This document shows positions 1 through 64,000 of a stretch of 64,000 bases of DNA, piece by piece. Within the stretch, counting starts at the first letter, position 1. The number at the start of each line of letters is the position of its first letter. Origin of the DNA: a virus. The stretch covers positions 111,953 through 175,952 of the IMG/VR virus record IMGVR_UViG_3300037258_000514. One strand, written 5' to 3'. The notes under the pieces were generated by a model that worked only from the letters and a program-made list of their open reading frames with translations, made no database searches and was not told where the DNA came from. The translations under genes were made by a program, and so were the position numbers.

Positions 1-975
1 TGCTACTTGACCGATCGTTAATCCGGCAGCTTTTCGCATAGATTCAAGCGCGCGGTTGTCTGTTACTTCAGGTCCAACACTCACAAGTTCGTAGCGTTGA
101 ACGAGAGTTTTCAAACGAGCATAAGAAGATTTGATAAGTGTTTTTGTGCTCATCTTCTTCTTACGGATATCACGCTTTACTGTCGGATGAGCAAGGAGCA
201 TCTTAATCATGTCCTTGCGATCCTTCTTAACCTCGACCACAAGTTTTTTCTCAAGTTCAGAATAACCTTCATGCTTGAAGATATGCGTGTCTTTGTCGCC
301 TAGTTCCATCAGTACTTCGTATCGAAGTACTCTAATCTTTCCTGATTGCGCTGAAAGTACATCACGCGGATTTGCTTTTACAGCCATCGTTTTCTCTCCA
401 TAAACTCCATACTGTTTTGAACAGATATGGAATCCAGAAGAGCACTGTGTATACCAATGGGGATCACCCTCTTTACGAGGCATCATGATGATCTGTCCTG
501 GGCTGTTGTCAACTGTCTGCGAATGCGTATCCATGTTGTTACGTTTTACTGACTTGTATGCAAGAAAGTGTCCATCATCTGTGATTGGTAAGTCGTTGTT
601 AACAAGCCAATCATAGAATTCTTTAATTGCATGTGGTTCAGGATTCTGATACAAGTTATTCATGAAGCGAATAAGATGACTTACGTTCTTTCGCCCCTCA
701 ATCATATCCAAAATTCGTTTACTAAGCGAATTGTGAATCTCTTTGTCTTTGTAAAAGACTGCGTCTTTCTTCACAGTCACAAGTCCATGAGATTCGACTG
801 AGATATTTTCTGCAAGCGTAACTAAGCCCGGAATTTTTTTCCATTCCTTAGCTTTGATTGCAGCTTTCATCTTCTTAAAAGTTGGATGAGACTCTTGCAA
901 TGCGAAAGGCTTACCTCCAACAATTACTTGGATAAAGTTATCTTTCAAAACAAAGGGAATAGTTTTAGTTGGCAT
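1..975 (-). CDS. rIIB: rIIB-like protein (3' end cut by window)
   Basis: Resembles the phage T4 RIIB family, a membrane-associated protein that works with RIIA in infection control and exclusion. Visible are the family-like core 'ITDDGHFLAYKSVKR' near residue 135, a CSSGFHICS segment near residue 180, and a following KANPRDVLSA segment. The ATG at 975 overlaps the rIIA-like stop by 11 bases, so the pair is co-translated. 325 codons are visible without a stop; the C-terminus lies outside the window. Family membership is from remembered motifs; the molecular role is inferred. Confidence 0.8.
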   Translation of the reverse strand, partial: MPTKTIPFVLKDNFIQVIVGGKPFALQESHPTFKKMKAAIKAKEWKKIPGLVTLAENISVESHGLVTVKKDAVFYKDKEIHNSLSKRILDMIEGRKNVSHLIRFMNNLYQNPEPHAIKEFYDWLVNNDLPITDDGHFLAYKSVKRNNMDTHSQTVDNSPGQIIMMPRKEGDPHWYTQCSSGFHICSKQYGVYGEKTMAVKANPRDVLSAQSGKIRVLRYEVLMELGDKDTHIFKHEGYSELEKKLVVEVKKDRKDMIKMLLAHPTVKRDIRKKKMSTKTLIKSSYARLKTLVQRYELVSVGPEVTDNRALESMRKAAGLTIGQVA

Positions 976-3331
976 AGATATTCTTCTTCTCCTCAGGAGT
1001 TACTGTTGTTTCTTCTGCGTTGTTGTTCGCAATAGCAAAGGCTAACGTTACAATTTCTTCGTTAGCTTTGCGATCAGCATCTTCATCTTTCAGACGAATG
1101 TATTCAATTACAGGTTCTGCAGCGAAAGAGTACAAGTACGATTCCTCTATTATTTGTAGTAATGGATATTGTTTTAATATTTTCCTCCACTCCTCCTTAA
1201 AGTTAAACGCGTGTTTAATCTCAAATTTCTTTAAACGTGTTGCATTTGCGATTACGATTGCAAGCCCTTTAGGCGCTTTTCCAACTGTAATGACCAGTGA
1301 ACAAAACGCTTGCATGGGACTATCTTTTGGTAGCATTTGATTGCTGCCTATCGTTTTAAGAATTGGTAAGAGCTTAGTTTTGAATGGATAGACATCAAAA
1401 CTGAGTGATAGTTCGATCTCACGAGTGATAACAGAAGTAGTTTTGTCCAAAACCAGATTAATTACGTTAATCCAATTCGGATCTTTTACAAGTTGGCTGC
1501 TCTCATTAAAACCGTAAATCTTTGTCGTGTCATCAATCCCGAACAGTTTTGATGTCTTTGCTGCTTCGATAAACGTATTAAAATCTTCTGCGAACTCAAA
1601 ACTTCCATCACTCGGTTTTAAACTTTTTAGAGGAATGTAATAGTTCTTTCCCTCTATTGGTTTAGTAGCTATGTCGATCGGTTCCCAAGCATTTAACCAT
1701 CCTGCGCGTTCGTATCCATCGTTAAATTTCGCGATGTCATTTTGTTTGTTGAAGTATAAAATATCTCTATTTACTGTCTCGCCTTGAGGGATTACAGGAT
1801 CCATTAGCGGTTTGTATTTCGCTTTAAGCGCGCTTAGCAAAACATACGGTGGATTACCTAATCCCGCAATTATTGTTTTAGCATCTCTTAGCACGCGCTC
1901 GATAGGCACATCTTTTCGTGTACGTACGATATGATAAATAGTTTCAATTTTACCACCGTACGCAGATCTTTCGAGATATTGCGTGTTGTCCGCTGCGTTT
2001 TGAAGTAAGTAGTGTATGTAACGTTCACCGCCGCGCAACGTATCATCAATAACAAACAATACGTCGCTTCCAACTTCGATTTGTCTATCGTAATAAGTTT
2101 TCTTGCGATAGTTTAAATCTAAATCTTTCTGCGCACTAACTCTACCTTCGGATGCTAACTCAAAAACTTTTTCCTTCTTAGCATCTGATCTACTTCTACT
2201 GCTTTTTGTAAAAACATTTATTTTAACTTCGGAATAATCCAACTCATTTACTGAGACTTTTCCGTGAGTTAAAGTAAAGTTTGGATATTGACCATCGAAC
2301 ACCCCGCTGTCAATTGCACTTTCATACAATGCAGCTATATTAGGCGTATTCGTCATTGTGAATAAAAGAATCATGGCCTTCCAACTACAATCACACGCCG
2401 CAATTTGCTTCTTAGCGTTATCTATTAGCTCAGCGTTGATCTTGTCATAAGCTTTCAAGATATTTGCGATCGTTCTATCATCATTGCTTAGTGTTTCTCG
2501 CGAAGCTGCAACAGACAACTCACCAATTGGAAAGAAGATATCAATAGGCAAATTGTGAATTGTTGCTTGCATGAGAGACATTTTGCTAGAGTCAATACTT
2601 CCAACTTTGTACTTAACCATGCCTTGAATTGCACGAATACCTGTAACTCCGAGATATGAGTTACTTCTTAATCCCCAGGATTCATTTTTCTGTAAATATT
2701 CCGTTTTTTTGATATGGATCTCACGGTTAATTGTTGGAGTAGGATTAAAAAACTCTAATACACTTTCAGTGTTGTTTTGAAATTCTCTAATATCACCCTG
2801 CTTAACAGGAAATGAAACCTCCAGTCCGTTTTGTGCATCAGGAGTATCTTCTTCAGTTTGAAGAAGTATTTCAGGCGTACCCTGCGATCCTAAGAATGCA
2901 GAGTAAACGCGAGTCTTCCCCTCAAAGCGACTAATAACTGTAAACCCTTCTGTGTAGCAGAAAGGACTCTTACTACCTAATCCTAGTGCTCCAACAAAAG
3001 CGTTTGAATTAGATTTGTTAGTTCCGAAGTAAGTTGTATATAGATCAAGAATGTCTTGATGCGATAAACCTACTCCGAAATCCTTTACTGAGAAGAAAGG
3101 TTCAAACGTTGTGGGTAAGTGCAGTTCAAAAGGAACTTCCTTCCTTTCTGCTGCAACATGGGCGTCGTAAGCATTACAACTCAGCTCACGAATAATTGCT
3201 TGAATCTTGTTGTTATATAGTCCTGATGAAAGAATCGAGAACGCTTCTTTCGAAGCGGCGATTTGAAATGCTTTCGGTTGTTCGATTGCATCTCCAAGTT
3301 CAACAGAACTACTTGTTGTTTGCATTTTCAT
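965..3331 (-). CDS. rIIA: rIIA-like GHKL ATPase
   Basis: 788 residues, close to T4 RIIA in length. The N-terminal GHKL ATPase fold is visible: an N-box 'IRELSCNAYDAH' near residue 48, a 'VKDFGVGLS' G1-type box near residue 82 and a 'GALGLGSKSPF' lid/G2 box near residue 115. It lies directly upstream of the rIIB-like gene, with overlapping ends. The start ATG has a good Shine-Dalgarno (AGGAG, then an A-rich spacer). Expected role: ATP-dependent partner of RIIB at the membrane. The C-terminal half has no motif I recognise. Confidence 0.85.
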   Translation of the reverse strand: MKMQTTSSSVELGDAIEQPKAFQIAASKEAFSILSSGLYNNKIQAIIRELSCNAYDAHVAAERKEVPFELHLPTTFEPFFSVKDFGVGLSHQDILDLYTTYFGTNKSNSNAFVGALGLGSKSPFCYTEGFTVISRFEGKTRVYSAFLGSQGTPEILLQTEEDTPDAQNGLEVSFPVKQGDIREFQNNTESVLEFFNPTPTINREIHIKKTEYLQKNESWGLRSNSYLGVTGIRAIQGMVKYKVGSIDSSKMSLMQATIHNLPIDIFFPIGELSVAASRETLSNDDRTIANILKAYDKINAELIDNAKKQIAACDCSWKAMILLFTMTNTPNIAALYESAIDSGVFDGQYPNFTLTHGKVSVNELDYSEVKINVFTKSSRSRSDAKKEKVFELASEGRVSAQKDLDLNYRKKTYYDRQIEVGSDVLFVIDDTLRGGERYIHYLLQNAADNTQYLERSAYGGKIETIYHIVRTRKDVPIERVLRDAKTIIAGLGNPPYVLLSALKAKYKPLMDPVIPQGETVNRDILYFNKQNDIAKFNDGYERAGWLNAWEPIDIATKPIEGKNYYIPLKSLKPSDGSFEFAEDFNTFIEAAKTSKLFGIDDTTKIYGFNESSQLVKDPNWINVINLVLDKTTSVITREIELSLSFDVYPFKTKLLPILKTIGSNQMLPKDSPMQAFCSLVITVGKAPKGLAIVIANATRLKKFEIKHAFNFKEEWRKILKQYPLLQIIEESYLYSFAAEPVIEYIRLKDEDADRKANEEIVTLAFAIANNNAEETTVTPEEKKNIYAN

Positions 3332-3584
3332 TCTTTTTCTCCTCTTCTATTTCTATAACAGAAACTTTTGTTTCTGCATCAACAACACTTTTCATTAAAT
3401 CGTGCAGTTGGTGTTTTTGAGCAGTAAGCAATTCTTTGTTAAGCTGCCATGCATCTACTCTATCAGCAACGCTGACAGCTAGTGTTCCTTGTTTCGCTAG
3501 ATTAACTAATCCACGAAGCAATACTTTGTATTGCTTGTCTGACAATGTTACTGTGTAGGTTAATTTACTCGTTACATTTGGCAT
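3309..3584 (-). CDS. hypothetical protein (91 aa)
   Basis: Starts best at ATG 3584; an upstream in-frame GTG at 3608 is possible but overlaps its neighbour more. Overlaps the rIIA-like start by 23 bases, so coupled to it. Helical, with an acidic lysine-rich tail. No recognised family. Confidence 0.6.
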   Translation of the reverse strand: MPNVTSKLTYTVTLSDKQYKVLLRGLVNLAKQGTLAVSVADRVDAWQLNKELLTAQKHQLHDLMKSVVDAETKVSVIEIEEEKKNENANNK

Positions 3585-3828
3585 AGTTGTTATTCCGTAG
3601 TAAGGCACGTATTTTTAACACGCCCTCTTTTACTTCTACAGCATTCTTTGTTGAAAGTTCTTCTAACTTCTTTACTATGAAGTTATACGCACCATGTGTG
3701 CTTAGTGCTTCTGCAATCAACTTCATAAACTCTTCTTGACATGCTCCATCATAAATGATAGGAATGTGTTGATACTTACCTTCACGAAAGTAAAGCCCTT
3801 TTCCCCGTGCTTCAATTGTATGTTTCAT
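3565..3828 (-). CDS. hypothetical protein (87 aa)
   Basis: Overlaps both neighbours slightly (ATGA-type join at 3825-3828), typical of one transcript. Mixed alpha/beta; no recognised family. Confidence 0.65.
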   Translation of the reverse strand: MKHTIEARGKGLYFREGKYQHIPIIYDGACQEEFMKLIAEALSTHGAYNFIVKKLEELSTKNAVEVKEGVLKIRALLRNNNYAKCNE

Positions 3829-4031
3829 ATCTCATTTACTGTTATTGAAGCTCCCTCTGCATGTCCAGCAGCCTTTAATATCTTATCTGCTAAACCTGTT
3901 GCAAGAAATGTTTCGTACCAGTAGTTAGGATAATGCCCGTTGTGAGCTTCCTTAACTTTGGCACAGTTAGCGTTCCATTCTCGTGGAGTCTTGCTTGACG
4001 ACATGAGTGCTACTACATCTTCTTTTGTCAT
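3825..4031 (-). CDS. hypothetical protein (68 aa)
   Basis: Small soluble protein in the same chain. The middle holds a W-N-x-N-C-A-K-V-K segment and a 'GHYPNYWYE' stretch reminiscent of small phage proteins, but I cannot name the family. Confidence 0.65.
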   Translation of the reverse strand: MTKEDVVALMSSSKTPREWNANCAKVKEAHNGHYPNYWYETFLATGLADKILKAAGHAEGASITVNEI

Positions 4032-4241
4032 TTAATAAATTCCCGAATGTCCTGATGCACGTGCTCGTTGCTTTCTAACCACTCCATAACAATGGTCACA
4101 CAAGGGAACAAGTCTACTCGAACCTAATGGATAGTGATGTTTCCTTGTTTTCTTTGGTTTGTGGCAGCGCGCACAGTTTGGTTTACTTGCTATAGTGGGT
4201 TTGGTTTGCGTGTTATCTAGTTGCTGCTTTTGAAGGTTCAT
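4032..4241 (-). CDS. small zinc-ribbon protein (69 aa)
   Basis: Two CxxC knuckles (CARCHKPK and CDHCYG) about 24 residues apart with basic residues between: a typical four-cysteine zinc ribbon, probably nucleic-acid or protein binding. Abuts the gene at 4031 directly. Function unknown. Confidence 0.7.
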   Translation of the reverse strand: MNLQKQQLDNTQTKPTIASKPNCARCHKPKKTRKHHYPLGSSRLVPLCDHCYGVVRKQRARASGHSGIY

Positions 4242-4256
4242 CTACTGTCTCCTTTC

Positions 4257-4442
4257 TTATAACTCCTTCCAGTTTATTGTGTTAACTGCGCTGTGCATTT
4301 TAGCTTTCATTGCTTCAGCAACTCTTGTACACTCTGCTTTAGCGAAGATTGTAAATTGATCTGCCATCTGCTCGTTAATAACCCAACCACGACTATTTAG
4401 TTCTTTAACAAACTCTAAAGCGCGATCATGTACTGTCTTCAT
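4257..4442 (-). CDS. hypothetical protein (61 aa)
   Basis: Helical protein with Shine-Dalgarno 'GGAGAG' before ATG 4442. It lies just downstream of the mobile nuclease gene at 4460. No recognised family. Confidence 0.65.
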   Translation of the reverse strand: MKTVHDRALEFVKELNSRGWVINEQMADQFTIFAKAECTRVAEAMKAKMHSAVNTINWKEL

Positions 4443-4459
4443 TTTCTCTCCTTTCTATC

Positions 4460-5302
4460 CTAAAGCTTGATTCCTTCTAACATTGAAAGTTCTTTTTCTG
4501 TTACTACTACAAAAGTAGAGTTGTTTTCCTCCGCCCATTTTATAGCAGCGGCAAACTTCGCAACATTTTCTGTTGTTTCTAAAAGATTAAAAGGTTTAAT
4601 CTCAACTAGTTTCCTATCTCCGTTAGTGTAAGTAACTAAGAAATCTACAATGTAAATTCTAACTTCATTGTTAAGTATGTATTGAAGTCGAATTTTATCC
4701 TTTTCAAATAAAAGAACGTCTTTTCTTTTATCTAAAAATCTTGTAAACGTTCTTTCCCAATTACTCTGACAGAAAATATTACCGCCTTTTACTGTTATTT
4801 CTACTGATGATTTTGCTTTGAAACGATGTTTTTGCGGGTTTGTTTTTCCTTGACTTATGTTTTCAAGACAAGAATTACTAAGCTGCTTCCTTAAACTCTC
4901 AGGCCATGGATGCATAATCTTTCCCGGTTTTTTGGCTATAGCAGCCCTTATGCTAGCCGAAAGAAGATTTTTTATTGCAGAAGCTTTTTCTTTACCATAT
5001 TGTTCCTCAAAACTTCTGCCTTTCTTGTTATTTGGAGGATGCCATGCTCCAGAAGCAATTAAATTCTTCTTTGATTTACTCATATTCTTCTTATTTTCTT
5101 CTGTTGGCTTCCAACCTTTGTTTCCATGTCCTCCTCTATTTTTATCGCCAATTTTAATTCTAGCTTCGATAGAGACTTTATGGCCAAGAAGTCCTTCGCT
5201 TATATGAGTACGATGAGCTTCAGAACACTTCTTTCCTTTTCGAGAAAGGCTCATTCTCTCTTTCCAAAGAGCGTAAGCTTCGGGATTTTTCGGGGCAGGC
5301 AT
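4460..5302 (-). CDS. freestanding homing-type endonuclease, NUMOD3 + TnsA-like PD-(D/E)xK domain
   Basis: 280 residues. The N-terminal half has NUMOD3-like repeats (SRKGKKCSEAHRTHISEG; KGWKPTEENKKNMSKSKK) that bind DNA. The C-terminal half has a PD-(D/E)xK nuclease core like TnsA: E in 'CQSNWERTF' (about residue 182), D in 'IVDFLVTY', E-x-K in 'LVEIKP', then a 'FVVVTEKEL' strand. Its nuclease domain matches that of the gene at 13269, and its N-terminus (MPAPKNPEAYALW) matches the HNH gene at 17055. It sits 5 bases downstream of the helicase gene, as a collaborative homing gene would. Cleavage target unknown. Confidence 0.8.
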   Translation of the reverse strand: MPAPKNPEAYALWKERMSLSRKGKKCSEAHRTHISEGLLGHKVSIEARIKIGDKNRGGHGNKGWKPTEENKKNMSKSKKNLIASGAWHPPNNKKGRSFEEQYGKEKASAIKNLLSASIRAAIAKKPGKIMHPWPESLRKQLSNSCLENISQGKTNPQKHRFKAKSSVEITVKGGNIFCQSNWERTFTRFLDKRKDVLLFEKDKIRLQYILNNEVRIYIVDFLVTYTNGDRKLVEIKPFNLLETTENVAKFAAAIKWAEENNSTFVVVTEKELSMLEGIKL

Positions 5303-5306
5303 TTTT

Positions 5307-6950
5307 CTAACCTAAAGCCTGATCTATCATATCTTGCTTTTCGATGATTCGTTTCGCCATGTTCGCGTCTAAACTTTGATCGAACACAATATGAAGAACG
5401 TTAACAACGTCCTTCTGTCCAATTCTGTGTAATCTATCCTCAGCTTGTGTAACCATTGCAGGTCTCCAGTCAAGTTCACAAAGAATAACGTGACTTGCAG
5501 CAGTTAACGTCCAACCAACACCCATTGTACCAATGGAACCAATAATCATTTTACACTTAGGATCTTTCTGAAAGCGATCTACAGCCTGTTGTCTTTGTTG
5601 AATGCTATATCCTTGGTGCATAACGCTGGCAACGTTTTGAAAGTGTTGATAAATTCCGTTAACAACGTCTCCATGATGGGCAAACACAACAATCTTGTCA
5701 ACTTGTTCAAGTGTGTTGGTTAAGTAATCAACGATAAAAGGAATTTTTGCTACAGCAGTATCATGTCTGAGTTTACTAATCTCCTCAAACATTATCTGAT
5801 GAAGTCCTTTTAAATCTTTCGCTGCTTCATCGTAACTTTCTTTATCACCTTCTGATTGAGCAATCTCAGCTTTCGCGATTGCTTCAAGCACTGCCGATTC
5901 GTTATTGGCGTAAAAATTTATTTCCTTCTGAACTTTACCTCTTACTTCAGGAGGAGCGGGAATGGCGATGATCTGTCTACGCTTTGGAGGAAGTTCTGTT
6001 AAAACGTCTTTCTTTAAGCGGCGAATCATTATACTAGCACGAAGGCGTTCTTGAAGAACGTCTAAGTTAGTGGCACCATCAAACGTTCTATAACCACTAT
6101 CTCCATCCGCTCCACAGAATTTTTTCGCATACAACCAAAAATTTCTTCCAAGTCCCTCAGCATCTGCAACGCGGAGCATAGGCCATAGTTCAACAGGGCG
6201 ATTTAGAATCGGCGTACCTGTTAACCAGAGTTTCTTTTTAGCCTCAAGTACACGACAGTTTTTAATATCACGTGTGTCTTCATGACCAAGAACCGCCATT
6301 GTTCGTTTAGCATCGGGATTCTTCATTAAGTGCGACTCATCGTATATGTGTAAGTCCCATTCTCTATCGAGAATTTTCGATTTTAACTTCGAGATGATTT
6401 CATAATTCGCTAACACGATATTCGAGTTAGGTAAGATCGTAGATGAAGCAAAGTCGCCTGATAAATTTCTTGTCATCCACTTCATGAATTCTCTGCCCCA
6501 GTTAAGCAACAGACTTGCAGGGCATACAAGTAGGATGTTTTTAATTTGAGGTAAAGCATTACATACACCAATCGCCTGAATTGTTTTTCCTAAGCCCATT
6601 TCATCAGCGATTAATGTATTTATTCTTGGTAGTGCATATTCGATTCCTGCTTTTTGGAAAGGAAGATAAGCAAAAGGTTTTCCAGTATCAGGATCAATTC
6701 CGTCAGGTACAGGAATTGTTAAATCTGAAGATAGTGCTTTTGATAAAGCTATCTGCTGATCGTGAAAATTTAATTGAGCTTTTGCCGATGTATCTGCAAT
6801 ATCTTCAAAGAGTTTTGCTACATGGGTCATGCCCGTCCACCAGACCTTACTTCTAAAGTCAAAGTGAAAGCCTACATCTTTAAACTGACCCTTAAATGCA
6901 GGATAACCAGTTATTTCATACCTAGCGCCCGTCCATGTAAGTTTAGGCAT
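5307..6950 (-). CDS. SNF2-family DNA helicase/translocase
   Basis: 547 residues. Helicase motifs in order: Walker A 'DEMGLGKTIQA' near residue 93, DEAH-type box 'IYDESH', 'WLTGTPI' (motif III), and C-terminal motifs V-VI ending 'QAEDRLHRIGQKD'. The short N-terminal part (residues 1-65) resembles the cap found on phage SNF2 proteins. Likely a double-strand DNA translocase acting in replication, recombination or transcription remodelling. The start overlaps the HTH gene by 40 bases. Confidence 0.9.
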   Translation of the reverse strand: MPKLTWTGARYEITGYPAFKGQFKDVGFHFDFRSKVWWTGMTHVAKLFEDIADTSAKAQLNFHDQQIALSKALSSDLTIPVPDGIDPDTGKPFAYLPFQKAGIEYALPRINTLIADEMGLGKTIQAIGVCNALPQIKNILLVCPASLLLNWGREFMKWMTRNLSGDFASSTILPNSNIVLANYEIISKLKSKILDREWDLHIYDESHLMKNPDAKRTMAVLGHEDTRDIKNCRVLEAKKKLWLTGTPILNRPVELWPMLRVADAEGLGRNFWLYAKKFCGADGDSGYRTFDGATNLDVLQERLRASIMIRRLKKDVLTELPPKRRQIIAIPAPPEVRGKVQKEINFYANNESAVLEAIAKAEIAQSEGDKESYDEAAKDLKGLHQIMFEEISKLRHDTAVAKIPFIVDYLTNTLEQVDKIVVFAHHGDVVNGIYQHFQNVASVMHQGYSIQQRQQAVDRFQKDPKCKMIIGSIGTMGVGWTLTAASHVILCELDWRPAMVTQAEDRLHRIGQKDVVNVLHIVFDQSLDANMAKRIIEKQDMIDQALG

Positions 6951-7204
6951 TCTCCGCTTTCTAGAGCAGGTTGATTATGTTTTTGCCAGTATAATTTTGC
7001 AAGACCAGCAATACCACCACATCGTAGTTTCTTCATGATGTGTGCCCTATGCGTATCTACAGTTTTTTGCGACAAGCCGAGCTTTGTAGCGATTTCTCCA
7101 TTATTCAAACAATCACGGCAAAGTAATTCTACTATTTCTTCCTCTCTCTGCGTTAGTCTCTTCGGCGGATTTTGAAGTTCAATGGCAGTTCTGTTGAAGT
7201 GCAC
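6911..7204 (-). CDS. LuxR/GerE-type HTH regulator (97 aa)
   Basis: The segment 'LTQREEEIVELL' followed by 'NGEIATKLGLSQKTVDTH' and 'RAHIMKKL' is a canonical LuxR-type DNA-binding domain. I chose GTG 7204 because AAAGGAG lies 8 bases upstream; a longer ATG form (7282) would overlap its neighbour by over 100 bases. No receiver or ligand domain, so it is a bare DNA-binding domain, probably a phage transcription regulator. Confidence 0.85.
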   Translation of the reverse strand: MHFNRTAIELQNPPKRLTQREEEIVELLCRDCLNNGEIATKLGLSQKTVDTHRAHIMKKLRCGGIAGLAKLYWQKHNQPALESGECLNLHGRALGMK

Positions 7205-7559
7205 GGATTCGTCTCCTTTTTCTTTGCTCCTGCAAAGTAATAACTTGTTGTTCAGGTATAATGCCTTTCTCAACAAGTTCAAATTCTACGATTTCAAGCT
7301 GAGGAACTTCTGTTACGTTGTCAGGAAGTTTACTATAGAATTGTATGTCATAAACAGGTGTAAGCAGACGATCTGCATTCCAATTAGATCGTCTTTCAAT
7401 TTCACGTTTGATTCTGCGCTCCATATTTTTCTTTAATACTGTAGCAGACGCTTTGTGCGTATTAAGTGCGGGCGTATCATTTCCCATTAACACTTTATTT
7501 CTACTAGAGCGGGGTATAAACTTTCCTGAAGCAGTATATCTTACAACGAAGCATTTCAT
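7179..7559 (-). CDS. hypothetical protein (126 aa)
   Basis: Basic at both ends, with an acidic middle (EVPQLEIVEFELVEKG). The C-terminus overlaps the HTH gene start by 26 bases. No recognised family. Confidence 0.65.
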   Translation of the reverse strand: MKCFVVRYTASGKFIPRSSRNKVLMGNDTPALNTHKASATVLKKNMERRIKREIERRSNWNADRLLTPVYDIQFYSKLPDNVTEVPQLEIVEFELVEKGIIPEQQVITLQEQRKRRRIRALQQNCH

Positions 7560-7561
7560 AG

Positions 7562-7756
7562 TTAGTGTCGCCCATACTTAAGGTTAAGTTTTTCGTCAAC
7601 TTCTTCTACAAATTCCTTTACCATTTCTGCAAGTAATTGCATTCGCTCGCCTCTATCTGCGCGTTTTGCTTCGCCTCTAATACGCTTATCTAAACTTGAC
7701 CAGATGTCTACCATAAATCCAACCGCATTAAGATTGGGACGATTTTCTTTACTCAT
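7562..7756 (-). CDS. hypothetical protein (64 aa)
   Basis: Charged helical protein (KRIRGEAKRADRGERMQ). Its ATG shares a base with the upstream stop at 7756. No recognised family. Confidence 0.65.
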   Translation of the reverse strand: MSKENRPNLNAVGFMVDIWSSLDKRIRGEAKRADRGERMQLLAEMVKEFVEEVDEKLNLKYGRH

Positions 7757-8028
7757 TAGTTTATGCCTCCTGTTAAGAATAGGATTCCTTTTTCAAACAG
7801 TGAATCTTCGCAAACACATACAAAATGTTCGTGAATGTACTGTGTATCATCACCTTTTTCGGCACAGATAGCACAGGCTATCGTACCCATAGTTGTAGCA
7901 GTAGCGCATTCAATTAGACTAACGTCTTCAAGTTTTTTTACGTGATCGCACATAATATACCCCGGTCCAACTTTATCATGGCCTGCACAGTAGATGTTAG
8001 GGTATGAAAGTGTTTTTTGTTCAGACAT
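7756..8028 (-). CDS. cysteine-rich hypothetical protein (90 aa)
   Basis: Has cysteine/histidine pairs (CAGH, CDH, CAICAEKG, HFVCVCED) that could bind metal. Same minus-strand chain. No recognised family. Confidence 0.65.
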   Translation of the reverse strand: MSEQKTLSYPNIYCAGHDKVGPGYIMCDHVKKLEDVSLIECATATTMGTIACAICAEKGDDTQYIHEHFVCVCEDSLFEKGILFLTGGIN

Positions 8029-8051
8029 TTTACTGCTTCCTTTCTCTGCTA

Positions 8052-8402
8052 TTACCTTTCTTGAAGTTTTATGTCGTCAGGGATAAACCCTTCTCTCAAC
8101 CACTGATCGACGATAATGCTTCCCTTTTTGTTGTCTTTTGTTACTATACGAAAGCTTTTGTTTACAGCTTTTAACTGCTCTGCTAAAGACTTTGCCATTG
8201 CTGGAGTGCAAGGGGCACTGTAAAGAATGAATCCACATTTACAAGCTAGCCCGGTATCTTTATCTATCTGATAATTTTCACATAAAACTGTATGAAGATC
8301 AGATCGTTTTTTGATTACTTCGCTCACGATGTTTACACAACAGTTACACTTTCGGCAATGAATTCCTTTGCAACAAGAAGCGCACTCCCAATCACTAGTC
8401 AT
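8052..8402 (-). CDS. cysteine-cluster protein (116 aa)
   Basis: The N-terminus carries a dense cysteine cluster (CASCCKGIHCRKCNCC), probably binding one or two metals, and a second pair (CKCG) near residue 53. Its ATG lies inside the last codons of the gene at 8395, so it is translationally coupled to it. Function unknown. Confidence 0.7.
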   Translation of the reverse strand: MTSDWECASCCKGIHCRKCNCCVNIVSEVIKKRSDLHTVLCENYQIDKDTGLACKCGFILYSAPCTPAMAKSLAEQLKAVNKSFRIVTKDNKKGSIIVDQWLREGFIPDDIKLQER

Positions 8403-8673
8403 CTAACCTTATTTCACGCTCTTCGTTAACGTTTAGTTTTGGTCTAAGTTTTGCTTGGTGCACTCTCTCTTCTACTTCTGCGCGTTCTTTAGCAAGTTGC
8501 GCTTTAACCTGCTTCTCAATTTTTTCTTTCTTTTGTTTTTCTAATCGTAGATTACTTTCTCGCGCCCAGCGCGCCGTCGCTGTTCTACAATCTGAGCAGT
8601 AGCCCTCTTTGGATAGAAAGACAAGTGATTTAACTGTCTTCGCGCAAGAACCGCATCTAAGTGCTACTTTCAC
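8395..8673 (-). CDS. zinc-knuckle coiled-coil protein with C-terminal RxIRLDD tag
   Basis: 92 residues: CGSC...CSDC zinc ribbon (residues 8-30), a long charged coiled coil, and the C-terminal heptapeptide REIRLDD shared with four nearby proteins. GTG start; GGAGG within the end of the upstream mini-gene serves as its ribosome binding site. Function unknown. Confidence 0.7.
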   Translation of the reverse strand: MKVALRCGSCAKTVKSLVFLSKEGYCSDCRTATARWARESNLRLEKQKKEKIEKQVKAQLAKERAEVEERVHQAKLRPKLNVNEEREIRLDD

Positions 8674-8765
8674 TAGTCCTCCAATCTGACTTCGCGTACG
8701 TCTAATATTTCTTTCTTCTTCTTTGGTTTTTCGTTCAGAAATTCTTTTCCTGTAAGCTTAGTCAT
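8673..8765 (-). CDS. 30-aa mini-protein ending in the shared REVRLED tag
   Basis: ATG 8765 lies inside the stop region of the gene at 8758, with GAGGTG 8 bases upstream; TAG ends at 8673, one base into the GTG of the next gene. The product is a basic stretch (EKPKKKKEI) followed by REVRLED, the same C-terminal heptapeptide as its neighbours. Position, ribosome binding site and tag together argue that it is translated. Function unknown. Confidence 0.6.
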   Translation of the reverse strand: MTKLTGKEFLNEKPKKKKEILDVREVRLED

Positions 8766-9039
8766 CAAAACGCACCTCACGCTCTGGTTTCTGCTCTTTC
8801 GAAACGTTTAGTTGCTCAAGTGTGCGGACTCTTGCCCTTAATCGTTCAATATCTTTTTCTGTCTTTTTTACTTGCCATTGGGCTGTATCAAGTGCTCGTG
8901 CTAGTTTAACTACATTTGCTAGCAGGTTGTCATATTTTGATTTTACATTCCTGTGTACTTTGTTATTACTATACGCCTGCAAGATTATTATTACTGTTAA
9001 TCCCGCTAGCCAACCTCCGTAAGCAATATTGAAAGTCAT
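8758..9039 (-). CDS. membrane-anchored coiled-coil protein with C-terminal REVRFDD tag
   Basis: 93 residues: N-terminal transmembrane helix (about 8-24, 'GWLAGLTVIIILQAY'), a cytoplasmic coiled coil (30-80) and the shared terminal heptapeptide REVRFDD. The topology places the tag in the cytoplasm if the N-terminus is outside. The coiled coil plus single helix recalls spanin or holin-like proteins, but the early location argues against a lysis role. Confidence 0.65.
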   Translation of the reverse strand: MTFNIAYGGWLAGLTVIIILQAYSNNKVHRNVKSKYDNLLANVVKLARALDTAQWQVKKTEKDIERLRARVRTLEQLNVSKEQKPEREVRFDD

Positions 9040-9320
9040 TAATCTTCCAATCTTACAACACGCATTTCCTCGTCGGCAAGTTGCTTCTCATGCTTATCAA
9101 CAGCGAACGAATATCCTTGTCCTGTTAATTGCAGTTGTTTTTGCAAGATATGCTGACAGGCTTTCCTCTTTTCAAATTCTAACTTTTGGAATTTCCATGC
9201 AGGGCAAGTGCATCCAAACACTCCATCTTCGCGTTGACTTACTTTATATTTCTTCCCTGAAGTACCAATTACATCCCAGTGTTTTACCCAACCATTCGTG
9301 TCTTGAGTCTTATTTTTCAA
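9039..9320 (-). CDS. SWIM-type zinc-finger protein with C-terminal RVVRLED tag
   Basis: 93 residues. Pattern C-x-C-x(n)-C-x-H ('FGCTCPAW ... KACQHIL') matches a SWIM zinc finger, usually DNA- or protein-binding. The last seven residues RVVRLED belong to the shared tag family. Its stop overlaps the next ATG (TAATG). No catalytic domain visible. Confidence 0.7.
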   Translation of the reverse strand: MKNKTQDTNGWVKHWDVIGTSGKKYKVSQREDGVFGCTCPAWKFQKLEFEKRKACQHILQKQLQLTGQGYSFAVDKHEKQLADEEMRVVRLED

Positions 9321-9396
9321 TTCATCACCTTGAAGAACAAATCCTGCATTAAGACAGCGTTTTTTCGTACCGAGCGAGTTAAAGTGCGCGCTCCCT

Positions 9397-9510
9397 CTAT
9401 ATATCTGTAGATGTTATAGTCTTGAAACCCTTTTTCCTGGCATCTTCGCTTGCTTCTTCAGAAGGACGCGTTGCTTGGTAAGGCGCATCTGATTGCTTAG
9501 TAAGCATCAT
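9397..9510 (-). CDS. possible 37-aa protein
   Basis: An open frame (ATG 9510, or 9507) rich in charged and polar residues between two genes. No clear Shine-Dalgarno, and it follows a strong hairpin, so translation is uncertain. Confidence 0.25.
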   Translation of the reverse strand: MMLTKQSDAPYQATRPSEEASEDARKKGFKTITSTDI

Positions 9511-9534
9511 AATTTGATTAGAAGTAGACAATTT

Positions 9535-9578
9535 AAGTCTTCTGTTCCGCTCACTTCGGTGAACGGAACGCAGGACTT
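9535..9578 (-). terminator. strong hairpin downstream of the gene at 9593
   Basis: Stem GTTCCG/CGGAAC (9544-9549 with 9564-9569), inner stem TCAC/GTGA around a four-base loop, and an outer AAGTC/GACTT pair. It starts 15 bases after a stop codon on the minus strand. No U-run follows, so it could be a processing or stability element rather than an intrinsic terminator. Confidence 0.5.
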
Positions 9579-9592
9579 AACCTGCGTTTACC

Positions 9593-10540
9593 TTAGTCTT
9601 CGAATCTTACAGCGCGCATCGGAGCGTCAACCAAAGCCTTGTCCAATTCAGCTTTGATTTGTTCAAAGCCTGCTTGTACGCCTGCTCTCATTGACTCGTT
9701 AGTCCTTAACATATCAGGAGTAACGTCGTTGATAAGAGCCTTTGCTTGATCAGCAAGTTTGTCTAAGTTCTCATTGCCTGTTAGATTTCTAACTTTGAGA
9801 ACTTTCAGGAAGTCAGTCAGATTATCGAGCATCGAATCTCTGAAAACTTTCTTCTTTCCTTCTTCTGCTGGAGACAACCTTTCAACAAGATGTCCAACAA
9901 GTTCGTTCATTCCCGAGTAGAGGACTTGCTCTGCTACGTTACCCGCCTCTACCCATTTCTGAACCATCTTGTCAGCTTCTCTTGCAGCTACTTCTGCGCT
10001 GATCTCTTTTAGTTTCGCATCAACTGAGAACTGAACATATTGCCAACTAAAGTAAAAGCTAGCTCTATATGCTTCCTTTGTAAGGTAGTCATTGGGATCA
10101 AAAAGATCGCCTAGGGAGGCTTTTGCTTCTTCAAGATCGTGTTCGTAAGCATTAAAACAATTCTCAATCAATGGTAAACGTCCGGCTTGGTGTTGTGTAA
10201 GTTCGTTTTCTGTTTCGTTAAACAGGTCGATGGGCAACATATACATCGCTCTCTTTAACGGGAAGGGAATACAACGTCGAGAAAGGAACTCATCAATCTT
10301 AGCATCAAAGTTAAACAACTTCTTCAGTGCTTGTGAATTGAAGAGATCCTTTGAAACGTGAATGCGTTTCTTGTTCGCGTTCACTTGTATCTCAGAAGAG
10401 CTAACTGTCTTCGATAGGCTAGGCCACCTACGGCTAACCGTAAGGATAACAGCTGAATCCATAATGTTGTTCTTGGGCTTAACTGTTGGGTTAACTTCGT
10501 TGTGTTGCGTTGAGGGCATTTCAATTACTTCTGCTGTCAT
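9593..10540 (-). CDS. DUF3150-like protein with C-terminal RAVRFED tag
   Basis: 315 residues, alpha-helical. The layout (an early 'ILTVSRRWP' strand, conserved F/L-x-R-R segment, 'FSWQYVQF' and long C-terminal helices) resembles DUF3150 phage proteins, which often accompany AAA ATPases; this assignment is from memory and tentative. It ends in RAVRFED, the tag shared with four proteins just downstream. Start ATG has GGAAGG upstream. Confidence 0.65.
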   Translation of the reverse strand: MTAEVIEMPSTQHNEVNPTVKPKNNIMDSAVILTVSRRWPSLSKTVSSSEIQVNANKKRIHVSKDLFNSQALKKLFNFDAKIDEFLSRRCIPFPLKRAMYMLPIDLFNETENELTQHQAGRLPLIENCFNAYEHDLEEAKASLGDLFDPNDYLTKEAYRASFYFSWQYVQFSVDAKLKEISAEVAAREADKMVQKWVEAGNVAEQVLYSGMNELVGHLVERLSPAEEGKKKVFRDSMLDNLTDFLKVLKVRNLTGNENLDKLADQAKALINDVTPDMLRTNESMRAGVQAGFEQIKAELDKALVDAPMRAVRFED

Positions 10541-10731
10541 TGTTGATTACCTTCCTTTTCACAATTTAGTGATGAGTAATCCGCTGAACCTGTAAGAAAC
10601 TCTATAAAATCGTACACGAGTTCAGGACCAGATTGAGGCTGGCTTTCAGCTTTTGATATTTCAAGTAAATAAGCGGCCATATTTTTCGAGCAGAAATGCT
10701 CAAGTATAAATTGTTGTTGTATTTGTTTCAT
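10537..10731 (-). CDS. hypothetical protein (64 aa)
   Basis: Small acidic helical protein; its stop overlaps the ATG of the gene at 9593-10540. No recognised family. Confidence 0.6.
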   Translation of the reverse strand: MKQIQQQFILEHFCSKNMAAYLLEISKAESQPQSGPELVYDFIEFLTGSADYSSLNCEKEGNQQ

Positions 10732-10765
10732 TCTTCCCCTTTTAGATTAAGTAAGGACTACTCCC

Positions 10766-10789
10766 TACGGCGGAAGCCGTATTCTTTTT
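10766..10789 (+). terminator. hairpin with T-run in plus orientation
   Basis: TACGGC-GGAA-GCCGTA followed by TTCTTTTTG on the plus strand: a short intrinsic-terminator shape. Adjacent genes are all on the minus strand, so it could block antisense transcription or act as a minus-strand spacer hairpin. Confidence 0.45.
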
Positions 10790-10797
10790 GTACAAGA

Positions 10798-11064
10798 CTA
10801 ACAAGTACAGCTCTTACTTTGTTTTCCTTCTCTTATTCCAAGTAAATAAGCTAAAGCGAGCATTCGATCTAATTCTAGAAGCTGATGCTCCTGATACGGA
10901 TCCACATGAAGCGCAAGCGTTGTAATAAAATCAGTTGCTGCTACACTATTTACTTCATTTGCCATTCCGCCTTCAATGAGAAGCGCTACTATTTCTGTTC
11001 TATTTACATGTAGACGCTTTTCGCATTCTGCTGCTAATTTAGCAGCCCAGGTTAATTCAAACAT
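10798..11064 (-). CDS. hypothetical protein (88 aa)
   Basis: All-helical; ends in the sequence SKSCTC. Its start overlaps the end of the gene at 11057. No recognised family. Confidence 0.6.
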   Translation of the reverse strand: MFELTWAAKLAAECEKRLHVNRTEIVALLIEGGMANEVNSVAATDFITTLALHVDPYQEHQLLELDRMLALAYLLGIREGKQSKSCTC

Positions 11065-11461
11065 ATTTCACCACGATGTATCGTTTGTTCTTCTTTTCTG
11101 TTTTCACTTCTGCTCCAGCCTCTCTAGCCCAAGCAACAGGGTCACCTGGATACTCAGGACAAAGTTCTGCGCATTGGTCGTAAGTAACGATATTCTTGTT
11201 AGCTTTAGCCAATGAAAAGAAAGCAAAGGCTATTACATCACCCTTGCTTCCTGGTTTTAGTTTGCTTTGACTTTTCTTATTTTCTTCTTTAGCTGCTGTT
11301 GTTACAGTTTTGTTATACGCTCTAGCTAACGCGTGTCCTGTAACCTCATCAAGCCACTTATCTAAGCCAATTTCACGAATCCGTAGACGATCTTCTTTGT
11401 TCAATCCACTGTAGTCAATGTAACAACGTCCACCAGTTTGTAATGGTAAGGGGTTTGACAT
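11057..11461 (-). CDS. hypothetical protein (134 aa)
   Basis: Mixed alpha/beta with a lysine-rich middle and a terminal strand 'RYIVVKYV'. Member of the same tight chain. No recognised family. Confidence 0.65.
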   Translation of the reverse strand: MSNPLPLQTGGRCYIDYSGLNKEDRLRIREIGLDKWLDEVTGHALARAYNKTVTTAAKEENKKSQSKLKPGSKGDVIAFAFFSLAKANKNIVTYDQCAELCPEYPGDPVAWAREAGAEVKTEKKNKRYIVVKYV

Positions 11462-11462
11462 C

Positions 11463-12149
11463 TTATCCCTCTACGGTAATCAAGCGTTCAGGATTAAAAT
11501 CTACAGCACGCATTTCAGCATGTTGCTGAAGTTTGTTCCTTTCTTCAGCAAGTTGTTGTTTAGCCTCGGCAAGATGTTTTTCTTTCTCTGCCTTTAAACG
11601 GTCCTCGTTTTGCTTCTCGTAAATAGCCTTATTTGCTGCGTATTCGGCTTCCCACTCCGCAGATTGTTTCGCTCGTTTATCCGCCTTTCTTTGTAGACGC
11701 GCAGCAGTTAATACTTCCTGATGAGCCTGCCTTTGCTTCCAAACTTCAGGGTCGTCTGAAGTTGTAAACGCTGTGTAATACGAATCAAAAGGAATGTGTA
11801 TATGAAACCACTTTCCATCGGATGTTATTTTATAATCTCCCTGATTAAATCCGGCAGTTTTTAGTGTTGTAATTGCAGTTGCAGCACGTTGAATATTAAT
11901 ATTCACGCCACCTGATTCGTAATTCATCAGCCAGATTACGTCTCTGTATTGATATTTATGTCCACTCATGTCTGCATTGGCATTGCCGAACGGTTTGCCG
12001 ATTGCTTCAAGCAGGATTCTTATTGCTTTTCCTGCTTCATCGAACGTTAATGTTCGGCAGCTCCCAGAGCGCAATGCTTCTTCCCACGACCTAATTTCTA
12101 GTTCAGGATCAAGCTCTTGCAGTTGTGTTATGTAATCTTTTACTTTCAT
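11463..12149 (-). CDS. hypothetical protein with C-terminal coiled coil (228 aa)
   Basis: The first 20 residues (VKDYITQLQELDPELEI) match a short opening common in phage proteins of unknown function. A globular middle is followed by a long charged coiled coil (about 150-215). Near the end is MRAVDFNPE, similar to the MRAVRFED terminus of the protein at 9593 but not terminal here. Confidence 0.65.
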   Translation of the reverse strand: MKVKDYITQLQELDPELEIRSWEEALRSGSCRTLTFDEAGKAIRILLEAIGKPFGNANADMSGHKYQYRDVIWLMNYESGGVNINIQRAATAITTLKTAGFNQGDYKITSDGKWFHIHIPFDSYYTAFTTSDDPEVWKQRQAHQEVLTAARLQRKADKRAKQSAEWEAEYAANKAIYEKQNEDRLKAEKEKHLAEAKQQLAEERNKLQQHAEMRAVDFNPERLITVEG

Positions 12150-12204
12150 TGACCATCCTTTCTTGTTTAGCGCATGTTGAAATAGATTGTTTTTGCAAGT
12201 GACA

Positions 12205-12450
12205 TTACTTCCTCTCTCCTAACAGGTCTTGAACTTTGTCACACGGAACTGTTGCTATACTCGTTACATACGACCATCCGTAAGTATAGGAGTTAATAGC
12301 GGCAAAACAAATACCAGTTCTTTGATCTTTGAAGTAGCTAATCGTTTGGCTTGGTTCTATCTTGTCAGGTTTATCGTTGGATTGACACGAAGTTAGAAAT
12401 AGTGCAGCAGTAAGAACCAGTGTTTTAAGCAGGCGACTCTGTGTTTTCAT
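12205..12450 (-). CDS. small lipoprotein (81 aa)
   Basis: ATG 12450 is preceded by AAAGGAG. A short basic start, hydrophobic core (LKTLVLTAALFL) and lipobox LTSC at about residues 19-22 indicate a signal-peptidase II lipoprotein, exported and lipid-anchored. Two more cysteines follow. In an early phage region such proteins are often superinfection-exclusion factors; that role is inferred. Confidence 0.75.
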   Translation of the reverse strand: MKTQSRLLKTLVLTAALFLTSCQSNDKPDKIEPSQTISYFKDQRTGICFAAINSYTYGWSYVTSIATVPCDKVQDLLGERK

Positions 12451-12706
12451 ACTCTCCTTTAGAGAAAAGAACCCTCTCAATATATGAAACCTCTTCAGCT
12501 AAAGCATCAGCACGAAGCTTATGCTTTCCTAGCTTCGTACCATCTATCATTGTTGCTTGCCACATGCCGTCTTCTGTTGGTTCGACATTACTAACACGAC
12601 AAACGCTGGCTTGCCCCTCACGGAGCAAGTCAGCTAATCTGTCGTCGTATATGAAGGCTATACGGCCTTCTTTACTGATTGAGAGTTTGAGTTTCTGGTC
12701 TGGCAT
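12425..12706 (-). CDS. small protein adjoining DUF2997 (93 aa)
   Basis: ATG 12706 has GGAG upstream. The pattern 'IAFIYDDRLADLL' followed by 'ASVCRVSNVEP' and 'ALAEEVSYIE' matches a small family that I remember next to DUF2997/DUF1257 genes in phages. Function unknown. Overlaps both neighbours. Confidence 0.65.
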   Translation of the reverse strand: MPDQKLKLSISKEGRIAFIYDDRLADLLREGQASVCRVSNVEPTEDGMWQATMIDGTKLGKHKLRADALAEEVSYIERVLFSKGEYENTESPA

Positions 12707-12854
12707 ACATCTCCATTGTTGGTTCGTCGCTTGATACTTTGCCGAGTGCTTCTTCAAGATTGCGCGTTAACTCTTTGCAACTACTTCCTGAAACACCATT
12801 AACAAAGATGGAAACTTTACCATCTTTTGGAATTAACACTTTGATTGTTTGCAT
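12672..12854 (-). CDS. DUF2997 protein
   Basis: 60 residues with the DUF2997 signature: strand 'IKVLIPKDGKVSIFVNG', then 'SCKELTRNLEEALG'. In phages and cyanobacteria it accompanies DUF1257 (ycf35), as here 3 bases away. Biochemical role unknown. Confidence 0.8.
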   Translation of the reverse strand: MQTIKVLIPKDGKVSIFVNGVSGSSCKELTRNLEEALGKVSSDEPTMEMYARPETQTLNQ

Positions 12855-12856
12855 AG

Positions 12857-13297
12857 TTAGTTCTTTACCGCCTCAAGCTCAATCGTTCCATCCTTGAGCG
12901 TAGTTGTTCGGATTTCGAATCCAAACGGAATGTTCTTCTTCGCAACTTCCAACTGATAGTTTTGGATCAGGTTAGAAGCATTGGAACCTACCTTTGCTTC
13001 CAAACCATATCCTCCACCGAAGAAGTCGTAAAGTAGAGTGTAGCCAGACTTTGCAGTGCGGCTCTTTACAACACCAACTTCGTAAGCGTTTTTGTTTCCA
13101 GGCACACGAAGAGCATGATCACACTTACCAAGATCCTTCTCGCTAAAGCCGGCAGGGACCGGATAATCTCCTACGCTATGTCCCCACCACTTATATGAAT
13201 GTTGATCACGAACAAATTCTAATCCAATATTCTTAGCTGCTTTTTCAAGACAACCTAAATCCTTAATTTCACAATCTATCGTTACAACGTGTGACAT
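12857..13297 (-). CDS. DUF1257 / Ycf35-like protein
   Basis: 146 residues starting MSHVVTIDCEIKDLGCLEKA, the characteristic DUF1257 opening, with the family-like 'YTLLYDFFGGGYGLE' near residue 90. Ycf35 is a conserved plastid/cyanobacterial protein of unknown function, often encoded with Ycf46-type AAA ATPases; one lies 2.2 kb away at 15490. Its start overlaps the end of a mobile nuclease gene by 29 bases. Confidence 0.8.
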   Translation of the reverse strand: MSHVVTIDCEIKDLGCLEKAAKNIGLEFVRDQHSYKWWGHSVGDYPVPAGFSEKDLGKCDHALRVPGNKNAYEVGVVKSRTAKSGYTLLYDFFGGGYGLEAKVGSNASNLIQNYQLEVAKKNIPFGFEIRTTTLKDGTIELEAVKN

Positions 13298-13904
13298 TTG
13301 TTATATCCTCCATTAGTTTATTTATACCGTTGTTCTTGAACTTACCTGTTAAATCTGTGACTATAATAAATTCGGCGTTATTTTCTGCGCACCATCCCTC
13401 TGCTGCCGCAAATTTTCTTGGATTATCATAACAATCCAAGAAACACTTTGGTTTTACCTCAACAAGAAATTTCTTTGTCCTTATGCTGTAAAGCATAAAA
13501 TCAGGTACGTATTTCTTCTTGTATCCTGATTCAGATATGTAGGCTATTCTAATTGGTTCATATTCAAATCTTTCTACAAAAGGATTTTCTTCCAAGAATC
13601 TAATGTAGTAACGCTCAAAGCTGCTTCTACAATAGAAATTTCCTCCTTTTTCAGTTTGAATATAGCCTCCACAAAACTTACCGCGCTTTGATATAAGATT
13701 CTCTTTTCCTATAGATCTAAGAATCTTCTTTACGGAATGTAAATTAATTCCTGATATACTCCGTAGTTCAGAAGCGTTAAGTAATGAATGCTGTTCGAGT
13801 AATGATACAACTACTCGACGCTTTCCCGCAAAATCCAGTTGTTCTTTGTGCTTCACGTATTTTTGTATTTGCTCATCTGGCGAAGTGCGCCATCGAATTT
13901 TCAT
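13269..13904 (-). CDS. freestanding TnsA-like PD-(D/E)xK endonuclease
   Basis: 211 residues from ATG 13904 (AGGAAG upstream; an ATG at 13937 is also possible). The N-terminal half has a winged-helix-like HTH (LLNASELRSISGINLHSVKK). The nuclease core has E in 'CRSSFERYY', D in 'YVPDFMLY', E-x-K in 'LVEVKP' and a final 'FIIVTDL' strand, closely matching the domain at 4460. A different DNA-binding module on the same nuclease suggests module exchange. It is inserted at the start of the ycf35-like gene. Confidence 0.75.
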   Translation of the reverse strand: MKIRWRTSPDEQIQKYVKHKEQLDFAGKRRVVVSLLEQHSLLNASELRSISGINLHSVKKILRSIGKENLISKRGKFCGGYIQTEKGGNFYCRSSFERYYIRFLEENPFVERFEYEPIRIAYISESGYKKKYVPDFMLYSIRTKKFLVEVKPKCFLDCYDNPRKFAAAEGWCAENNAEFIIVTDLTGKFKNNGINKLMEDITNVTRCNDRL

Positions 13905-13988
13905 TTCTTCCTGACGATCTTTTAAAGATTGAATCATTAAGTAATAATGGTATCAAAAATCGTAAAAATCGTCAAGCATTTCTTTAAG

Positions 13989-14204
13989 TTACAGTTTTTT
14001 CTTCGCCCCTTTCTTCTTTGTTTTCTTGGTAATATCCTTCACATACACCTTTACAAGTGGGGATGCAAAAGGTCTGTTTCTGTATCCACATTGCGACTTC
14101 AATGTAAATTCATGAAACCACATCTTTACCTTCCCACCCCACTTAATCTTCATGCCGCAGTTATTGCAGCGATGCAAAATCTTATACGTTTTGAGAATTT
14201 TCAA
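13989..14204 (-). CDS. small basic zinc-knuckle protein (71 aa)
   Basis: One CNNC knuckle near residue 13, another cysteine near residue 39, and a very lysine-rich C-terminus (KKTKKKGAKKK). Probably nucleic-acid binding. No recognised family. Confidence 0.65.
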   Translation of the reverse strand: MKILKTYKILHRCNNCGMKIKWGGKVKMWFHEFTLKSQCGYRNRPFASPLVKVYVKDITKKTKKKGAKKKL

Positions 14205-14213
14205 CTTTCACTC

Positions 14214-14438
14214 CTACTGAATGCTTTGTGGTTTGTGCAGTTTAAGGTCTATTCTTTCTCCGTCTATTATCCATAGCGCTTGTTTAATAATTTCTTCTGC
14301 ATCCCAATATTTCTTACGCAGCGTGCCTTCTCTGTTTTTGTAATTAGCTAGAAGATACGACCAAGCATTAATCAGCTTAGTCTTTCCTGGTTCTTCTCTT
14401 TCAGCTAAAGGCGTAGCCCGACTGTAATTAATTTTCAA
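14214..14438 (-). CDS. hypothetical protein (74 aa)
   Basis: Helical protein with Trp/Tyr-rich core; overlaps the start of the gene at 14428 by 11 bases. No recognised family. Confidence 0.65.
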   Translation of the reverse strand: MKINYSRATPLAEREEPGKTKLINAWSYLLANYKNREGTLRKKYWDAEEIIKQALWIIDGERIDLKLHKPQSIQ

Positions 14439-14883
14439 CTATTACTCCTGTTTCCTGTAAGATGTAATAGTCAATTACGTTTGCTACAACTTGCGCGCGC
14501 TCTTTTAGAAGAATTGCATTTTCAAATCTTACCTGATCTTCTTCGCGCCAATCGCCCACGTAGAATAGCCAATCGTCTTGATGACGATCGCTAATCCTGA
14601 GAAGTGCCCGCGCTACTCTAGCATCGCTTCCTTCAAACTTAGCTCTTTCTTCTTCAGGAGAGAGCAATACGCTCCATCCTGCTATACATCCTGCAGTTCC
14701 ACACGATGGTAGATTAAAAGCAAATCCACAATCCATAATTGGTTCACCCGCAAATCCTCTTCTAACATATCCACCCATTATCAAGCGAGCGGGCTCTTCA
14801 AGAATGTGCTTCTTTACCTCAAGTAGTAGCTCGATGTTGAGGTTTGGGTTGGGATAATTAGTTGTACCAACGGCGTTTTCCAT
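14428..14883 (-). CDS. conserved hypothetical protein (151 aa)
   Basis: ATG 14883 preferred (GAGG 9 bases upstream). The segment 'CGTAGCIAGWSVLL' near residue 62 is a motif I have seen in uncharacterised bacterial proteins (C-G-T-x-x-C-I-A-G-W). No function known. Confidence 0.65.
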   Translation of the reverse strand: MENAVGTTNYPNPNLNIELLLEVKKHILEEPARLIMGGYVRRGFAGEPIMDCGFAFNLPSCGTAGCIAGWSVLLSPEEERAKFEGSDARVARALLRISDRHQDDWLFYVGDWREEDQVRFENAILLKERAQVVANVIDYYILQETGVIVEN

Positions 14884-15049
14884 CTTTCGGTTCCTCATTC
14901 CTAAATTCTTCTATAGTCGCATCATCTTCTTCAATAATCGAATTACAATCAATGCAACGACGAGGCCCAGTTACATCTGTTTCCTCTTCAACCCATGTTT
15001 TATCGCATTGTATACATGTTAGTCTAACGTATATTGTTTCATATGACAT
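14858..15049 (-). CDS. small zinc-ribbon protein (63 aa)
   Basis: ATG 15049 with GGAG five bases upstream. CIQC and CIDC knuckles 20 residues apart form a zinc ribbon; acidic tail. Overlaps the next gene by 26 bases. Confidence 0.7.
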   Translation of the reverse strand: MSYETIYVRLTCIQCDKTWVEEETDVTGPRRCIDCNSIIEEDDATIEEFRNEEPKDGKRRWYN

Positions 15050-15061
15050 AACTCCTCCAGA

Positions 15062-15086
15062 AGATGCTCTTTTACTAAGAGCATCT
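15062..15086. other. intergenic hairpin
   Basis: Perfect 10-bp stem AGATGCTCTT/AAGAGCATCT around a 5-base loop, just upstream of the start of the gene ending at 14858. Could be a processing or termination signal in the minus-strand transcript. Confidence 0.5.
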
Positions 15087-15097
15087 ACATGCAAAAG

Positions 15098-15274
15098 TTA
15101 CTTCCTCACAATATAACCAATGGCTTCGAGCCAAGCGATAAAGCCCGCAATAGACATAAGTGAGAACAAGAACTTTAGCACTATGTTGAATATATCAGTT
15201 GTTTTCCAAATTACAGCCAGAAACAAAAACACTACGGCTGCGCTAAACATATAAAGTTGGTATAGATGTGTCAA
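15098..15274 (-). CDS. two-helix membrane protein (58 aa)
   Basis: I chose TTG 15274 because AAGGAGAG lies 6-7 bases upstream and the codon overlaps the preceding stop (TTGA); an in-frame ATG at 15295 lies upstream of that site. Two hydrophobic helices with short basic ends. Function unknown. Confidence 0.6.
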   Translation of the reverse strand: MTHLYQLYMFSAAVVFLFLAVIWKTTDIFNIVLKFLFSLMSIAGFIAWLEAIGYIVRK

Positions 15275-15336
15275 TTTTTTCTCTCCTTTCCGCATTCCTC
15301 AAAGAAATGCATCGCACTTATCTGTATTTCACTCAT
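15271..15336 (-). CDS. possible 21-aa mini-protein
   Basis: ATG 15336 with AAGGTG upstream; its TGA overlaps the TTG start of the membrane protein, so it may serve for translational coupling. Too short for any family call. Confidence 0.35.
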   Translation of the reverse strand: MSEIQISAMHFFEECGKERKN

Positions 15337-15493
15337 TGCTCACCTTCTCATCGTAAGCAGCCTCAAAAAGCTTCTTAGCTACGTCATAGTGAATATGACG
15401 CAGTGATTGATAGATCAAGTTACAAATCGAACAGGCTTGATTTGCATGATCGTAGACAGGCGCTTCTTCACAGAATCGACACATCATGCTCAT
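15329..15493 (-). CDS. 54-aa zinc-ribbon protein coupled to the AAA ATPase
   Basis: ATG 15493 overlaps the AAA stop (ATGA). CRFC and CSIC knuckles 16 residues apart, then a helix. The tight coupling suggests it may work with the Ycf46-type ATPase; that is inference. Confidence 0.6.
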   Translation of the reverse strand: MSMMCRFCEEAPVYDHANQACSICNLIYQSLRHIHYDVAKKLFEAAYDEKVSNE

Positions 15494-17049
15494 GCTTCAC
15501 CTACTTTCGTATCAAGATTTACAATTCGTCCTTGATCAGAATCTTGCGTTTGTTTTACGTTACTGAATGTGTAAACACCGCTCTTGCTAGCGGATAGATA
15601 CTTTCGATCTGCCATTCTGCGCAGTTCTTCAATCCTCTTTGGATCAGCCCTTATGACTGGAACGATGTAACATGCTGCTTCCTCAAGCGTAATGCGTAAT
15701 TGCCATGCCAACATGCAGCAATCGTGGATATTTCTTGGGGTCCATCCATCCTCGTTAGACGGTAGTGGGTGGTCCAACTTATATTTAGTTTTCCATACGT
15801 CCCACACTGCCATTCTTTCTTCCCTTGTCGGCAAATCAAAGAAGAACGTTCCGAGATTAAATCTGTCCTTTAATTCTGACGACAAGGCACTCTCATCATT
15901 GCAAGTAGCAATCACAAGTGGCTTGCCTGACGCAACAATTGCAGCAAGAGCGTTCTTCAACTGCTGAGTTGACTGTCCAACAAACTGTCCCTTCAACTCA
16001 GAAATGTTATTGATAATAAGTGGAATCTTATACTCTCCAGCCAGCGCCTTCGAGATATAAGATTTGCTGCATCCCTGAATGCCTGCAAACCTAATCGCAA
16101 GCACTTCATTATCAGCCATCCAAGAAAGAATCTGTCCGTGCATTTCCTGCGATACTCCACTGCTATCACCTTTTGATCCTGCAAAGGCTTTCTCAAGTTC
16201 ATCCCAGAATACAAGAACAGTTGGCGGATCTTGGCCGTTCATTACTTTTGTAAGATATTCCTTAATTACAGGAACACCTCTTACATCGTTGAATGATTCT
16301 TTCCCGCCCCAGATTCTCATTCCAGGGTTTTGTTCAATAGCCGCTTTCTTTCTATCCCATAACCGCTTTGAATCTATGCCTTCTTTGGTAAGTGACATAG
16401 CAACAACTTGTTCCGCCGAGAATGCTGCTAACCCTTTGATTGATCTAACAGCACGCTTAATGTCGTCCTCTTCAGGCTTAACTTTCGCTTCTTTGTAAGT
16501 TGACTTACAAAGCTTCTCAACAATTACTTTTAAATCTTCTTCTGTTGGAAGAGGATCTTCAAGTACAAGCATATCCTGCTTTAGTTCAGCGGGCAGTTGA
16601 ATGCCTGGTGTTAGGATAACCAACGTCTTGCGCGAAGATTTGAACTGATCACGCAAATTCCAAATCGCTTGCCCAACGATCGCCTCTGCAAGATCGTGAC
16701 TACCAATAAATCTGTGACCATTGTGGATGAAGATGATTGTCTTTCGATCCACATGTGCAAACAATTTCATTGCGGCGGCAGGATCAGTAATCTGACTTGG
16801 GAGAATGTTCTCCCTCTGTGTTGCAACGCACAGTTGCTGAACCTGATCTTCGCCAGCTTTATTGACAGCTTTTAATCCCGATGAAATATCAAAGCTGATA
16901 AGTGGGGCACCCTCGTTGGCGGTGCCTTTTTCTTCTGTAATTGCGTTAATTTGCTTAATTACGGAAGCAGGGTCAGGTGTTTGGATACACAGCAGAGGTA
17001 CACCAGCGCGTAAAGCAGCTTTAAAGTCTTGTATCAACTTTGTTTCCAT
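15490..17049 (-). CDS. Ycf46-type AAA ATPase with variant Walker A
   Basis: 519 residues. The N-terminal domain has the Ycf46-like layout ('KTIIFIHNGHRF', then 'TLVILTPGIQLPAELK', 'LEDPLPTEEDL'). The AAA part shows a Walker-B-like 'VLVFWDELEKAFAG' near residue 280 before a Walker-A-like 'FAGIQGCSKS' near residue 330, then 'LVIATCNDESALSSELKDRF' with sensor and arginine-finger-like residues. The order (B-like before A) and GxxGxSKS loop differ from standard AAA; I recall related proteins with GPPGSAKS. Probably an ATP-driven remodeller or unfoldase acting with the ycf35-like and DUF2997 proteins; substrate unknown. Confidence 0.8.
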   Translation of the reverse strand: METKLIQDFKAALRAGVPLLCIQTPDPASVIKQINAITEEKGTANEGAPLISFDISSGLKAVNKAGEDQVQQLCVATQRENILPSQITDPAAAMKLFAHVDRKTIIFIHNGHRFIGSHDLAEAIVGQAIWNLRDQFKSSRKTLVILTPGIQLPAELKQDMLVLEDPLPTEEDLKVIVEKLCKSTYKEAKVKPEEDDIKRAVRSIKGLAAFSAEQVVAMSLTKEGIDSKRLWDRKKAAIEQNPGMRIWGGKESFNDVRGVPVIKEYLTKVMNGQDPPTVLVFWDELEKAFAGSKGDSSGVSQEMHGQILSWMADNEVLAIRFAGIQGCSKSYISKALAGEYKIPLIINNISELKGQFVGQSTQQLKNALAAIVASGKPLVIATCNDESALSSELKDRFNLGTFFFDLPTREERMAVWDVWKTKYKLDHPLPSNEDGWTPRNIHDCCMLAWQLRITLEEAACYIVPVIRADPKRIEELRRMADRKYLSASKSGVYTFSNVKQTQDSDQGRIVNLDTKVGEA

Positions 17050-17054
17050 TAAAT

Positions 17055-17867
17055 CTATTTCCTTCCTCTCATCGATTTTATTAGTTCATCAACTGTTGTT
17101 ATCTTGCTCTCAAAATCTAAGAAGATTCTTTCAATATCTTTCGTTAAATCTTCTTTTGTTTTTTCCCTGCGCATTTGAAGCGCTTGTTTAAATCCAATTC
17201 GAAATCCTACGAGTAAAAATCCTTTTCGTTGCGATTCTGGTTCAAGAATTTTATGGCAAGCTGTACAGACCGTTATACCATTCATTAAATCATATTGAAG
17301 TTCGGGAAATGCTCGTCGTGGTTTAAGATGATGAGCGTGGCGATCTTTTCCTTTTACTATTTTTTCGCAAATTCTACAAGTATCCTTATCTCTTTTGTAA
17401 ACCGCTTGTCGCCATTCATAATATTGAATGCCTCCTTGCGTATCGAGAGTAGCGCGTGCTCGTTGACTTTTAATTCTTCGTGCAAGAATTTCTTTTGCTT
17501 TTTCTTCTCCGTGAATTTCCTGGAGAGTTTTACCACGAAGTTTATCGCCTAGAATATTACCAGCTTTTACTATGTTCATAAGCATCTCATTTGCGCGTTC
17601 ACCATAAGTCTCAGTTAAAGACTCTCCTTTATTATGCGGCTGCCGTGCTCTTGCTTTTTTGATTAGTTCGGCTGCCCTTTCCTCTCCGTACAGTTCAACA
17701 TACGATTTGCCTACTGTGCGACCTTTTCTCCCTTTTAAAGCCTTTGAAATTTTCTCAGCTATACACAGTTTTTCTGCTTGAGATCGCGTAGATGCTTGGG
17801 CAATTGCAAACAAACGCCTCTCCTCGATCCATATTTTATAGCGCTCTGGATTCAGAGGAGCAGGCAT
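17055..17867 (-). CDS. HNH homing-type endonuclease with NUMOD-like repeats
   Basis: 270 residues. N-terminus MPAPLNPERYKIW is shared with the gene at 4460. The middle has three repeats of a Y-G-E-E/R-A pattern (YVELYGEERAAELIKKAR; ETYGERANEMLM; EIHGEEKAKEIL). The HNH core is visible near residues 170-215: 'CRICEK', 'RHAHHLKP', 'NGITVCTACHK'. It lies 5 bases upstream of the AAA gene and 3 bases from the other neighbour, consistent with a clean insertion. Confidence 0.85.
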   Translation of the reverse strand: MPAPLNPERYKIWIEERRLFAIAQASTRSQAEKLCIAEKISKALKGRKGRTVGKSYVELYGEERAAELIKKARARQPHNKGESLTETYGERANEMLMNIVKAGNILGDKLRGKTLQEIHGEEKAKEILARRIKSQRARATLDTQGGIQYYEWRQAVYKRDKDTCRICEKIVKGKDRHAHHLKPRRAFPELQYDLMNGITVCTACHKILEPESQRKGFLLVGFRIGFKQALQMRREKTKEDLTKDIERIFLDFESKITTVDELIKSMRGRK

Positions 17868-17870
17868 TAA

Positions 17871-18116
17871 TTATTTTCCTTCCCTTCTTTCTTTTAGATA
17901 ATCTTCTAACTCATCGGGTAATCCATCAGCATCTATATGCTCCATATACGATGTAGGAACATAGTGACGCCACGCTCCGCTTCGGCTAACAACTAACGTG
18001 TCCTCGCCATTATTAGGATCTTTGTAACCAGATTCGTCGTCTGTTCCGAGAAGCTCCCATCCATACGCTGTTAGCAATGTGTGTGCTTCATCGTTTATCG
18101 GTCCTTGCGTTAGCAT
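17871..18116 (-). CDS. hypothetical protein (81 aa)
   Basis: The core 'LTAYGWELLGTDDESGYKDP' followed by 'WRHYVP' suggests a small alpha/beta fold. No recognised family. Confidence 0.65.
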   Translation of the reverse strand: MLTQGPINDEAHTLLTAYGWELLGTDDESGYKDPNNGEDTLVVSRSGAWRHYVPTSYMEHIDADGLPDELEDYLKERREGK

Positions 18117-18360
18117 TACCTTCCTTTCTGTTTACACCATCTACGATTGAGTTCTTTTCATGCATGCGGATAAACTCTTTCATTGCTTCGATTACATCCA
18201 TGCGATCCGCATTACCTGTGTAAAACATGTTCTTTCCATGAAATTGAAATAGCAAAAGAGAGAAACCATACCCCTTTGGCAAACGCTCTCGAATAGCCCG
18301 ACCTACTAACTCTAAGGCTTTTTCTGCTTGTGTATCTCTTACTTGATAATCGGATGTCAT
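18088..18360 (-). CDS. conserved hypothetical protein (90 aa)
   Basis: ATG 18360 has GGAG upstream and overlaps the membrane gene's stop. 'LPKGYGFSLLLFQFHG' then 'YTGNADRMDVIEAMKEFI' matches a small phage family of unknown function that I remember with the same L-P-x-G-x-G-F and N-x-x-R-x-D pattern. Confidence 0.7.
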   Translation of the reverse strand: MTSDYQVRDTQAEKALELVGRAIRERLPKGYGFSLLLFQFHGKNMFYTGNADRMDVIEAMKEFIRMHEKNSIVDGVNRKEGNANARTDKR

Positions 18361-18554
18361 TAACTCTCCAATGCTGCCGCGATCCCCATCCATGCCAGGC
18401 ATGCAGGGAAAATTGCGGCAGTTCCAACTGCAATCATCAATAGAACAGTAAAAAATTTCTGCACAAATGATGTTGGTTTACAGAGCTCCCAAACAAGTAC
18501 TGGAGGAGTTGCTGTAATAATGATTGCAACAACTGTTGCAATTAGGAATCCCAT
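18360..18554 (-). CDS. two-helix membrane protein (64 aa)
   Basis: Two hydrophobic segments (residues 3-20 and 34-60) with almost no charged loops. Function unknown; could be an early inner-membrane modifier. Confidence 0.65.
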   Translation of the reverse strand: MGFLIATVVAIIITATPPVLVWELCKPTSFVQKFFTVLLMIAVGTAAIFPACLAWMGIAAALES

Positions 18555-18557
18555 AAG

Positions 18558-18875
18558 TTATATTCCTTTCAAGGTCCGAATAAATATATCTAACTTTTGA
18601 AGATCTTCTTCGCTAGTCCATATTGGAAGTGCGCTACGAAGCCCTTGCGCAACCATATTAGCCGTTCCCTTACTCAATCTAAGATTGTTGTGGAATGCTA
18701 CAATTCCATTTGCTCCTTTTCGGAGCATCTCTGTATTACGAATGGGACCAGCAGCTCTTCCAAATTCTTTCCAATTGGCGGGCGTAGGGTCAACAGGTAG
18801 AATACAAATGTTCTCAGCGACGTAACGTGATTGAAGGTCCGCTCCAGGAGCTTCACCCTCAATCACTGTAAACAC
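18558..18875 (-). CDS. SLOG-family (YspA/DUF2493-like) protein, short N-terminus
   Basis: 105 residues with the SLOG nucleotide-binding pattern: 'GEAPGADLQSRYVAEN', 'FGRAAGPIRNTEML', 'ANGIVAFH' and 'SKGTANMVAQG'. The usual first strand (G-x-R-x-x-x-D) is missing, so the protein is N-terminally short compared with the family. Such proteins are proposed to sense nucleotide-derived ligands; role in the phage unknown. Confidence 0.75.
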   Translation of the reverse strand: MFTVIEGEAPGADLQSRYVAENICILPVDPTPANWKEFGRAAGPIRNTEMLRKGANGIVAFHNNLRLSKGTANMVAQGLRSALPIWTSEEDLQKLDIFIRTLKGI

Positions 18876-19062
18876 ACCAAGTTCCTGTTTTACGTTGCTC
18901 GTAAACTTTTGTTACTTTCCACTCCCCATCATCACCATCAAACTTAACGATGAGTCCTTCTTTTAATTTCCACCGAGCGTCTACCCAAACAACTTTGCTT
19001 ACTTCGATTAAAGCATCTGTAAGAAGCTGACGACGTTTAACTTCGATTTGAATCATTTCCAT
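18859..19062 (-). CDS. hypothetical protein (67 aa)
   Basis: Beta-rich (KLKEGLIVKFDGDDGEWKVT), perhaps a small SH3- or OB-like barrel. Start ATG with AAGGA upstream. Overlaps the SLOG gene by 17 bases. Confidence 0.6.
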   Translation of the reverse strand: MEMIQIEVKRRQLLTDALIEVSKVVWVDARWKLKEGLIVKFDGDDGEWKVTKVYEQRKTGTWCVYSD

Positions 19063-19367
19063 TAACTAATCCTTTTCTTCTTTTGTGCAAATTCTTCTGC
19101 ATCTATCCGCTGATTTGTCCAGTAAATGTCTTCCGGAGAATCATCGTCCCTAACGTAGAGACCTACGTATTGCGGGTAGATAAATTGGTTAGCAAATTTC
19201 CCTTTACTATCCGCTAACATGAGGGCATCGTACAATTCTTCAGGGAAGCCGTTCGGGCCATGATACTGGTAAATCTTACCTGAATTAAAGCAGATTTCGA
19301 GTGTTTTCTCATGTTTATTATACCCGATGCTGCGAATGTTAGAGCTTTTAACGAGTGTGTGGTTCAT
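19062..19367 (-). CDS. KTSC-domain protein
   Basis: 101 residues: 'SSNIRSIGYNKHEKTLEICF' then 'GKIYQYHG' and 'ADSKGKFANQFI' is the KTSC domain, often found beside nucleic-acid enzymes and proposed to bind RNA or proteins. No partner domain here. Confidence 0.8.
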   Translation of the reverse strand: MNHTLVKSSNIRSIGYNKHEKTLEICFNSGKIYQYHGPNGFPEELYDALMLADSKGKFANQFIYPQYVGLYVRDDDSPEDIYWTNQRIDAEEFAQKKKRIS

Positions 19368-19640
19368 TTATTTCTCCTGTTCGAGAACAGCATCAACGAC
19401 AGCTCGATGTACATCGTTCATAGAATCGTTGCGTGATTCAATTAGTTCTTCGACTCTATTCGCGATTAAATTTGCATGTTGAAATGCTCTGCTCTCTTTT
19501 GTTTTGCTTCCGGGTCGGTGAAACATACAATAGTCATTCATTGATGTTGGATCCCAAGAACAACCGCACATTTTCTTACAATGCGCGCATTCTCCATGTG
19601 TCATCGTACCCATATCTTTATGACAATGAGGGCATTCCAT
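19368..19640 (-). CDS. cysteine-rich protein (90 aa)
   Basis: ATG 19640 overlaps the previous stop (TAATG). CPHC, CAHC and CGC plus a Cys/His pair (CMFH) suggest one or two zinc sites in residues 2-45, then a helical tail. No recognised family. Confidence 0.7.
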   Translation of the reverse strand: MECPHCHKDMGTMTHGECAHCKKMCGCSWDPTSMNDYCMFHRPGSKTKESRAFQHANLIANRVEELIESRNDSMNDVHRAVVDAVLEQEK

Positions 19641-20029
19641 TAGTATAACGCCTTTCCGCAAAGTCTATTTGCTAGATTAGAATAACGAATTTGTCTCATT
19701 CTCTTTACAAAATTCTTTCGCTCGTCTCCTTTTAGGTTGTAGGGTGTACCATACATATCCATGCGATCTGCATCGAGGGTTACTTCGATTCTCGCTGCTT
19801 TTGTTATGCGTTCGCCAGGATCAACAGAAGCTTCAACATCAGCTCCAATGGCATCCCACGTCCTACCGCATGCCTGTACGAATTGTTGTTTCTCTTCTTT
19901 TGTAAACTCAGGATAATTACCTTTCCCTTCACAATCTTCGCAGTCTTTTCTTTCTTTCATTGCACTGCCAACGATTGTAAGATTGTTTGGGAAGTATCCT
20001 GCACCTTTACAAAAATCACAGATTCTCAT
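19640..20029 (-). CDS. DnaJ-type zinc-finger protein (129 aa)
   Basis: ATG 20029 has GGAGG upstream. CDFCKGAG and CEDCEGKG are CxxCxGxG repeats as in the DnaJ cysteine-rich domain, but no J-domain is present. The C-terminal helical part is unrecognised. Possibly a small chaperone-like or adaptor protein. Confidence 0.7.
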   Translation of the reverse strand: MRICDFCKGAGYFPNNLTIVGSAMKERKDCEDCEGKGNYPEFTKEEKQQFVQACGRTWDAIGADVEASVDPGERITKAARIEVTLDADRMDMYGTPYNLKGDERKNFVKRMRQIRYSNLANRLCGKALY

Positions 20030-20044
20030 TCTTAACCCTCCACT

Positions 20045-20065
20045 CTGCCCTCTGTCACAGGGCAG
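20045..20065. other. intergenic hairpin, loop CTGTCAC
   Basis: 7-bp stem CTGCCCT/AGGGCAG with the 7-base loop CTGTCAC (plus strand), the same loop as the hairpin at 24364. Confidence 0.5.
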
Positions 20066-20073
20066 TAGCAAGA

Positions 20074-20211
20074 CTAAGTCTTTTCTTTAGCAAGACGTTT
20101 TAATCGTCGTAAAGCTTTGCAGACATCACATCCTCGACCTGTACAGAGGTTAAAGAATTGATGTCCTAACCCACGATAATCAAGCAGTAGATTTATTATC
20201 TGTTTCGGAAT
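20074..20211 (-). CDS. possible 45-aa protein with ATT start
   Basis: Open frame whose only well-placed signal is AGGAGG six bases before an ATT codon at 20211; CTG codons follow further in. The product contains FFNLCTGRGCDVCKALRRLK, a C-x(4)-C-x2-C motif and a basic tail. It overlaps the end of the gene at 20180 by 32 bases in another frame. Start assignment is tentative. Confidence 0.4.
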   Translation of the reverse strand: MPKQIINLLLDYRGLGHQFFNLCTGRGCDVCKALRRLKRLAKEKT

Positions 20212-20680
20212 GAACTGCCTCCTGTACTGGCGGTATGTGTGCTCTTAGCTCTGCTGCTATTCTTTCTCTCTCAGCTTTGTTTGTTACTGCAACTTGCCGA
20301 CGACGACTCATCTCAGCTGATCGTGCTTCAGGTGAAAGTGTATCCCAGAAACTCCTGATCTTCTTCTTACGAGGCTTTGCAACGAGCTTTTTCTTCTTTG
20401 CCAATGGAGTCTTACCCAATTTCTTGAACTTCCTCCATCGTGCTTTCTGCGCAGCAGCAATCTTTCGCTTGCCTGCAGATGAGATCTTATGGATCGTTAT
20501 TTCCGGCCAGCCCGGATCTACGATGGGTTCATATGCAAACACCTCAACATAACCTTCGTCCTGTGAAAAAGGTGAATGGGCTTTTCCCACAAGCATCTCA
20601 AGCAACAGTGAATCATTTTCATCTTCGGCAAATAGTGCAAATTTGTATTTGCCTGTCATGTGTTTTATTTGTACTCTCAT
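20180..20680 (-). CDS. basic hypothetical protein (166 aa)
   Basis: An alpha/beta N-terminal half, then an extremely basic segment (about 75-140) with a 'WDTLSPEARSAEMSRRR' motif like those of DNA-binding NUMOD-type helices. Probably binds nucleic acid. Confidence 0.65.
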   Translation of the reverse strand: MRVQIKHMTGKYKFALFAEDENDSLLLEMLVGKAHSPFSQDEGYVEVFAYEPIVDPGWPEITIHKISSAGKRKIAAAQKARWRKFKKLGKTPLAKKKKLVAKPRKKKIRSFWDTLSPEARSAEMSRRRQVAVTNKAERERIAAELRAHIPPVQEAVHSETDNKSTA

Positions 20681-20696
20681 TTACTCTCCTTTTGTG

Positions 20697-20969
20697 TTAG
20701 TAGTTAACATACTCTTTCGTTTTATCTGCATTAGGACGACGGCGACCTGTTTCAGGATGACGCATCCATCCATCCGGTTCACCTTTACCATCCCAAACTG
20801 CTAAGGCGACAACTGCCGCCTCTACAGTATCGTATCACCAACTATTGCTTAACCACTCCGCGTTAGTTGGTCCATAGATAATCCTCGCACGATCGAACGT
20901 TAGAGGAACTACCCATGCAGAATTTCCATCTTCAAAATCTTTCTGTGTGATATAATATTCTTCTTTCAT
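20697..20969 (-). pseudogene. gene interrupted by an in-frame TGA (90 codons)
   Basis: ATG 20969 has AGGAG correctly spaced. The frame runs 44 codons, meets TGA at 20835-20837, then continues as clear protein-like sequence (TVEAAVVALAVWDGKGEP, then GWMRHPETGRRRP) to TAA at 20697. The second half resembles the C-terminus of a small phage protein family. TGG to TGA would explain it. Genuine nonsense mutation, sequencing error or readthrough cannot be separated here; TGA is a normal stop in neighbouring genes. Confidence 0.6.
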
Positions 20970-20983
20970 AAACATCTCCTCTG

Positions 20984-21487
20984 CTATTTGCTTTGATTTA
21001 CTTTGACTCTGCGTGATCGTTTTACTGAGGGACGATGCACGGGTAAGAGCGTTAGTTTCTGCGCAATGATGTTTTTAAACTTCGTAAGATAATACGCAGT
21101 ACCATCAGTGCCTTCTGCTAAGATGTTTTCAAGCATAACAGGATACACTTTGCACGTCTTGTACTTACTTGAAAGTGTATTTTGCCACAACTTTTTTAGA
21201 GCCACCTTTGCATCTTTCTGCGTTTTATAGGCATGGAAGCCGTTTGGATATTGGTATCCATCATCTGCAGAAATAAAGCGTTCTGTCCAACCACTCTGAT
21301 CAAGTTCTCGTGTTACTTGCACTCCCTCGCGAAAAGAGAAGTTTCTGAACGGAGAAAGATAGTGATATGGAATCTCCTCTTTGTCTTCGCCAATGATCGG
21401 GATTGATACTCTCTGAAGTATCTTCCATGCTTTTACTTTCTTTCTGAGCATCGGTCTATGCACTTTACTTACTGTTGCTAAACACAT
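20984..21487 (-). CDS. hypothetical protein (167 aa)
   Basis: ATG 21487 follows AAGGAGG. Begins MCLATVSKVHRP, like short phage proteins of the M-C-L-A-T type; central 'GYQYPNGFHAYKT' near residue 80 and a very basic C-terminus. Function unknown. Confidence 0.7.
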   Translation of the reverse strand: MCLATVSKVHRPMLRKKVKAWKILQRVSIPIIGEDKEEIPYHYLSPFRNFSFREGVQVTRELDQSGWTERFISADDGYQYPNGFHAYKTQKDAKVALKKLWQNTLSSKYKTCKVYPVMLENILAEGTDGTAYYLTKFKNIIAQKLTLLPVHRPSVKRSRRVKVNQSK

Positions 21488-21597
21488 CTTTACCTCCTTG
21501 GAAGTTGTCCCTACTACACTCAAAGGTACTTGTGCAAGTGCTATATACCACCTACACTTTCATTAAACGTGCCGGCGTTCGTCCTTTGAATGTAGAA

Positions 21598-21615
21598 GGC
21601 ACAGCTTCCTGTGCC
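21598..21615. other. intergenic hairpin
   Basis: 7-bp stem GGCACAG/CTGTGCC with loop CTTC, between two minus-strand genes. Confidence 0.45.
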
Positions 21616-21621
21616 CTGTTA

Positions 21622-21822
21622 CTAGTCTTCCCATTGAACTAAGTCGATTGTTGGCATTTCTTCACCGGACATTTCAACGGGAATACTCCAAAAGTATCCG
21701 CCTGCTCTACCAATTAAATCTATTTCCTTTTCAATCGTTTCTCCGTTATACTTTACGGATGAAATGTGCGGACGCATATTTTCAGGATCTTTTTCCATTT
21801 CAACTTCAATTGTAAATTTCAT
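21622..21822 (-). CDS. hypothetical protein (66 aa)
   Basis: Beta-rich acidic protein ending DLVQWED. GGAG lies before the ATG. No recognised family. Confidence 0.65.
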   Translation of the reverse strand: MKFTIEVEMEKDPENMRPHISSVKYNGETIEKEIDLIGRAGGYFWSIPVEMSGEEMPTIDLVQWED

Positions 21823-21831
21823 CTTCTCCTT

Positions 21832-22101
21832 TCAGAAGCTCGGATCTGACTGCCTTTTCTTCGAAGCCTTTCTGATTAAGACATTTTCTAACCAAACAGG
21901 AGCGTTGATCTTGTAGAGAGTGTCACGATAGAACACACTCCATTTTCCGGTTTCGCCATCGTACTGCCAATATACATCTTCAAAGAACACTATCCACGGT
22001 CTGTGGTCTTTAAAGCATGTACTAACAATACGCTCACGTACCTTTCCACTACCAAGTAGTTCGCTGTCTAATAACAAGGTTCGCTTTCCCTCTTGTTTCA
22101 T
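21832..22101 (-). CDS. hypothetical protein (89 aa)
   Basis: Tryptophan-rich beta protein (WIVFFEDVYWQYD) with a basic C-terminus. Starts in an ATGA overlap with the 35-aa gene at 22098. No recognised family. Confidence 0.65.
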   Translation of the reverse strand: MKQEGKRTLLLDSELLGSGKVRERIVSTCFKDHRPWIVFFEDVYWQYDGETGKWSVFYRDTLYKINAPVWLENVLIRKASKKRQSDPSF

Positions 22102-22330
22102 GTTTGTGACTGCATAGTAATTGGTAATGATTCCTCCTGTTCGATTTCTTTCTTATTTTTTTCATACATAGCAAAAGCTGCTTTCCATTGCTTGTCCGTA
22201 GCCATAACATTACCTCAAACATCTTATCGGTAAGAGTCTTGAGATCGGTTGCAGTTGCAGTTGAGAAACCTGAAAGGTCAACTTTGCTTACAGGCTTCAA
22301 TAGGAACGGATCAGGATGTTTTAATATCAT
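22049..22330 (-). CDS. hypothetical protein, C-terminal half doubtful (up to 93 aa)
   Basis: The first 40 residues (MILKHPDPFLLKPVSKVDLS...) look genuine. Beyond codon 40 the frame runs through two other genes in other frames and becomes basic and cysteine-rich, as an out-of-frame translation would. Either a long overlap or a small indel has changed its original end. Confidence 0.45.
   Translation of the reverse strand: MILKHPDPFLLKPVSKVDLSGFSTATATDLKTLTDKMFEVMLWLRTSNGKQLLLCMKKIRKKSNRRNHYQLLCSHKHETRGKANLVIRQRTTW
22098..22205 (-). CDS. possible 35-aa protein
   Basis: ATG 22205 with GAGGT upstream; ends in an ATGA overlap with the next gene. Sequence begins MATDKQWKAAFAMYEKNK, resembling the C-terminal ATDEQWEEAAKK of the protein at 26162. 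Could be the shifted end of the preceding gene. Confidence 0.45.
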   Translation of the reverse strand: MATDKQWKAAFAMYEKNKKEIEQEESLPITMQSQT

Positions 22331-22571
22331 CTTTCTCCTTTAAACCAAAAAGGCTTTCTCCTCTAACAAACACCTTCCAGTAATTAAAATCTAACGTATG
22401 AGAATACGAAAAGCTATCCTCTAACTCTACGCCTTCTTCATCGTTTGCGCGTTGAATTGCTTGTTCTGGTGAATCTGCCTCTACTTCAATGCTTTGATAG
22501 TAGAGTTCAGGACGTTCAACGATGTATTTCACTTTACCTCCTTCAAAAGTAATCCTTCCTGTGCATATCAC
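22311..22571 (-). CDS. hypothetical protein (86 aa)
   Basis: Pattern 'YQSIEVEADSPEQAIQRAND' is the common short phage module in which a strand is followed by A-x-x-x-A-E/Q-x-A. Function unknown. Confidence 0.65.
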   Translation of the reverse strand: MICTGRITFEGGKVKYIVERPELYYQSIEVEADSPEQAIQRANDEEGVELEDSFSYSHTLDFNYWKVFVRGESLFGLKEKDDIKTS

Positions 22572-22581
22572 TATGCACAGG
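22558..22581. other. intergenic hairpin
   Basis: 10-bp perfect stem CCTGTGCATA/TATGCACAGG around TCAC, upstream of the gene at 22311 on the minus strand. Confidence 0.5.
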
Positions 22582-22602
22582 CCACATTACTCTATATGCT
22601 TA

Positions 22603-23139
22603 TCAGGAAGTTAAAGTATCACGCTTTCCTGTTATCTTCGCAATCATAGAGTTCTTTATGCCTTCACGCAGGCTGCGCACTGATGCAGGAGCATCCTGCC
22701 ATTTTACTGTTTCATCTCCTTCGTAAGTTGCAAGCGCTGAAGATGCAATATTGTAATCGAGTTTAGGATAAATTTCGCCCGCTAATTTCCAAGCTTCAAC
22801 TTCTCTCGGAAGAGTTCCGATCAACTCTTGAATTATGTAGTTGTGCGAAGGAGTATTAACAGCGTTAGCAATTGCATGACCCATTTCATGTGCAATAACA
22901 GTTGCAAAGAGCTGTCCCTTATTTTCGGACACTCTGTCGCCTAACAAAGAGTCAATTTGCTGAACATCGTTGCTAGGAACCATGATTATCGCAAATTCTC
23001 CTTTTCCATGAGGGTTAGGAGTTAACCGTGATACTTCATTTGTTTGTTTTCCATCGTCGTAAATCAGATGGATAGTTGCAATGCGCTTTTGTCCTTCTTT
23101 CAAGATAGGGCCATAAAATGCTTGATTCTCTTCTGTCAT
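22603..23139 (-). CDS. putative zinc metallopeptidase (HExxH)
   Basis: 178 residues. 'VIAHEMGHAIANAV' at about residue 83 is a zincin HExxH site; a downstream 'REVEAWKLAGE' could supply the third ligand. No signal peptide, so cytoplasmic. Substrate unknown; it could act on host proteins or be a structural relative of minor virion peptidases. Confidence 0.7.
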   Translation of the reverse strand: MTEENQAFYGPILKEGQKRIATIHLIYDDGKQTNEVSRLTPNPHGKGEFAIIMVPSNDVQQIDSLLGDRVSENKGQLFATVIAHEMGHAIANAVNTPSHNYIIQELIGTLPREVEAWKLAGEIYPKLDYNIASSALATYEGDETVKWQDAPASVRSLREGIKNSMIAKITGKRDTLTS

Positions 23140-23161
23140 AATTTACCTTCCTTTCTTTGTA

Positions 23162-23320
23162 TTATTGCTCAAGAATTGTTTCGTTGAGATGGTAAAGATA
23201 TTGCTTCTTCAACTCTTCTCTTGCCTCAATCACAGCTTCTTTGACAAGACGCTCTGCTTCACTTCGATTAATAGCGTTACGTCCGCCGAAGAAATCTGTG
23301 ACAAGTTTGGTAATATCCAT
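23162..23320 (-). CDS. hypothetical protein (52 aa)
   Basis: ATG 23320 preceded by AAGGACGG. Sequence opens DITKLVTDFFGGRNAINRSE then a charged amphipathic helix. No recognised family. Confidence 0.6.
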   Translation of the reverse strand: MDITKLVTDFFGGRNAINRSEAERLVKEAVIEAREELKKQYLYHLNETILEQ

Positions 23321-23365
23321 TTACCGTCCTTTCATGGTTATACCGGTTGCAATTAGCAACGAACT

Positions 23366-23704
23366 TTAGTTAGAGGTTAGGATTTCGGCGGGCAAAACAG
23401 ATGCTGAGATGCGTTTTGCGTTTGGTCCACCATAGATGTTGCCTTCAGGTTGAAGCTTAATGAATACAGGCTGTTTAGCCAGATTTCCAATTGCTTTACC
23501 TGTGATGAAGAAATAACGACCGAGTAAGAGTTGAGAAGGAAGCTCACACTCAGCATCAAACTGTGCACTGTCAGAAAAACCAATTGCTTTTACTAACTTC
23601 TCCATGTCCTCTGCATTATCGACGAACAAATATTCATCACCATCTGAATCGTCAATCTTTAACGATGCAATTTCTACTTCACCTGTTTCTGAGTAATAGA
23701 TCAA
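23366..23704 (-). CDS. hypothetical protein (112 aa)
   Basis: Beta-rich acidic protein; overlaps the start of its upstream neighbour's stop (ATGA). No recognised family. Confidence 0.65.
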   Translation of the reverse strand: MIYYSETGEVEIASLKIDDSDGDEYLFVDNAEDMEKLVKAIGFSDSAQFDAECELPSQLLLGRYFFITGKAIGNLAKQPVFIKLQPEGNIYGGPNAKRISASVLPAEILTSN

Positions 23705-24120
23705 TTCGAGCCTTTCTTAAGATCGAACGTGCCCCAGTACTGCTTGCGTACTCCGAACTGGATGAAATACGACTTCCAGGCTTCATCGAAATAGCAGTTT
23801 GGAGGCGAATCGAGAAATAGAGCCACCATTTGTGTGTGTTCATAGCCTGCATGACCTGTGCCAATCTGAGTTACCTTGAATTCAAGTTCAGGATGTCTTT
23901 GGGCGAATGTAATAAACATCGCCACATAGTCCTGAATCTCAATGAAAGGCATGTCTACAATGTACGGATTGCCTTGTTCAACAGTCCGCGTTGGAATGGC
24001 AAAAGATTGACCTTGAATGCCAAACCCTTGCCCCTGCTTCGCACCGAAGTTAACGCGGGCGTCTCTCGCCGCGCCCGCACCGTGAATGCCGTGTGTATTA
24101 CTGCCAAAGACAAAAATCAT
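23701..24120 (-). CDS. A1S_2505-type phage protein (macro-domain-like)
   Basis: 139 residues from ATG 24120. The glycine-rich opening 'FVFGSNTHGIHGAGAARDA' and later 'FKVTQIGTGHAGYEHTQM' match a widespread phage family placed near macro/ADP-ribose-binding domains. The likely ligand is a nucleotide or ADP-ribose derivative; activity unproven. Confidence 0.75.
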   Translation of the reverse strand: MIFVFGSNTHGIHGAGAARDARVNFGAKQGQGFGIQGQSFAIPTRTVEQGNPYIVDMPFIEIQDYVAMFITFAQRHPELEFKVTQIGTGHAGYEHTQMVALFLDSPPNCYFDEAWKSYFIQFGVRKQYWGTFDLKKGSN

Positions 24121-24332
24121 ATTTTCCTCTCTACCTTCCAAGGCATAGATACAAGATCTCTCGCTAGTTGTGAGAGTTCACCTCCATCATTGCACATCAT
24201 TACAAGCTGATTATCTTTTTCAACTAAATCGGTTACGGAGACCACGACAGTCTCCTCAAGATAGTTAGCGAAGCAGACATGTCGTTCCGGATTAAACTTT
24301 TCAAGCTTTACCATTAGATCAGCTACGGTCAT
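24117..24332 (-). CDS. hypothetical protein (71 aa)
   Basis: Opens TVADLMVKLEKFNPERHVCF, the 'V-x-x-L-x-x-L-x-x-x-N-P-x-x-x-V' module frequent in small phage proteins. ATGA overlap with the next gene. Confidence 0.65.
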   Translation of the reverse strand: MTVADLMVKLEKFNPERHVCFANYLEETVVVSVTDLVEKDNQLVMMCNDGGELSQLARDLVSMPWKVERKI

Positions 24333-24363
24333 TTGCCTCCTTTTCTAGATGCAGTTGCATCAA

Positions 24364-24388
24364 TAGAGTCTACTGTCACTAGACTCTA
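24364..24388. other. intergenic hairpin, loop CTGTCAC
   Basis: Perfect 9-bp stem TAGAGTCTA/TAGACTCTA with the loop CTGTCAC, identical to the loop at 20052-20058; flanks add partial pairing. Confidence 0.5.
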
Positions 24389-24410
24389 ATGTTGAAACTA
24401 CGTTAAAACA

Positions 24411-24686
24411 CTAATTTCCTAGAAAGTTAACATCTTCAGCATTAAATCCTATCTCACCCATTGTAATATCACCGATGATTCCCGCTCCAAGGTCAGTTTG
24501 GAGAAGTTCGTCTAATGGGGGAAGTTGCGCGCCTTCAGGATCAGTACCAGCTTTGAGCGCGTTGTAATTAGCAGTCTGAGCATCTTTCTTTAACTGCGTT
24601 GCTTCTTCGAGGTTAAAGCCCACACCAATTAGTTCGTCCTTCTCACCAAAGATGCCCCACAACTTGTAGTGTTTATCTTCAAACAT
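24411..24686 (-). CDS. hypothetical protein (91 aa)
   Basis: Acidic protein; opens with an aromatic strand (HYKLWGIFGEKDELIGVGF). Start shares a base with the upstream stop. No recognised family. Confidence 0.65.
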   Translation of the reverse strand: MFEDKHYKLWGIFGEKDELIGVGFNLEEATQLKKDAQTANYNALKAGTDPEGAQLPPLDELLQTDLGAGIIGDITMGEIGFNAEDVNFLGN

Positions 24687-24964
24687 TAGCTTACCGTCCT
24701 TTCATTGGGTACTAACATCTGTTGAAGTTGTACCTTCCAGTTATCCGGAAGCTTTTTCCAATTGCCATCAACAAATTCTTCGATCTCATCGAAGATAGTT
24801 AGTAAATGTCCTTCAGGTGGATGCAGAAGATAGCCAGGATTAACATCTCTAAACATATCTGCTAGATGTCTCGAAGTTATTTCCAACATCCAAGCAGTTC
24901 TTCGTGCTTCTGTTGCATTTTGCCACATAAATTCAATTACGCTTGGGATTTTCTTTGGGGACAC
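24686..24964 (-). CDS. hypothetical protein (92 aa)
   Basis: GTG 24964 with GAGG about 9 bases upstream. Helical, tryptophan-containing. No recognised family. Confidence 0.6.
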   Translation of the reverse strand: MSPKKIPSVIEFMWQNATEARRTAWMLEITSRHLADMFRDVNPGYLLHPPEGHLLTIFDEIEEFVDGNWKKLPDNWKVQLQQMLVPNERTVS

Positions 24965-25184
24965 GATTCTCTTCCTCCATTCTTCTTATTTTTTCCATTG
25001 TCCAAGTCTTGTGAACAAAACAACGCTGCACACCATCAATAACTTTTATTGCAGGAAGACGGCAGCGTGAATATTTCGTCGTTAGACTCGGATATCTTGT
25101 AAGTACAGCGCATCTCTTCTCATCAGGTGGTGGAGTCGTACTAGCGAGGTATGTAAGATTACCATACTTATCGAGTCTGGACAT
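24933..25184 (-). CDS. small Cys/His zinc-binding protein (83 aa)
   Basis: Spacing C-x(13)-C-x(13)-C-x2-H (CAVLTRYP...SRCRLPAI...RCFVHK) resembles the short C-x(n)-C-x(n)-C-x2-H zinc proteins common in phages. Probably a nucleic-acid or protein adaptor. Confidence 0.65.
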   Translation of the reverse strand: MSRLDKYGNLTYLASTTPPPDEKRCAVLTRYPSLTTKYSRCRLPAIKVIDGVQRCFVHKTWTMEKIRRMEEENRVPKENPKRN

Positions 25185-25673
25185 CTAGTTTACCTTCGAA
25201 GGGTCTGTCTTCAAATATGGAGACATGTCCTTGATAAATTCGGGCATTAGTTCTTGTGGAACACCCTTCTCAGCCATTTGTGCGTAAACTTCTTGCAAAG
25301 TTGTCTCTCCGGGCTTGATGGCAATAACTGCACCGTTTATGTTGCTATTGCTTTTATTCTTACTCGAGGATGAAAGCAAAGTTTGCAACAAGTCTTCAAC
25401 AATAAGATCACGAACATCATGTTTAATGGAATGGCGAAAGTCTTTTCGTTGCTCTTCCGTAAGCTCATGTTTGTCGAAGAAAGCTTTCACTGCATTATGT
25501 GCAGTCACTGTTCCAACCGGGTCGTCGGCCATTAGTTTGTGGATTTCAGCAACCCCAAAATTAAGCGGTTCAAAGATCTCGTCTGTCATCAGTTTCTTCA
25601 GTTTGCAAGTTGGCGAGTGGATGTCTTTTGCGTCGTCGCAACTTATTTCCCATTGTTCTTTTGTGTATGCCAT
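25185..25673 (-). CDS. hypothetical protein (162 aa)
   Basis: All-helical, starts MAYTKEQWEISCDDAKDIHS. No transmembrane or metal motif. No recognised family. Confidence 0.65.
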   Translation of the reverse strand: MAYTKEQWEISCDDAKDIHSPTCKLKKLMTDEIFEPLNFGVAEIHKLMADDPVGTVTAHNAVKAFFDKHELTEEQRKDFRHSIKHDVRDLIVEDLLQTLLSSSSKNKSNSNINGAVIAIKPGETTLQEVYAQMAEKGVPQELMPEFIKDMSPYLKTDPSKVN

Positions 25674-25715
25674 TCTGCTTGTTCTCCTTCATTTAAGATT
25701 AACACCCCAACCTTT

Positions 25716-26153
25716 TTAGTTCCTGATTTTCTTAGCAAGTTTATACGTAAAAGGTAATGAACATAGCCAATCCAAAGCCTGCTCAAAGTTATACCCGATA
25801 CGTATGACATTCATTGCTGAATCGTGATCATACACATTGCGCCACCATCTGTGGTTGCCGTCGAGTATATAACTGTCTCTTGACACTAACACAGGTTTTA
25901 GCTTGACTTCAATCGGCATATTCTTTGCCAAGTTAAAGTCAATATGCTGATGCGCATGTAATTCTTTTGGATCAACAACTTCCAAAGTTGGATTGAGTTT
26001 TTTCTCCCATGCTTTAACAATTAGCTGTGGAAGATCCTTTCTATCAACCTGAGGCATAACAGCTCTCGGAACATAGAAAGGCAGCAATTCGCCTCCCCTA
26101 TAGTCTATCCCAAAGAACGATTCGCCTCCAGCAGGTACTCTTTGTAACTGCAT
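25716..26153 (-). CDS. ParB-like nuclease-fold protein (145 aa)
   Basis: ATG 26153 follows AGGAGG. 'VLVSRDSYILDGNHRWWRN' is the ParB/sulfiredoxin-like signature (D-G-x-H-R) near residue 100. Such phage proteins may be DNA-binding or NTPase-like; no HTH is visible. Confidence 0.7.
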   Translation of the reverse strand: MQLQRVPAGGESFFGIDYRGGELLPFYVPRAVMPQVDRKDLPQLIVKAWEKKLNPTLEVVDPKELHAHQHIDFNLAKNMPIEVKLKPVLVSRDSYILDGNHRWWRNVYDHDSAMNVIRIGYNFEQALDWLCSLPFTYKLAKKIRN

Positions 26154-26161
26154 AAAACCTC

Positions 26162-26341
26162 CTATGTTCGGATAACTTTCTTTGCTGCTTCTTCCCATTG
26201 TTCGTCAGTTGCAAGAACATTAAGTAATGCTGTATGCAACGTAAGGAGATATTCGTTTGCAAGCTCGTCGGCATTGTCGTAGATAATGTCGAGCTTTTTT
26301 GCTTGCTCTGCGATCCACTTAACTCTTTCGGTTGTTTTCAA
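26162..26341 (-). CDS. hypothetical protein (59 aa, TTG start)
   Basis: TTG 26341 with AAAGGAG six bases upstream. Helical, ending in ATDEQWEEAAKKVIRT. Overlaps the upstream gene by 23 bases. No recognised family. Confidence 0.65.
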   Translation of the reverse strand: MKTTERVKWIAEQAKKLDIIYDNADELANEYLLTLHTALLNVLATDEQWEEAAKKVIRT

Positions 26342-26507
26342 GTTTTACTCCTTTCTCAAATACAATTTCTTCTTCTTTCTCAACGTACTTATTAAGAGAA
26401 GAATCTTGTTGCATCTTTGTCTTAACAAATTCTTCATAGCTTCGCCAAGACAGAGAAGCAAGACGAGAAAGATATAGTGCATATACATCTTGTTTAGGCT
26501 TTTGCAT
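26319..26507 (-). CDS. hypothetical protein (62 aa)
   Basis: Basic helical protein with an acidic patch (EKEEEIVFEK). Coupled to the next gene by overlap. Confidence 0.6.
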   Translation of the reverse strand: MQKPKQDVYALYLSRLASLSWRSYEEFVKTKMQQDSSLNKYVEKEEEIVFEKGVKLENNRKS

Positions 26508-26509
26508 CG

Positions 26510-26728
26510 TTATACTCCTGAAAGTTGTTTTAGCTTAGTAAGTTCTGCTTCTAATACCCTGATTTGCTGATTCTTCTCGCGAAGAAGATGCATTAATGTT
26601 GAACGTGTTGCTTTAACAACAGCAGAACAGCGTTCCGGATCGTCAATAAACTCCGATCCTCCAGGCGTTAATCCCTCTAGTTCACGTCTGTATCGCGTTA
26701 AGAGATCGTCTCCGTCTAATCTGTTCAT
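26510..26728 (-). CDS. hypothetical coiled-coil protein (72 aa)
   Basis: N-terminal acidic part, then a C-terminal leucine-rich coiled coil (STLMHLLREKNQQIRVLEAE). No recognised family. Confidence 0.6.
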   Translation of the reverse strand: MNRLDGDDLLTRYRRELEGLTPGGSEFIDDPERCSAVVKATRSTLMHLLREKNQQIRVLEAELTKLKQLSGV

Positions 26729-26843
26729 TATATCTCCTTTCTTTTTAAACTGCCTCCGACTAACCCGTCCTGTCTTAGTAAAACAGCTATTAAGTCGCGA
26801 AACATGCTGGTTGTCGTAATAGCGGCAGCTCTAATACATCTAT

Positions 26844-26875
26844 CCAATTGCACAACGGGTTCGCTGTGCAATTGG
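26844..26875. other. intergenic hairpin
   Basis: 11-bp perfect stem CCAATTGCACA/TGTGCAATTGG with a 10-base loop between the genes at 26884 and 26728. Confidence 0.5.
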
Positions 26876-26883
26876 TAGGTGCG

Positions 26884-26994
26884 TTAGATGATTTCTTCTA
26901 ACGATTCATCCGGATTAGCTTCCGGATCAAGTACGTCTGGCTCAGGATCACGTTCAGACTGAAGTAGAGTGTCGATGTTGTCCTCTTTGAACAA
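26884..26994 (-). CDS. acidic 36-aa protein (TTG start)
   Basis: TTG 26994 follows the previous stop directly; AAGGAGG lies 8 bases upstream inside the previous gene. Strongly acidic (SERDPEPDVLDPEANPDE). Function unknown. Confidence 0.55.
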   Translation of the reverse strand: MFKEDNIDTLLQSERDPEPDVLDPEANPDESLEEII

Positions 26995-27159
26995 TTACTT
27001 TGCCTCCTTTCCATGAGGTTTGTTAGTCACAGCAACCTCTTGTACAGGTCCGGATACAATCATTGGATAGCCTCCCATTGCGACATACATCTCAGCTAGA
27101 GAGATTGACGATGCTTGTGGCATCTTCCTATCCAACCAGTTTCGAAAACGTTTTAGCAT
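26995..27159 (-). CDS. hypothetical protein (54 aa)
   Basis: ATG 27159 with AAGGAAGG upstream. Basic start (MLKRFRNWLDRKMPQ) followed by a helix. No recognised family. Confidence 0.6.
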   Translation of the reverse strand: MLKRFRNWLDRKMPQASSISLAEMYVAMGGYPMIVSGPVQEVAVTNKPHGKEAK

Positions 27160-27175
27160 GATGTTACCTTCCTTT

Positions 27176-27343
27176 CTAGCGTTCGCCGCGTAAAACTTGC
27201 GCGAGAGCGTTGTTAACAAACACATCGTCAGTGTGACGAAGAATTTGCGCAGCGATAAGCATGTCTATACGCAAATCTTTGGCAACACTGTAGGCTTGAG
27301 TTTCCAGCGTTTTTGCTACTTCCTTTGCAAATTTTGCTTTCAT
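27176..27343 (-). CDS. hypothetical protein (55 aa)
   Basis: ATG 27343 follows GGAGG. Helical protein (KAKFAKEVAKTLETQAYSVA). No recognised family. Confidence 0.6.
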   Translation of the reverse strand: MKAKFAKEVAKTLETQAYSVAKDLRIDMLIAAQILRHTDDVFVNNALAQVLRGER

Positions 27344-27361
27344 CGCTTCCTCCGCTTGCTG

Positions 27362-27502
27362 CTATTGTTGCGATTCGTTACGGTAAGGCGAAGCTTTAGT
27401 TGCTTCCCCAAGGAGCACTTCGTAATCTCGAAGCATACGTTCAGCAAATTCCTCTTCCGACATTTTCTTCGGAGGCTTAGGTTTTCGCTCAATATTCAAC
27501 AT
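27362..27502 (-). CDS. hypothetical protein (46 aa)
   Basis: ATG 27502 with GGGGAAG upstream. Proline/lysine-rich start then 'SEEEFAERMLRDYEVLLGEA'. Overlaps the membrane mini-gene upstream by 14 bases. Confidence 0.6.
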   Translation of the reverse strand: MLNIERKPKPPKKMSEEEFAERMLRDYEVLLGEATKASPYRNESQQ

Positions 27503-27587
27503 TAAACTTCCCCTGCACATAATCTACGATTACCTCAGCAACTACTACGGCGAGGATTACGCAGACGGTTAAGATGATCTTACTCAT
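27489..27587 (-). CDS. single-helix membrane mini-protein (32 aa)
   Basis: ATG 27587 with GGGAG 8 bases upstream; a single hydrophobic helix (ILTVCVILAVVVAEVIV). The longer upstream frame has no ribosome binding site and crosses a hairpin. Confidence 0.6.
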   Translation of the reverse strand: MSKIILTVCVILAVVVAEVIVDYVQGKFNVEY

Positions 27588-27613
27588 CGCTGATACTCCC
27601 TTAAAATCGAAAT

Positions 27614-27652
27614 ACCACGACCACTCTACGATAATTGATGAGTGATCGTGGT
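27614..27652. other. intergenic hairpin
   Basis: ACCACGA/TCGTGGT plus CACTC/GAGTG separated by one mismatch, 13-base loop; in the leader of the 32-aa membrane protein. Confidence 0.45.
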
Positions 27653-27672
27653 TTACATGGCCCCGAAAAGCC

Positions 27673-27903
27673 TTACAGTTCCAGCAAGAAGTGTTCGCCA
27701 ATCATACTAAAGGCGAACTCAACGAACTGGAATCCAACAAGCGTTGCGGAGATCTCCTTGTGCTGCATGTAAACTGCAACAGCAGCCAGAAGAACGACCA
27801 ACGTGAAGATGGGAATGCGCCGGAACAAGACGCGCGCCAGTTTAGGGTGAGTGCAGAAGAAGCATTTCTTCCGCGCATTGTGCCTGTGGTACTTACGGGG
27901 CAT
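27673..27903 (-). CDS. membrane protein (76 aa)
   Basis: ATG 27903 follows GGAGG. A basic, Cys/His-containing start (CFFCTH near residue 14) precedes one or two hydrophobic helices (FTLVVLLAAVAVYMQ). Function unknown. Confidence 0.65.
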   Translation of the reverse strand: MPRKYHRHNARKKCFFCTHPKLARVLFRRIPIFTLVVLLAAVAVYMQHKEISATLVGFQFVEFAFSMIGEHFLLEL

Positions 27904-27957
27904 AGAGCCTCCATGATCGCAACGTGAGCTATACACGTTGTTTGAGTGGACAACTAC

Positions 27958-28049
27958 TGCTGTCCTTGCTGTACTAAGCCTACTTCGTCTCTAAGAGCGA
28001 AATAGTTAAACTCCTAACTTAGTACAGTAAGCACAGCAGAAGCCTGTGC
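27958..28049. other. two alternative hairpins
   Basis: Long-range stem CTGTACTAAG (27969-27978) with CTTAGTACAG (28018-28027), extended by TGCTGT/ACAGCA. A competing local hairpin GCACAG/CTGTGC (28031-28049) uses part of the same strand, so the two cannot form together fully. Confidence 0.45.
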
Positions 28050-28056
28050 TTTGTTT

Positions 28057-28272
28057 TCATGCAACTGTCTTATCAGTGATTCGTGCCGTAATGTAAGCGG
28101 TCATTTCCTCAGCAGACAGCAATTCTGTACCTGTCTTCTCAAGAACTTCCTCTGCAATATCCAACGCCCTCATGCCGTCTGGATAAGATAGATGCGAATC
28201 TTGAGACATAAATCTCGTAATAAATGCCACGGCACGACGCATTAGATCGTCGCGAGACATACCAGGATTCAT
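28057..28272 (-). CDS. hypothetical protein (71 aa)
   Basis: Helical protein; ATGA overlap with the gene at 28269. No recognised family. Confidence 0.65.
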   Translation of the reverse strand: MNPGMSRDDLMRRAVAFITRFMSQDSHLSYPDGMRALDIAEEVLEKTGTELLSAEEMTAYITARITDKTVA

Positions 28273-28529
28273 TTCTGCTTCTCCTTTAGCGTCTTAATTG
28301 ACCGATCAGCAATTGTGTCAGCAAAGACATCAAGAATGTCTTCGCTAAACACTCCTCGTTGAATATAGATTTCGAGAATAGAACGAAACGCGCATCCTAT
28401 TCCAGCACAGCCATTCACAACACTGTCGGGGAAGTGTTTAGTCATAACGCTGTGCACGTCTTTGACTAATTCTGCTGCCTTTTCATCAGCGATCTTATCG
28501 AAGTAAAGAGAATCTTTAGAGGTCGACAT
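28269..28529 (-). CDS. hypothetical protein (86 aa)
   Basis: Helical with a central 'GCAGIGCAFRSILEIYI' segment. Overlaps the end of the membrane mini-gene at 28516. No recognised family. Confidence 0.65.
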   Translation of the reverse strand: MSTSKDSLYFDKIADEKAAELVKDVHSVMTKHFPDSVVNGCAGIGCAFRSILEIYIQRGVFSEDILDVFADTIADRSIKTLKEKQK

Positions 28530-28659
28530 TCATAAACCTCTCCACCTCAACTTCAGGCGTCCTGAAAAAATCGCTAAGAACATCGGCAACTAATCCTCCT
28601 GCAACAACAGTTGCAAGAATTGTACCGACTACTTTAGTGATAAACTGAATGCTTTCCAT
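28516..28659 (-). CDS. membrane mini-protein (47 aa)
   Basis: ATG 28659 with AAGGAAGG upstream; one hydrophobic glycine-rich helix (VVGTILATVVAGGLVA) and an acidic tail. Confidence 0.6.
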   Translation of the reverse strand: MESIQFITKVVGTILATVVAGGLVADVLSDFFRTPEVEVERFMNVDL

Positions 28660-28663
28660 TATA

Positions 28664-28777
28664 TTACCTTCCTTTCATTAGTTTGAATTTCTGAGCGATC
28701 TTCTGTACTGCCCAACCAGTTAAAGCAATAAAGAAGAGTATGCAGCTAACATACCAGCCAAACAGGAGTGTTTGCAT
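28664..28777 (-). CDS. membrane mini-protein (37 aa)
   Basis: ATG 28777 follows AAGGAGG. One hydrophobic helix (GWYVSCILFFIALTGWAV) and a basic tail. Confidence 0.6.
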   Translation of the reverse strand: MQTLLFGWYVSCILFFIALTGWAVQKIAQKFKLMKGR

Positions 28778-28800
28778 TGTCCTCCTTAACTTACACCTGC

Positions 28801-28820
28801 ACGGCTGCTGTGCCAGCCGT
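28801..28820. other. intergenic hairpin, loop CTGTGC
   Basis: 7-bp stem ACGGCTG/CAGCCGT with loop CTGTGC, the same loop as at 32400. Confidence 0.5.
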
Positions 28821-28910
28821 ATAGTCTAAGCTAAGAATAGAGGTAAGAGCCAGCTAAAGCTCTAACTTCTCGTGTATGTAGAGGCAAATCGCAACAATAA
28901 GCTGATTTAC

Positions 28911-29114
28911 CTAATGTCTAAACAAGCGTTGCGGGATAACATCGCCATTAACATCCTTACAACCATGTGGTAGAACAAGATAGCCGAAGTCCTGTCCCTC
29001 CTTTGTTTTAACGACTGTGTGCTTCGGCACAACCCATTGATGGATGTGAAGGTCTTCCTGGAGAATCACATCTCCAAAAGCCTTCTTATGGAAAGGTAAA
29101 TTTTCAATATACAT
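28911..29114 (-). CDS. hypothetical protein (67 aa)
   Basis: Small beta-type protein (HIHQWVVPKHTVVKTKEG). AAGGACGG precedes the ATG. No recognised family. Confidence 0.6.
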   Translation of the reverse strand: MYIENLPFHKKAFGDVILQEDLHIHQWVVPKHTVVKTKEGQDFGYLVLPHGCKDVNGDVIPQRLFRH

Positions 29115-29131
29115 GTTACCGTCCTTTCTTA

Positions 29132-29422
29132 TTACATCTTCCAGTTTTCAGAAAGAAATTCTGTCGCCTTTTCATTTGCAGCAAGCATTTGACTAATGCG
29201 CGAACGAAGCTTTGTTAGTTTTGTGTAGTTCTCCTGAGCTTCGGAGATATTAGCGCCGCGAATCTTCCTCTCAGCGAAATATCTGCTAGCCCAAAGCGTC
29301 GTCCATTGATCGGCATAGCTGTAGGCAGTTGAGAGCGAGTCTTGCGCTTCCTCAAGCGCATTCATTACCTCTGCTTCTATTGCAGCGCCTTCAGCCTTCA
29401 TCTTGTCAGCTTGTTTTGCCAC
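29132..29422 (-). CDS. helical hypothetical protein (96 aa)
   Basis: Three-helix type sequence with alanine-rich heptads, probably a helical bundle. No recognised family. Confidence 0.65.
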   Translation of the reverse strand: MAKQADKMKAEGAAIEAEVMNALEEAQDSLSTAYSYADQWTTLWASRYFAERKIRGANISEAQENYTKLTKLRSRISQMLAANEKATEFLSENWKM

Positions 29423-29425
29423 AGT

Positions 29426-29596
29426 TTAACCTCCGAGTATAACTCTGTTTCTTGTTTGTAGTGCTTGCTCAGCGAATTTCCTCAGCTCAAACAGATGCGC
29501 TTGAGCTTGAGCAAGATCGTCAACGGGCAGGTTAGCATATGAAGCAATACGCTCTAATTCACCTGTTAAGTAGTTTTGCATCCGTAAATCATCCAT
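29426..29596 (-). CDS. helical hypothetical protein (56 aa)
   Basis: ATG 29596 follows GGAGAG. Sequence 'DDLAQAQAHLFELRKFAEQA' is a clear amphipathic helix. May form a complex with its neighbour at 29132. Confidence 0.6.
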   Translation of the reverse strand: MDDLRMQNYLTGELERIASYANLPVDDLAQAQAHLFELRKFAEQALQTRNRVILGG

Positions 29597-29649
29597 GGAC
29601 TCTCCTTTCATGAATTTGTCCAAAAACAAGAGCTACTCCTAATGTACAT

Positions 29650-29677
29650 CCAACAGCTAGCTGCGACTAGCGGTTGG
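29650..29677. other. intergenic hairpin
   Basis: CCAAC-A-GCTAG / CTAGC-G-GTTGG with one mismatch and a 6-base loop. Confidence 0.45.
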
Positions 29678-29687
29678 TGTAAACTAG

Positions 29688-30092
29688 TTAGCCATTGTTA
29701 ACGGCCCAATGCGGCATCTTCTGCTGCAGTTCTTCTGCTGCATCCTGATTCTTCAACAGAATACTAATCGCATAGACCTGCTTACCATCCTTTCCAGGCG
29801 CGAAGCCTAATGACACGGTTGCATCAGTGTAGTGAAACTGACGGATGAGATCTTCCGATACACCGTCTGCTACTAGCGTAGCGCCCTCATCTTGAGGCAA
29901 ATCGTTGAACGTCATGGTAATGCGCTGTTGTCGATGAGCCTGCGACACAACTACGTCGGCAGTTTCTTTCAGCTCGCCAACTAGCGGTTCCATGCTATCT
30001 GCGTCTTTTTCCTCACGCGCTTCCAGAATCGAAAGATCCGGGATACGGCCACTGATAAGATCTTCGGCATTGCTAAGCGAAAGAGTTGTCAT
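29688..30092 (-). CDS. hypothetical protein (134 aa)
   Basis: Alpha/beta with an acidic N-terminus and 'YAISILLKNQDAAEELQQ' near the end. Good ribosome binding site (AAGGAG) inside the upstream mini-gene. No recognised family. Confidence 0.65.
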   Translation of the reverse strand: MTTLSLSNAEDLISGRIPDLSILEAREEKDADSMEPLVGELKETADVVVSQAHRQQRITMTFNDLPQDEGATLVADGVSEDLIRQFHYTDATVSLGFAPGKDGKQVYAISILLKNQDAAEELQQKMPHWAVNNG

Positions 30093-30225
30093 TGTTATTA
30101 CTTTCTCCTTGAGGTTTTGTTGATCCAGCGGTAAAAATCACTTTCAGCCACAGTAGAATTCCTACGAGGAATACAACTGTGACTACATCAGGAAGATCGT
30201 CACGCAACAACACATGCAGCGACAT
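30073..30225 (-). CDS. membrane mini-protein (50 aa)
   Basis: ATG 30225 with AAGGAG upstream. One transmembrane helix (VVTVVFLVGILLWLKVIF) and a polar Asn-rich tail; overlaps the next gene by 20 bases. Confidence 0.6.
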   Translation of the reverse strand: MSLHVLLRDDLPDVVTVVFLVGILLWLKVIFTAGSTKPQGESNNNDNSFA

Positions 30226-30233
30226 CGCACTCC

Positions 30234-30338
30234 TTACAGTATTGGCGGTTGACCAATACTAACTAAGACGTGATTAATAACAAATAGTAGCGGCACCAAG
30301 ATTAGTGCCGCTACCAGGAAAAGCCAGCCAAGGCCCAT
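30234..30338 (-). CDS. membrane mini-protein (34 aa)
   Basis: ATG 30338 directly follows the TAA of the gene at 30339. Single hydrophobic helix (WLFLVAALILVPLLFVI). Its coding sequence contains a perfect 10-bp hairpin (30287-30314, GTAGCGGCAC/GTGCCGCTAC) and another at 30238-30260, an unusual load of structure for a coding region. Confidence 0.55.
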   Translation of the reverse strand: MGLGWLFLVAALILVPLLFVINHVLVSIGQPPIL

Positions 30339-30461
30339 TTACTTCTGGGCTTTCTTTTCTTTCTGTTGGCGAATTACGTTTACAAACATGCCCTCAAGCT
30401 TTCTGTTGCCTGAGTTCTTCAATGCCCCAAGCAGTTTGGAGCGCATCGTTGTGTTCATCAT
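30339..30461 (-). CDS. basic 40-aa protein
   Basis: ATG 30461 with GGGAGG upstream. Basic helix (RSKLLGALKNSGNRKLEG), lysine-rich end. Abuts the membrane mini-gene. Confidence 0.55.
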   Translation of the reverse strand: MMNTTMRSKLLGALKNSGNRKLEGMFVNVIRQQKEKKAQK

Positions 30462-30487
30462 ATGTACCTCCCTTTCTTGTTTTGTAC

Positions 30488-30516
30488 TTGACAGCAAGAT
30501 CTAAATTTCTTACAAT
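30488..30516 (+). promoter_or_regulatory. sigma70-type promoter
   Basis: TTGACA (30488-30493), 17-base spacer, TACAAT (30511-30516). The ATG of the plus-strand gene begins seven bases after the -10 box, so the transcript is probably leaderless. Confidence 0.75.
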
Positions 30517-30522
30517 AAAAAC

Positions 30523-30891
30523 ATGAATCGTCCCTGCCCTGTCAGCAGGAAGTTAAAGTTGCAGTATAAACTGCATTGGAATAGTTTTTATAATCTACTG
30601 CATTGCAAACCTTACAATCCTGATGAAATAGCAATCTTTCCATATACAGAAGAAGGATTTCTCAAGTTTATAGACGAATTAGGTATTCCTAATTCGTTGA
30701 TTAATCATCCCTCCCTTGCTCGAAAAGATCATCGCCTTCCTCATATTCCAGGCAATATTTGTTGGCAAGAACGTGAGTATAACATTGCTGAATCTCACTT
30801 CAGAAATCACTGGCTCCATCCTGCTGGCTACAGACATTGGAACGACGTAAGAAAAGGCGTTAAGGAACAAGTTCTGTTTTACAGATACTAA
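30523..30891 (+). CDS. putative HNH-like (His-Me) homing nuclease
   Basis: 122 residues, opposite in direction to all neighbours and with its own promoter. The segment 'RKDHRLPHIPGNICWQ' resembles the 'R-x-d-x-x-G-x-Y-x-P-x-N-C-x-W' part of phage HNH-like endonucleases (compare 34463), suggesting a short mobile nuclease. Catalytic His not certain. Confidence 0.5.
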   Translation: MNRPCPVSRKLKLQYKLHWNSFYNLLHCKPYNPDEIAIFPYTEEGFLKFIDELGIPNSLINHPSLARKDHRLPHIPGNICWQEREYNIAESHFRNHWLHPAGYRHWNDVRKGVKEQVLFYRY

Positions 30892-30894
30892 CTC

Positions 30895-30946
30895 TTGACA
30901 AAAAGTTTAACTTACTATAGACTTCGTCCGTGCGAAAGCACGGACG
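30895..30946 (+). promoter_or_regulatory. promoter followed by a GNRA hairpin; possible small RNA start
   Basis: TTGACA at 30895-30900 begins 4 bases after the preceding stop; TATAGA (15-base spacer) or TAGACT (17) could be the -10. The predicted transcript would start just before the 9-bp hairpin CGTCCGTGC-GAAA-GCACGGACG (30925-30946). It would run antisense to the gene at 31021-31263. No plus-strand gene follows. Confidence 0.45.
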
Positions 30947-31020
30947 CCAGTCGTGCAACCTATGTTCCACTTCTGTTACAGCGCGTATACTTCGTTAAGC
31001 AGCTCACCTTCTACTGCATT

Positions 31021-31263
31021 CTACTCCTCGCTAATCTCGAACGTTGGAATCTCACCAACGTATTGTCGTTGGGTGATTCGTTGTGGTACACTAGGCTCGC
31101 GCCCAGCAAACTGGTAAATCAGCCTGCGCTGGTTAACTTGCAGGTTGGACGATCTTGTTGAACGAAACACGTGAAGCCGTTTTATCTTACGGTCATCACG
31201 TAGTTGAAAAGCCAGTCGTTCAGTATGAGATACAACGTGAGGATTACGGCCTGGATGCGCCAT
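31021..31263 (-). CDS. hypothetical protein (80 aa)
   Basis: Basic Arg/Gln-rich protein. AAGGAGGG precedes the ATG at 31263. No recognised family; its 3' end faces a plus-strand promoter. Confidence 0.55.
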   Translation of the reverse strand: MAHPGRNPHVVSHTERLAFQLRDDRKIKRLHVFRSTRSSNLQVNQRRLIYQFAGREPSVPQRITQRQYVGEIPTFEISEE

Positions 31264-31268
31264 CGCAT

Positions 31269-31475
31269 TTATCCCTCCTTGGCATGGAAGCCATTGTAAA
31301 ACTCCGTATCGTACGGAGTAATAGGTAAGCTGTAAGACTCGACAGGAAATTGCTCAGTCATTACTATGTTAACTCCTGCCTGTGAGAAGAGCACTTTAGC
31401 TAGTACATCTCTACCATCGTTTGTCCATGCTACGACGATGTGAATGATTTCGATGTCTAAGCCTTCATCCTGCAT
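31269..31475 (-). CDS. hypothetical protein (68 aa)
   Basis: Beta strands 'IEIIHIVVAWTNDGRDVLAK' and 'GVNIVMTEQFPVESYSL'; AAGGAAGG upstream of ATG 31475. No recognised family. Confidence 0.6.
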   Translation of the reverse strand: MQDEGLDIEIIHIVVAWTNDGRDVLAKVLFSQAGVNIVMTEQFPVESYSLPITPYDTEFYNGFHAKEG

Positions 31476-31821
31476 AACTGTTACCTTCCTTTCGTTAGAT
31501 TAGTGTAACCACGAAAGGCTACGTTTCTGACCACAATCAGCCTGCGCCTGAGCGTCTCCTGTTATTGTGGTAGTAGCCTTTCATCTGGTTGCGCTAGTCC
31601 TTTACGCTGTCCATACTAGCACAGCTACAGGCCATGATACACCTCTTTTCATTTGTTGTTGTGGTTTGACGAACGAGTTGATTACGCTGCTTAGGCGCCG
31701 ATTTAGATTATGTTAATTGTTGTGTCTGGTTAAACTAGTAACGTTTCATAAGGTAGCACCTCCTGTACTCATTACTACGCTCTCCTGGTTTGAAGAGCGC
31801 AGTATGAAGACAGGCTAGCCG
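31476..31821. other. 346-base intergenic stretch with nested hairpins
   Basis: No convincing gene; only frames of 8-16 codons with ribosome-binding-like sequences. It holds a long inverted repeat GAAAGGCTAC (31513-31522) with GTAGCCTTTC (31572-31581) enclosing ACCACAAT/ATTGTGGT, and the sequence TGCGCCTGAG, which recurs at about 36675 and 36771. Confidence 0.5.
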
Positions 31822-32331
31822 TTAGCCTTGCGCTTTAACTTCTTCGCGAGACTCTTCGTCTTCCTCTTCCGCCTCGTTGTCTTCCAGTTCATGTTCCAGT
31901 TCGTCGACGTTTACCTCATCGCCGGCATCAGCAGCCGTCACCGAGTTGGCATCCATCATCTCCTGGTTGATATCGCGCCCGGTCTCAAAGCCTTCCTTCG
32001 TATTCAAGGAATGTTTGCCAACCGTAATGTGCACCTTGGTTGGATCGACCGCTGCATGCGCAGCCACGGCAACCTTCGCCGTTACCTTTGTGTCTTGCTT
32101 GGTGAGCAACTGGTCACCGATAACGGCAGCCGCGAAACCCTCCTTGTAAGACTTGATCTCCGGCAACGATACGCCGCCCTGACGACCGATCTGAATCGTC
32201 GGCCAACCAGGCGCCTGGATGAAGACGTTCCCATTCTCTTCCGTCTGCTTAAAGTCCGGATTAACGGCCGGAACACGCGCAGCAATGGCCGAGACGAGCT
32301 TTTCCAGCGTAGCAGTTTGTTTTACGTTCAT
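31822..32331 (-). CDS. hypothetical protein with W-P-x-I-x-I-G-R-x-G-G motif (169 aa)
   Basis: N-terminal domain (1-85) contains 'GWPTIQIGRQGGVSLPEI' and 'AAAVIGDQLLTKQD', matching the protein at 36821. The C-terminus is a very acidic tail. GC-richer than neighbours. The acidic tail suggests a nucleic-acid mimic or abundant scaffold-like protein, but the function is unknown. Confidence 0.65.
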   Translation of the reverse strand: MNVKQTATLEKLVSAIAARVPAVNPDFKQTEENGNVFIQAPGWPTIQIGRQGGVSLPEIKSYKEGFAAAVIGDQLLTKQDTKVTAKVAVAAHAAVDPTKVHITVGKHSLNTKEGFETGRDINQEMMDANSVTAADAGDEVNVDELEHELEDNEAEEEDEESREEVKAQG

Positions 32332-32350
32332 ATTGTAACCTTCCTTTTAA

Positions 32351-32425
32351 CGCCCAATGGGCGATGAATTGGAGCCTTGAAGCACTCCTTCCTCTACATC
32401 TGTGCATGTAGAGGCCACAGTGCTT
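32351..32425. other. intergenic hairpins, one with loop CTGTGC
   Basis: CGCCC/GGGCG (32351-32363), then a two-tier structure: outer AAGCACT/AGTGCTT (32380-32386 with 32419-32425) and inner 9-bp CCTCTACAT/ATGTAGAGG around CTGTGC (32391-32414). It lies in the leader of the gene at 31822. Confidence 0.5.
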
Positions 32426-32717
32426 AGTAGCGTGAATAGTGAGGTTTGCGACTAACAATGGGCGTTAGCAGCGGCAAGCCATTGACTGTCATGCCATCAT
32501 AGTCGCAATGCTGCGCGATAGCAGGTTTCTTGAAGCCGAAGTATTTCTTCGTCACTTCCTGTTTACCGCACTTTGGGCAAGTATGAGACTCAGCCCATAG
32601 TTCTTGTGATAGGTGGGCGCAGCTATCGTTGTGCTCCCAGATGAAATAACAGGAAGGACAGCGATGCTTATGGTTAGATCCGAAAGCCGATCCGTAGGAC
32701 TTTGTGTTGTAAGGCAT
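32424..32717 (-). CDS. zinc-ribbon protein (97 aa)
   Basis: CPSC near residue 20 and CPKC near residue 47 form a zinc ribbon between aromatic segments; further Cys/His downstream (QHCDYDG). Probably metal-binding; role unknown. Confidence 0.7.
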   Translation of the reverse strand: MPYNTKSYGSAFGSNHKHRCPSCYFIWEHNDSCAHLSQELWAESHTCPKCGKQEVTKKYFGFKKPAIAQHCDYDGMTVNGLPLLTPIVSRKPHYSRY

Positions 32718-32751
32718 GAAACGCTCCTTGGTTGTTAGGAGTTAGAGATTG

Positions 32752-33045
32752 TTAAATGTAGCGGACGTCGTCGAAGACTGCAACGTCATGTAGTGGATAC
32801 ATGACCATGTCGTTGTAGGTCTCAGGCCATCGTCTATTGTCTATTACCAACGCGGCAAGGTAGGCGTTCTTGGAAGGGAAGAGGTACGTAAGTACCTCTA
32901 GTTTGGTTTCAGGCTTGGGCCAGCCCAGTTCTTGGGCCTTACGCCCGCCTAGCCGAAGTGCTACTAGGGCAGCTTGTTCTGTCCATTCGGCTTCGGAGAT
33001 GATGTTACCTTGAGGATCTTTGTAGATACCTCCGTCCATTGACAT
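32752..33045 (-). CDS. hypothetical protein (97 aa)
   Basis: ATG 33045 with AAGGAG upstream. Core 'YNDMVMYPLHDVAVFDDVR' at the end; alpha/beta. No recognised family. Confidence 0.65.
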   Translation of the reverse strand: MSMDGGIYKDPQGNIISEAEWTEQAALVALRLGGRKAQELGWPKPETKLEVLTYLFPSKNAYLAALVIDNRRWPETYNDMVMYPLHDVAVFDDVRYI

Positions 33046-33056
33046 AGTGGTTCTCC

Positions 33057-33212
33057 TTACTGAGGGATGGGCCAACCGCGCCTGGTATATTCATTCTCAA
33101 GAAGACATTGGTCACGAATAGCATCCCAATCTTTAGGATTGGCAGCAAGAGCTGATGCAGTGACGCTCCACCAGCTATCCAGTTTTTCTTTCGGAATGTC
33201 TGTGTAAGACAT
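33057..33212 (-). CDS. hypothetical protein (51 aa)
   Basis: ATG 33212 follows AAGGAG. Sequence includes 'KLDSWWSVTASALAANPKDW'. No recognised family. Confidence 0.6.
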   Translation of the reverse strand: MSYTDIPKEKLDSWWSVTASALAANPKDWDAIRDQCLLENEYTRRGWPIPQ

Positions 33213-33269
33213 GTAGTATCTCCTTTCGTAGTAACGATATAACTCGTCCAAACATAGTCGTTACTCCTT

Positions 33270-33400
33270 TCTGTTAGGGGTTAGTACGTGAGAAGAGGTA
33301 AGTGGTTAGTCGTTGAAGTGGTAGTAGGCGTAGTGGAGTGTGGTTGTGTGGAGTTAGTTAATAGTAGAAGGGGTAAGACGTTGCCGCCTACGCTCAACCG
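33270..33400. other. G/T-rich tract with GTGGTAGT/TTAGT motifs
   Basis: Plus-strand G/T/A-rich stretch almost without C, repeating GGTTAGT, GTGGTTAGT, GTGGTAGTAGG and TAGTGG. Contains GAAGTGGTAGT (33315-33325), whose reverse complement occurs at 37488-37498 in a C/A-rich tract. Possible leader or replication-origin element. Confidence 0.4.
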
Positions 33401-33422
33401 CAACCTCTTTCTGCAAGAGTAC

Positions 33423-33506
33423 TTACCGTTGATATGGTTTGATTAACGAAACCAGGAAAAACGTAAGAGCGAAAGCAACTGCTGCAACTGCCAAATTCAC
33501 AAACAT
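33423..33506 (-). CDS. membrane mini-protein (27 aa)
   Basis: ATG 33506 with AAAGGTGG upstream; nearly the whole product is one transmembrane helix (NLAVAAVAFALTFFLVSLI). Confidence 0.5.
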   Translation of the reverse strand: MFVNLAVAAVAFALTFFLVSLIKPYQR

Positions 33507-33814
33507 GTTATAACCACCTTTCATTGAAAGTACAGTGAGAAGCACATACCAAAACTGTCTATGCTTATAGCTCCCGTCAGTTGTTCAACGGTCCACCTAA
33601 GTCTCCAAACCTCCCCCATTTGTTCTACAATCCGGTCGTACGTTCGTTCGCCACAGTAAGTTGCCCTAACCGCCAGACAAACCAGTACGTTACACAATGA
33701 AGCACGTACAAGCACGTCTAACAGCGCGAACAGTGATTCTAGCGGACTGTAAACCTTGTGGTCTAGTCGCTGGGCTCACTATAAGCTTTAAATCGCTAAT
33801 ATTCTAGCGACCTA
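33507..33814. other. 308-base stretch without a firm gene
   Basis: A minus-strand frame of 64 codons (33521-33715) begins with GTG but has no ribosome binding site and no family features. A hairpin TCGCTA/TAGCGA (33793-33810) lies just downstream of the gene ending at 33815 on the minus strand. Confidence 0.4.
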
Positions 33815-34021
33815 CTAGGCGACGGTTCGGATGCTTCCCGTCCATCCGTTCGTTGGCGGTTTCAAAGTGCAACGGCGGCCATCTTCTATGTCCAACGTGT
33901 CAGTGATTCTTTCCACTGAACTGCCCACAGTGGTGGTTGTTCCACCATGAGTTACCTGCACTTGGTGAAGCAGCAGGTTGACGCTGTACCGTTGCAGCCC
34001 GTTTTGGTATATGTTTCTCAC
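33815..34021 (-). CDS. hypothetical protein (68 aa)
   Basis: GTG 34021 overlaps the upstream TGA (GTGA) with GGAAG upstream. Beta-type, Thr-rich (THGGTTTTVGSSVERITDTL). No recognised family. Confidence 0.5.
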   Translation of the reverse strand: MRNIYQNGLQRYSVNLLLHQVQVTHGGTTTTVGSSVERITDTLDIEDGRRCTLKPPTNGWTGSIRTVA

Positions 34022-34266
34022 TGTACTTCCTTCTTTTCTCTTTCTTCCTGTGAACCTATCCGTACGATAGGTCCTGCTAACAGCCCTAACTGCTTTAGTT
34101 TATTCCGATTGTCCTCCTTTAGATGCATCTGTCCAATCACCTTGTGGTAAGCGCCGCATGAGGCACAGTCACAAGTTTTAGCATGTGGTTGTGGATCAGG
34201 TCTATAATACCTTGTTTTAGGCATTATAAGAAATGGTAGGCGTTTGGATTGAGGTGCTTTGGACAT
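34018..34266 (-). CDS. small zinc-knuckle protein (82 aa)
   Basis: 'HAKTCDCASCGAYH' supplies a C-x-C-x2-C plus His cluster near residue 33. No clear Shine-Dalgarno at ATG 34266; a TATAAT lies about 35 bases upstream. First minus-strand gene left of the divergent nuclease region. Confidence 0.6.
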   Translation of the reverse strand: MSKAPQSKRLPFLIMPKTRYYRPDPQPHAKTCDCASCGAYHKVIGQMHLKEDNRNKLKQLGLLAGPIVRIGSQEEREKKEVQ

Positions 34267-34383
34267 ATGATTAATTAGGCCCTTTATGGCCCAATTATTA
34301 TTATAATAGATCTTAATAGCAGATTATATAGAAGTTTTAAAGAAAACTGTGAATATCTAATATCTTCTGTTACACAACGTCTA

Positions 34384-34411
34384 TACTACAACTGTTCTAC
34401 AACTATTCTGC
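34384..34411. repeat. ACAACTRTTCTACAACTATTCTGC repeat, copy 1
   Basis: Copy preceding the HNH-like gene at 34463. Core CTACAACTATTCTGC is repeated at 34931-34980 and 35855-35880. Confidence 0.6.
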
Positions 34412-34426
34412 TACAAGCAGATGAGG

Positions 34427-34455
34427 TTGACTTACGGGACGATTCATATTAAACT
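34427..34455 (+). promoter_or_regulatory. promoter for the gene at 34463
   Basis: TTGACT, 17-base spacer, TAAACT; the ATG follows 7 bases after the -10, implying a leaderless transcript. Confidence 0.6.
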
Positions 34456-34462
34456 ATAAGGT

Positions 34463-34930
34463 ATGTCATCACTAACTATGCAGTACGAAAGAGAATATGA
34501 TGCATTCCTTGGTGCTCGTAATAGATGTAATACACCTTCAACAACAAGTTATGAAAGATATGGAGGTAGAGGAATTAAGTTCCTCTACAAGGATTTCCAA
34601 GAGTTCTTTACCGATTTAGGCGCCAAACCCTCTTATGAGAAACACAAGAATGGAATGCCATTATACTCGCTTGACCGGAAAAATACGAACGGGAATTACG
34701 AGAAAGGTAACTGTAGATGGGCTACATTCGAGGAACAGCAAGACAACAGAGAGAATGTAGGACGTCCGCGAAGATTAGAAGCAGATAAGCTAACAGAAGG
34801 AAAGTTCGATAAGATAGTCACGTTCTCGTGTACTAACAAGCAAGCTGAACAGTTAAGAATCCTTGCTAGTGAGAAGGGCATGAATACTTCTGAGTATATG
34901 AGGTTCCTAATCTCAGAGCTTTCTACATAG
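34463..34930 (+). CDS. HNH-like homing endonuclease with RHH-like C-terminus
   Basis: 155 residues. 'YERYGGRGIKFLYKDFQEFF' near residue 30, 'YSLDRKNTNGNYEKGNCRWA' near residue 68 and 'FEEQQDNR' are the conserved blocks of a common phage His-Me/HNH endonuclease family. The last 45 residues (TNKQAEQLRILASEKGMNTS) look like a ribbon-helix-helix domain, an unusual added DNA-binding module. Flanked by copies of a repeat. Confidence 0.8.
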   Translation: MSSLTMQYEREYDAFLGARNRCNTPSTTSYERYGGRGIKFLYKDFQEFFTDLGAKPSYEKHKNGMPLYSLDRKNTNGNYEKGNCRWATFEEQQDNRENVGRPRRLEADKLTEGKFDKIVTFSCTNKQAEQLRILASEKGMNTSEYMRFLISELST

Positions 34931-34980
34931 AAGTGGACCTTACTACAACTGTTCTATATCTATTCTACAACTATTCTGCA
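34931..34980. repeat. AGTGGACCTTA / CTACAACTATTCTGC repeat, copy 2
   Basis: Begins directly after the stop of the HNH-like gene; contains AAGTGGACCTTACTACAACT and ends CTACAACTATTCTGC. Confidence 0.6.
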
Positions 34981-35322
34981 GGGGATGTATTAATGCTTAG
35001 AAGGGATATTCGCACACAGGGATGAACTGATCTAAGAGTTGTGATACATCTATACGATAGTTTAGATTGGCAGGAGAAGAGAACGGATCTAGAACACTTA
35101 ACAAGTCTACAAACATGGTCCAAGCATTTGTCTGGATGTGTAATACACCATTGTCCTCTGTACTCCGAACGTATGTGTGCTCCATACATCTGGTTATACC
35201 GATGCACGCGTAGTGCCCCTAAAATTCCCCCACGAGGGAGCTAGGTTTTTATGGCACGCACTACCAAGAATGTTCAGGATACACTGCTTCGCCTAAGCTT
35301 TTAGGGTACGTGGGAACTTTGG
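34981..35322. other. intergenic stretch, no firm gene
   Basis: Only a 17-codon frame at 35251 (with GGGAG/AGG upstream) and unsupported frames on the minus strand. I see no RNA gene. Confidence 0.4.
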
Positions 35323-35328
35323 TATACT
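35323..35328 (+). promoter_or_regulatory. extended -10 (TTTGGTATACT) five bases before an ATG
   Basis: TATACT with an upstream TGG; ATG of the GIY-YIG-like gene follows after 5 bases. No convincing -35. Same architecture as at 37665, 38887, 38975 and 39709. Confidence 0.6.
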
Positions 35329-35333
35329 AGAAT

Positions 35334-35717
35334 ATGACTACGTGGTATCAACGATATGAGCGGGATAAGAGGGCTGGTTATATCTATATTGTTGGTTCAA
35401 CTACAGAACACAAGTTTAAGTTTGGAATGACGATGCAAAGTACGCCTGAGGAAAGGATGCGTACAGTTGCTCTATCAGTTAACTTTTTCTGTAACGTACG
35501 TATTGCGTGGTCTACAGATGATTGTTATGCTGAAGAACGATCTTGGCATACAACACTAACGTCCAGAGCGTTAGGTGGAGAGTGGTTCGCCTTAGACGAA
35601 GAGGATTTATCTATACTGTTGAATGTAATAATAACATTTCCTAACTGCTATAGCTATCTTGCTGACGATTATAACAGGAAACCTATGCCGGAAAGAATAC
35701 TTCTTCTATCTACATAA
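35334..35717 (+). CDS. GIY-YIG-like nuclease (T5orf172/MUG113 type)
   Basis: 127 residues. 'GYIYIVGSTTEHKFKFGMTM' near residue 15 and 'AEERSWHTTL', 'GGEWFAL' match the T5orf172-type GIY-YIG domain. Single domain, own promoter, orientation opposite to the adjacent minus-strand blocks: a freestanding mobile nuclease is likely. Confidence 0.75.
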   Translation: MTTWYQRYERDKRAGYIYIVGSTTEHKFKFGMTMQSTPEERMRTVALSVNFFCNVRIAWSTDDCYAEERSWHTTLTSRALGGEWFALDEEDLSILLNVIITFPNCYSYLADDYNRKPMPERILLLST

Positions 35718-35763
35718 CAACAACTTTTCTACACCACGTGTACGGGAAAGTATACAGCAGTAA

Positions 35764-35804
35764 GAAGTGGACCTTATAACAACCTTTCGATAACTATTCT
35801 TCTG
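35764..35804. repeat. AGTGGACCTTATAACAAC repeat, copy 3
   Basis: AAGTGGACCTTATAACAACC followed by TAACTATTCTTCTGC, after the GIY-YIG-like gene. Confidence 0.6.
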
Positions 35805-35812
35805 CTACTGAG

Positions 35813-35850
35813 AGGCGGACCTTATAACAACTATTCTTCATCATTTCTGC
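35813..35850. repeat. GGCGGACCTTATAACAAC repeat, copy 4
   Basis: GGCGGACCTTATAACAACTA with a TTTCTGC end; tandem with copies 3 and 5. Confidence 0.6.
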
Positions 35851-35854
35851 GACC

Positions 35855-35880
35855 ACTACTGTTCTACAACTATTCTGCAG
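35855..35880. repeat. CTACAACTATTCTGC repeat, copy 5
   Basis: ACTACTGTTCTACAACTATT followed by CTGCAG; nearly identical to copy 1. Confidence 0.6.
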
Positions 35881-35959
35881 CAGCAGAGGGGTGCAGACCG
35901 TAAGCAAGCATAGCAGCAGGTAATCATGCGGGAATAACGGGAGAATAACGCGCATAAGA

Positions 35960-35985
35960 AAACCCGCCTGTACCAGCGCGGGTTT
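35960..35985 (-). terminator. intrinsic terminator of the 36.0-37.2 kb operon
   Basis: Stem AAACCCGC/GCGGGTTT with a 10-base loop; read on the minus strand it is followed by TTCTTATG. It lies 22 bases after the last stop of the minus-strand block. Confidence 0.65.
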
Positions 35986-36006
35986 ATCGGTCGGATGTGA
36001 TGCGCG

Positions 36007-36069
36007 TTATGCGCGTAATCGGAGTGAGAGAACCGCGAGCACAATTCCTGTGATTATCAGCGCGGTCAT
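36007..36069 (-). CDS. possible 20-aa membrane peptide
   Basis: ATG 36069 in an ATGA overlap with the upstream gene; product is one hydrophobic helix (ALIITGIVLAVLSL) with a basic end. Confidence 0.35.
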   Translation of the reverse strand: MTALIITGIVLAVLSLRLRA

Positions 36070-36317
36070 GCCAACATGCTTTCTAACGTTTCGCGCTCAC
36101 GCTGGAGTACGGTTTTCGCATCTTGCAGGTCACGTTGCGCTTTCGCAACGCGATTCGCCTGTGCAAGCATGGTAGGCGTTACTGCCCCTGTTATTTGCGC
36201 CATGTGCGTTAGTAGGTTTGCACGGTAGTTCAGTGATTTTCCCGCACCTACTCCCGCCTGTATCTCACGGTAGCGGTCATTGTCTGAGATTAACGCGGTT
36301 TTCTCATTACCGTTCAT
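36066..36317 (-). CDS. helical hypothetical protein (83 aa)
   Basis: Charged helical protein (QANRVAKAQRDLQDAKTVLQ), a probable coiled coil. Part of the GC-richer block. No recognised family. Confidence 0.65.
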   Translation of the reverse strand: MNGNEKTALISDNDRYREIQAGVGAGKSLNYRANLLTHMAQITGAVTPTMLAQANRVAKAQRDLQDAKTVLQRERETLESMLA

Positions 36318-36385
36318 TTGTCTTTTCCTCGTTTTCGTTTGAATTGGCTTACTCTACCGTTATGGACACGTTACTAACCCGTATC

Positions 36386-36409
36386 CCATAACGCGGGAGT
36401 AACCCCACG
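36386..36409. repeat. 24-base intergenic repeat, copy A
   Basis: CCATAACGCGGGAGTAACCC plus CACG; differs at two positions from copy B at 36633. The CGCGGG...CCC core can fold into a small hairpin. Confidence 0.55.
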
Positions 36410-36415
36410 TAGCGT

Positions 36416-36595
36416 CTAATACCTGTTTTTTAACAGCCAACGTTCTACAATTTCGCGCAATTGCGTTTGTTCATTCTCTGTGAGTTCTCCCCTTACTGCC
36501 ACTAACGTGAAAGTATGTGCTTCGTTGTTCGCGTGAAAAGCCTGCACGGTACTCTTGAGTACCTGCACATCGTTACCCGTTGCATTTATTAACAT
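36416..36595 (-). CDS. hypothetical protein (59 aa)
   Basis: ATG 36595 with GGGAG upstream. Helical, 'LTENEQTQLREIVERWLL' near the end. No recognised family. Confidence 0.6.
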   Translation of the reverse strand: MLINATGNDVQVLKSTVQAFHANNEAHTFTLVAVRGELTENEQTQLREIVERWLLKNRY

Positions 36596-36632
36596 GGTAG
36601 TTATTCTCCCGTTACGTACAGGTAACCCCTGT

Positions 36633-36656
36633 CCATAACGCGGGAATAACCCCGCG
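36633..36656. repeat. 24-base intergenic repeat, copy B
   Basis: CCATAACGCGGGAATAACCC plus CGCG; potential stem CGCGGG/CCCGCG. Lies in the same kind of intergenic spacer as copy A. Confidence 0.55.
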
Positions 36657-36663
36657 CCTTACG

Positions 36664-36765
36664 TTAACCCTTGCGCCTGAGTGTCTCAAGAGAACGCTGT
36701 TGCTCGCGCCATGCGGTCATGTAACGCGTTAACTCAGCTTGCCGTTTGTCATTCATTGTCGTCAT
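36664..36765 (-). CDS. possible 33-aa basic protein
   Basis: ATG 36765, no clear ribosome binding site. Basic helical peptide (ELTRYMTAWREQQRSLETLR). Confidence 0.4.
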   Translation of the reverse strand: MTTMNDKRQAELTRYMTAWREQQRSLETLRRKG

Positions 36766-36820
36766 CTTGTCTGCGCCTGAGCGCGGTCTATTACTACCGT
36801 TAAAGAGAAAAACCCCCGCG

Positions 36821-37237
36821 TTACTTTTTCGCGGGAATTGTCGCGGGAGCCGTTACACCGGGCGCATTGCCTACCGTAACGGCAACGGGTAACGCGGGAG
36901 TGGTGGCTAGTAACGCGCTGCGATACCCGTTTTGGCGGGCAAGGTGCTTGTCAGCGATTACGGCTGCATCAAACGCGGGATTGGCGTAACTACGGATAGA
37001 GGGTAGGTCGATTCCCCCATTGCGACCAATGGCAATAACGGGCCAATTGTCGATTTTCGCAACAGACTTGTCGGGCATCGTTCCACCCGTTACGCTGACC
37101 AGCACCTTACCCGTTGTTGCGTCATCCTTCAACTCGAACGTGGGAGAAAACCCGCGTACCGTAAGAATTGCTTGCGCGAGTGCGAGAACCGTTGCCTGTT
37201 GCTTCATGTTTCCGTTAGCTGACATTTGAGTAACCAT
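36821..37237 (-). CDS. hypothetical protein, paralogue of the gene at 31822 (about 138 aa)
   Basis: Shares 'NWPVIAIGRNGGIDLPSIRS' and 'DAAVIADKHLARQN' with the protein at 31822 but lacks its acidic tail, ending in an Ala/Pro-rich stretch instead. ATG 37225 is an alternative start. First gene of the GC-richer minus-strand block. Confidence 0.65.
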   Translation of the reverse strand: MVTQMSANGNMKQQATVLALAQAILTVRGFSPTFELKDDATTGKVLVSVTGGTMPDKSVAKIDNWPVIAIGRNGGIDLPSIRSYANPAFDAAVIADKHLARQNGYRSALLATTPALPVAVTVGNAPGVTAPATIPAKK

Positions 37238-37640
37238 CCTTTTTGAATTTCACGTTAACCTTAACGTGATAATGGGAGAATAACGCTAAAGGGGGAAATT
37301 GCAATGCACTTTTACAAAACTTTACAATTCCCGTAATGGGATAATACCCTATAGAATTACTCAACATGCGTAAACCCTTTGTAATGAATGACATACAATC
37401 AAAAGTTTCTTCGCTTGCACCCGGGCTACGGAGGTTGAATATAACATACTTCTGCAACCATTTAACTTACCAGTACCTCTAACACATACTACCACTTCAC
37501 ACCAGTCTTCCTACTTATACCTACAACATTCATCATAACAGTACATCTTACATCTAACATCTAACCACTACGTCTTAGCTCTTCTCCCCCACTATAGTAT
37601 GCCTTCTCAGATTTTGTAGTATTATTACATTGACGTATTT
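37238..37640. other. 403-base intergenic stretch with C/A-rich tract
   Basis: A minus-strand frame overlapping 37215-37457 lacks any family feature and I do not accept it. From about 37455 to 37590 the plus strand is C/A/T-rich and nearly G-free, repeating ACATCTAAC, ACTACCACTTC and CTAACCACTACG: the complement of the G/T-rich tract at 33.3 kb. Confidence 0.45.
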
Positions 37641-37670
37641 TTGCTTACCTGTTCTTTACTACGGTATAAT
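37641..37670 (+). promoter_or_regulatory. promoter of the small plus-strand operon
   Basis: TTGCTT (37641-37646), 18-base spacer, TATAAT (37665-37670); ATG follows after 7 bases, so the mRNA is probably leaderless. Confidence 0.65.
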
Positions 37671-37677
37671 TACATAT

Positions 37678-37867
37678 ATGCCAACACTAACACTAACAAG
37701 AACCTGTCCTTGGGTGCTATGAGATTTATAATCTAACACACAAAACAGAACAAGCTCATCTTAAAATTTGTTCGGTATATCAATCACTTCCTATTGCCTT
37801 AATTAAAGATGGCAAGACTTACGTAGCGCTCCCATCTAATCCAGAGATCCTAGTTGAACGGATATAA
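37678..37867 (+). pseudogene. frameshifted small zinc-finger gene
   Basis: From ATG 37678 the frame encodes TLTRTCPW and then meets TGA. Removing one G from the GGG at about 37713-37715 joins it to an open frame giving CPWCYEIYNLTHKTE, then QAHLKIC: a C-x2-C...H-x3-C zinc finger that runs to TAA at 37867, directly abutting the next ATG. Natural frameshift, programmed +1 shift or sequencing indel cannot be distinguished here. Confidence 0.55.
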
Positions 37868-38086
37868 ATGAACAGAGGCGTATTTGACGAACTAAACTGG
37901 CCTAACTGTACTGTACCGAATTGCTCTAACAAAGCCTGCATTGGCTTATCGGATACGCTTTGCTTTCCTCACCACTTTAAGTTAAAGATAAAAACATTGC
38001 AAAATGGCGAGCACGCACCTGTATTTCCAGATAAAGCTACAAAGAAAAATATTACAAACTATTACATGAGGCACTTGAGGAGTTGA
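37868..38086 (+). CDS. small Cys/His-rich protein (72 aa)
   Basis: ATG directly follows the previous TAA. 'CTVPNCSNKACIGLS' followed by CFPHH suggests a zinc site in residues 14-36. No recognised family. Confidence 0.65.
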   Translation: MNRGVFDELNWPNCTVPNCSNKACIGLSDTLCFPHHFKLKIKTLQNGEHAPVFPDKATKKNITNYYMRHLRS

Positions 38087-38093
38087 ATAAACT

Positions 38094-38180
38094 ATGACTT
38101 TCGACAGAAGGGAATTTGCCAAACTCTTAGCTACATGTGCACTTAATAAATCTCGAGTGCAAACTTTATGCTATAGATAG
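38094..38180 (+). CDS. possible 28-aa protein
   Basis: ATG 38094 with GAGGAG about 11 bases upstream; basic helical product (RREFAKLLATCALNKSR). Weak evidence beyond position in the operon. Confidence 0.35.
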   Translation: MTFDRREFAKLLATCALNKSRVQTLCYR

Positions 38181-38189
38181 AGAGAAGAA

Positions 38190-38369
38190 ATGACTACTGC
38201 AATTGTGGATAACATCGAATTGTTCTTTCGCGGTATGGATGGCTGGGCACCTTGCCCTAGATGTAAAGATACATCTCCGAAACTTATTTCTACAACAAAC
38301 GAATACGATCACTACTGCGCCAAGTGCGATATAAGATATACTAGTAAAGGCGAGATATACACAGGATGA
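38190..38369 (+). CDS. zinc-ribbon protein (59 aa)
   Basis: CPRC and CAKC knuckles 24 residues apart, ending in an ATGA overlap with the next gene. AGAGAAG precedes the ATG. Probably nucleic-acid binding. Confidence 0.65.
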   Translation: MTTAIVDNIELFFRGMDGWAPCPRCKDTSPKLISTTNEYDHYCAKCDIRYTSKGEIYTG

Positions 38370-38527
38370 AAACTATTGCTGATTTTAAATATTGCCCTTT
38401 CTGTGGACAGCGACTAGAAGAAGATCAGAAGTTCAAGCTTGATGAAACTCTTGAAGATGTGTTTCATGCTTGTGTCGGAGGATTGTATGTTTATCCTAAT
38501 TACCGCTGGTCCGACGTACTAGTGTAA
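38366..38527 (+). CDS. small zinc-ribbon-like protein (53 aa)
   Basis: 'YCPFCGQRLEED' is a typical zinc-ribbon start; second pair incomplete (single Cys near 36). Converges with the minus-strand gene at 38496 and overlaps it by 32 bases. Confidence 0.6.
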   Translation: MKTIADFKYCPFCGQRLEEDQKFKLDETLEDVFHACVGGLYVYPNYRWSDVLV

Positions 38528-38699
38528 CAGGATACGTTCCTCTTCTGATGTGCATATTCTTTACTGCTAGTACACGAATAAGCAAATCCGTATTTACTAG
38601 TACAGACATAGGAAAATTATCTACACCAGGATTGTAACCGCATAATGTGTGAGCTACTGTTTTTCTTGCGTCTTCTACGTCCTCTTCTGACGGTTCCAT
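38496..38699 (-). CDS. hypothetical protein (67 aa)
   Basis: Alpha/beta small protein; overlaps its upstream partner at 38675 and converges with the plus-strand operon. No recognised family. Confidence 0.55.
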   Translation of the reverse strand: MEPSEEDVEDARKTVAHTLCGYNPGVDNFPMSVLVNTDLLIRVLAVKNMHIRRGTYPVTLVRRTSGN

Positions 38700-38881
38700 T
38701 TGTACAATTCCTCATATAAAAATTTTGCTGCCTCTTTACTTACAAACGTACAGCCAACTTGTATTCCCTCTTCTGTTACTTTAACCTTCAAAGGCTTCTT
38801 CTGTCCTGAATGATAAATATAGCCGTTGGCAGCTGTTAATCTGATCTTATTACGCCAAAAAAGAAATCTATTTCTTTCCAT
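38675..38881 (-). CDS. hypothetical protein (68 aa)
   Basis: Basic alpha/beta protein (KPLKVKVTEEGIQVGCTFV). No Shine-Dalgarno; a TGGTATAGT box lies 5 bases before the ATG. Confidence 0.6.
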   Translation of the reverse strand: MERNRFLFWRNKIRLTAANGYIYHSGQKKPLKVKVTEEGIQVGCTFVSKEAAKFLYEELYKWNRQKRT

Positions 38882-38886
38882 AATTC

Positions 38887-38892
38887 ACTATA
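38887..38892 (-). promoter_or_regulatory. extended -10 (TGGTATAGT) five bases before an ATG
   Basis: Minus-strand TATAGT preceded by TGG, then GAATT and the ATG at 38881. Leaderless arrangement. Confidence 0.55.
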
Positions 38893-38974
38893 CCAAAATC
38901 CACGTGGGAGCAGATTTTTAGTATTACATCATTGCTACAAATATACTTACCAGTTCTATAGTCCTTACAATTGG

Positions 38975-38980
38975 TATAAT
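38975..38980 (+). promoter_or_regulatory. extended -10 (TTGGTATAAT) five bases before an ATG
   Basis: TATAAT preceded by TGG, then TAGAT and the ATG at 38986. No good -35. Confidence 0.6.
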
Positions 38981-38985
38981 TAGAT

Positions 38986-39222
38986 ATGAGTTCTATACCA
39001 GAAGCTTATATTTCAGGGGAACCTTACAGAGGGTTTTTGCCTAAGTTTTTTGCGTTTATTTGTCCTCACTGCAACTTCTGGAAGGCTTATCCTGCTTGTT
39101 TGGGTACTATTCGAGGGATCAAGTGTGCTGGAGGTGCCGGTGTGTTACAACCTGTATGTGGCAAATTTACAAGTGAAGAAACAATCATTACTGCAAAGTT
39201 CTTACGAATGGTAGAAGAGTGA
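38986..39222 (+). CDS. cysteine-containing hypothetical protein (78 aa)
   Basis: 'FICPHCNFWKAYPACLG' and later 'GVLQPVCGKF' could form a zinc site. Leaderless promoter. Ends in a GTGA overlap with the next gene. Confidence 0.6.
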   Translation: MSSIPEAYISGEPYRGFLPKFFAFICPHCNFWKAYPACLGTIRGIKCAGGAGVLQPVCGKFTSEETIITAKFLRMVEE

Positions 39223-39449
39223 TTCCCAAGAATCCTTTCCCCGACCCCCATGACGGCTACTTACGGAAGCTGTGCGAGAAGCACTCTACGCGAGTATCAA
39301 AGGAAAGTCAGTTAGTTCCTAGGGACCAATTCATGTCCGCTCTTCTCGAAGCGGTCCAGGCAATGAGAGAGAAAGCAGCGCAGACAATTTTGTCGTTCAC
39401 TGAGGATTGGCGTCCATGCGAATGCGGCTGGAGCGAAGGCAAGAAATAA
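39219..39449 (+). CDS. hypothetical protein (76 aa, GTG start)
   Basis: GTG overlaps the preceding TGA. Helical middle, CECGW near the end. Overlaps the HTH gene by 34 bases. Confidence 0.55.
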   Translation: MIPKNPFPDPHDGYLRKLCEKHSTRVSKESQLVPRDQFMSALLEAVQAMREKAAQTILSFTEDWRPCECGWSEGKK

Positions 39450-39658
39450 AAATAAATCAGGAATTTGTGCGCCAACTTCTTCTGTACATGGATATTAATA
39501 ACATTTCCAAGAGTGAGTTAGCTAAGCAACTAAACATTTCTAGATCACGAGTTTCACAAGTTCTTAATTATCAAAATAATCTTACACTTAGAAGCATGAT
39601 AAAGTTTTCTAGTGCCTTCGATCTAAAAATAGAAGTTGTAATTAGCAATAATAAATAA
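39416..39658 (+). CDS. XRE-type HTH protein (80 aa)
   Basis: 'NISKSELAKQLNISRSRVSQ' followed by 'LNYQNNLTLRSMIKFSSAFD' is a Cro/cI helix-turn-helix. Bare DNA-binding domain, so probably a regulator of the divergent region or of the late switch. Start ATG 39416 (or the in-frame TTG 39407). Confidence 0.75.
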   Translation: MRMRLERRQEIKINQEFVRQLLLYMDINNISKSELAKQLNISRSRVSQVLNYQNNLTLRSMIKFSSAFDLKIEVVISNNK

Positions 39659-39703
39659 ATTTTTCTCTTTTCGCGTTTTTTCACGAAAATACCCTTTAAC
39701 TTA

Positions 39704-39714
39704 TGGTATATAGT
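39704..39714 (+). promoter_or_regulatory. extended -10 (TGGTATATAGT) five bases before an ATG
   Basis: TATAGT at 39709-39714, TTTAT, then ATG 39720. Same layout as at 35323, 38887 and 38975. Confidence 0.55.
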
Positions 39715-39719
39715 TTTAT

Positions 39720-40529
39720 ATGAGTGAATCTCAATATCATTCCTCAGGTTGTATTTGTGCTCCTTGTTGTCAACGTCGCGAAGACTTTGGTTCAAACGGA
39801 GATGCAACTACTCCAGGATTTTTTATCCCTACTACGATAACTTCCCCTGAAGCTGAAATGGGTCGTCCGTGTATATTACTAAATAGAGAAAATTATGCTA
39901 CTGCAGAAGAAGTGTTGCAATTAAATCCCTCCTCAGAATCAGAACCTTTACCATGCGCTTCTGAGTTAGTTAGCGTTGAAGAAGAAAGAAGAATAGTTTG
40001 CACTAGTTGTAATAGAAGAGTTGCTCGTAAAGGAAGCACATTTTGTAGTAGATGCACTCAGAAAGGAACCTTTAATAAACTTCGCGATATACTCCCAGGC
40101 ATTGAAATTCCAAGAGAAGAACAACACGAAGTTATTCATCATCGTCCTGTTGAAAATACTGTTACGGTCACAGAACTTAATGGTAAACTAATATATACAA
40201 GAAAACAAGTTGCAGAGATGTTAGGCACGAGTCAGACATCTATATGTAGATGGGAGAAAAAAGGAGTTGTTCGTCCACCTGTCCGTCATGTTGCGAGTGG
40301 ACAACTGATCTATACAGAAGAGCATGTGCAAGAGCTTAGAGAATATAGGAATAAGGTGGAGATTGTTTATCATGCTCCTGTAGATCCAACAAAACCTGAA
40401 TCTCAACAGAAAGAAGCAGCAAAGTCAATTGGCAGAAAGTCGTTCAGTATTGGAAGAGGATTAGAGCGGGCAGTTGCTTCTAGGTTAGGACGCTTATCTT
40501 TAATCCCTGGTGGCAATCTCTTAAAATAA
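39720..40529 (+). CDS. zinc-ribbon + MerR-like HTH protein (269 aa)
   Basis: N-terminal cysteines (GCICAPCCQRR), a four-cysteine ribbon CTSCNRR...FCSRC near residue 95, then a MerR/Xis-type winged HTH 'YTRKQVAEMLGTSQTSICRW' (about 160-180) with 'GQLIYTEEHVQELREY'. C-terminal basic tail. Likely a transcription regulator, possibly of the late genes that follow. Confidence 0.7.
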   Translation: MSESQYHSSGCICAPCCQRREDFGSNGDATTPGFFIPTTITSPEAEMGRPCILLNRENYATAEEVLQLNPSSESEPLPCASELVSVEEERRIVCTSCNRRVARKGSTFCSRCTQKGTFNKLRDILPGIEIPREEQHEVIHHRPVENTVTVTELNGKLIYTRKQVAEMLGTSQTSICRWEKKGVVRPPVRHVASGQLIYTEEHVQELREYRNKVEIVYHAPVDPTKPESQQKEAAKSIGRKSFSIGRGLERAVASRLGRLSLIPGGNLLK

Positions 40530-40569
40530 CGGTTAGCTAAGTAGTTTGGTATATGCACCTTTATGAAAA

Positions 40570-41343
40570 ATGGCTGACTTAGATATTTGTTCGCACGATG
40601 CTCCGGGACAAGAACAGAATGCGCTGTGTATTCGCTGCGGCAAGATTTTAGGTAAACTTCCTCAAACTCCAATATCAACGGAATTTGACTGGCGCGATAT
40701 TCCAGTTTATATTCTCAATAGAAATAATCTGGATAGAGGATTTCGTGATCTTGTTTCTTGGTTAAGTGCAACAGGAACACGTTACATAGAAGTATTGGAT
40801 AATGATTCTTCTTACCCTCCCCTCCTTCAATATTACAACGTCTGTCCTGCAACAAAAATAACGATGCTAAAGGAAAACTTAGGTCCGTATGTGTTTTGGA
40901 GTAGTCAACGTCACCTACAAACAGAGACTCCTTACGTCATAACTGATCCTGATGTTGTTCCTGATAAAGAGTGTCCTCACGATCTAATTAAAAAGATGTT
41001 AGATGTTTTTATGCGTTACAGTCCTACATGTTTAAAAGTGGGTCCAGGATTAAGGATAGATAATTTACCAAATAACTATAGCAGAAAGAATGAAGTCATC
41101 GCGCATGAAAAACAATTCTATGCCGAATTAATGCCTGAAAAAGATGTTTATAAGGCAGCAATAGATACAACATTTGCGATGTACTGGACAAGGCAGGATA
41201 ACTCTGCATGGTATAATCATTACAGGTTAGCTCCTCCTTACGTAGTAGAACATCGTCCGTGGTACATAAATAGTGCTCAAAGAACAGATGAGGATGAGTT
41301 CTACGCTGCACGCTGCGAAGCTTGGTCTTATTGGAGAAGATAG
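40570..41343 (+). CDS. GT-A glycosyltransferase-like protein (257 aa)
   Basis: N-terminal Cys/His patch (CSHD...CIRCG), then a GT-A fold: 'IPVYILNRNNLDRGFRDLV', a nucleotide-sugar 'VLDNDSSYPPLL' segment and a D-x-D metal site 'ITDPDVVPD' near residue 125. A TGGTATAT box precedes the region. Substrate unknown; late position suggests virion or host-envelope glycan. Confidence 0.7.
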   Translation: MADLDICSHDAPGQEQNALCIRCGKILGKLPQTPISTEFDWRDIPVYILNRNNLDRGFRDLVSWLSATGTRYIEVLDNDSSYPPLLQYYNVCPATKITMLKENLGPYVFWSSQRHLQTETPYVITDPDVVPDKECPHDLIKKMLDVFMRYSPTCLKVGPGLRIDNLPNNYSRKNEVIAHEKQFYAELMPEKDVYKAAIDTTFAMYWTRQDNSAWYNHYRLAPPYVVEHRPWYINSAQRTDEDEFYAARCEAWSYWRR

Positions 41344-42011
41344 TGATCTCAATCATATTCCCCACACGCAATCGCCCCGATAATGTTAGAAGAATGGTTA
41401 AGTCTGCTGTTGGGACAGCATCTGTAACAAGAAATTTAGAATTTATCATCTATGCAGACAGCGATGATCCTCAATCTGTGGAAGTAGCTAGAGAATTAGG
41501 AATTAAAGTAGTTAGTGGTCCAAGAAAAATACTTTCTGATTGCTATAACGATTGTCTCATCTTAGCTGACGGTGAAATCTTTATGTTTGCTGGTGACGAT
41601 CTTATTTTTCGCACATCCGGATGGGATAACATGGTTATTCGTGAATTCAATAAATACTTAGACGGTATTCTTTTTGTTCATGGTGATGATGGATATTGGG
41701 GAGGACAGTTAGGGACTCACGGATTTGTTAGTAAGCATTGGATCAAAGCTGTAGGTTACTTAACTCCGCCATACTTTTCCTGCGATATGACCGATATGTG
41801 GATAACAACTGTTGCCGATCAGTTGCGAAGACGTAGTTACTTACCATTCTTAATTGAACATATGCATCCTGCTTTTGGTAAGGCTGAGTTGGATACTACA
41901 CACGAAGAACGTATCGCCCGCGGTGAGCGCGATAATGTACAACGTCTTTACAAAGAACTCACACCACAACGCCAACAGGATGTAGAAAAGTTAAGAAGAT
42001 TTATGCACTAA
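41343..42011 (+). CDS. GT2-like glycosyltransferase (222 aa)
   Basis: GTG 41343 overlaps the previous TAG (TAGTG). 'ISIIFPTRNRPDNVRRMVKS' opening, 'FIIYADSDDP', and 'FMFAGDDLIFRTSGWD' as the D-x-D-like site. Clear paralogue of the gene at 59812 (same 'DDLIFRT', 'AVGYxxPPYF', 'EHMH'). Confidence 0.75.
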   Translation: MISIIFPTRNRPDNVRRMVKSAVGTASVTRNLEFIIYADSDDPQSVEVARELGIKVVSGPRKILSDCYNDCLILADGEIFMFAGDDLIFRTSGWDNMVIREFNKYLDGILFVHGDDGYWGGQLGTHGFVSKHWIKAVGYLTPPYFSCDMTDMWITTVADQLRRRSYLPFLIEHMHPAFGKAELDTTHEERIARGERDNVQRLYKELTPQRQQDVEKLRRFMH

Positions 42012-42045
42012 CCAAAAATAGTTCGTCTTTCCTATAAAAACTACT

Positions 42046-42074
42046 TGACTTTGTTTTAACCATATATTATAACT
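42046..42074 (+). promoter_or_regulatory. strong promoter of the packaging/head operon
   Basis: TTGACT, 17-base spacer, TATAAC. Expected start near 42081, giving a leader of about 38 bases before the terminase small-subunit ATG. Confidence 0.7.
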
Positions 42075-42086
42075 TGCCCAAAGGGA

Positions 42087-42112
42087 AGAATGAATAAGTT
42101 ATCATTCTTTTA
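42087..42112 (+). promoter_or_regulatory. leader hairpin with T-run
   Basis: AAGAATGA/TCATTCTT stem, 8-base loop, followed by TT and the AGG ribosome binding site. It could attenuate transcription or mask the ribosome binding site of the terminase small subunit. Confidence 0.4.
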
Positions 42113-42118
42113 GGTACG

Positions 42119-42802
42119 ATGGGCGCGCTACCTCAAATTACTCAACAATTACCTCTGCGCCAATTAGAAACTCCTCAAACTTCTTCAGTTCAATCCACGG
42201 AAGAATTACCAAATCTCACGCGCAAGCAAAAGAAGTATATCGAAAAAAGAGTTGAAGGTTTATCCCCTTCAAAAGCAGCGGTAGCTGCGGGTTATTCACC
42301 ATCAGTAGCAAATGTTGCTTGGACATCGATTGAGAGTAATTCATTAGTTAAGAAAGAAATTAATCGAAGAGTATCAGAAGTTTTTAGAGGGATGGAACTT
42401 GAAACAAGTAATATCATAGATGGAATTAGACACTGCGCTGAGTGGAACATTCTAGATTACGTCGAACGAGACCCCGAAAATCCTAATAAAGTTTATTTCG
42501 ATCTTAGGAATGTCTCGCGTGCGCAAGCTGAGGCTATTCAAAGTGTTGGTTATGATTCTGAAGGAAGATTAAAGGTAACGCTTACAGATAAGAAAGCTTA
42601 TAAAGAGCTGTTATTTAAAGCAAAGAGAATCGGTGAATCAGATTCAAAACACCCAATGGGTGTGGATGGAGCTCCACTTACTATTTCAGCACTCGACGCC
42701 ATTGTATCGCAGTATAGAAGCGTAACAATTCATAATACAACGATTAACGTAACAGGTAAAGAAAAAGAAGTAGAAGTACCCTTCACAATTGACGCTCAGT
42801 AA
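42119..42802 (+). CDS. terS: terminase small subunit
   Basis: 227 residues. 'LTRKQKKYIEKRVEGLSPSK' then 'AAVAAGYSPSVANVAWTSIE' is the N-terminal HTH of terminase small subunits, followed by the usual helical region. It should recognise the pac/cos site and deliver DNA to the large subunit encoded 0.5 kb downstream. Confidence 0.85.
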   Translation: MGALPQITQQLPLRQLETPQTSSVQSTEELPNLTRKQKKYIEKRVEGLSPSKAAVAAGYSPSVANVAWTSIESNSLVKKEINRRVSEVFRGMELETSNIIDGIRHCAEWNILDYVERDPENPNKVYFDLRNVSRAQAEAIQSVGYDSEGRLKVTLTDKKAYKELLFKAKRIGESDSKHPMGVDGAPLTISALDAIVSQYRSVTIHNTTINVTGKEKEVEVPFTIDAQ

Positions 42803-42879
42803 ATTTAGTTGGCCGGTGGTTGCCCGGCAACCAAAGCACATTTTGTCGAAAGACAGATATAGAGCTACATCTTCTTACA

Positions 42880-43314
42880 ATGCTAACAATAATTAATCAA
42901 ACGCGCCAAGAAAGCGCTTCAAGAGAAATTGTACCAGCATACTATCAGAATCAGGACGATACAACTAAACCCTGTCAACTGTTAACGCGCGCTGATGCTC
43001 GAATAGCTAAGAAAATGAACAAAGGGCGTTTTATTTGCAATGGAAAGAAATTTCGTTTTCATGATCAAGCCCCCGTTGCGTTAGTAGAAGTTTTACAAAA
43101 ACCTTCGATTAATTCTTGCTGCGGTATTTCTAAACGGGAAATGCTTGCGAATAACGAAATACCTGTAGCATTGAATATATCGCCCTTAGAGATAATGAAA
43201 GCAAAAGAAAAAGTTAAAGCTTATCCATTTGTCCATGATACACGAGCAGTTTTAGCTTTCGGATCTTGGAGAAGTTTTACTCCGCAAAATACTAGAATAC
43301 AATTAATTAAGTAA
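42880..43314 (+). CDS. hypothetical protein between terminase genes (144 aa)
   Basis: ATG 42880 (no Shine-Dalgarno; an upstream TTG at 42820 is in frame). 'RFICNGKKFRFHDQAPVALV' and 'NSCCGISKREM' are visible; no recognised family. Its TAA overlaps the terL ATG. Confidence 0.55.
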   Translation: MLTIINQTRQESASREIVPAYYQNQDDTTKPCQLLTRADARIAKKMNKGRFICNGKKFRFHDQAPVALVEVLQKPSINSCCGISKREMLANNEIPVALNISPLEIMKAKEKVKAYPFVHDTRAVLAFGSWRSFTPQNTRIQLIK

Positions 43315-45086
43315 TGTCTAACGATCTTCTTGCATATAGTAATACAGCTATTCAATCAGCAATCCTAAATTCTAGCATCCCTCATGTAAATGTTGCACAA
43401 GCACTTGATGAGCCGGATTTGTTTGCTGAATACTTTTTACAAACGGATCTATGGGATATTCAAAGAAAGATCCTTCAAGCCTTAAAGAAAAGTAGAAGAG
43501 TAGCAGTAAAGGCATGTCACGCTAGTTCAAAAACATATACTGCTGCAAGGGCTTTACTTTGGTTTTTAGCATCATTTGAGAAATCAACTGTAGTTACAAC
43601 AGCACCGACCTGGATTCAGGTTGAGAAATTGTTATGGGGTGAGGTTCATTCGGCTTTAACTAAGAGCCGATATCCATTTCCAAAACCTCTTAAGACTGAG
43701 TTAAGTTTTGCACCTGAATTTCCTAAACGTGAAGCTTATGGTCTTTCCACATCCGTTACAAACCAGGATGAAGGCGTAAAGTTTCAAGGTATTCACAACG
43801 ATCACGTTTTAATTATTCTAGACGAAGCTCCTGGTGTTGAGCCGAAGATTTGGCAGGCTGTCGATGCTGCCATGTCAGCAGGTAATGCAAAGGTTTTAGC
43901 AATTGGTAATCCGACGTGGTCTTCAGGACCCTTTCATGATGCTTTCACAAAAGCCCGGTTTGCTTGGAATTGTTTTACAATTAATGCTTTTGATACACCT
44001 AATTTTGTAGATATTCCGCACACGGCTCCTTTTCCGGTTAAAGATAACTTAGTAGATAAAGATGGTAAAGTAATTGAAGGTTCCAGACTTGATAATTTAC
44101 TAAAGATCGGAAAAGAAAACGATGCTTTCTTGGATGCTGACGAATTTGTTCGCCCTTACTTAACCAGAAGGAGATGGGTTTACGAACTGTATTATACATG
44201 CGGTCCCGGACATCCATATTGGGAAGCTCGTGTACTCGGAGAATTTCCAAAGCAAGATGAATTTGCTCTTATTAGTTTAGATTGGCTTGAAAAAGCCAAA
44301 GTACGTGAATTAAACGGTACAGGTAAGGTTAGTGCTGGGATAGACGTAGCCGGCGGTGGATCTGCAGAAACAGTTTTATGTGTTCGTAGAGGTCCACAGA
44401 TAATCGAACTTAAATTTTGGCCTATAAGCGATCCTCGCGGCGAGATTGTCGCTGTTCTTAACAAGTATAGAGGAGAACTTCAATCAGTAAATGTTGACTC
44501 TATAGGTGTTGGATATTATCTTTACAAACATCTAGAAGAGATAGGTTTTCCAGCGAATCCAATTATTGCTCAAGCTACAAGCTCCGACTCAGAAAAATAT
44601 CGCACATTAAAAGATGAATTCTACTGGGGATTAAGACTACGCCTTGAGCAAGGTGATTTTAGTGGATTGGATGATGAGACCACAATCGGACAACTGGCTG
44701 GAATTAGATATAAACATAATTCCAGAGGACAGGTAGAAATAGAATCAAAGGATGAAGCAAAGAAACGAGGAGTTCCGTCACCGGATAGAGCTGAAGCAGT
44801 AATGCTTGCTTTCGGAACTCATCAAGTTTGCTACGGAGTACTTGACGCTCAACGACAAGAGAAGATGCAAATGGAAAAAGTACAATCATCGGTAATGATT
44901 AAACCAACAACATCAGACAGTCAACTCAGCTGTCCTGAATGCCAAGCTATTTGTATAGCTCCTTGTCAAGGAGGATGGCGGTGTGGACAGTGCGGACATC
45001 AATGGAATTCAAAGCCTAATGTTATCTCTCCTCAAACGAGAGGAGACTACTTGGCAAAAGCTGAAGTAGCAAAATCAAGGTTATGA
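43314..45086 (+). CDS. terL: terminase large subunit
   Basis: 590 residues. ATPase domain with Walker A-like 'VKACHASSKTYTAAR' near residue 67 and Walker B 'LIILDEAPGVEP' near residue 165; RNase-H-like nuclease with 'AGIDVAGGGSAETVL' near residue 343 and 'VDSIGVGYYLY' near 395. The last 60 residues add a four-cysteine ribbon (CPEC...CGQCGHQW), not usual in this family. Packages DNA through the portal. Confidence 0.95.
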   Translation: MSNDLLAYSNTAIQSAILNSSIPHVNVAQALDEPDLFAEYFLQTDLWDIQRKILQALKKSRRVAVKACHASSKTYTAARALLWFLASFEKSTVVTTAPTWIQVEKLLWGEVHSALTKSRYPFPKPLKTELSFAPEFPKREAYGLSTSVTNQDEGVKFQGIHNDHVLIILDEAPGVEPKIWQAVDAAMSAGNAKVLAIGNPTWSSGPFHDAFTKARFAWNCFTINAFDTPNFVDIPHTAPFPVKDNLVDKDGKVIEGSRLDNLLKIGKENDAFLDADEFVRPYLTRRRWVYELYYTCGPGHPYWEARVLGEFPKQDEFALISLDWLEKAKVRELNGTGKVSAGIDVAGGGSAETVLCVRRGPQIIELKFWPISDPRGEIVAVLNKYRGELQSVNVDSIGVGYYLYKHLEEIGFPANPIIAQATSSDSEKYRTLKDEFYWGLRLRLEQGDFSGLDDETTIGQLAGIRYKHNSRGQVEIESKDEAKKRGVPSPDRAEAVMLAFGTHQVCYGVLDAQRQEKMQMEKVQSSVMIKPTTSDSQLSCPECQAICIAPCQGGWRCGQCGHQWNSKPNVISPQTRGDYLAKAEVAKSRL

Positions 45087-45265
45087 ATATCCTAACTGAA
45101 CGTTCTCCAATCAGACCTTTAGAACCGCCATATTGTTATGCGCATTCTCAGAAAGCACCTTGTATGGAATGTTTGCGTATAGAAATTGCTCTCCTCGTAA
45201 ATCAGTCAAACAAAAATAACGATGCAATTATATTCTTTACAGATGCCGACTCTAACTCAAACTAG
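45083..45265 (+). CDS. CxxH-CxxC mini zinc-finger protein (60 aa)
   Basis: 'YCYAHSQKAPCMECLRIEIA' shows C-x2-H-x5-C-x2-C, the same knuckle as in the portal tail and the MuF-type protein N-terminus. ATGA-type overlap with terL. Confidence 0.6.
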   Translation: MNILTERSPIRPLEPPYCYAHSQKAPCMECLRIEIALLVNQSNKNNDAIIFFTDADSNSN

Positions 45266-45875
45266 TGTAGTAAAGATTAATAAAGATATTCTTAACGTTA
45301 ATCTTACCCCGTATAGAGAATATTTGTCATGGAACACTGCTGCTGAGAAATGGTTCGTTGAAGAAACGCAATACAAGTTACTTAACTTTGTAGCAAAACA
45401 AATTGCATTATTTCCTCATATTATAGAAACTTCGCCCTATATAGCAGATTTAGGAACTCTATATGGAGCATCTGCTCTAGCGCTCGGAGCAGATAATCCT
45501 CATTCATATATTAGAACATACGATATTATAAATCACATTCCTGCCGGCGAACTTTCATGTAAAGATCTTGGAAATATTGCAGTTGTTCATGCTGATTGCT
45601 TACTTCACATAAATGAATTTACAGATGCTGATTTAATCCACTTAGACATTGATCCGCATGATGGTATTCAGGAACAGAGGCTTTTAGACCTACTTATCCG
45701 TAACGATTTTAAAGGCTTACTTATTTGCGATGATATTCACCTTTCAGCATCAATGGAAAGTTTTTGGGATAGAATCAATCTGAAGAAGTTTGATATTACG
45801 CACTTAGGACATTGGTCTGGAACAGGAATAGTTGTATTTAACGATAAAGTACTTGATGTTGAAATAGAGAAATGA
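45243..45875 (+). CDS. SAM-dependent methyltransferase-like protein (210 aa)
   Basis: ATG 45243. 'YIADLGTLYGASALALGADN' is a glycine-poor class I motif I, followed by 'ADLIHLDIDPHDGIQEQR' and 'GLLICDDIHLSASMESF', as in Methyltransf_24-like proteins. It lies among glycosyltransferase genes, so may modify the same glycan. Function inferred. Confidence 0.65.
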   Translation: MPTLTQTSVVKINKDILNVNLTPYREYLSWNTAAEKWFVEETQYKLLNFVAKQIALFPHIIETSPYIADLGTLYGASALALGADNPHSYIRTYDIINHIPAGELSCKDLGNIAVVHADCLLHINEFTDADLIHLDIDPHDGIQEQRLLDLLIRNDFKGLLICDDIHLSASMESFWDRINLKKFDITHLGHWSGTGIVVFNDKVLDVEIEK

Positions 45876-46513
45876 GTTCATCAAAAGCATCAATAGTATC
45901 CATCTACATGGATAACATTCCTGTAGATGTTGTTGAATATCAACGAAGATGTGTAACTAAATTTCTTCCTGAAGGTTGGATATTTACACAGTATAAACAT
46001 ACAACAGGAAATTATTCACATCCAGCGGCACTTGAAAAGTGTTTAGCTAATTGTGAAACAGATGTCGTAGTTTTTCTTGATATTGATTGTATACCGCTTA
46101 ACAAACAAGCTTTAATTACACTCGAAGATAGAGCAAGCAAAGGTATACTAGTAGGTGCCGTTCAAAGAGCAAATCATCTTCAAAACGACGAGCATATTTA
46201 TGTTGGACCATCGTGTCTAGCTTTTTCAAGATCGAAATACTATGATCTTGGAAGTCCGTCGTTTCACGAGACGTTAAGAGGCGACGTTGGAGAAGAACTT
46301 ACTTACAGATGGCAGGAAAGTGGTGCTCCTGTTTTCTTCTTATGGCCTACAAATGTTCAGCGCCCGATGTGGTTATTGAATAATAGACAAAGTTTTGGTT
46401 ACGGCACGACGTTCGGAAATATGTTTTATCACGCATTTTGTATTCGCGAGAATACAACGTATTTCATATCAAAATGTATTGAGATTTTAAATTCGAAGAA
46501 GGAGATGGTATGA
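45872..46513 (+). CDS. glycosyltransferase-like protein (213 aa)
   Basis: GT-A-type protein: 'CETDVVVFLDIDCIPLNKQA' gives the D-x-D motif near residue 72; 'GDVGEELTYRW' could hold the catalytic acid. ATGA overlaps on both sides tie it to its neighbours. Confidence 0.7.
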   Translation: MSSSKASIVSIYMDNIPVDVVEYQRRCVTKFLPEGWIFTQYKHTTGNYSHPAALEKCLANCETDVVVFLDIDCIPLNKQALITLEDRASKGILVGAVQRANHLQNDEHIYVGPSCLAFSRSKYYDLGSPSFHETLRGDVGEELTYRWQESGAPVFFLWPTNVQRPMWLLNNRQSFGYGTTFGNMFYHAFCIRENTTYFISKCIEILNSKKEMV

Positions 46514-48129
46514 GCAATAGACCTGTCACTATTGTTGCGTTAACGAAGTACGCAGAAGTATTAAAAGGGTTTGTAGAATCAGTAGAAAAATTCTGTCCCG
46601 GTATTCCAAGAATATTAGTAACAGACGGACTTCACTATGAAAAAGCATTTAATATTAATGCTTCTCAAGTTACAGGCGTTTGGAATTTTATCCCCGGACC
46701 AGAGAAGTTCTCGATGGCCGGGAACGGAAACCTAGGCTTAAAAGCCGTTCCTAACGATCATGATATTCTATATTGTGGTGATGATATAAGATTCTTGGAA
46801 GAGAATACAATAGAACGGCTGCAAGAAATTGCTTATAAAGACGAGACTGTTGGTCTTCTATCGCCTAGACTTATGGGACGAGCAAGTCCAACACTTGCAA
46901 ATCCGAAATTTGAAATTACATTTGTTAGACCGCTTGAGATGTGGTTCCCTTGTATTTATATCAAGCGTGAAGTTTTAAATAAAGTTGGTTATTTAGATGA
47001 ACGGTTTTCGGATTTTGGTTCAGATGATTTAGACTATTGTATTCGCACGCTACTTGCAGGATATTCGCTAGCAGCGACGCCTCGTGTTGTTGTTCAACAT
47101 GACGCAAGTCCTGAGGGCGGCCCCACAACATTTGTTAAGAACATTGGGATGGATAAGTGGGTTGCGCAAGAAAAAGAATCCTATGCGAAAATTAAAAACA
47201 AGTATGGTGTAGATACAAAAACATTTAATGAATTTCTTTCGACGGGTAATCTAGAACTTCTAAAGACAAATGCTGTTGCTCAGATGCAAATTCCTGATGC
47301 TGTCAAGGAAAAGGCACGTGAAAATATAAAAGGACGTAGTTTGTACATAGCCACCCCTGCTTATGGTGGTATTATGACTACAAACTATGTGGAGTCTTTA
47401 TTAGGACTTCTTAACCTTTGTACTAACATGGGTATTTTTTACGAACTTGGGTTTGTTCGCAATGAGAGTCTTATTACGCGCGCACGTAATAAGATGGTAG
47501 ATGGTTTCATGCGCAAGAGTAAATGCACTGATTTTGTGTTTATCGATGCTGATATAGGTTTTGATCCGCGCGGTGTTCTTTCACTTCTTCTTTATAATGA
47601 GGGTGTGATTGGAGCGCCCTGCGTTAGAAAGAATTTGCGTCTAGATAGAGTCGTAAGAGCTGCACGAAGCAATCCTGATAAGAACTATACGCAGGATGAA
47701 CTTGAATTACTATGCGGTGAATTTGTACTTAACTTTCATCCTGATAACACGCCTTCTTCAATTCAACTCGGGTGTTTACTTGAAGTGAAAGATAGTGGCA
47801 CAGGAATTATGCGGATTAGGCGCGAAGTGTTTGAAAAATTTAGAGAACATTACCCTGAGAAAATGTATGAACCCGCTCATGGTGAAGATGGCGATCCAAT
47901 CTCGCCTATGTGCATGTATTTCCAAGCTGACCTTGATCCGGATAGTGCTAAATACACTACCAGTGGTCTACCTATTTATATTAGTGAGGATTATGGTTTC
48001 TGTCGCGATTGTCGTAATATGGGAACTAAAATTTACATCGCGCCTTGGATAAATACAACGCACATGGGTAGTTATTTGTTTAGAGGTAATATGTCAAGTG
48101 TAAGTGCTGCTAAAGGTACAATAAGATAA
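46510..48129 (+). CDS. two-domain glycosyltransferase (539 aa)
   Basis: N-terminal GT2-like domain (1-250) with 'DILYCGDDIRFLEENTIERL' and 'FGSDDLDYCIR'. The C-terminal domain (about 275-539) starts 'SLYIATPAYGGIMTTNYVES' and has 'DFVFIDADIGFDPRGVL', a second D-x-D site. Looks like a fusion of two transferases, able to add two sugars or polymerise. Confidence 0.75.
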   Translation: MSNRPVTIVALTKYAEVLKGFVESVEKFCPGIPRILVTDGLHYEKAFNINASQVTGVWNFIPGPEKFSMAGNGNLGLKAVPNDHDILYCGDDIRFLEENTIERLQEIAYKDETVGLLSPRLMGRASPTLANPKFEITFVRPLEMWFPCIYIKREVLNKVGYLDERFSDFGSDDLDYCIRTLLAGYSLAATPRVVVQHDASPEGGPTTFVKNIGMDKWVAQEKESYAKIKNKYGVDTKTFNEFLSTGNLELLKTNAVAQMQIPDAVKEKARENIKGRSLYIATPAYGGIMTTNYVESLLGLLNLCTNMGIFYELGFVRNESLITRARNKMVDGFMRKSKCTDFVFIDADIGFDPRGVLSLLLYNEGVIGAPCVRKNLRLDRVVRAARSNPDKNYTQDELELLCGEFVLNFHPDNTPSSIQLGCLLEVKDSGTGIMRIRREVFEKFREHYPEKMYEPAHGEDGDPISPMCMYFQADLDPDSAKYTTSGLPIYISEDYGFCRDCRNMGTKIYIAPWINTTHMGSYLFRGNMSSVSAAKGTIR

Positions 48130-48455
48130 TGTCTGCTACGGATATTATTTTTGCGCCTGTTGGTTGGATAGCTTGGATTCTTTCACTGCCTGTTGAAATA
48201 TTTTCTTTCATCGTAAAAAAGGTAAGGAAGCCTTACGATCCTGAGCGAGAAGTATGCTATGCCTGTGGTTTTAAAGGTGATGCGGGAACAGATAGAAAAT
48301 CTTGTGTTATATGGTTCGACGATAGTGTACAAGGTGGTCCTGCTCTACGACATGATTGTTTTCGTTGCGGAGCGCGTCATTGGACCAAACTTTTTGTGCC
48401 TGCAGGTAAGTGGTATAGAAGCCCGCTACCGTCACCGCCTGAGGGAGAAAAATAA
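48129..48455 (+). CDS. membrane-anchored zinc-ribbon protein (108 aa)
   Basis: Hydrophobic N-terminus (IIFAPVGWIAWILSLPVEIF) followed by 'VCYACGFKGD' and 'DCFRCGARHW', a four-cysteine ribbon. Late operon, TAATG overlap with the preceding gene. Confidence 0.65.
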   Translation: MSATDIIFAPVGWIAWILSLPVEIFSFIVKKVRKPYDPEREVCYACGFKGDAGTDRKSCVIWFDDSVQGGPALRHDCFRCGARHWTKLFVPAGKWYRSPLPSPPEGEK

Positions 48456-48640
48456 TGGCTGCATGGCAAACATGTACATTTAAGCTTGTCGATAGTACAA
48501 CAGTTACGAAGACGCTCACATCGCTTGATGCAAATACACAACAGTTGTTTGTACAACAAATTCCTCGTAACGGTGGATTTTTTGATGATAGCGGCGTTTT
48601 CCATCCGAGTAGCGCAATAGTTTCAATTGTCTTAACATGA
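48455..48640 (+). CDS. hypothetical protein (61 aa)
   Basis: Thr/Ser-rich beta protein; TAATGG overlap with the upstream stop. No recognised family. Confidence 0.6.
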   Translation: MAAWQTCTFKLVDSTTVTKTLTSLDANTQQLFVQQIPRNGGFFDDSGVFHPSSAIVSIVLT

Positions 48641-48682
48641 TAGTTTATCTATATCAAACTGAATCAATAACACTTTCATAAT

Positions 48683-50308
48683 ATGTCAAAGAGTCCACTT
48701 TTTGGTCCGGTTATTAGACAACTAGGGCCGCTAGTAAACGCTGTGAACAGCGCGAGAACCTCTATATATAAGCCTCCGCAGACAACAATCGCAGGCTTAG
48801 ATGATAGTGGAGCACTATGGCCTAACCCATTACAACCTGTTACGCCAATGGGGCCGCCAAAGGCTCAGCCACTTACATTTCCTTTTGAGTGGGGCAGAAA
48901 CATCATATTCACTCCGCGCGATGATGCGGAGTATTCAGCGGCAGAACTTCGTTATCTCTCTTCTTATCCTCTAGCCAGGATATGTATTGAAAATAACAAA
49001 GATATGATGACTAAGATGCCCTATCGTATCCAACTCAAACCTCTTCCTGGTGAAACAAGCAAGGCGAGAGCTGTAAGAGGAAAAAACGATAAAAACTTAC
49101 GCTGGCTAACTGATTTCTTTGCAAGACCTAATCCACGCCAAAATTGGCAAGAATTTTTAAGACGCGTTCTTGAAGATATGCTAGTTATAGATGCAGCTTC
49201 AATCTATATTGAACGCGATAAAGCGGGAAAGGTAATAGCGTTAGAGTGGATTGAAGGTGCGGGAATAACTTGTCTTGTAAATGAACGCGGTCTTCCTCCT
49301 CTACCACCAAGTCCCGCGTATCAGCAGTTATGGGAAGGCTATCCTAGATTAGACTTTACAACAGAACAGTTAATTTATCGACCAAGGAATATTGTTCCAA
49401 GGGGAACTCAATCTTCGTACTTGTATGGAATGTCGCCGACTGAACAAGTTGCAAAAGAGATAAAAATTGGAATGGCGCGCTTACAATTTATCTGGGATTT
49501 TTACAGAGAAGGATCAATTCCTGGAATGATTCATTTCGTGCCTCCCGGTATTTCTGTTACAAAGATCCAGGAAGCACAACAATATCTTGATGCAGCGTAT
49601 AGTGGCAATCTTGCTAAGCGGAGGAAACTACAACTTATTCAAGGGTGGCAAGAAAATGGTCACACAGAACAAGTATTACAACCAAAAGAGCCTGTACTTG
49701 CGGACGCCTATGATGAAACGCACACCAGAAAAATTTGTTTTGCTTATGGGACCAGTCCACAACGTTTGATGCGCCAAATGAATAGAGCTTCTGCTGAACA
49801 GGCTCAGGTTGCAGCTGAAGAAGAGGGAACACTTCCTTGGATGGAATGGTTAAAAGGTTTAGTAGATACACTTATTCAACAGGTTTTAGCGTTACCTGAT
49901 TATGAGTTTGTATTTGATCCATTTCATGAAATGGATCGAGTAAAGCAATCTACTGCTGATGAGAAAGATGTTGATAATGGGATTTACACGAGAAATGAGA
50001 TCCGCGAACGAAGAGGCGATGATCCTCGACCTGAAGCTGCTGCCGATCAACTCGGCGTAAAGACAGCTCAAGGCGTAATACCTTTAGGACAGATTTTGCA
50101 ACCTACAACTGCTGCTGGTACAGGGAAAGGACCATTTCCGGCAGCAAAGTCTCTTACAGCGTCTGTAGAGAAAACTAATGGACATACAACATGGGCTACA
50201 TGCGAACAGCATCGGGGAAGCTATCCTAGAACACATTGTAGAAATTGTGTTCAAGCTGAACTATCAAGATTAAATCTTTCTGCAGGATCTTACGATATCC
50301 ATATCTAA
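48683..50308 (+). CDS. portal protein
   Basis: 541 residues, HK97/SPP1-type portal layout: 'LARICIENNKDMMTKMPYRI' near residue 95, 'LEDMLVIDAASIYIERDKAG' near residue 165, 'YGMSPTEQVAKEIKIGM' near residue 250, and 'RGDDPRPEAAADQLG' near residue 445. The C-terminus adds TCEQH...HCRNCVQAEL, a C-x2-H-x8-C-x2-C knuckle. Forms the dodecameric DNA channel at the head vertex. Confidence 0.9.
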   Translation: MSKSPLFGPVIRQLGPLVNAVNSARTSIYKPPQTTIAGLDDSGALWPNPLQPVTPMGPPKAQPLTFPFEWGRNIIFTPRDDAEYSAAELRYLSSYPLARICIENNKDMMTKMPYRIQLKPLPGETSKARAVRGKNDKNLRWLTDFFARPNPRQNWQEFLRRVLEDMLVIDAASIYIERDKAGKVIALEWIEGAGITCLVNERGLPPLPPSPAYQQLWEGYPRLDFTTEQLIYRPRNIVPRGTQSSYLYGMSPTEQVAKEIKIGMARLQFIWDFYREGSIPGMIHFVPPGISVTKIQEAQQYLDAAYSGNLAKRRKLQLIQGWQENGHTEQVLQPKEPVLADAYDETHTRKICFAYGTSPQRLMRQMNRASAEQAQVAAEEEGTLPWMEWLKGLVDTLIQQVLALPDYEFVFDPFHEMDRVKQSTADEKDVDNGIYTRNEIRERRGDDPRPEAAADQLGVKTAQGVIPLGQILQPTTAAGTGKGPFPAAKSLTASVEKTNGHTTWATCEQHRGSYPRTHCRNCVQAELSRLNLSAGSYDIHI

Positions 50309-50309
50309 T

Positions 50310-50501
50310 ATGGCTTTTCCTTCGCCCGATGAACTTATTGCAGCAGGATGTAAAGTTGTTCGTGTTGGTAATAGAGAAATTATAACTGGTCCATCAGAAT
50401 TGCTTCGTCAGCTTATGAATGTGAAAAGTCCGAATGAAACGATGAAGAAAAGTTTAGATGCAGGTTTTGAAGAATTTATGAATGAAATAGGTGTTAAGTA
50501 G
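50310..50501 (+). CDS. hypothetical protein (63 aa)
   Basis: Opens with 'AFPSPDELIAAGCKVVRVGN'. Fits between portal and MuF-type genes; no recognised family. Confidence 0.6.
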   Translation: MAFPSPDELIAAGCKVVRVGNREIITGPSELLRQLMNVKSPNETMKKSLDAGFEEFMNEIGVK

Positions 50502-51452
50502 ATGCCGGTTTTTTCGTTCGCTGAACTCGACGTTAGAAATCATTGTTCAAATCACCATTATAGAATGATCGGCTGCCTTGATTGTGAAAGTCTAGAAGAA
50601 CTAGATTCGTTTTTAAAGACCGATGTCGAATCAATTTTGCACGAGAATAGAATAGACTTTAATAGATTTTTACGTAAGCAAGGACTGGTTCAGTTAAAGA
50701 TCGACATTGGAAAGAACGCTAATCCAAAAGTACAATTAATTCGTCAACAGTTGAGTAGAGTCTTTGCTGTGTTCTTCGCCAGAGCTAAAAATAAGGCAGC
50801 AAATGCTGTAGAAGAAGAAACAAAAAAACTTGGTAAGAAGTTAACAAACAAAGAAAAACTTGCTGCACTGGCGTTTATAGCAATTCAGTGGCAAGAACTC
50901 CTTGACGGTGTCTATCTTGATCTATTGGCTGCTGCGCAACTTGGGATCGAAGAAGGATTAACACAGTTGGGAATTACTGACGATGTAGATAAAGCTGATC
51001 TGCTTCAGCAAGCAGAAACTTATGCGAAAGAGCGCTCTGCTGAGATGATCGGGCTTGAATATGTTGGAAATAATTTACTTGAAAATCCTGTAGCAAATTT
51101 TGTTATTTCTGAAACTACAAAAGATGATCTTATAGATGTTGTTGATCGCGCTGTAGAAGAGGAACTAACGCTTGAACAACTTCAAACAATGATTAGAACA
51201 GCGGCGACGTTTAGTGATCTTCGTGCAACGCTGATTGCTAATAACGAAGTAGCATTAGCTCAAGTGAATCTTCATTTAAAAACATGGAGAAAGTTTGGAG
51301 TGAAGAATGTAAATGTTGAGTTAAGTTCGTTGCATAGTGTTGTAGATGAATGTGATGAAATTGTAGCAGGCGGCCCTTACGCAATATCAAACGTTCCTAT
51401 TATTCCTGCTCATCCGAATTGCATGTGTACAATAGTAGGCGTAGAAGAATAA
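50502..51452 (+). CDS. MuF/SPP1 gp7-type head morphogenesis protein
   Basis: 316 residues. The N-terminus carries 'NHCSNHHYRMIGCLDCESLE', a C-x2-H-x6-C-x2-C knuckle. The helical body ends in 'SSLHSVVDECDEIVAGG' and 'PAHPNCMCTIVG', the typical D-E-C...H-P-N-C-x-C terminus of phage head morphogenesis proteins. Likely a minor head protein bound to the portal. Confidence 0.85.
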   Translation: MPVFSFAELDVRNHCSNHHYRMIGCLDCESLEELDSFLKTDVESILHENRIDFNRFLRKQGLVQLKIDIGKNANPKVQLIRQQLSRVFAVFFARAKNKAANAVEEETKKLGKKLTNKEKLAALAFIAIQWQELLDGVYLDLLAAAQLGIEEGLTQLGITDDVDKADLLQQAETYAKERSAEMIGLEYVGNNLLENPVANFVISETTKDDLIDVVDRAVEEELTLEQLQTMIRTAATFSDLRATLIANNEVALAQVNLHLKTWRKFGVKNVNVELSSLHSVVDECDEIVAGGPYAISNVPIIPAHPNCMCTIVGVEE

Positions 51453-51479
51453 TAAGGAGATAAAATATCAATAGCAGCG

Positions 51480-51725
51480 ATGGCAACTGAAGTTTTTCTT
51501 GCTGAGGCTGTTCCTAATCCCTCTGCAAGTCAACCAAGTTTAACTAATGGAAATGCAAATTTAGCAAATACTCCTCCTGCTACAGGAGCAATTACTGTTC
51601 CTCAATCACCTTCAGGTGCTGTAGTTACAAATACAGGACGAAGCACTGAAGCTACATATACTTATATGGCGACATCACTGAATATCCTAAACGTTGGAAC
51701 AACACCTCCAGCTGCGAAAAATTAA
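51480..51725 (+). CDS. hypothetical protein (81 aa)
   Basis: Ser/Thr/Asn/Pro-rich; contains PQSPSGAVVTN, echoing QPQSPSGLTVTTK at the end of the next protein. AAGGAG lies upstream. Possibly a virion or secreted surface protein. Confidence 0.55.
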   Translation: MATEVFLAEAVPNPSASQPSLTNGNANLANTPPATGAITVPQSPSGAVVTNTGRSTEATYTYMATSLNILNVGTTPPAAKN

Positions 51726-51734
51726 GAGGAAAAC

Positions 51735-52082
51735 ATGAAGAAAAAGTTTTTACTTATCTATATTGTATTTTGTTCGACGTTAGTATTTGCACAACATTCT
51801 GCAATATTGTCGTGGACTAACTTGGGAAGTTACACAGGCAACAACGTCTATAGAGGAACAGTTTCAGGCGGACCATATACAAAAATCGCAACGTTAACAT
51901 CGCCTGCAACAACTTATACAGATAATAGTGTTGTCGCCTTAACAACATATTATTATGTTGTTAGTTCTACATGTACTACATGTAGTCCATCAGAATCAGG
52001 TTTTTCGAATGAGGTTAAAGCTATTATTCCCGGTGATGCTCAACCTCAATCACCTTCAGGTCTTACAGTTACAACGAAATGA
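51735..52082 (+). CDS. secreted Fn3-like protein (115 aa)
   Basis: Signal peptide (MKKKFLLIYIVFCSTLVFAQ), then a fibronectin-III-like domain ('SAILSWTNLGSYTGNNVYRG ... YYYVVSS...SGFSNEV'). Such mini-proteins are typical of cell-surface adhesion modules in bacteria. Coupled to the next gene by ATGA overlap. Confidence 0.7.
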   Translation: MKKKFLLIYIVFCSTLVFAQHSAILSWTNLGSYTGNNVYRGTVSGGPYTKIATLTSPATTYTDNSVVALTTYYYVVSSTCTTCSPSESGFSNEVKAIIPGDAQPQSPSGLTVTTK

Positions 52083-52363
52083 ACATAATAATTCATCTTA
52101 TCATTGCTTTATCACTTTTTGGTGGAGCAAAGCATAAAGCGGTGCTAAATTGGGTTGCAAGTCCTTCACAAGGCGTTGTATATCGCGTATACAGGGGACC
52201 GCATCTTGGTCCCTATGTACGCGTAGCTGCCGGAATAATTAAAACAACATATACAGATAGCGGTAATAAAGGACAGATTTTTTGTTATGTCGTAAGTGCT
52301 TACGATCAGAAAAAGCAGGAAGAATCTAAATACTCAAACGAAGCCTGTGGAACGATACAATGA
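52079..52363 (+). CDS. secreted Fn3-like protein (94 aa)
   Basis: Short hydrophobic leader, then 'KAVLNWVASPSQGVVYRVYR' and 'IFCYVVSAYDQ...ESKYSNEACG', an Fn3-like domain. A shorter relative of the preceding gene. Confidence 0.65.
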   Translation: MNIIIHLIIALSLFGGAKHKAVLNWVASPSQGVVYRVYRGPHLGPYVRVAAGIIKTTYTDSGNKGQIFCYVVSAYDQKKQEESKYSNEACGTIQ

Positions 52364-52869
52364 CTATAGAGGAAATCACCTCGAATTTTGGGGATATAAC
52401 AAAGTATGATGTATATGCTCTAATTTTGTTAGCATTTTTTGCATTGATAGTTCATCAAATTCTTAAACGAGTAGTTTTCCCTTCATTTGAAACTTTTAGT
52501 GGAACAGTAGCCTTACTAAATAGTAAAGGCGGAATTATTTTTGTTCTTCTTATACTTTGGATTATCTCATTCGGTGTAAGTATAGCATTTGGATGGTGGA
52601 TAATAGTAAAAGGAATTAGCCCGCAAAACGCTTTAGTTATGGTTCTTATTTCCTGGTTAACAGGACAAGCGTGGGGAAATGCAAACGGTGCTTTACTTAA
52701 AACGATGACAGGAGAAGAACCCGCAAAACAAGGATCTTCATCATCGATATCTACTACAACAAGCACATCAACAGTCGTTGCGCCAAAACCTGTTGATGTC
52801 GTAGATAAACAGTTACAAATTACCGCAGATCTTGTAAAAGATGCTAGCACTCCATCATCGACGAGTTAA
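52360..52869 (+). CDS. three-helix membrane protein, holin candidate (169 aa)
   Basis: Three hydrophobic segments (about 20-38, 58-85 and 90-108) and a Ser/Thr-rich tail. It precedes the PAS, XhlA-like and L,D-transpeptidase-like genes, a lysis-cassette-like setting. Holin function is inferred. Confidence 0.55.
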   Translation: MTIEEITSNFGDITKYDVYALILLAFFALIVHQILKRVVFPSFETFSGTVALLNSKGGIIFVLLILWIISFGVSIAFGWWIIVKGISPQNALVMVLISWLTGQAWGNANGALLKTMTGEEPAKQGSSSSISTTTSTSTVVAPKPVDVVDKQLQITADLVKDASTPSSTS

Positions 52870-52890
52870 ACTGAGGAGAATTAAGCGTCT

Positions 52891-53316
52891 ATGCCTTTGC
52901 GATCATATATTGATAAACTTGAGACGTTAACTCCTATACTGGAGGACACAGAAAATAAAAGACAAAAAGTACTAGATTTCATGCGTCATGCACCATGTAT
53001 TTGTTTTTTGAAGAATGCAGATACAGGAAAATATGAATTCGCAAACGCAGCGATGTGTGAAGCGCTCAACAAGACTGAAAATGAAGTTATTGGTAAAACA
53101 GATTATGAACTGCTCTCGTTAGACGAAGCTAAAATCTCAACAAATCATGATCTCGAAGTTTTGGCAGAGAAAAAGGAATTGATTACAATAAGAAAAGTTA
53201 AAGGAAAAGTTTATCTTGTAGCAAAATTCCTCGTAGTTAATGGAGGGACATCAATAGGCGGGTTTGGAATAGAGTTTCCTGAAAATTTTAAACTAGTTTA
53301 TAGCAAGGAGGAGTAA
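52891..53316 (+). CDS. single PAS-domain protein (141 aa)
   Basis: 'CICFLKNADTGKYEFANAAM' then 'CEALNKTENEVIGKTDYELL' and 'LITIRKVKGKVYLVAKFLVV' is a PAS fold with the N-terminal helix pair. No kinase or output domain. GGAG upstream of the ATG. A lone PAS domain in a phage late operon is unusual; it may sense or bind a ligand, or be a structural adaptor. Confidence 0.75.
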   Translation: MPLRSYIDKLETLTPILEDTENKRQKVLDFMRHAPCICFLKNADTGKYEFANAAMCEALNKTENEVIGKTDYELLSLDEAKISTNHDLEVLAEKKELITIRKVKGKVYLVAKFLVVNGGTSIGGFGIEFPENFKLVYSKEE

Positions 53317-53323
53317 CTACAAT

Positions 53324-53611
53324 ATGACCCGCCCCGACTCCCAGCTTAACTTAACAGAGGCGAATAGTTGGTCAGAGTATCGAAGATTAGTTACGCAAGG
53401 ATTAAAGGATTTAGATGACGATATAAAGACACAGAAAAGAGAATGTGATCAAGTTATGCGCGATCTTGCAGAACGCTTTGAACAAATGCGCTTGCAGATG
53501 ACAGTAGATATTACTACACTAAAAACAAAGGCAGGATTATGGGGAGGAATAATAGGTGCTGTTGTTGCTTTCCTAACTGTTTTTGTGACTGAAGCTGTTA
53601 TAAAGAAATAA
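53324..53611 (+). CDS. XhlA-like coiled-coil membrane protein (95 aa)
   Basis: Charged coiled coil (20-65) then one C-terminal transmembrane helix (GLWGGIIGAVVAFLTVFVTE), as in the haemolysin XhlA/holin-partner family. Directly upstream of the cell-wall enzyme gene. Confidence 0.65.
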   Translation: MTRPDSQLNLTEANSWSEYRRLVTQGLKDLDDDIKTQKRECDQVMRDLAERFEQMRLQMTVDITTLKTKAGLWGGIIGAVVAFLTVFVTEAVIKK

Positions 53612-53614
53612 GCT

Positions 53615-54052
53615 ATGTGGACATACGAACAACTAACAGGGCGCCTTAGAGATGCAAATCTTAATCTGATAGGTGTTGGATATGCTGGAAGAGATTTCTT
53701 TCCGGTCGGAGTTTTTGTGGGAGGTAAGAATAATCCTGAGAAAGAGAATCTCAAAGACATTGGTCCTCTTCCTGCAGGTATTTACACAGCAACAGCACTA
53801 CATGAAGATGATCCTATAGTGGGAAAGTACGCGATTAAATTAGAACCAGATCCTGCAACAAGAGCAAAGATAATTTCATATGGAAGACAGCCTGATACAT
53901 TTTTCATGCATGGAGATTCATTTACGCATCCTGGACAAGCTTCGGACGGGTGCATCGTTCAAGCACATGATGTAAGAGTTACGTTTTGGACAAGCACGGA
54001 TCATGATATTCAAGTTATAAATAGTGAGACTACATCAGATGCCATATCGTGA
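53615..54052 (+). CDS. L,D-transpeptidase-like cell-wall enzyme (DUF2778/Tlde1-like)
   Basis: 145 residues without signal peptide. 'IGPLPAGIYTATAL' and 'FMHGDSFTHPGQASDGCIVQ' contain a His and a S/D-x-G-C catalytic motif as in L,D-transpeptidase folds and the DUF2778 effector Tlde1. Its place after holin-like genes suggests it serves as, or with, the endolysin. Confidence 0.65.
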   Translation: MWTYEQLTGRLRDANLNLIGVGYAGRDFFPVGVFVGGKNNPEKENLKDIGPLPAGIYTATALHEDDPIVGKYAIKLEPDPATRAKIISYGRQPDTFFMHGDSFTHPGQASDGCIVQAHDVRVTFWTSTDHDIQVINSETTSDAIS

Positions 54053-54428
54053 AGATGGAAGTGATGTTCCTGATAGAATCAAAGGAAAAAAGAAACGTCG
54101 TCAATGGGCTCACGTTTGGAATGGGGAATATGCGCAACATGGCGATGAAGGAAGAGCTTTTGCTACTGCGAACAGTATATATAACCAGTCGAAGAAAGTA
54201 ACTCTTACTCAATTTCTTAAATTCGGAACAGATGAAACAGGTTTTACTAAAGGGGAATACGGACCTTTTAAATGCGCTACATGCAAATATTCATCAGCAT
54301 TAGGCGATGAGCATGTTTGCACAAATGACAATGTACACGAAGATCCTGATGTTCCATCAGATAGTTTTGGTAACAAAATAATCGAACCTGAAGATTGTTG
54401 TAATAATTGGACGCCTGTCGAAGAATAA
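54039..54428 (+). CDS. ChaB-like/head-associated Cys-containing protein (129 aa)
   Basis: ATG 54039, overlapping the previous gene by 14 bases. 'MPYREDGSDVPDRIKG' resembles the ChaB opening; 'AFATANSIYNQSKK' follows. The C-terminal half has CATCKYSS, HVCTN and DCCNNW, a probable metal site. Often such proteins precede prohead proteases. Confidence 0.6.
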   Translation: MPYREDGSDVPDRIKGKKKRRQWAHVWNGEYAQHGDEGRAFATANSIYNQSKKVTLTQFLKFGTDETGFTKGEYGPFKCATCKYSSALGDEHVCTNDNVHEDPDVPSDSFGNKIIEPEDCCNNWTPVEE

Positions 54429-54458
54429 ATACAAAAGTTCCAAGGAGAAACAGAAATC

Positions 54459-55595
54459 ATGCATGAAATTTTAAAGACAAACACAGGAGATATTGAAAAG
54501 AAATTATTTATCCCCTTTGTCAAAGCCGATGCAGTGAAAAGAGAAGTATGGGGCGTTGTAACTGCGGAGTCTCCTGATAAAGAGGATGAAATTTGTGACT
54601 ACGACTCAACAGTTCCTTATTACAAAGAAATGGTTGCTGAGATGTCTAAAGCAACAGATGGAGCAAACATTTTTCCTTTACGAGCGATGCATGGGTTAAT
54701 TGCTGCTGGTAAAGGCATTGCAATAGAATTCCGTGATGATAAAAAAGAAGTCTACATGGGATTTAAAGTCGTAGATGATGCCGAATGGAAAAAAGTTGAA
54801 GAAAATGTTTACACAGGATTTAGTCAGGGCGGACGCTACATTAAGCGTTGGAAAGATGGAGATAATACAAGATATACAGCGAAACCAATTGAAGTTAGTC
54901 TTGTAGACGTTCCTTGCTTATCCAGAGCAACTTACGATATGGTTCGCGCTGATGGAACGATAGAAGTTCGCAAGTTTGCAAACCTAACAAAAACAGTATG
55001 TCCGTGTGGATGCGCAAATTGTAAAGAAAATAAGTGCGCTTCATGTTCTGCTGAAACGAAGTGTGATATTAGTGGAACTTCCACAAAAGCAGTTAAATAT
55101 CTTGTTACGGCTAAAGATGGAACAGGGCATCTTCCTGTTAGCGATGAAGATGGAAAACCTAATCATCGTTTAATGGGTGCAGCTTGGGCTGCTTTGTTTA
55201 ATCCAAAGGGACATAGAGGTAATAAATACGCCGGTCCCGATAAGGAAAAAGCAAAGAAGAAACTAAAACAACTTTATGCTCAAGAAGGACTAGATACGCC
55301 TACTGAGAAAGGCGAAAGAATTGATGGTCTATTAAAGACCATGATCGAAGATCGGATTCAGCGTAAAGCTTATGGATTCCTTGGTAAAGGAATGTACACA
55401 GTAAGTAGATTTGCGCAGATTACAGAAGATTTAAAGTATCTCTGGATGGCGTTAGAATATGAACGAGAATCAGAAGGAGATGAATCACCAGCAACAGATG
55501 ATTTGCAGGAAATTTTTGTAGACCTACTCGATTCTTTACTATCTTATACAGAAGAGCAAGTTGAAGAGGAGAAAGAAAAAATCCACGCAGCTTAA
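54459..55595 (+). CDS. prohead protease-like protein (XkdF type)
   Basis: 378 residues. N-terminal protease part: 'VWGVVTAESPDKEDEICDYD', 'LRAMHGLIAAGKGIAIEF' (candidate His) and 'IEVSLVDVPC' (candidate Ser). A cysteine-rich insert (CPCGCANCKENKCASC) near residue 180 and a DUF6582-like segment ('GHLPVSDEDGKPNHRLMGAA') near residue 230 follow. Cleaves scaffold and capsid during maturation. AAGGAG upstream of the ATG. Confidence 0.75.
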   Translation: MHEILKTNTGDIEKKLFIPFVKADAVKREVWGVVTAESPDKEDEICDYDSTVPYYKEMVAEMSKATDGANIFPLRAMHGLIAAGKGIAIEFRDDKKEVYMGFKVVDDAEWKKVEENVYTGFSQGGRYIKRWKDGDNTRYTAKPIEVSLVDVPCLSRATYDMVRADGTIEVRKFANLTKTVCPCGCANCKENKCASCSAETKCDISGTSTKAVKYLVTAKDGTGHLPVSDEDGKPNHRLMGAAWAALFNPKGHRGNKYAGPDKEKAKKKLKQLYAQEGLDTPTEKGERIDGLLKTMIEDRIQRKAYGFLGKGMYTVSRFAQITEDLKYLWMALEYERESEGDESPATDDLQEIFVDLLDSLLSYTEEQVEEEKEKIHAA

Positions 55596-55625
55596 CAATC
55601 CGCTACAGCGGTAAATAGGAGAATC

Positions 55626-56432
55626 ATGAAACCAGATCAACTAGAAAAGGCAAGAGGCAAGTCTCTTGTTGCGCACTTTAAGAAGGTTGCGGCGCATCAT
55701 GAGAAGATGGCAGATCATCATGAGAAGTGTATGAAGGCTCATGAAGCTGCAAGTGCTCATCATGAATCTATGATGGGAAAAGCTGAAGATCCGATGCATG
55801 GACATCATAAAGCAAAAGCTGCTTTCCATAAGTCTATGGCGGGCAACCATGAGAAGGCTATGAAAACACATACTGCAACTGCGGAACATCATCAAGCAAT
55901 GGCAACAGCACATGATGACACTGCCGATGATGATACAAAGAAAGCAGCGTTTGCTAAACTCGAAATCGAAATTCCTACAGGAGATACTCAAGTGACCGAT
56001 GTAAATAAAACAGCAAATGTTTCCACAGCAGCCGCTGTTGCTGCAGCAGTTGCAGCAACATCAACAGATAACGCAGCAGCAACAAACGCAGCAGCTACCA
56101 CAACAACTGCAGCAGATTCTATTGCTGTAGGAACAGACTTTGCCGACTTTTACAGTAAAGCACTTGAAAAGGGGCTAAAGGGCGCTATCGAAGGCGAACT
56201 TGAGCGTTTAATGAAGAGTCCTGAATTTGGTGCAGTTGTTCAGGAAAAGCTTGCTAAGATGATGCTTGAAAAATTAGGTGCAGCCGAACCAGCAAAAACA
56301 TTTGCTGTTGTACGTACACCTGATGCAATGACTACTCAGAAGACCATTGCAACAACAGGTGCTACACCGACTGTTCCTTCAGCAGCAAAAGTTGATGCAC
56401 AGTTCTTGGATCTAGTTTCAATGGGCAACTAG
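55626..56432 (+). CDS. scaffold-like protein with His-rich repeats (268 aa)
   Basis: Residues 15-110 repeat H-x(2-6)-H-H-x-x-M helical units (KKVAAHHEKMADHHEKC). An Ala/Thr-rich low-complexity linker follows, then a helical C-terminus. Position between prohead protease and capsid gene is that of a scaffold. The histidine repeats may bind metal. Confidence 0.6.
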   Translation: MKPDQLEKARGKSLVAHFKKVAAHHEKMADHHEKCMKAHEAASAHHESMMGKAEDPMHGHHKAKAAFHKSMAGNHEKAMKTHTATAEHHQAMATAHDDTADDDTKKAAFAKLEIEIPTGDTQVTDVNKTANVSTAAAVAAAVAATSTDNAAATNAAATTTTAADSIAVGTDFADFYSKALEKGLKGAIEGELERLMKSPEFGAVVQEKLAKMMLEKLGAAEPAKTFAVVRTPDAMTTQKTIATTGATPTVPSAAKVDAQFLDLVSMGN

Positions 56433-56541
56433 TTTTTTAACTTTTTCATATAACTTTCGACTTCGCTTCCTGTCAGCGAGGGAGAGGTTTTAAAGAAGTA
56501 AACACTAAAATACTTTCTTTCGTTTAACAGGAGAATATGCA

Positions 56542-58533
56542 ATGAGAATCAATCAAGAAAATTACGTCCAGAGAGTATTAATGGGACGTGAAGCCGTTGC
56601 TAAGGCGCTTTCAACAGATGCTATTAAAGATTTGTGTAAGCGTACAAGAGACTTAGATCCTTCTTCACAAGATCCTACTAAGAAGTGGACGTTAGATCAC
56701 CCTCTTGTAAAGGCAACTAGCCGAGCCTTAATTAAGGCTCAATATGATGCTATCCAAGAGCTGATGAAAACCAATCCTCCCGGACTTGGAACATGGCTGG
56801 GATTTAACTTCTACGATCTTCGTGGACCTGCTTACTTCCTGTTTCCATTACTAACGCCCTTTATTCAGATGATCCCGAAGAGGGGAAAAGTTAATGCAGG
56901 CGTAGGTACAGTGGCGCACTGGAAGGCAACACGCAATCCAAACAGTACATACATCTATGCTGGCGTGCAAGAAGGTCAGCGCAACGCAACAGCAACACCT
57001 AACGAATTCGATTTCCTTGCAACATACAAGGAACTCGGTATGGAAGGTGGAAACACATTCACAAGCCAATGGGCTGGTGAAGGGTACACAGATAACCTAG
57101 CAGACGAACATTTCCGTAACCTTGCTCGCCTTCGCTTGCAAGAGGAAATGATTACACTGCTTGGAAACTCTGGTACAGCAACTGGTAACCTTGGTTTTCA
57201 AATGGGACAGGCACCAAACATTACAGCAACACTGGTGTCTGCTGATACATTTAATTCGCCTGCTTCAGCAGGATTCTCTTCTGCAACAAACGTGTCAGCT
57301 TGCGTTGTTGCAATTTCCGGAATGGGAATGAATCCTGGTGGACAAGGCGGCTACAACAGCCCGCCAACAATTACAAACGGACTAGTACCAACATCAACAC
57401 GTCAGAACGTTGATGGAACCACGTTGGCAGTTAACGGCGGAACATCGCAGATTTCAAACGTTAACGCATACGTAACAACAAATGCGACTGCCAAATGGGT
57501 ACAGCTTACTTGCGCAGCAGTTCAGGGTGCCGTGGGCTATGCCTGGTACATTTCAACAGGCGGCGTGGTTGCCGCTGCTGGAAATAATACACAGGGCGGC
57601 TGCGCTCTGGCACAAATTACACCTTGGCCAAAAGCAGTTATCGGTGCTGCGGCGTTAGGTGGTGCGCAACTTGGTAACGCAACAGGACTCAGCACTGACT
57701 ACAGTTATCAGACAACAGATTTTGATGGATTGCTAACTTATGCGTTCAAGAATGGTTACTGGAACGACATGGGCGGCGGTACATTTACACCTGTTGGCAA
57801 TGGTCAGATTGCTGAAGTTGAAACCGACTTGCAATATCTGTGGAATAACTATCAGGCACAACCTGATGCAATTTGGTGTTCCTCAGACGTGCGTGCCGAA
57901 CTAGATCAAGCTGTACTGTACTCTTCAACAGGTACAAACTCCTTTATCTTCCAGTACACACGTGATAGTCAAGGAGCAATCCTTGGTGGTAACATGGTAA
58001 CTGCGTATAAGTCTAAATATTCAGTTAACCCTGAAGGTGGAGCAGCAATCCCAATCAGACTTCACCCGATGCTACCACAGGGCACGTTGTACTACGATAT
58101 TAACACAAACCCATACCCGCATAGCAGAGTACCTGCTGTTAGGGAATTCATGACACAACGTGATTACTATGCCATTGAATGGCCGATCGTAACTCGTGAG
58201 TGGACGTATGGTACATATATTCACGAAGTACTCGCTCACTACATGCCATGGATAAGTGCTGTGAGAACTGGCGTCGGACGTTTTGTAGCGCCTTGCTACC
58301 TAGCCGCAGTAGCATTTGACGAGAACTTCTACACAGGTCCAAAAACACAAGCTGTTCGCAACTACTTACTTGGTTGGGAGCAGAAGTCGGGACTTGGCAA
58401 GATCGTTGTTGGCTTCTACAGACTACACGGAAAAGCCGCAGCCGAACTTGCGCAGAAGTCTTCGTTCGCAAAGCGCGTACTACGATCTGTATTTGATCGA
58501 GTGCTTGCTAAGACCGAAGCTGCTGCTAAATAA
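56542..58533 (+). CDS. major capsid protein with C-terminal CFI-box-like segment
   Basis: 663 residues, long for a HK97-fold capsid protein. N-terminal arm and E-loop region, an apparent Gly/Thr/Asn-rich beta insertion (about 225-390, 'AVQGAVGYAWYISTGG'), then conserved C-terminal capsid regions ('DYYAIEWPIVTREWTYGTYI'). The last 85 residues, 'APCYLAAVAFDE' through 'LGKIVVGFYRLHGKAAAELA', resemble CFI-box-type C-terminal modules of bacterial proteins. Preceded by AGGAG. Codon use is more balanced, as for a highly expressed gene. Confidence 0.75.
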   Translation: MRINQENYVQRVLMGREAVAKALSTDAIKDLCKRTRDLDPSSQDPTKKWTLDHPLVKATSRALIKAQYDAIQELMKTNPPGLGTWLGFNFYDLRGPAYFLFPLLTPFIQMIPKRGKVNAGVGTVAHWKATRNPNSTYIYAGVQEGQRNATATPNEFDFLATYKELGMEGGNTFTSQWAGEGYTDNLADEHFRNLARLRLQEEMITLLGNSGTATGNLGFQMGQAPNITATLVSADTFNSPASAGFSSATNVSACVVAISGMGMNPGGQGGYNSPPTITNGLVPTSTRQNVDGTTLAVNGGTSQISNVNAYVTTNATAKWVQLTCAAVQGAVGYAWYISTGGVVAAAGNNTQGGCALAQITPWPKAVIGAAALGGAQLGNATGLSTDYSYQTTDFDGLLTYAFKNGYWNDMGGGTFTPVGNGQIAEVETDLQYLWNNYQAQPDAIWCSSDVRAELDQAVLYSSTGTNSFIFQYTRDSQGAILGGNMVTAYKSKYSVNPEGGAAIPIRLHPMLPQGTLYYDINTNPYPHSRVPAVREFMTQRDYYAIEWPIVTREWTYGTYIHEVLAHYMPWISAVRTGVGRFVAPCYLAAVAFDENFYTGPKTQAVRNYLLGWEQKSGLGKIVVGFYRLHGKAAAELAQKSSFAKRVLRSVFDRVLAKTEAAAK

Positions 58534-58646
58534 GCAAAAATTCTGTTCCGCACCAGAACAGATAATCCGGAGAGGGTAGATCTTTGACAGGAGATTTACC
58601 CTCAAAGGATCTCAGTCATTTTCTGAAGATAAAAGGAGATTTATAA

Positions 58647-59105
58647 ATGTACAGACGCTATGCTGAACAGGGAAATATGGGTACAGCTGCAATGACTTCT
58701 TCAGCAAAGTCATTAGTTTTGCTGATTTCAACTGCCGCTATTCGCCCCTATGTTTATGATTTCACTTTCGGTACTACCGGTACCCCAAGTGATTCAGTTG
58801 TTACACTAACTGCAACGAGGTTTACATCTTCTGCTGCCACTAACGGAACGGCTTTTACACCGAGTCTGTTAGATTCTCTAGATGCTGCATCTACAGCGGC
58901 TTCGATTATCGCTGTTACAGCAGAACCTACTATTGGCGTTGTTCTATTCCAAGTAGGTTTAAACGTACGTGCAACATATAGATGGGTTGCAGCACCTGGA
59001 GGCGAACTTATTTGTCCAGCAACAGCTAACGCCGGTGTTGCTATTAGAGCTTTGTCGCCAGCGTATACATTAGATGCCAGTGCAACAGTTTACCATGCTG
59101 AGTAG
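58647..59105 (+). CDS. capsid decoration/structural protein (152 aa)
   Basis: Opens 'YRRYAEQGNMGTAAMTSSAK', with 'YVYDFTFGTTGTPSDSV' next, matching a phage family found right after capsid genes (the I-x-D-F-x-x-G-x-x-x-x-P-x-D pattern). Ser/Thr/Ala-rich beta protein. AAGGAG upstream. Probably decorates the head. Confidence 0.65.
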   Translation: MYRRYAEQGNMGTAAMTSSAKSLVLLISTAAIRPYVYDFTFGTTGTPSDSVVTLTATRFTSSAATNGTAFTPSLLDSLDAASTAASIIAVTAEPTIGVVLFQVGLNVRATYRWVAAPGGELICPATANAGVAIRALSPAYTLDASATVYHAE

Positions 59106-59110
59106 TTAAA

Positions 59111-59136
59111 ACAGGGGCAGATCGCTCTGCCCCTGT
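59111..59136 (+). terminator. 11-bp hairpin after the decoration gene
   Basis: ACAGGGGCAGA/TCTGCCCCTGT around TCGC, starting 5 bases after the stop. Followed by ACATTTAAAATAAA rather than a U-run, so either a weak terminator or an mRNA stabiliser. Its right arm is repeated at 60475. Confidence 0.55.
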
Positions 59137-59141
59137 ACATT
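59126..59141 (+). repeat. 16-base direct repeat, copy 1
   Basis: TCTGCCCCTGTACATT, identical to 60475-60490; the two copies bracket the lectin and glycosyltransferase genes. Confidence 0.65.
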
Positions 59142-59168
59142 TAAAATAAAAAAATAAAGGAAAATAGA

Positions 59169-59801
59169 ATGAAATATATAGTAATTTGTGTTGTACTATT
59201 TGCTGCTTTATCTCTTTCTGCTCAAACATTTGGACCATACCCTGCATTTTGTGATCTTGTTCCGACAGGAGTAAACGCTCCGTTATATCAATATGGTAAT
59301 AATATAGTACTTGGTTCGGATGGATGTGCTAAGATAACATTTGTTACTTCTGCTGTTTTCTTAGGTAATCTTGGTGGACAAGCAGGAGCAGATACTTCTT
59401 GTCAGCAAGCAGCTAATACTGCGGGATTACCCGGGAAATATAGAGCTTGGTTAGATACTAGTTCACATCTTACACAGGTTCCTCTTCCCTATGTTTTAGT
59501 TGATAATGCCCAAACAATTACAACTTTAGCTATAGTTGCACCAAATTGGGTAGCTATATCAAACGGCGTTTTAACTATTCCAATTAATGAAACAGAACTT
59601 GGAACAACGGCTCCCGGAAAAGCATGGGCTGGGCAAGATTCTCACGGAGTGCCAACAGGATTAGATTGTGTAGGTTGGACATCATCTCTTCATTCTGATG
59701 GAGGTGGTGTAGGTTCTCCTCTCGCTACTGATGGAACATGGAGTAATTACGGTTCTCGAAACTGTGATGTTCCGCAATCATTATATTGTTTTCAGCAGTA
59801 A
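59169..59801 (+). CDS. secreted DUF1554-like lectin-type protein (210 aa)
   Basis: Signal peptide (YIVICVVLFAALSLSAQ). 'GADTSCQQAANTAGLPGKYR' with 'AWLDTSS' and a final 'WTSSLHSD ... WSNYGSRNCD' and 'LYCFQQ' match the C-type-lectin-like DUF1554 domain. Probably a carbohydrate-binding surface protein. AAGG upstream. Confidence 0.7.
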   Translation: MKYIVICVVLFAALSLSAQTFGPYPAFCDLVPTGVNAPLYQYGNNIVLGSDGCAKITFVTSAVFLGNLGGQAGADTSCQQAANTAGLPGKYRAWLDTSSHLTQVPLPYVLVDNAQTITTLAIVAPNWVAISNGVLTIPINETELGTTAPGKAWAGQDSHGVPTGLDCVGWTSSLHSDGGGVGSPLATDGTWSNYGSRNCDVPQSLYCFQQ

Positions 59802-59811
59802 GAGGAATTTA

Positions 59812-60492
59812 ATGATTTCCCTTCTCTTACCGACAAGAAAACGTCCTGAAAAACTTGGTCTGATGGTTTCGTCTATTAAAGAGACAGCGTTTATTCAACC
59901 TGAAATAGTTGTTTATGTTGACAACGATGATAAAGCTAGTATACATAAAGCTAATGAACTTGGAGTTAATACTATCGTTGGGCCAAAACTTGTTTTTACA
60001 GACTACTGGAACAAGTGCTATGAAAAAGCAACAGGTGATATATTAATGATGGCTGCTGATGACTTAATTTTTAGAACACATAATTGGGACGTAATGGTAG
60101 AAGAGGAGTTTAAAAAATCTGAAGATAAAATTATCCTTGTTTACGGACGCGATTTGCACCCGCGGGTAAGCATTCCTTCTCACCCTATAATTCATCGTAA
60201 ATGGGTTGACGCTGTAGGATATTTTAGCCCGCCTTACTTTCAAAGCGGAGGGTGTGACATCTGGCTTAACGATGTTGCTGCTTTTCTCGAAAGGAAACAT
60301 TTCGTTGATTTTACTGCAGAACATATGCACTACACAGTAAGAAAAAGTGATCTAGATGAAACGTATAAGGCGCAGATTGCCCGACGTAAAGAATACAACG
60401 TAACAGATTTATATTATGCTATGATAACAGAACGAATGGAAGATGCTGCAAAACTTATGAATGTAATAGAGAAATCTGCCCCTGTACATTAA
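59812..60492 (+). CDS. GT2-like glycosyltransferase (226 aa)
   Basis: ATG 59812 with AGAGG upstream. 'MISLLLPTRKRPEKLGLMVS', 'VVYVDNDDK' and 'MMAADDLIFRTHNWD' are collinear with the protein at 41343. Its last codons form copy 2 of the 16-base direct repeat. Confidence 0.75.
   Translation: MISLLLPTRKRPEKLGLMVSSIKETAFIQPEIVVYVDNDDKASIHKANELGVNTIVGPKLVFTDYWNKCYEKATGDILMMAADDLIFRTHNWDVMVEEEFKKSEDKIILVYGRDLHPRVSIPSHPIIHRKWVDAVGYFSPPYFQSGGCDIWLNDVAAFLERKHFVDFTAEHMHYTVRKSDLDETYKAQIARRKEYNVTDLYYAMITERMEDAAKLMNVIEKSAPVH
60475..60490 (+). repeat. 16-base direct repeat, copy 2
   Basis: TCTGCCCCTGTACATT at the end of the glycosyltransferase gene, identical to 59126-59141. Confidence 0.65.
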
Positions 60493-60561
60493 AACTACAT
60501 ATCTGACTCCCTGCTGGACCTCAACCCGATTCGAGCTAAGGCCGGAATCAATGGAGGAAAT

Positions 60562-60813
60562 ATGGACAATGTTACAGCGGAAATAAGAGTAACGGGACTC
60601 AAGGTTCAACCATTTGCCTACAAGGATGGGAACGGCGAGATGGTCGGCGGCGAGTCATTGGAAATGCGGGCGGCTGGTTTCTGGATTGACGAGGGTGACC
60701 ACCGAGCCGCTAACCACTTTCCCGTATCGCTTCACATGACCGTCTATCCGGGACACGATGTTGTTCCCGCTATAGGCGATTGCGTGAAAATCTCTGTAGA
60801 ACGCAGCAGTTAG
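60562..60813 (+). CDS. hypothetical protein of different base composition (83 aa)
   Basis: ATG follows TGGAGG. Beta-rich (AEIRVTGLKVQPFAYKDGNG). The gene and its flanks (60500-60840) are visibly GC-richer than neighbouring genes, suggesting recent transfer. No recognised family. Confidence 0.65.
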   Translation: MDNVTAEIRVTGLKVQPFAYKDGNGEMVGGESLEMRAAGFWIDEGDHRAANHFPVSLHMTVYPGHDVVPAIGDCVKISVERSS

Positions 60814-60861
60814 GTAGTCAAGCGATCCGCAGAGAGTCAAGTATGTAGTTTAGAGAAAACT

Positions 60862-61110
60862 ATGAAGCGTTGGATCATCTTCGCATTAGCCGCAGCAGTT
60901 GCAGTTGGGCGTATATTTATTACGCCGCGACTAACAAATATTCCGTCAACTGAAATGAGTTACGAAGCATTTGCTCACTTATTTGTGGGCGGATTGATTG
61001 GTATTTCATGGTACAACTGGCATGATGAAGAAGCAACGCTTTATGGACGTATTGGATGGGGATTAGCATTCTGGGAACTCGGATGTTTTATCGTACAGAA
61101 GTGTTTTTAG
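60862..61110 (+). CDS. membrane protein (82 aa)
   Basis: N-terminal hydrophobic helix (WIIFALAAAVAVG), then 'FAHLFVGGLIGISWYNWHD' and a third hydrophobic stretch. A conserved-looking H-x(4)-G-G...W-H pattern; function unknown. Confidence 0.65.
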   Translation: MKRWIIFALAAAVAVGRIFITPRLTNIPSTEMSYEAFAHLFVGGLIGISWYNWHDEEATLYGRIGWGLAFWELGCFIVQKCF

Positions 61111-61116
61111 AAATCT

Positions 61117-61932
61117 ATGGCTAAGGGAACGTGGATTAGAACTGATGAGTTTCGTGAAGCTCAACGGCAAAGAGCTTTACAAGTGTACGAACGTAAATTA
61201 ACTTTAACAGGAAGTAAAGTTGATTATATAACTCCTGAGTATAGAACTAATCTTAGTGCCGGAGTCCGTAAAGCTTGGAAAGAAGGAAGACGCAAAGGTG
61301 GATGGAAATGTAGCGAAGAACATAATAGAAGTATTAGTTTAGCGTTAAAAGGAAAACCAAAATCTGAAGAACACAAAGCTAAACTTCGTGGACCAAGAAC
61401 AGAAGAGGAAAAGCTTCATATGCGTGAAGCTGCGTTGAATAGAACAGAAGAACAGAAACAACAAAGAAATACGCGCTATCAAATTTCTTTAGACCTTAAC
61501 GGCGGAAGAGAAAGAATAAGTGCGGCTAACAAAGGGATAAAACGATCAGAAACTACAAGAGCGCTAATTGTAGTAAATAGGGCAAAGTTAAAGTTTCCGT
61601 ATAACAATAGTAAACCTGAAGTAAAAACGCAGGAATATCTTCGTTCGATTAATGTTAGTTTTGAAACACACAAGAGACTAGAATTTTATCGTCTTCATAC
61701 TTACGATATTGTTATTACAGATAGAAAAGTAATAGTTGAAGTAGATGGATGTTACTGGCATGGATGTCCTCAACACTATCCGGAAAATTTAGATGAGCAG
61801 AAAGAGCGTGATCTCTTGCATACATCTATTGCTGAACAGAATGGTTGGAAAGTAATTCGAATATGGGAACATGAAATAAACTCGGGCGATTTTAGTAAGC
61901 TAATCGCTTTAATGGAGGGCAGGAATGGCTAA
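61117..61932 (+). CDS. Vsr-like homing endonuclease with NUMOD3 repeats
   Basis: 271 residues. NUMOD3-like motifs ('CSEEHNRSISLALKGKPKSE', 'SAANKGIKRSETTRA') then a Vsr-type nuclease: 'HTYDIVITDRKVIVEVDGCY' running into WHGCPQHYPE and ending 'GWKVIRIWEHEI'. Sits 6 bases after the previous gene and overlaps the first ATG of the radical-SAM gene by 8 bases, so it is a freestanding homing gene next to a conserved target. Confidence 0.85.
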   Translation: MAKGTWIRTDEFREAQRQRALQVYERKLTLTGSKVDYITPEYRTNLSAGVRKAWKEGRRKGGWKCSEEHNRSISLALKGKPKSEEHKAKLRGPRTEEEKLHMREAALNRTEEQKQQRNTRYQISLDLNGGRERISAANKGIKRSETTRALIVVNRAKLKFPYNNSKPEVKTQEYLRSINVSFETHKRLEFYRLHTYDIVITDRKVIVEVDGCYWHGCPQHYPENLDEQKERDLLHTSIAEQNGWKVIRIWEHEINSGDFSKLIALMEGRNG

Positions 61933-61956
61933 AGTATGTATACTAGATAGCCCGTC

Positions 61957-64000
61957 ATGGTTACTTTTCAACCCAAGACAATTCCTGCACCTCTAGGTAT
62001 ACTTTATTTAGCAGGCGCTCTTCGAAGAGCAGGACACGACGTCGAGGTTATTGATTGTCATGATGTAACTTCTTGGGATGCAGATAAACGAGAACTGATA
62101 ATTCATAGAGAGAAACTTACAAAGTGTGATATTGTTGGTATCTCTGCAACTACTGCAAACGTACACTGGGGCAAACAATTAGCAAAAGTATGGCCGGCAA
62201 AGTTTAAGGTGTTAGGTGGATCGCACGCTACTTATATTTTGAGAGGTCCACATGAGCAGTTTAAACGTCCTTCGTACTTTGAAGGGTTTAATTTTATTAT
62301 AATCGAAGAAGCTGAAGAAACTTTCGTTCAGTTCTGCGATGGTTTCGATAAAGGCGATGTATCACAAACGCCTAACCTGTGCTGGTTTAACGCACTCGGA
62401 ATGTTACAACGTAATCCTCATGCTGGATTACCTGATGTAGAAAAACTAGCTCCTCCGGCTTTTGATTTATGGCCTAGTCAATTTGCTGGTGGAGGATTAA
62501 GTGCAAACGGATATGATAGAAAACTGAACTTAAACGAAGCGATGACAGCTTCGATGTATAACAGTAGAGGATGCTTAGAAGCAGGAACACAAATTACACT
62601 AGCTAATGGAACTTTAAAATCTATTGAAGATTTACAGGAAGATGAAGAAGTTCAGTGTTTTGATCTTAATACAAAGAAGTTAGCAAGTGCTCCTATTAAA
62701 GTTACATGGGAGAGGGAAGCGAATGATCTATGGGAAATTGAATTAGAAAATGGTGTTATATTACATATAACAGGTGAGCATCCTGTATGGACAAAGGAAG
62801 GATGGCATATAGTTGAGAAAGTGTACGATGGTCAAGAAGTTTTGTTCTCAATGCGGGACAGAATTCCTTGTTTATCCTTCGCAAATACATCTGAAAACTT
62901 GTTCTCACAAATGCAGAGTAGAACTGTTAACGGAAACACTTACGAAGAAAGCAGCGGCGATGACCAAGGAAGAAAGAGCAAAATACTACGGTCATCCTCC
63001 GATTCCGTCTATAGAGACTCAAAGAGTTATTTCAGAAGGAAAGCGCGGAGACAAAAATCCAGCGAAACGCCCGGAAGTAGCAGCGAAGATTGCAAATACA
63101 GTGAAAACAAAGTATGGAGCTATTCTATCAGCTCAAATCAAAAAGCGTTGGCAAGCTGGAACAATGCCTTTGCCATGGCAAAGAATTGGTGGTATAGGAA
63201 TAGCGCCGAACAAGTCGGAATTGCTTCTAACACAGATACTAAACGAGAGTTTAACTCAATTCAAATATGTAGGAGATGGCAACTTCTGGATTGGGCCCTG
63301 CATCTCAGGTACGCGCCGCAATCCGGACTTTGTGGATTCAAAATCAAAAAAAGCTATACTTCTTCACGGCGAGTATTGGCATCCGGAGAAAGATGCTCAA
63401 GTAGAAGCTTTAGATTATCTAAACTACGGATGGAAAGTTTGCGTAATTTGGGATGCAGAATTGAGTATGAAGAACAGAATAATTCTTCAAAACAAGCTGA
63501 AGTTATTTGGACAAGAGTCATACGAAGGACATTTGTTGGGCATTCCAGCGTCTACAATATAACAATTCATCCTTACCATAACTATTTTGCAAATGGAGTT
63601 CTTGTTCATAACTGTCCTTATGGCTGCAGATTTTGTGCCGATGCCCGCACCAAAATACGTAATGAAAGTTTCGATCAAGTTGAAGGGCAAATTAAGCACC
63701 TTGCATCCTTGGGAGTATCAGCGATTCGGATTCAAGATGACGTTCTCACGATTAAAGCTGATAGATGTAAAAGGATTGCAGATATCCTCGATAATTATAA
63801 CATGAAGTGGCGTGGCAATACACGCGTAAATCTTACAGATCCAAACTTATTTAAGTACATGGCGAAACGTGGATGTATTGAGTTAGGTTTTGGCTGTGAG
63901 CATGGATCTGCAAAGATGTTAAAGTTAATGGATAAAGGTACTACGCCTGAGAAGAACACAGAAGGGATCAAGATGTGTCAAGAAGCCGGCATGGTTGCTA
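61957..64000 (+). CDS. radical-SAM protein with in-frame intein (3' end cut by window)
   Basis: N-extein 61957-62571: B12-binding-like Rossmann domain ('APLGILYLAGALRRAGHDVE', 'DIVGISATTANVH', 'FKVLGGSHAT'). C-extein from 63613: CPYGCRFC, the CX3CX2C cluster motif, then the TIM-barrel strands ('AIRIQDDVL', 'IELGFGCEHGS'). Spliced junction reads SRG|CPYGCRFC. ATG 61957 has no Shine-Dalgarno; ATG 61925, in another frame, has GGAGGG and encodes MAKVCILDSPS, the expected N-terminus, so a 1-base frameshift probably separates the true start from the body. Enzyme substrate unknown. Confidence 0.8.
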   Translation, partial: MVTFQPKTIPAPLGILYLAGALRRAGHDVEVIDCHDVTSWDADKRELIIHREKLTKCDIVGISATTANVHWGKQLAKVWPAKFKVLGGSHATYILRGPHEQFKRPSYFEGFNFIIIEEAEETFVQFCDGFDKGDVSQTPNLCWFNALGMLQRNPHAGLPDVEKLAPPAFDLWPSQFAGGGLSANGYDRKLNLNEAMTASMYNSRGCLEAGTQITLANGTLKSIEDLQEDEEVQCFDLNTKKLASAPIKVTWEREANDLWEIELENGVILHITGEHPVWTKEGWHIVEKVYDGQEVLFSMRDRIPCLSFANTSENLFSQMQSRTVNGNTYEESSGDDQGRKSKILRSSSDSVYRDSKSYFRRKARRQKSSETPGSSSEDCKYSENKVWSYSISSNQKALASWNNAFAMAKNWWYRNSAEQVGIASNTDTKREFNSIQICRRWQLLDWALHLRYAPQSGLCGFKIKKSYTSSRRVLASGERCSSRSFRLSKLRMESLRNLGCRIEYEEQNNSSKQAEVIWTRVIRRTFVGHSSVYNITIHPYHNYFANGVLVHNCPYGCRFCADARTKIRNESFDQVEGQIKHLASLGVSAIRIQDDVLTIKADRCKRIADILDNYNMKWRGNTRVNLTDPNLFKYMAKRGCIELGFGCEHGSAKMLKLMDKGTTPEKNTEGIKMCQEAGMVA
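62572..63612 (+). other. intein (347 codons) with dual-coded central region
   Basis: Block A starts at Cys1: CLEAGTQITLANGTLKSIED. Block B: 'GVILHITGEHPVWTKEGW' (about residue 60). The C-terminal splicing block 'VYNITIHPYHNYFANGVLVH' ends in N, followed by Cys+1, the first iron-sulfur cysteine of the host protein. Between them (62828-63562) the frame remains open but encodes Ser/Arg/Lys-rich sequence lacking any endonuclease block, because that DNA encodes a nuclease in another frame. Confidence 0.85.
62828..63562 (+). CDS. Vsr/EDxHD-like homing endonuclease nested out of frame in the intein
   Basis: 244 residues from ATG 62828 (TTG 62813 is in frame; GAGAAAG is a weak binding site). N-terminal zinc ribbon CSQC...CSHKC, a NUMOD3-like helix ('SEGKRGDKNPAKRPEVAAKI'), then a Vsr-like core: 'NKSELLLTQIL', 'RRNPDFVDSKSKKAILLHGE' followed by YWHPE, and 'WKVCVIWDAEL'. 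It is shifted by one base relative to the intein frame. It spans almost exactly the gap between the N- and C-terminal splicing blocks. Expected to promote homing of the intein by cutting intein-free alleles. Confidence 0.85.
   Translation: MVKKFCSQCGTEFLVYPSQIHLKTCSHKCRVELLTETLTKKAAAMTKEERAKYYGHPPIPSIETQRVISEGKRGDKNPAKRPEVAAKIANTVKTKYGAILSAQIKKRWQAGTMPLPWQRIGGIGIAPNKSELLLTQILNESLTQFKYVGDGNFWIGPCISGTRRNPDFVDSKSKKAILLHGEYWHPEKDAQVEALDYLNYGWKVCVIWDAELSMKNRIILQNKLKLFGQESYEGHLLGIPASTI

Follow-up and report, generated by a model that had tools for sequence, protein, structure and literature searches.

An intein whose linker also encodes a predicted homing endonuclease was identified in a 64,000-nucleotide stretch of viral DNA (hereafter the window; positions 111,953 to 175,952 of IMG/VR record IMGVR_UViG_3300037258_000514). 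The element interrupts a radical-SAM gene, and its splicing domain and linker are read in the frame of that gene, whereas the nuclease is encoded by the same DNA in frame +1. We consider it to be a mobile intein with a dual-coded linker, with a probability of about 0.9. The contiguous, dual-coded organization is supported by independent genomes, codon-shuffle nulls, substitution patterns, start and Shine-Dalgarno signals, and structure prediction. The features concerned are the following.

61117..61932, + strand: free-standing EDxHD/NUMOD3-type homing endonuclease gene (Pfam DUF559/Vsr/MTES_1575; PHROG homing endonuclease)
61925..64000, + strand: host gene (extein), B12-binding radical-SAM protein (Pfam B12-binding and Radical_SAM; inteinless homologues L002-L005)
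62572..62862, + strand: N-terminal splicing half of the intein, blocks A and B (Pfam Intein_splicing; AlphaFold residues 1-97 confident, Hint fold)
62813..63562, + strand: nested homing-endonuclease gene, frame +1 relative to the intein (ORF; PHROG endonuclease; Vsr below cut-off; L015 homologue; fold match)
62863..63489, + strand: linker in the intein frame (stop-free; no Pfam match; predicted disordered)
63490..63612, + strand: C-terminal splicing half of the intein, blocks F and G, ending in His-Asn (Pfam Intein_splicing; AlphaFold residues 307-348 confident)

A first-pass annotation, made from the sequence alone, had placed splicing blocks A/B and the C-terminal block in an open radical-SAM frame, with an intein at 62572-63612 and a nuclease ORF at 62828-63562 one base out of frame. 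All of this was confirmed. The radical-SAM frame contains no stop from 61951 to the window end, and the profile search suggested at that time matched Pfam Intein_splicing in full (P0001 residues 213-552, 58.5 bits against a cut-off of 35.8). The residues required for splicing were checked individually and are complete: Cys1 at 62572, the block B T-x-x-H motif at 62770-62781 (T at 62770, H at 62779), the terminal His-Asn at 63607/63610, and Cys+1 at 63613. They are invariant across 22 relatives. AlphaFold modelled a confident Hint fold from residues 1-97 and 307-348 (127 residues with pLDDT of at least 90), and Foldseek matched the modelled intein to DnaB, RecA, DnaE, and other PDB inteins (E values of 4e-8 and weaker). 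Nearly all residues from 98 to 306 have pLDDT below 50, which predicts a disordered linker, and a Pfam search with the linker in its own frame returned no match. The two halves are joined without a single intervening stop, unlike those of a fractured gene or split intein, and the nuclease lies in frame +1 rather than in frame as in a canonical large intein. A group I or II intron was also considered and rejected, as the host frame is open and no Rfam match was found up to E=1 in 61000-64000.

The nested ORF may start either at ATG 62828 or at an alternative TTG at 62813, which is preceded by AAGGA, and it stops at 63560-63562. Its product combines a well-modelled N-terminal zinc ribbon, central helices, and a C-terminal EDxHD/Vsr-like domain modelled with moderate confidence. 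The initial description of a Vsr/EDxHD-like nuclease is probably correct: the Pfam Vsr match (E 0.0016) falls under the Pfam cut-off and the PHROG endonuclease family match is also weak, while in Foldseek the moderate-confidence model found its best PDB match in the catalytic domain of I-Bth0305I (3r3p, prob 1.00, E 3.6e-3). Residues E131, D167, and H185 are invariant in 5 relatives. The window nuclease is a remote member of its family. As a single query it retrieved no relatives among viral contigs or phages, and when aligned with its homologue from a second virus (L015) it retrieved further matches (L114-L118), none with an intein-block match. The nested nucleases of helicase-type relatives, described below, have a clear DUF559 match.

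The intein is inserted directly 5' of the first Fe-S cysteine in the radical-SAM CxxxCxxC motif (SRG|CPYGCRFC). Four homologues of the host gene (L002-L005, 74-77% identity) are uninterrupted at RG|CPYGC and represent empty sites, so that the insertion is sporadic at a conserved position. The host gene is cut by the window end, which is also the end of the 175,952-base virus record. At its other end a frameshift had escaped the first-pass annotation. The native ATG is at 61925, and the frame from there fits the homologues as far as FLHL before meeting a TAG at 61994. Compared with the homologues, the window copy carries a 2-nt insertion near 61990 (CACCTCTAGGT in the window, CACCTCGGG in the homologues), which puts the N-terminus out of frame. 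The host gene may be decaying, or the insertion may be a sequencing indel; in either case it lies outside the intein and the dual-frame finding is unaffected. Directly upstream, the stop of the free-standing nuclease gene (61117-61932) overlaps the radical-SAM start codon. This second nuclease beside the intein-bearing gene may co-operate with the nested one or compete with it for the locus.

Further analysis examined whether the open intein frame is under selection, as had been proposed. Synonymous codons were permuted within the nuclease over 1000 trials, with protein and codon usage kept. The shuffled sequences had an expected 14.7 stops in the intein frame and the observed sequence had 0; no shuffle in 1000 was free of stops. 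The third frame had 21 stops against 17.4 expected. The earlier chance estimate near 1e-5, although sound in kind, was too generous. Intein-frame stops can arise only where a nuclease codon ending in T precedes AA, AG, or GA, so that avoidance can be read directly from the codons: T-ending codons were found at 0 of 65 positions before such codons and at 63 of 178 elsewhere (Fisher p=9.7e-11). The free-standing nuclease at 61117-61932, used as an unconstrained control, showed no avoidance (39/101 against 58/169, p=0.51). The openness of the intein frame is under selection.

Substitutions between close pairs of relatives in the +1 class gave a consistent picture at the codon level. Within the overlap, 1588, 702, and 595 substitutions fell at intein positions 1, 2, and 3, respectively, where intein position 1 is nuclease position 3; outside the overlap the counts were 748, 539, and 1037 (the pairs are not mutually independent). 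Single pairs agree in the overlap (26:2:0 for L020/L021 and 20:4:3 for L009/L018). This excess at nuclease third positions, together with the absence of intein-frame stops, indicates protein-level constraint on the nuclease and on the splicing halves, with the linker constrained mainly against stops.

Homologues with the same nesting, which the first-pass annotation had proposed to look for, were found in independent genomes, isolates included. A search for Val-His-Asn|Cys-Pro-(Tyr/Phe)-Gly-Cys identified a second virus (L015) with the same element in the same gene; here the host gene is intact, with an open frame of 805 codons. In Vibrio phage 104E43.1, reached through a tblastn match, a helicase intein contains a DUF559/EDxHD nuclease in frame +1. 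The same helicase-intein nesting is present in Vibrio phages 159E43-1b, K391, 1.194.O, 1.088.O, and CP-T1, in Pseudomonas phage MR14, and in Corynebacterium phage phi673. Analogous nesting of the HNH_3 type was found in the terminase genes of Acinetobacter phage Highwayman and Tetrasphaera phage TJE1, and related HNH genes are free-standing near the terminase in BP10, EauM-23, and SN1. In total, the double-coded design occurs in well over a hundred other phage sequences, cultured phages included. In the isolate records that were checked, the nested nuclease ORF carries no annotation.

Three surveys were used to place these cases. In the first, loci were fetched by the EDxHD nuclease alone, with earlier loci added, and HMMs for both Hint halves and the nuclease were applied; because of the way they were fetched, the loci were not chosen for openness. 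Both Hint halves were present in 73 non-redundant contiguous loci with the nuclease in frame +1 and in 3 closed loci. It had been argued that intein frames routinely closed by stops in homologues would make the element a split, fractured gene; the ratio of 73 open to 3 closed shows the opposite. The contiguous loci have 0 intein-frame stops against 700.7 expected and 1318 third-frame stops against 1228 expected, although the zero is partly definitional, as the contiguous class is defined by openness, and the informative measures are the open-to-closed ratio and the shuffle P of each locus (largest 0.03, mostly <0.001). In the fractured EDxHD relatives the stops are at 14 of 15.2, 10 of 12.2, and 27 of 27.5 expected, and in the intein-less relatives they are at or near the expected level. 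In the fractured cases the two halves still share one frame, which is what an origin from contiguous ones would predict.

The second survey used as queries frame +2 nucleases that are HNH_3 proteins with zinc ribbons, and isolates were added; these loci were chosen mostly by nuclease. It returned 66 contiguous loci in frame +2 and 1 in frame +1 (L322, checked by eye), besides 6 split, 6 partial, and 5 without intein, that is, 67 open against 6 split. The 66 frame +2 loci have 0 intein-frame stops (128.8 expected) and 1130 third-frame stops (1211 expected), and in the split and intein-less groups stop counts are at expectation. The third survey, blind to nucleases, used the intein C-terminus pattern ANGVxVHNC and collected at least 80 loci; its prevalences are valid for this sample only. 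Among the matches listed, the N half was in the same ORF in 69 of 80. Among those 69, a long out-of-frame ORF that looks nuclease-like when read is present in 55, in frame +2 in 42 cases and in frame +1 in 13; another 11 have large in-frame linkers, several of them LAGLIDADG- or HNH-like by sequence, and 3 are mini-inteins. L008, L011, L121, L125, L145, L167, and others, with mini or in-frame linkers, served as ordinary controls.

Several individual loci deserve separate mention. In Vibrio phages L008 and L011 a nuclease-free mini-intein occupies the helicase DE|CH site that holds the nested-nuclease intein in other Vibrio phages, and a further intein apparently lies earlier in the same helicase gene. 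In the CPFGC-site gene of L013/L016 (IMGVR_UViG_3300033145_001546) the N-intein forms an in-frame fusion with an EDxHD-like nuclease and terminates there, and a second, overlapping ORF, read in a different frame, opens with the C-intein. This is a split version that follows another frame logic. L179 has an intein at 3740-4792 (+ strand) with an open sense frame and an EDxHD-like nuclease antisense within it at 3947-4660 (- strand), a third form of nesting, seen once. In L151, L152, L155, and L192 a different HNH-type nuclease is nested in frame +1, which suggests more independent origins of nesting.

The expression of the nested gene was approached through its start signals. A start codon lies near the domain start in 73 of 73 nested EDxHD ORFs and is ATG in 71. 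Shine-Dalgarno matches of at least 4 bases precede 38 of 71 first ATGs, compared with 79 of 512 for internal ATGs of that frame and 5 of 90 for the intein frame; about half of the nested ORFs have no recognisable Shine-Dalgarno at the first ATG. In several Vibrio phages (L019-L022), inspection places GAGGT within the DEVL codons, where the intein N-half ends, and the DNA there apparently doubles as a Shine-Dalgarno sequence.

Taken as a mobile intein with a dual-coded linker, the element would work as follows. The host frame runs uninterrupted through the N-extein, the Hint N-half, an unstructured linker of about 210 residues, the Hint C-half, and the C-extein. The Hint domain would then excise itself together with the linker and so restore the radical-SAM CxxxCxxC region by ligating the exteins. 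Ribosomes initiating internally on the same mRNA would produce the nuclease as a separate protein; it would cleave the intein-less radical-SAM site, and repair would copy in the whole element. The linker is selected mainly for the absence of stops, since a single one would leave the host protein truncated. Once the linker acquired a stop, the element would become a fractured (split-intein) gene, whose openness would then no longer be maintained.

Other explanations were weighed against this reading. Indels introduced by sequencing or assembly into an ordinary intein whose endonuclease is in frame could mimic two frames, and the 2-nt frameshift near 61990 in the same gene makes contig indels conceivable. 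However, two compensating indels would be required, which would leave the stop-free intein frame still to be explained, and the identical layout recurs in independent genomes (among them the isolates CP-T1, 104E43.1, MR14, and phi673), with analogous ones in TJE1 and Highwayman. The independent genomes refute this explanation in substance, and its probability is negligible. It is also very unlikely that the window holds a split intein whose linker frame is not translated through and whose halves splice in trans. An EDxHD nuclease between intein halves is a known arrangement, and split relatives do exist (L068, L071, L073, L112, L277, and L299), but the frame is open in the window, in 73 EDxHD loci, and in 67 HNH loci. 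The split EDxHD relatives again have about as many stops as expected, and openness therefore marks the cis-translated precursor.

Two further explanations concern the nuclease itself. Programmed frameshifting into +1 after the N-half could produce a fusion of N-extein, N-intein, and nuclease, the unshifted product being spliced. It would agree with the EDxHD cases of one search (A1), which are all in frame +1, and with the nested ORFs that lack a strong Shine-Dalgarno at the first ATG. Nevertheless, every one of the 73 ORFs has a usable start near the domain start, Shine-Dalgarno sequences are enriched 3-4 fold there, several nested ORFs (L022, L029, and L069) open just a codon or two before the start, and the HNH family in frame +2 would need another slip. 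As far as sequence signals can indicate, own starts and Shine-Dalgarno enrichment favour internal initiation over frameshifting, which we regard as improbable. The nuclease might otherwise be a decaying relic within an element that only splices, as the weak Pfam score of the window nuclease could imply. The third-position excess in close pairs, a sign that purifying selection acts on the nuclease frame throughout the family, makes this quite unlikely, as does the comparison between the window and L015, with 51% identity in the nuclease frame and 26% in the linker frame.

The preferred reading thus remains a mobile intein whose linker is dual-coded, and the surveys allow a wider proposal. The element had first been regarded as an intermediate or a new type. 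It does represent a type, but one that is widespread, with two nuclease folds and two frames, and the fractured genes look like its derivatives. On balance, we lean towards the joint view that out-of-frame nesting is a major, repeatedly evolved organization of phage inteins with non-LAGLIDADG nucleases (EDxHD in +1; HNH_3 in +2 and once in +1; another HNH in +1; once an antisense EDxHD), that it frees nuclease expression from splicing even though a single DNA segment serves the two, and that the contiguous form is the parent state of fractured genes, reached through a stop in the linker. The literature surveyed here treats the intein homing endonuclease as part of the intein polypeptide; here one DNA segment would specify two proteins in two frames, and single-frame annotation therefore misses the mobility gene. 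The origin of split inteins and fractured genes by loss of openness becomes testable, since relatives in both states exist. These loci also offer long natural same-strand overlapping genes for dual-coding studies, with a clean +1 rule (no T-ending codon before AA, AG, or GA), and a source of weakly constrained intein linkers of about 200 residues.

Several known systems share parts of this organization. Fractured genes reportedly contain split inteins with a Vsr-like EDxHD nuclease between the halves. They have the same parts in the same order (N-extein-IntN, EDxHD nuclease, IntC-C-extein), but as separate ORFs that splice in trans, whereas the window has one unbroken frame through the nuclease gene. 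I-Bth0305I is intron-encoded; the likeness to its family concerns the catalytic domain alone, as the best PDB fold match of the window nuclease, and is of moderate strength. Canonical large inteins, with LAGLIDADG or HNH nucleases in frame, likewise combine a Hint domain with a homing endonuclease at a conserved position of a host protein, as in the dCTP deaminase intein of CL131 with its in-frame HNH_3 (PMC6293099). There nuclease and splicing domain are parts of one polypeptide; in the window the nuclease would be a separate protein in another frame. Among the 5.4 million open papers that were searched, none described an intein whose nuclease lies out of frame. Closest among published cases is the ShiLan insertion, which with that of Pacc40 places an out-of-frame HNH endonuclease in a phage DNA methylase gene (Arsenault, Gosselin, Gogarten 2025, PMC11855218). 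Both resemble the window element in the other-frame nuclease, the host frame left open, the phage setting, and presumed homing, but they lack a splicing domain of the intein kind and are believed to stay in the protein (PMC11855218). The window element has a complete Hint domain around its nuclease, which is EDxHD-like and has no HNH match. Judged from sequence, the component kinds are known, and what appears to be new, and unusually broad, is the contiguous intein with its nuclease in another frame.
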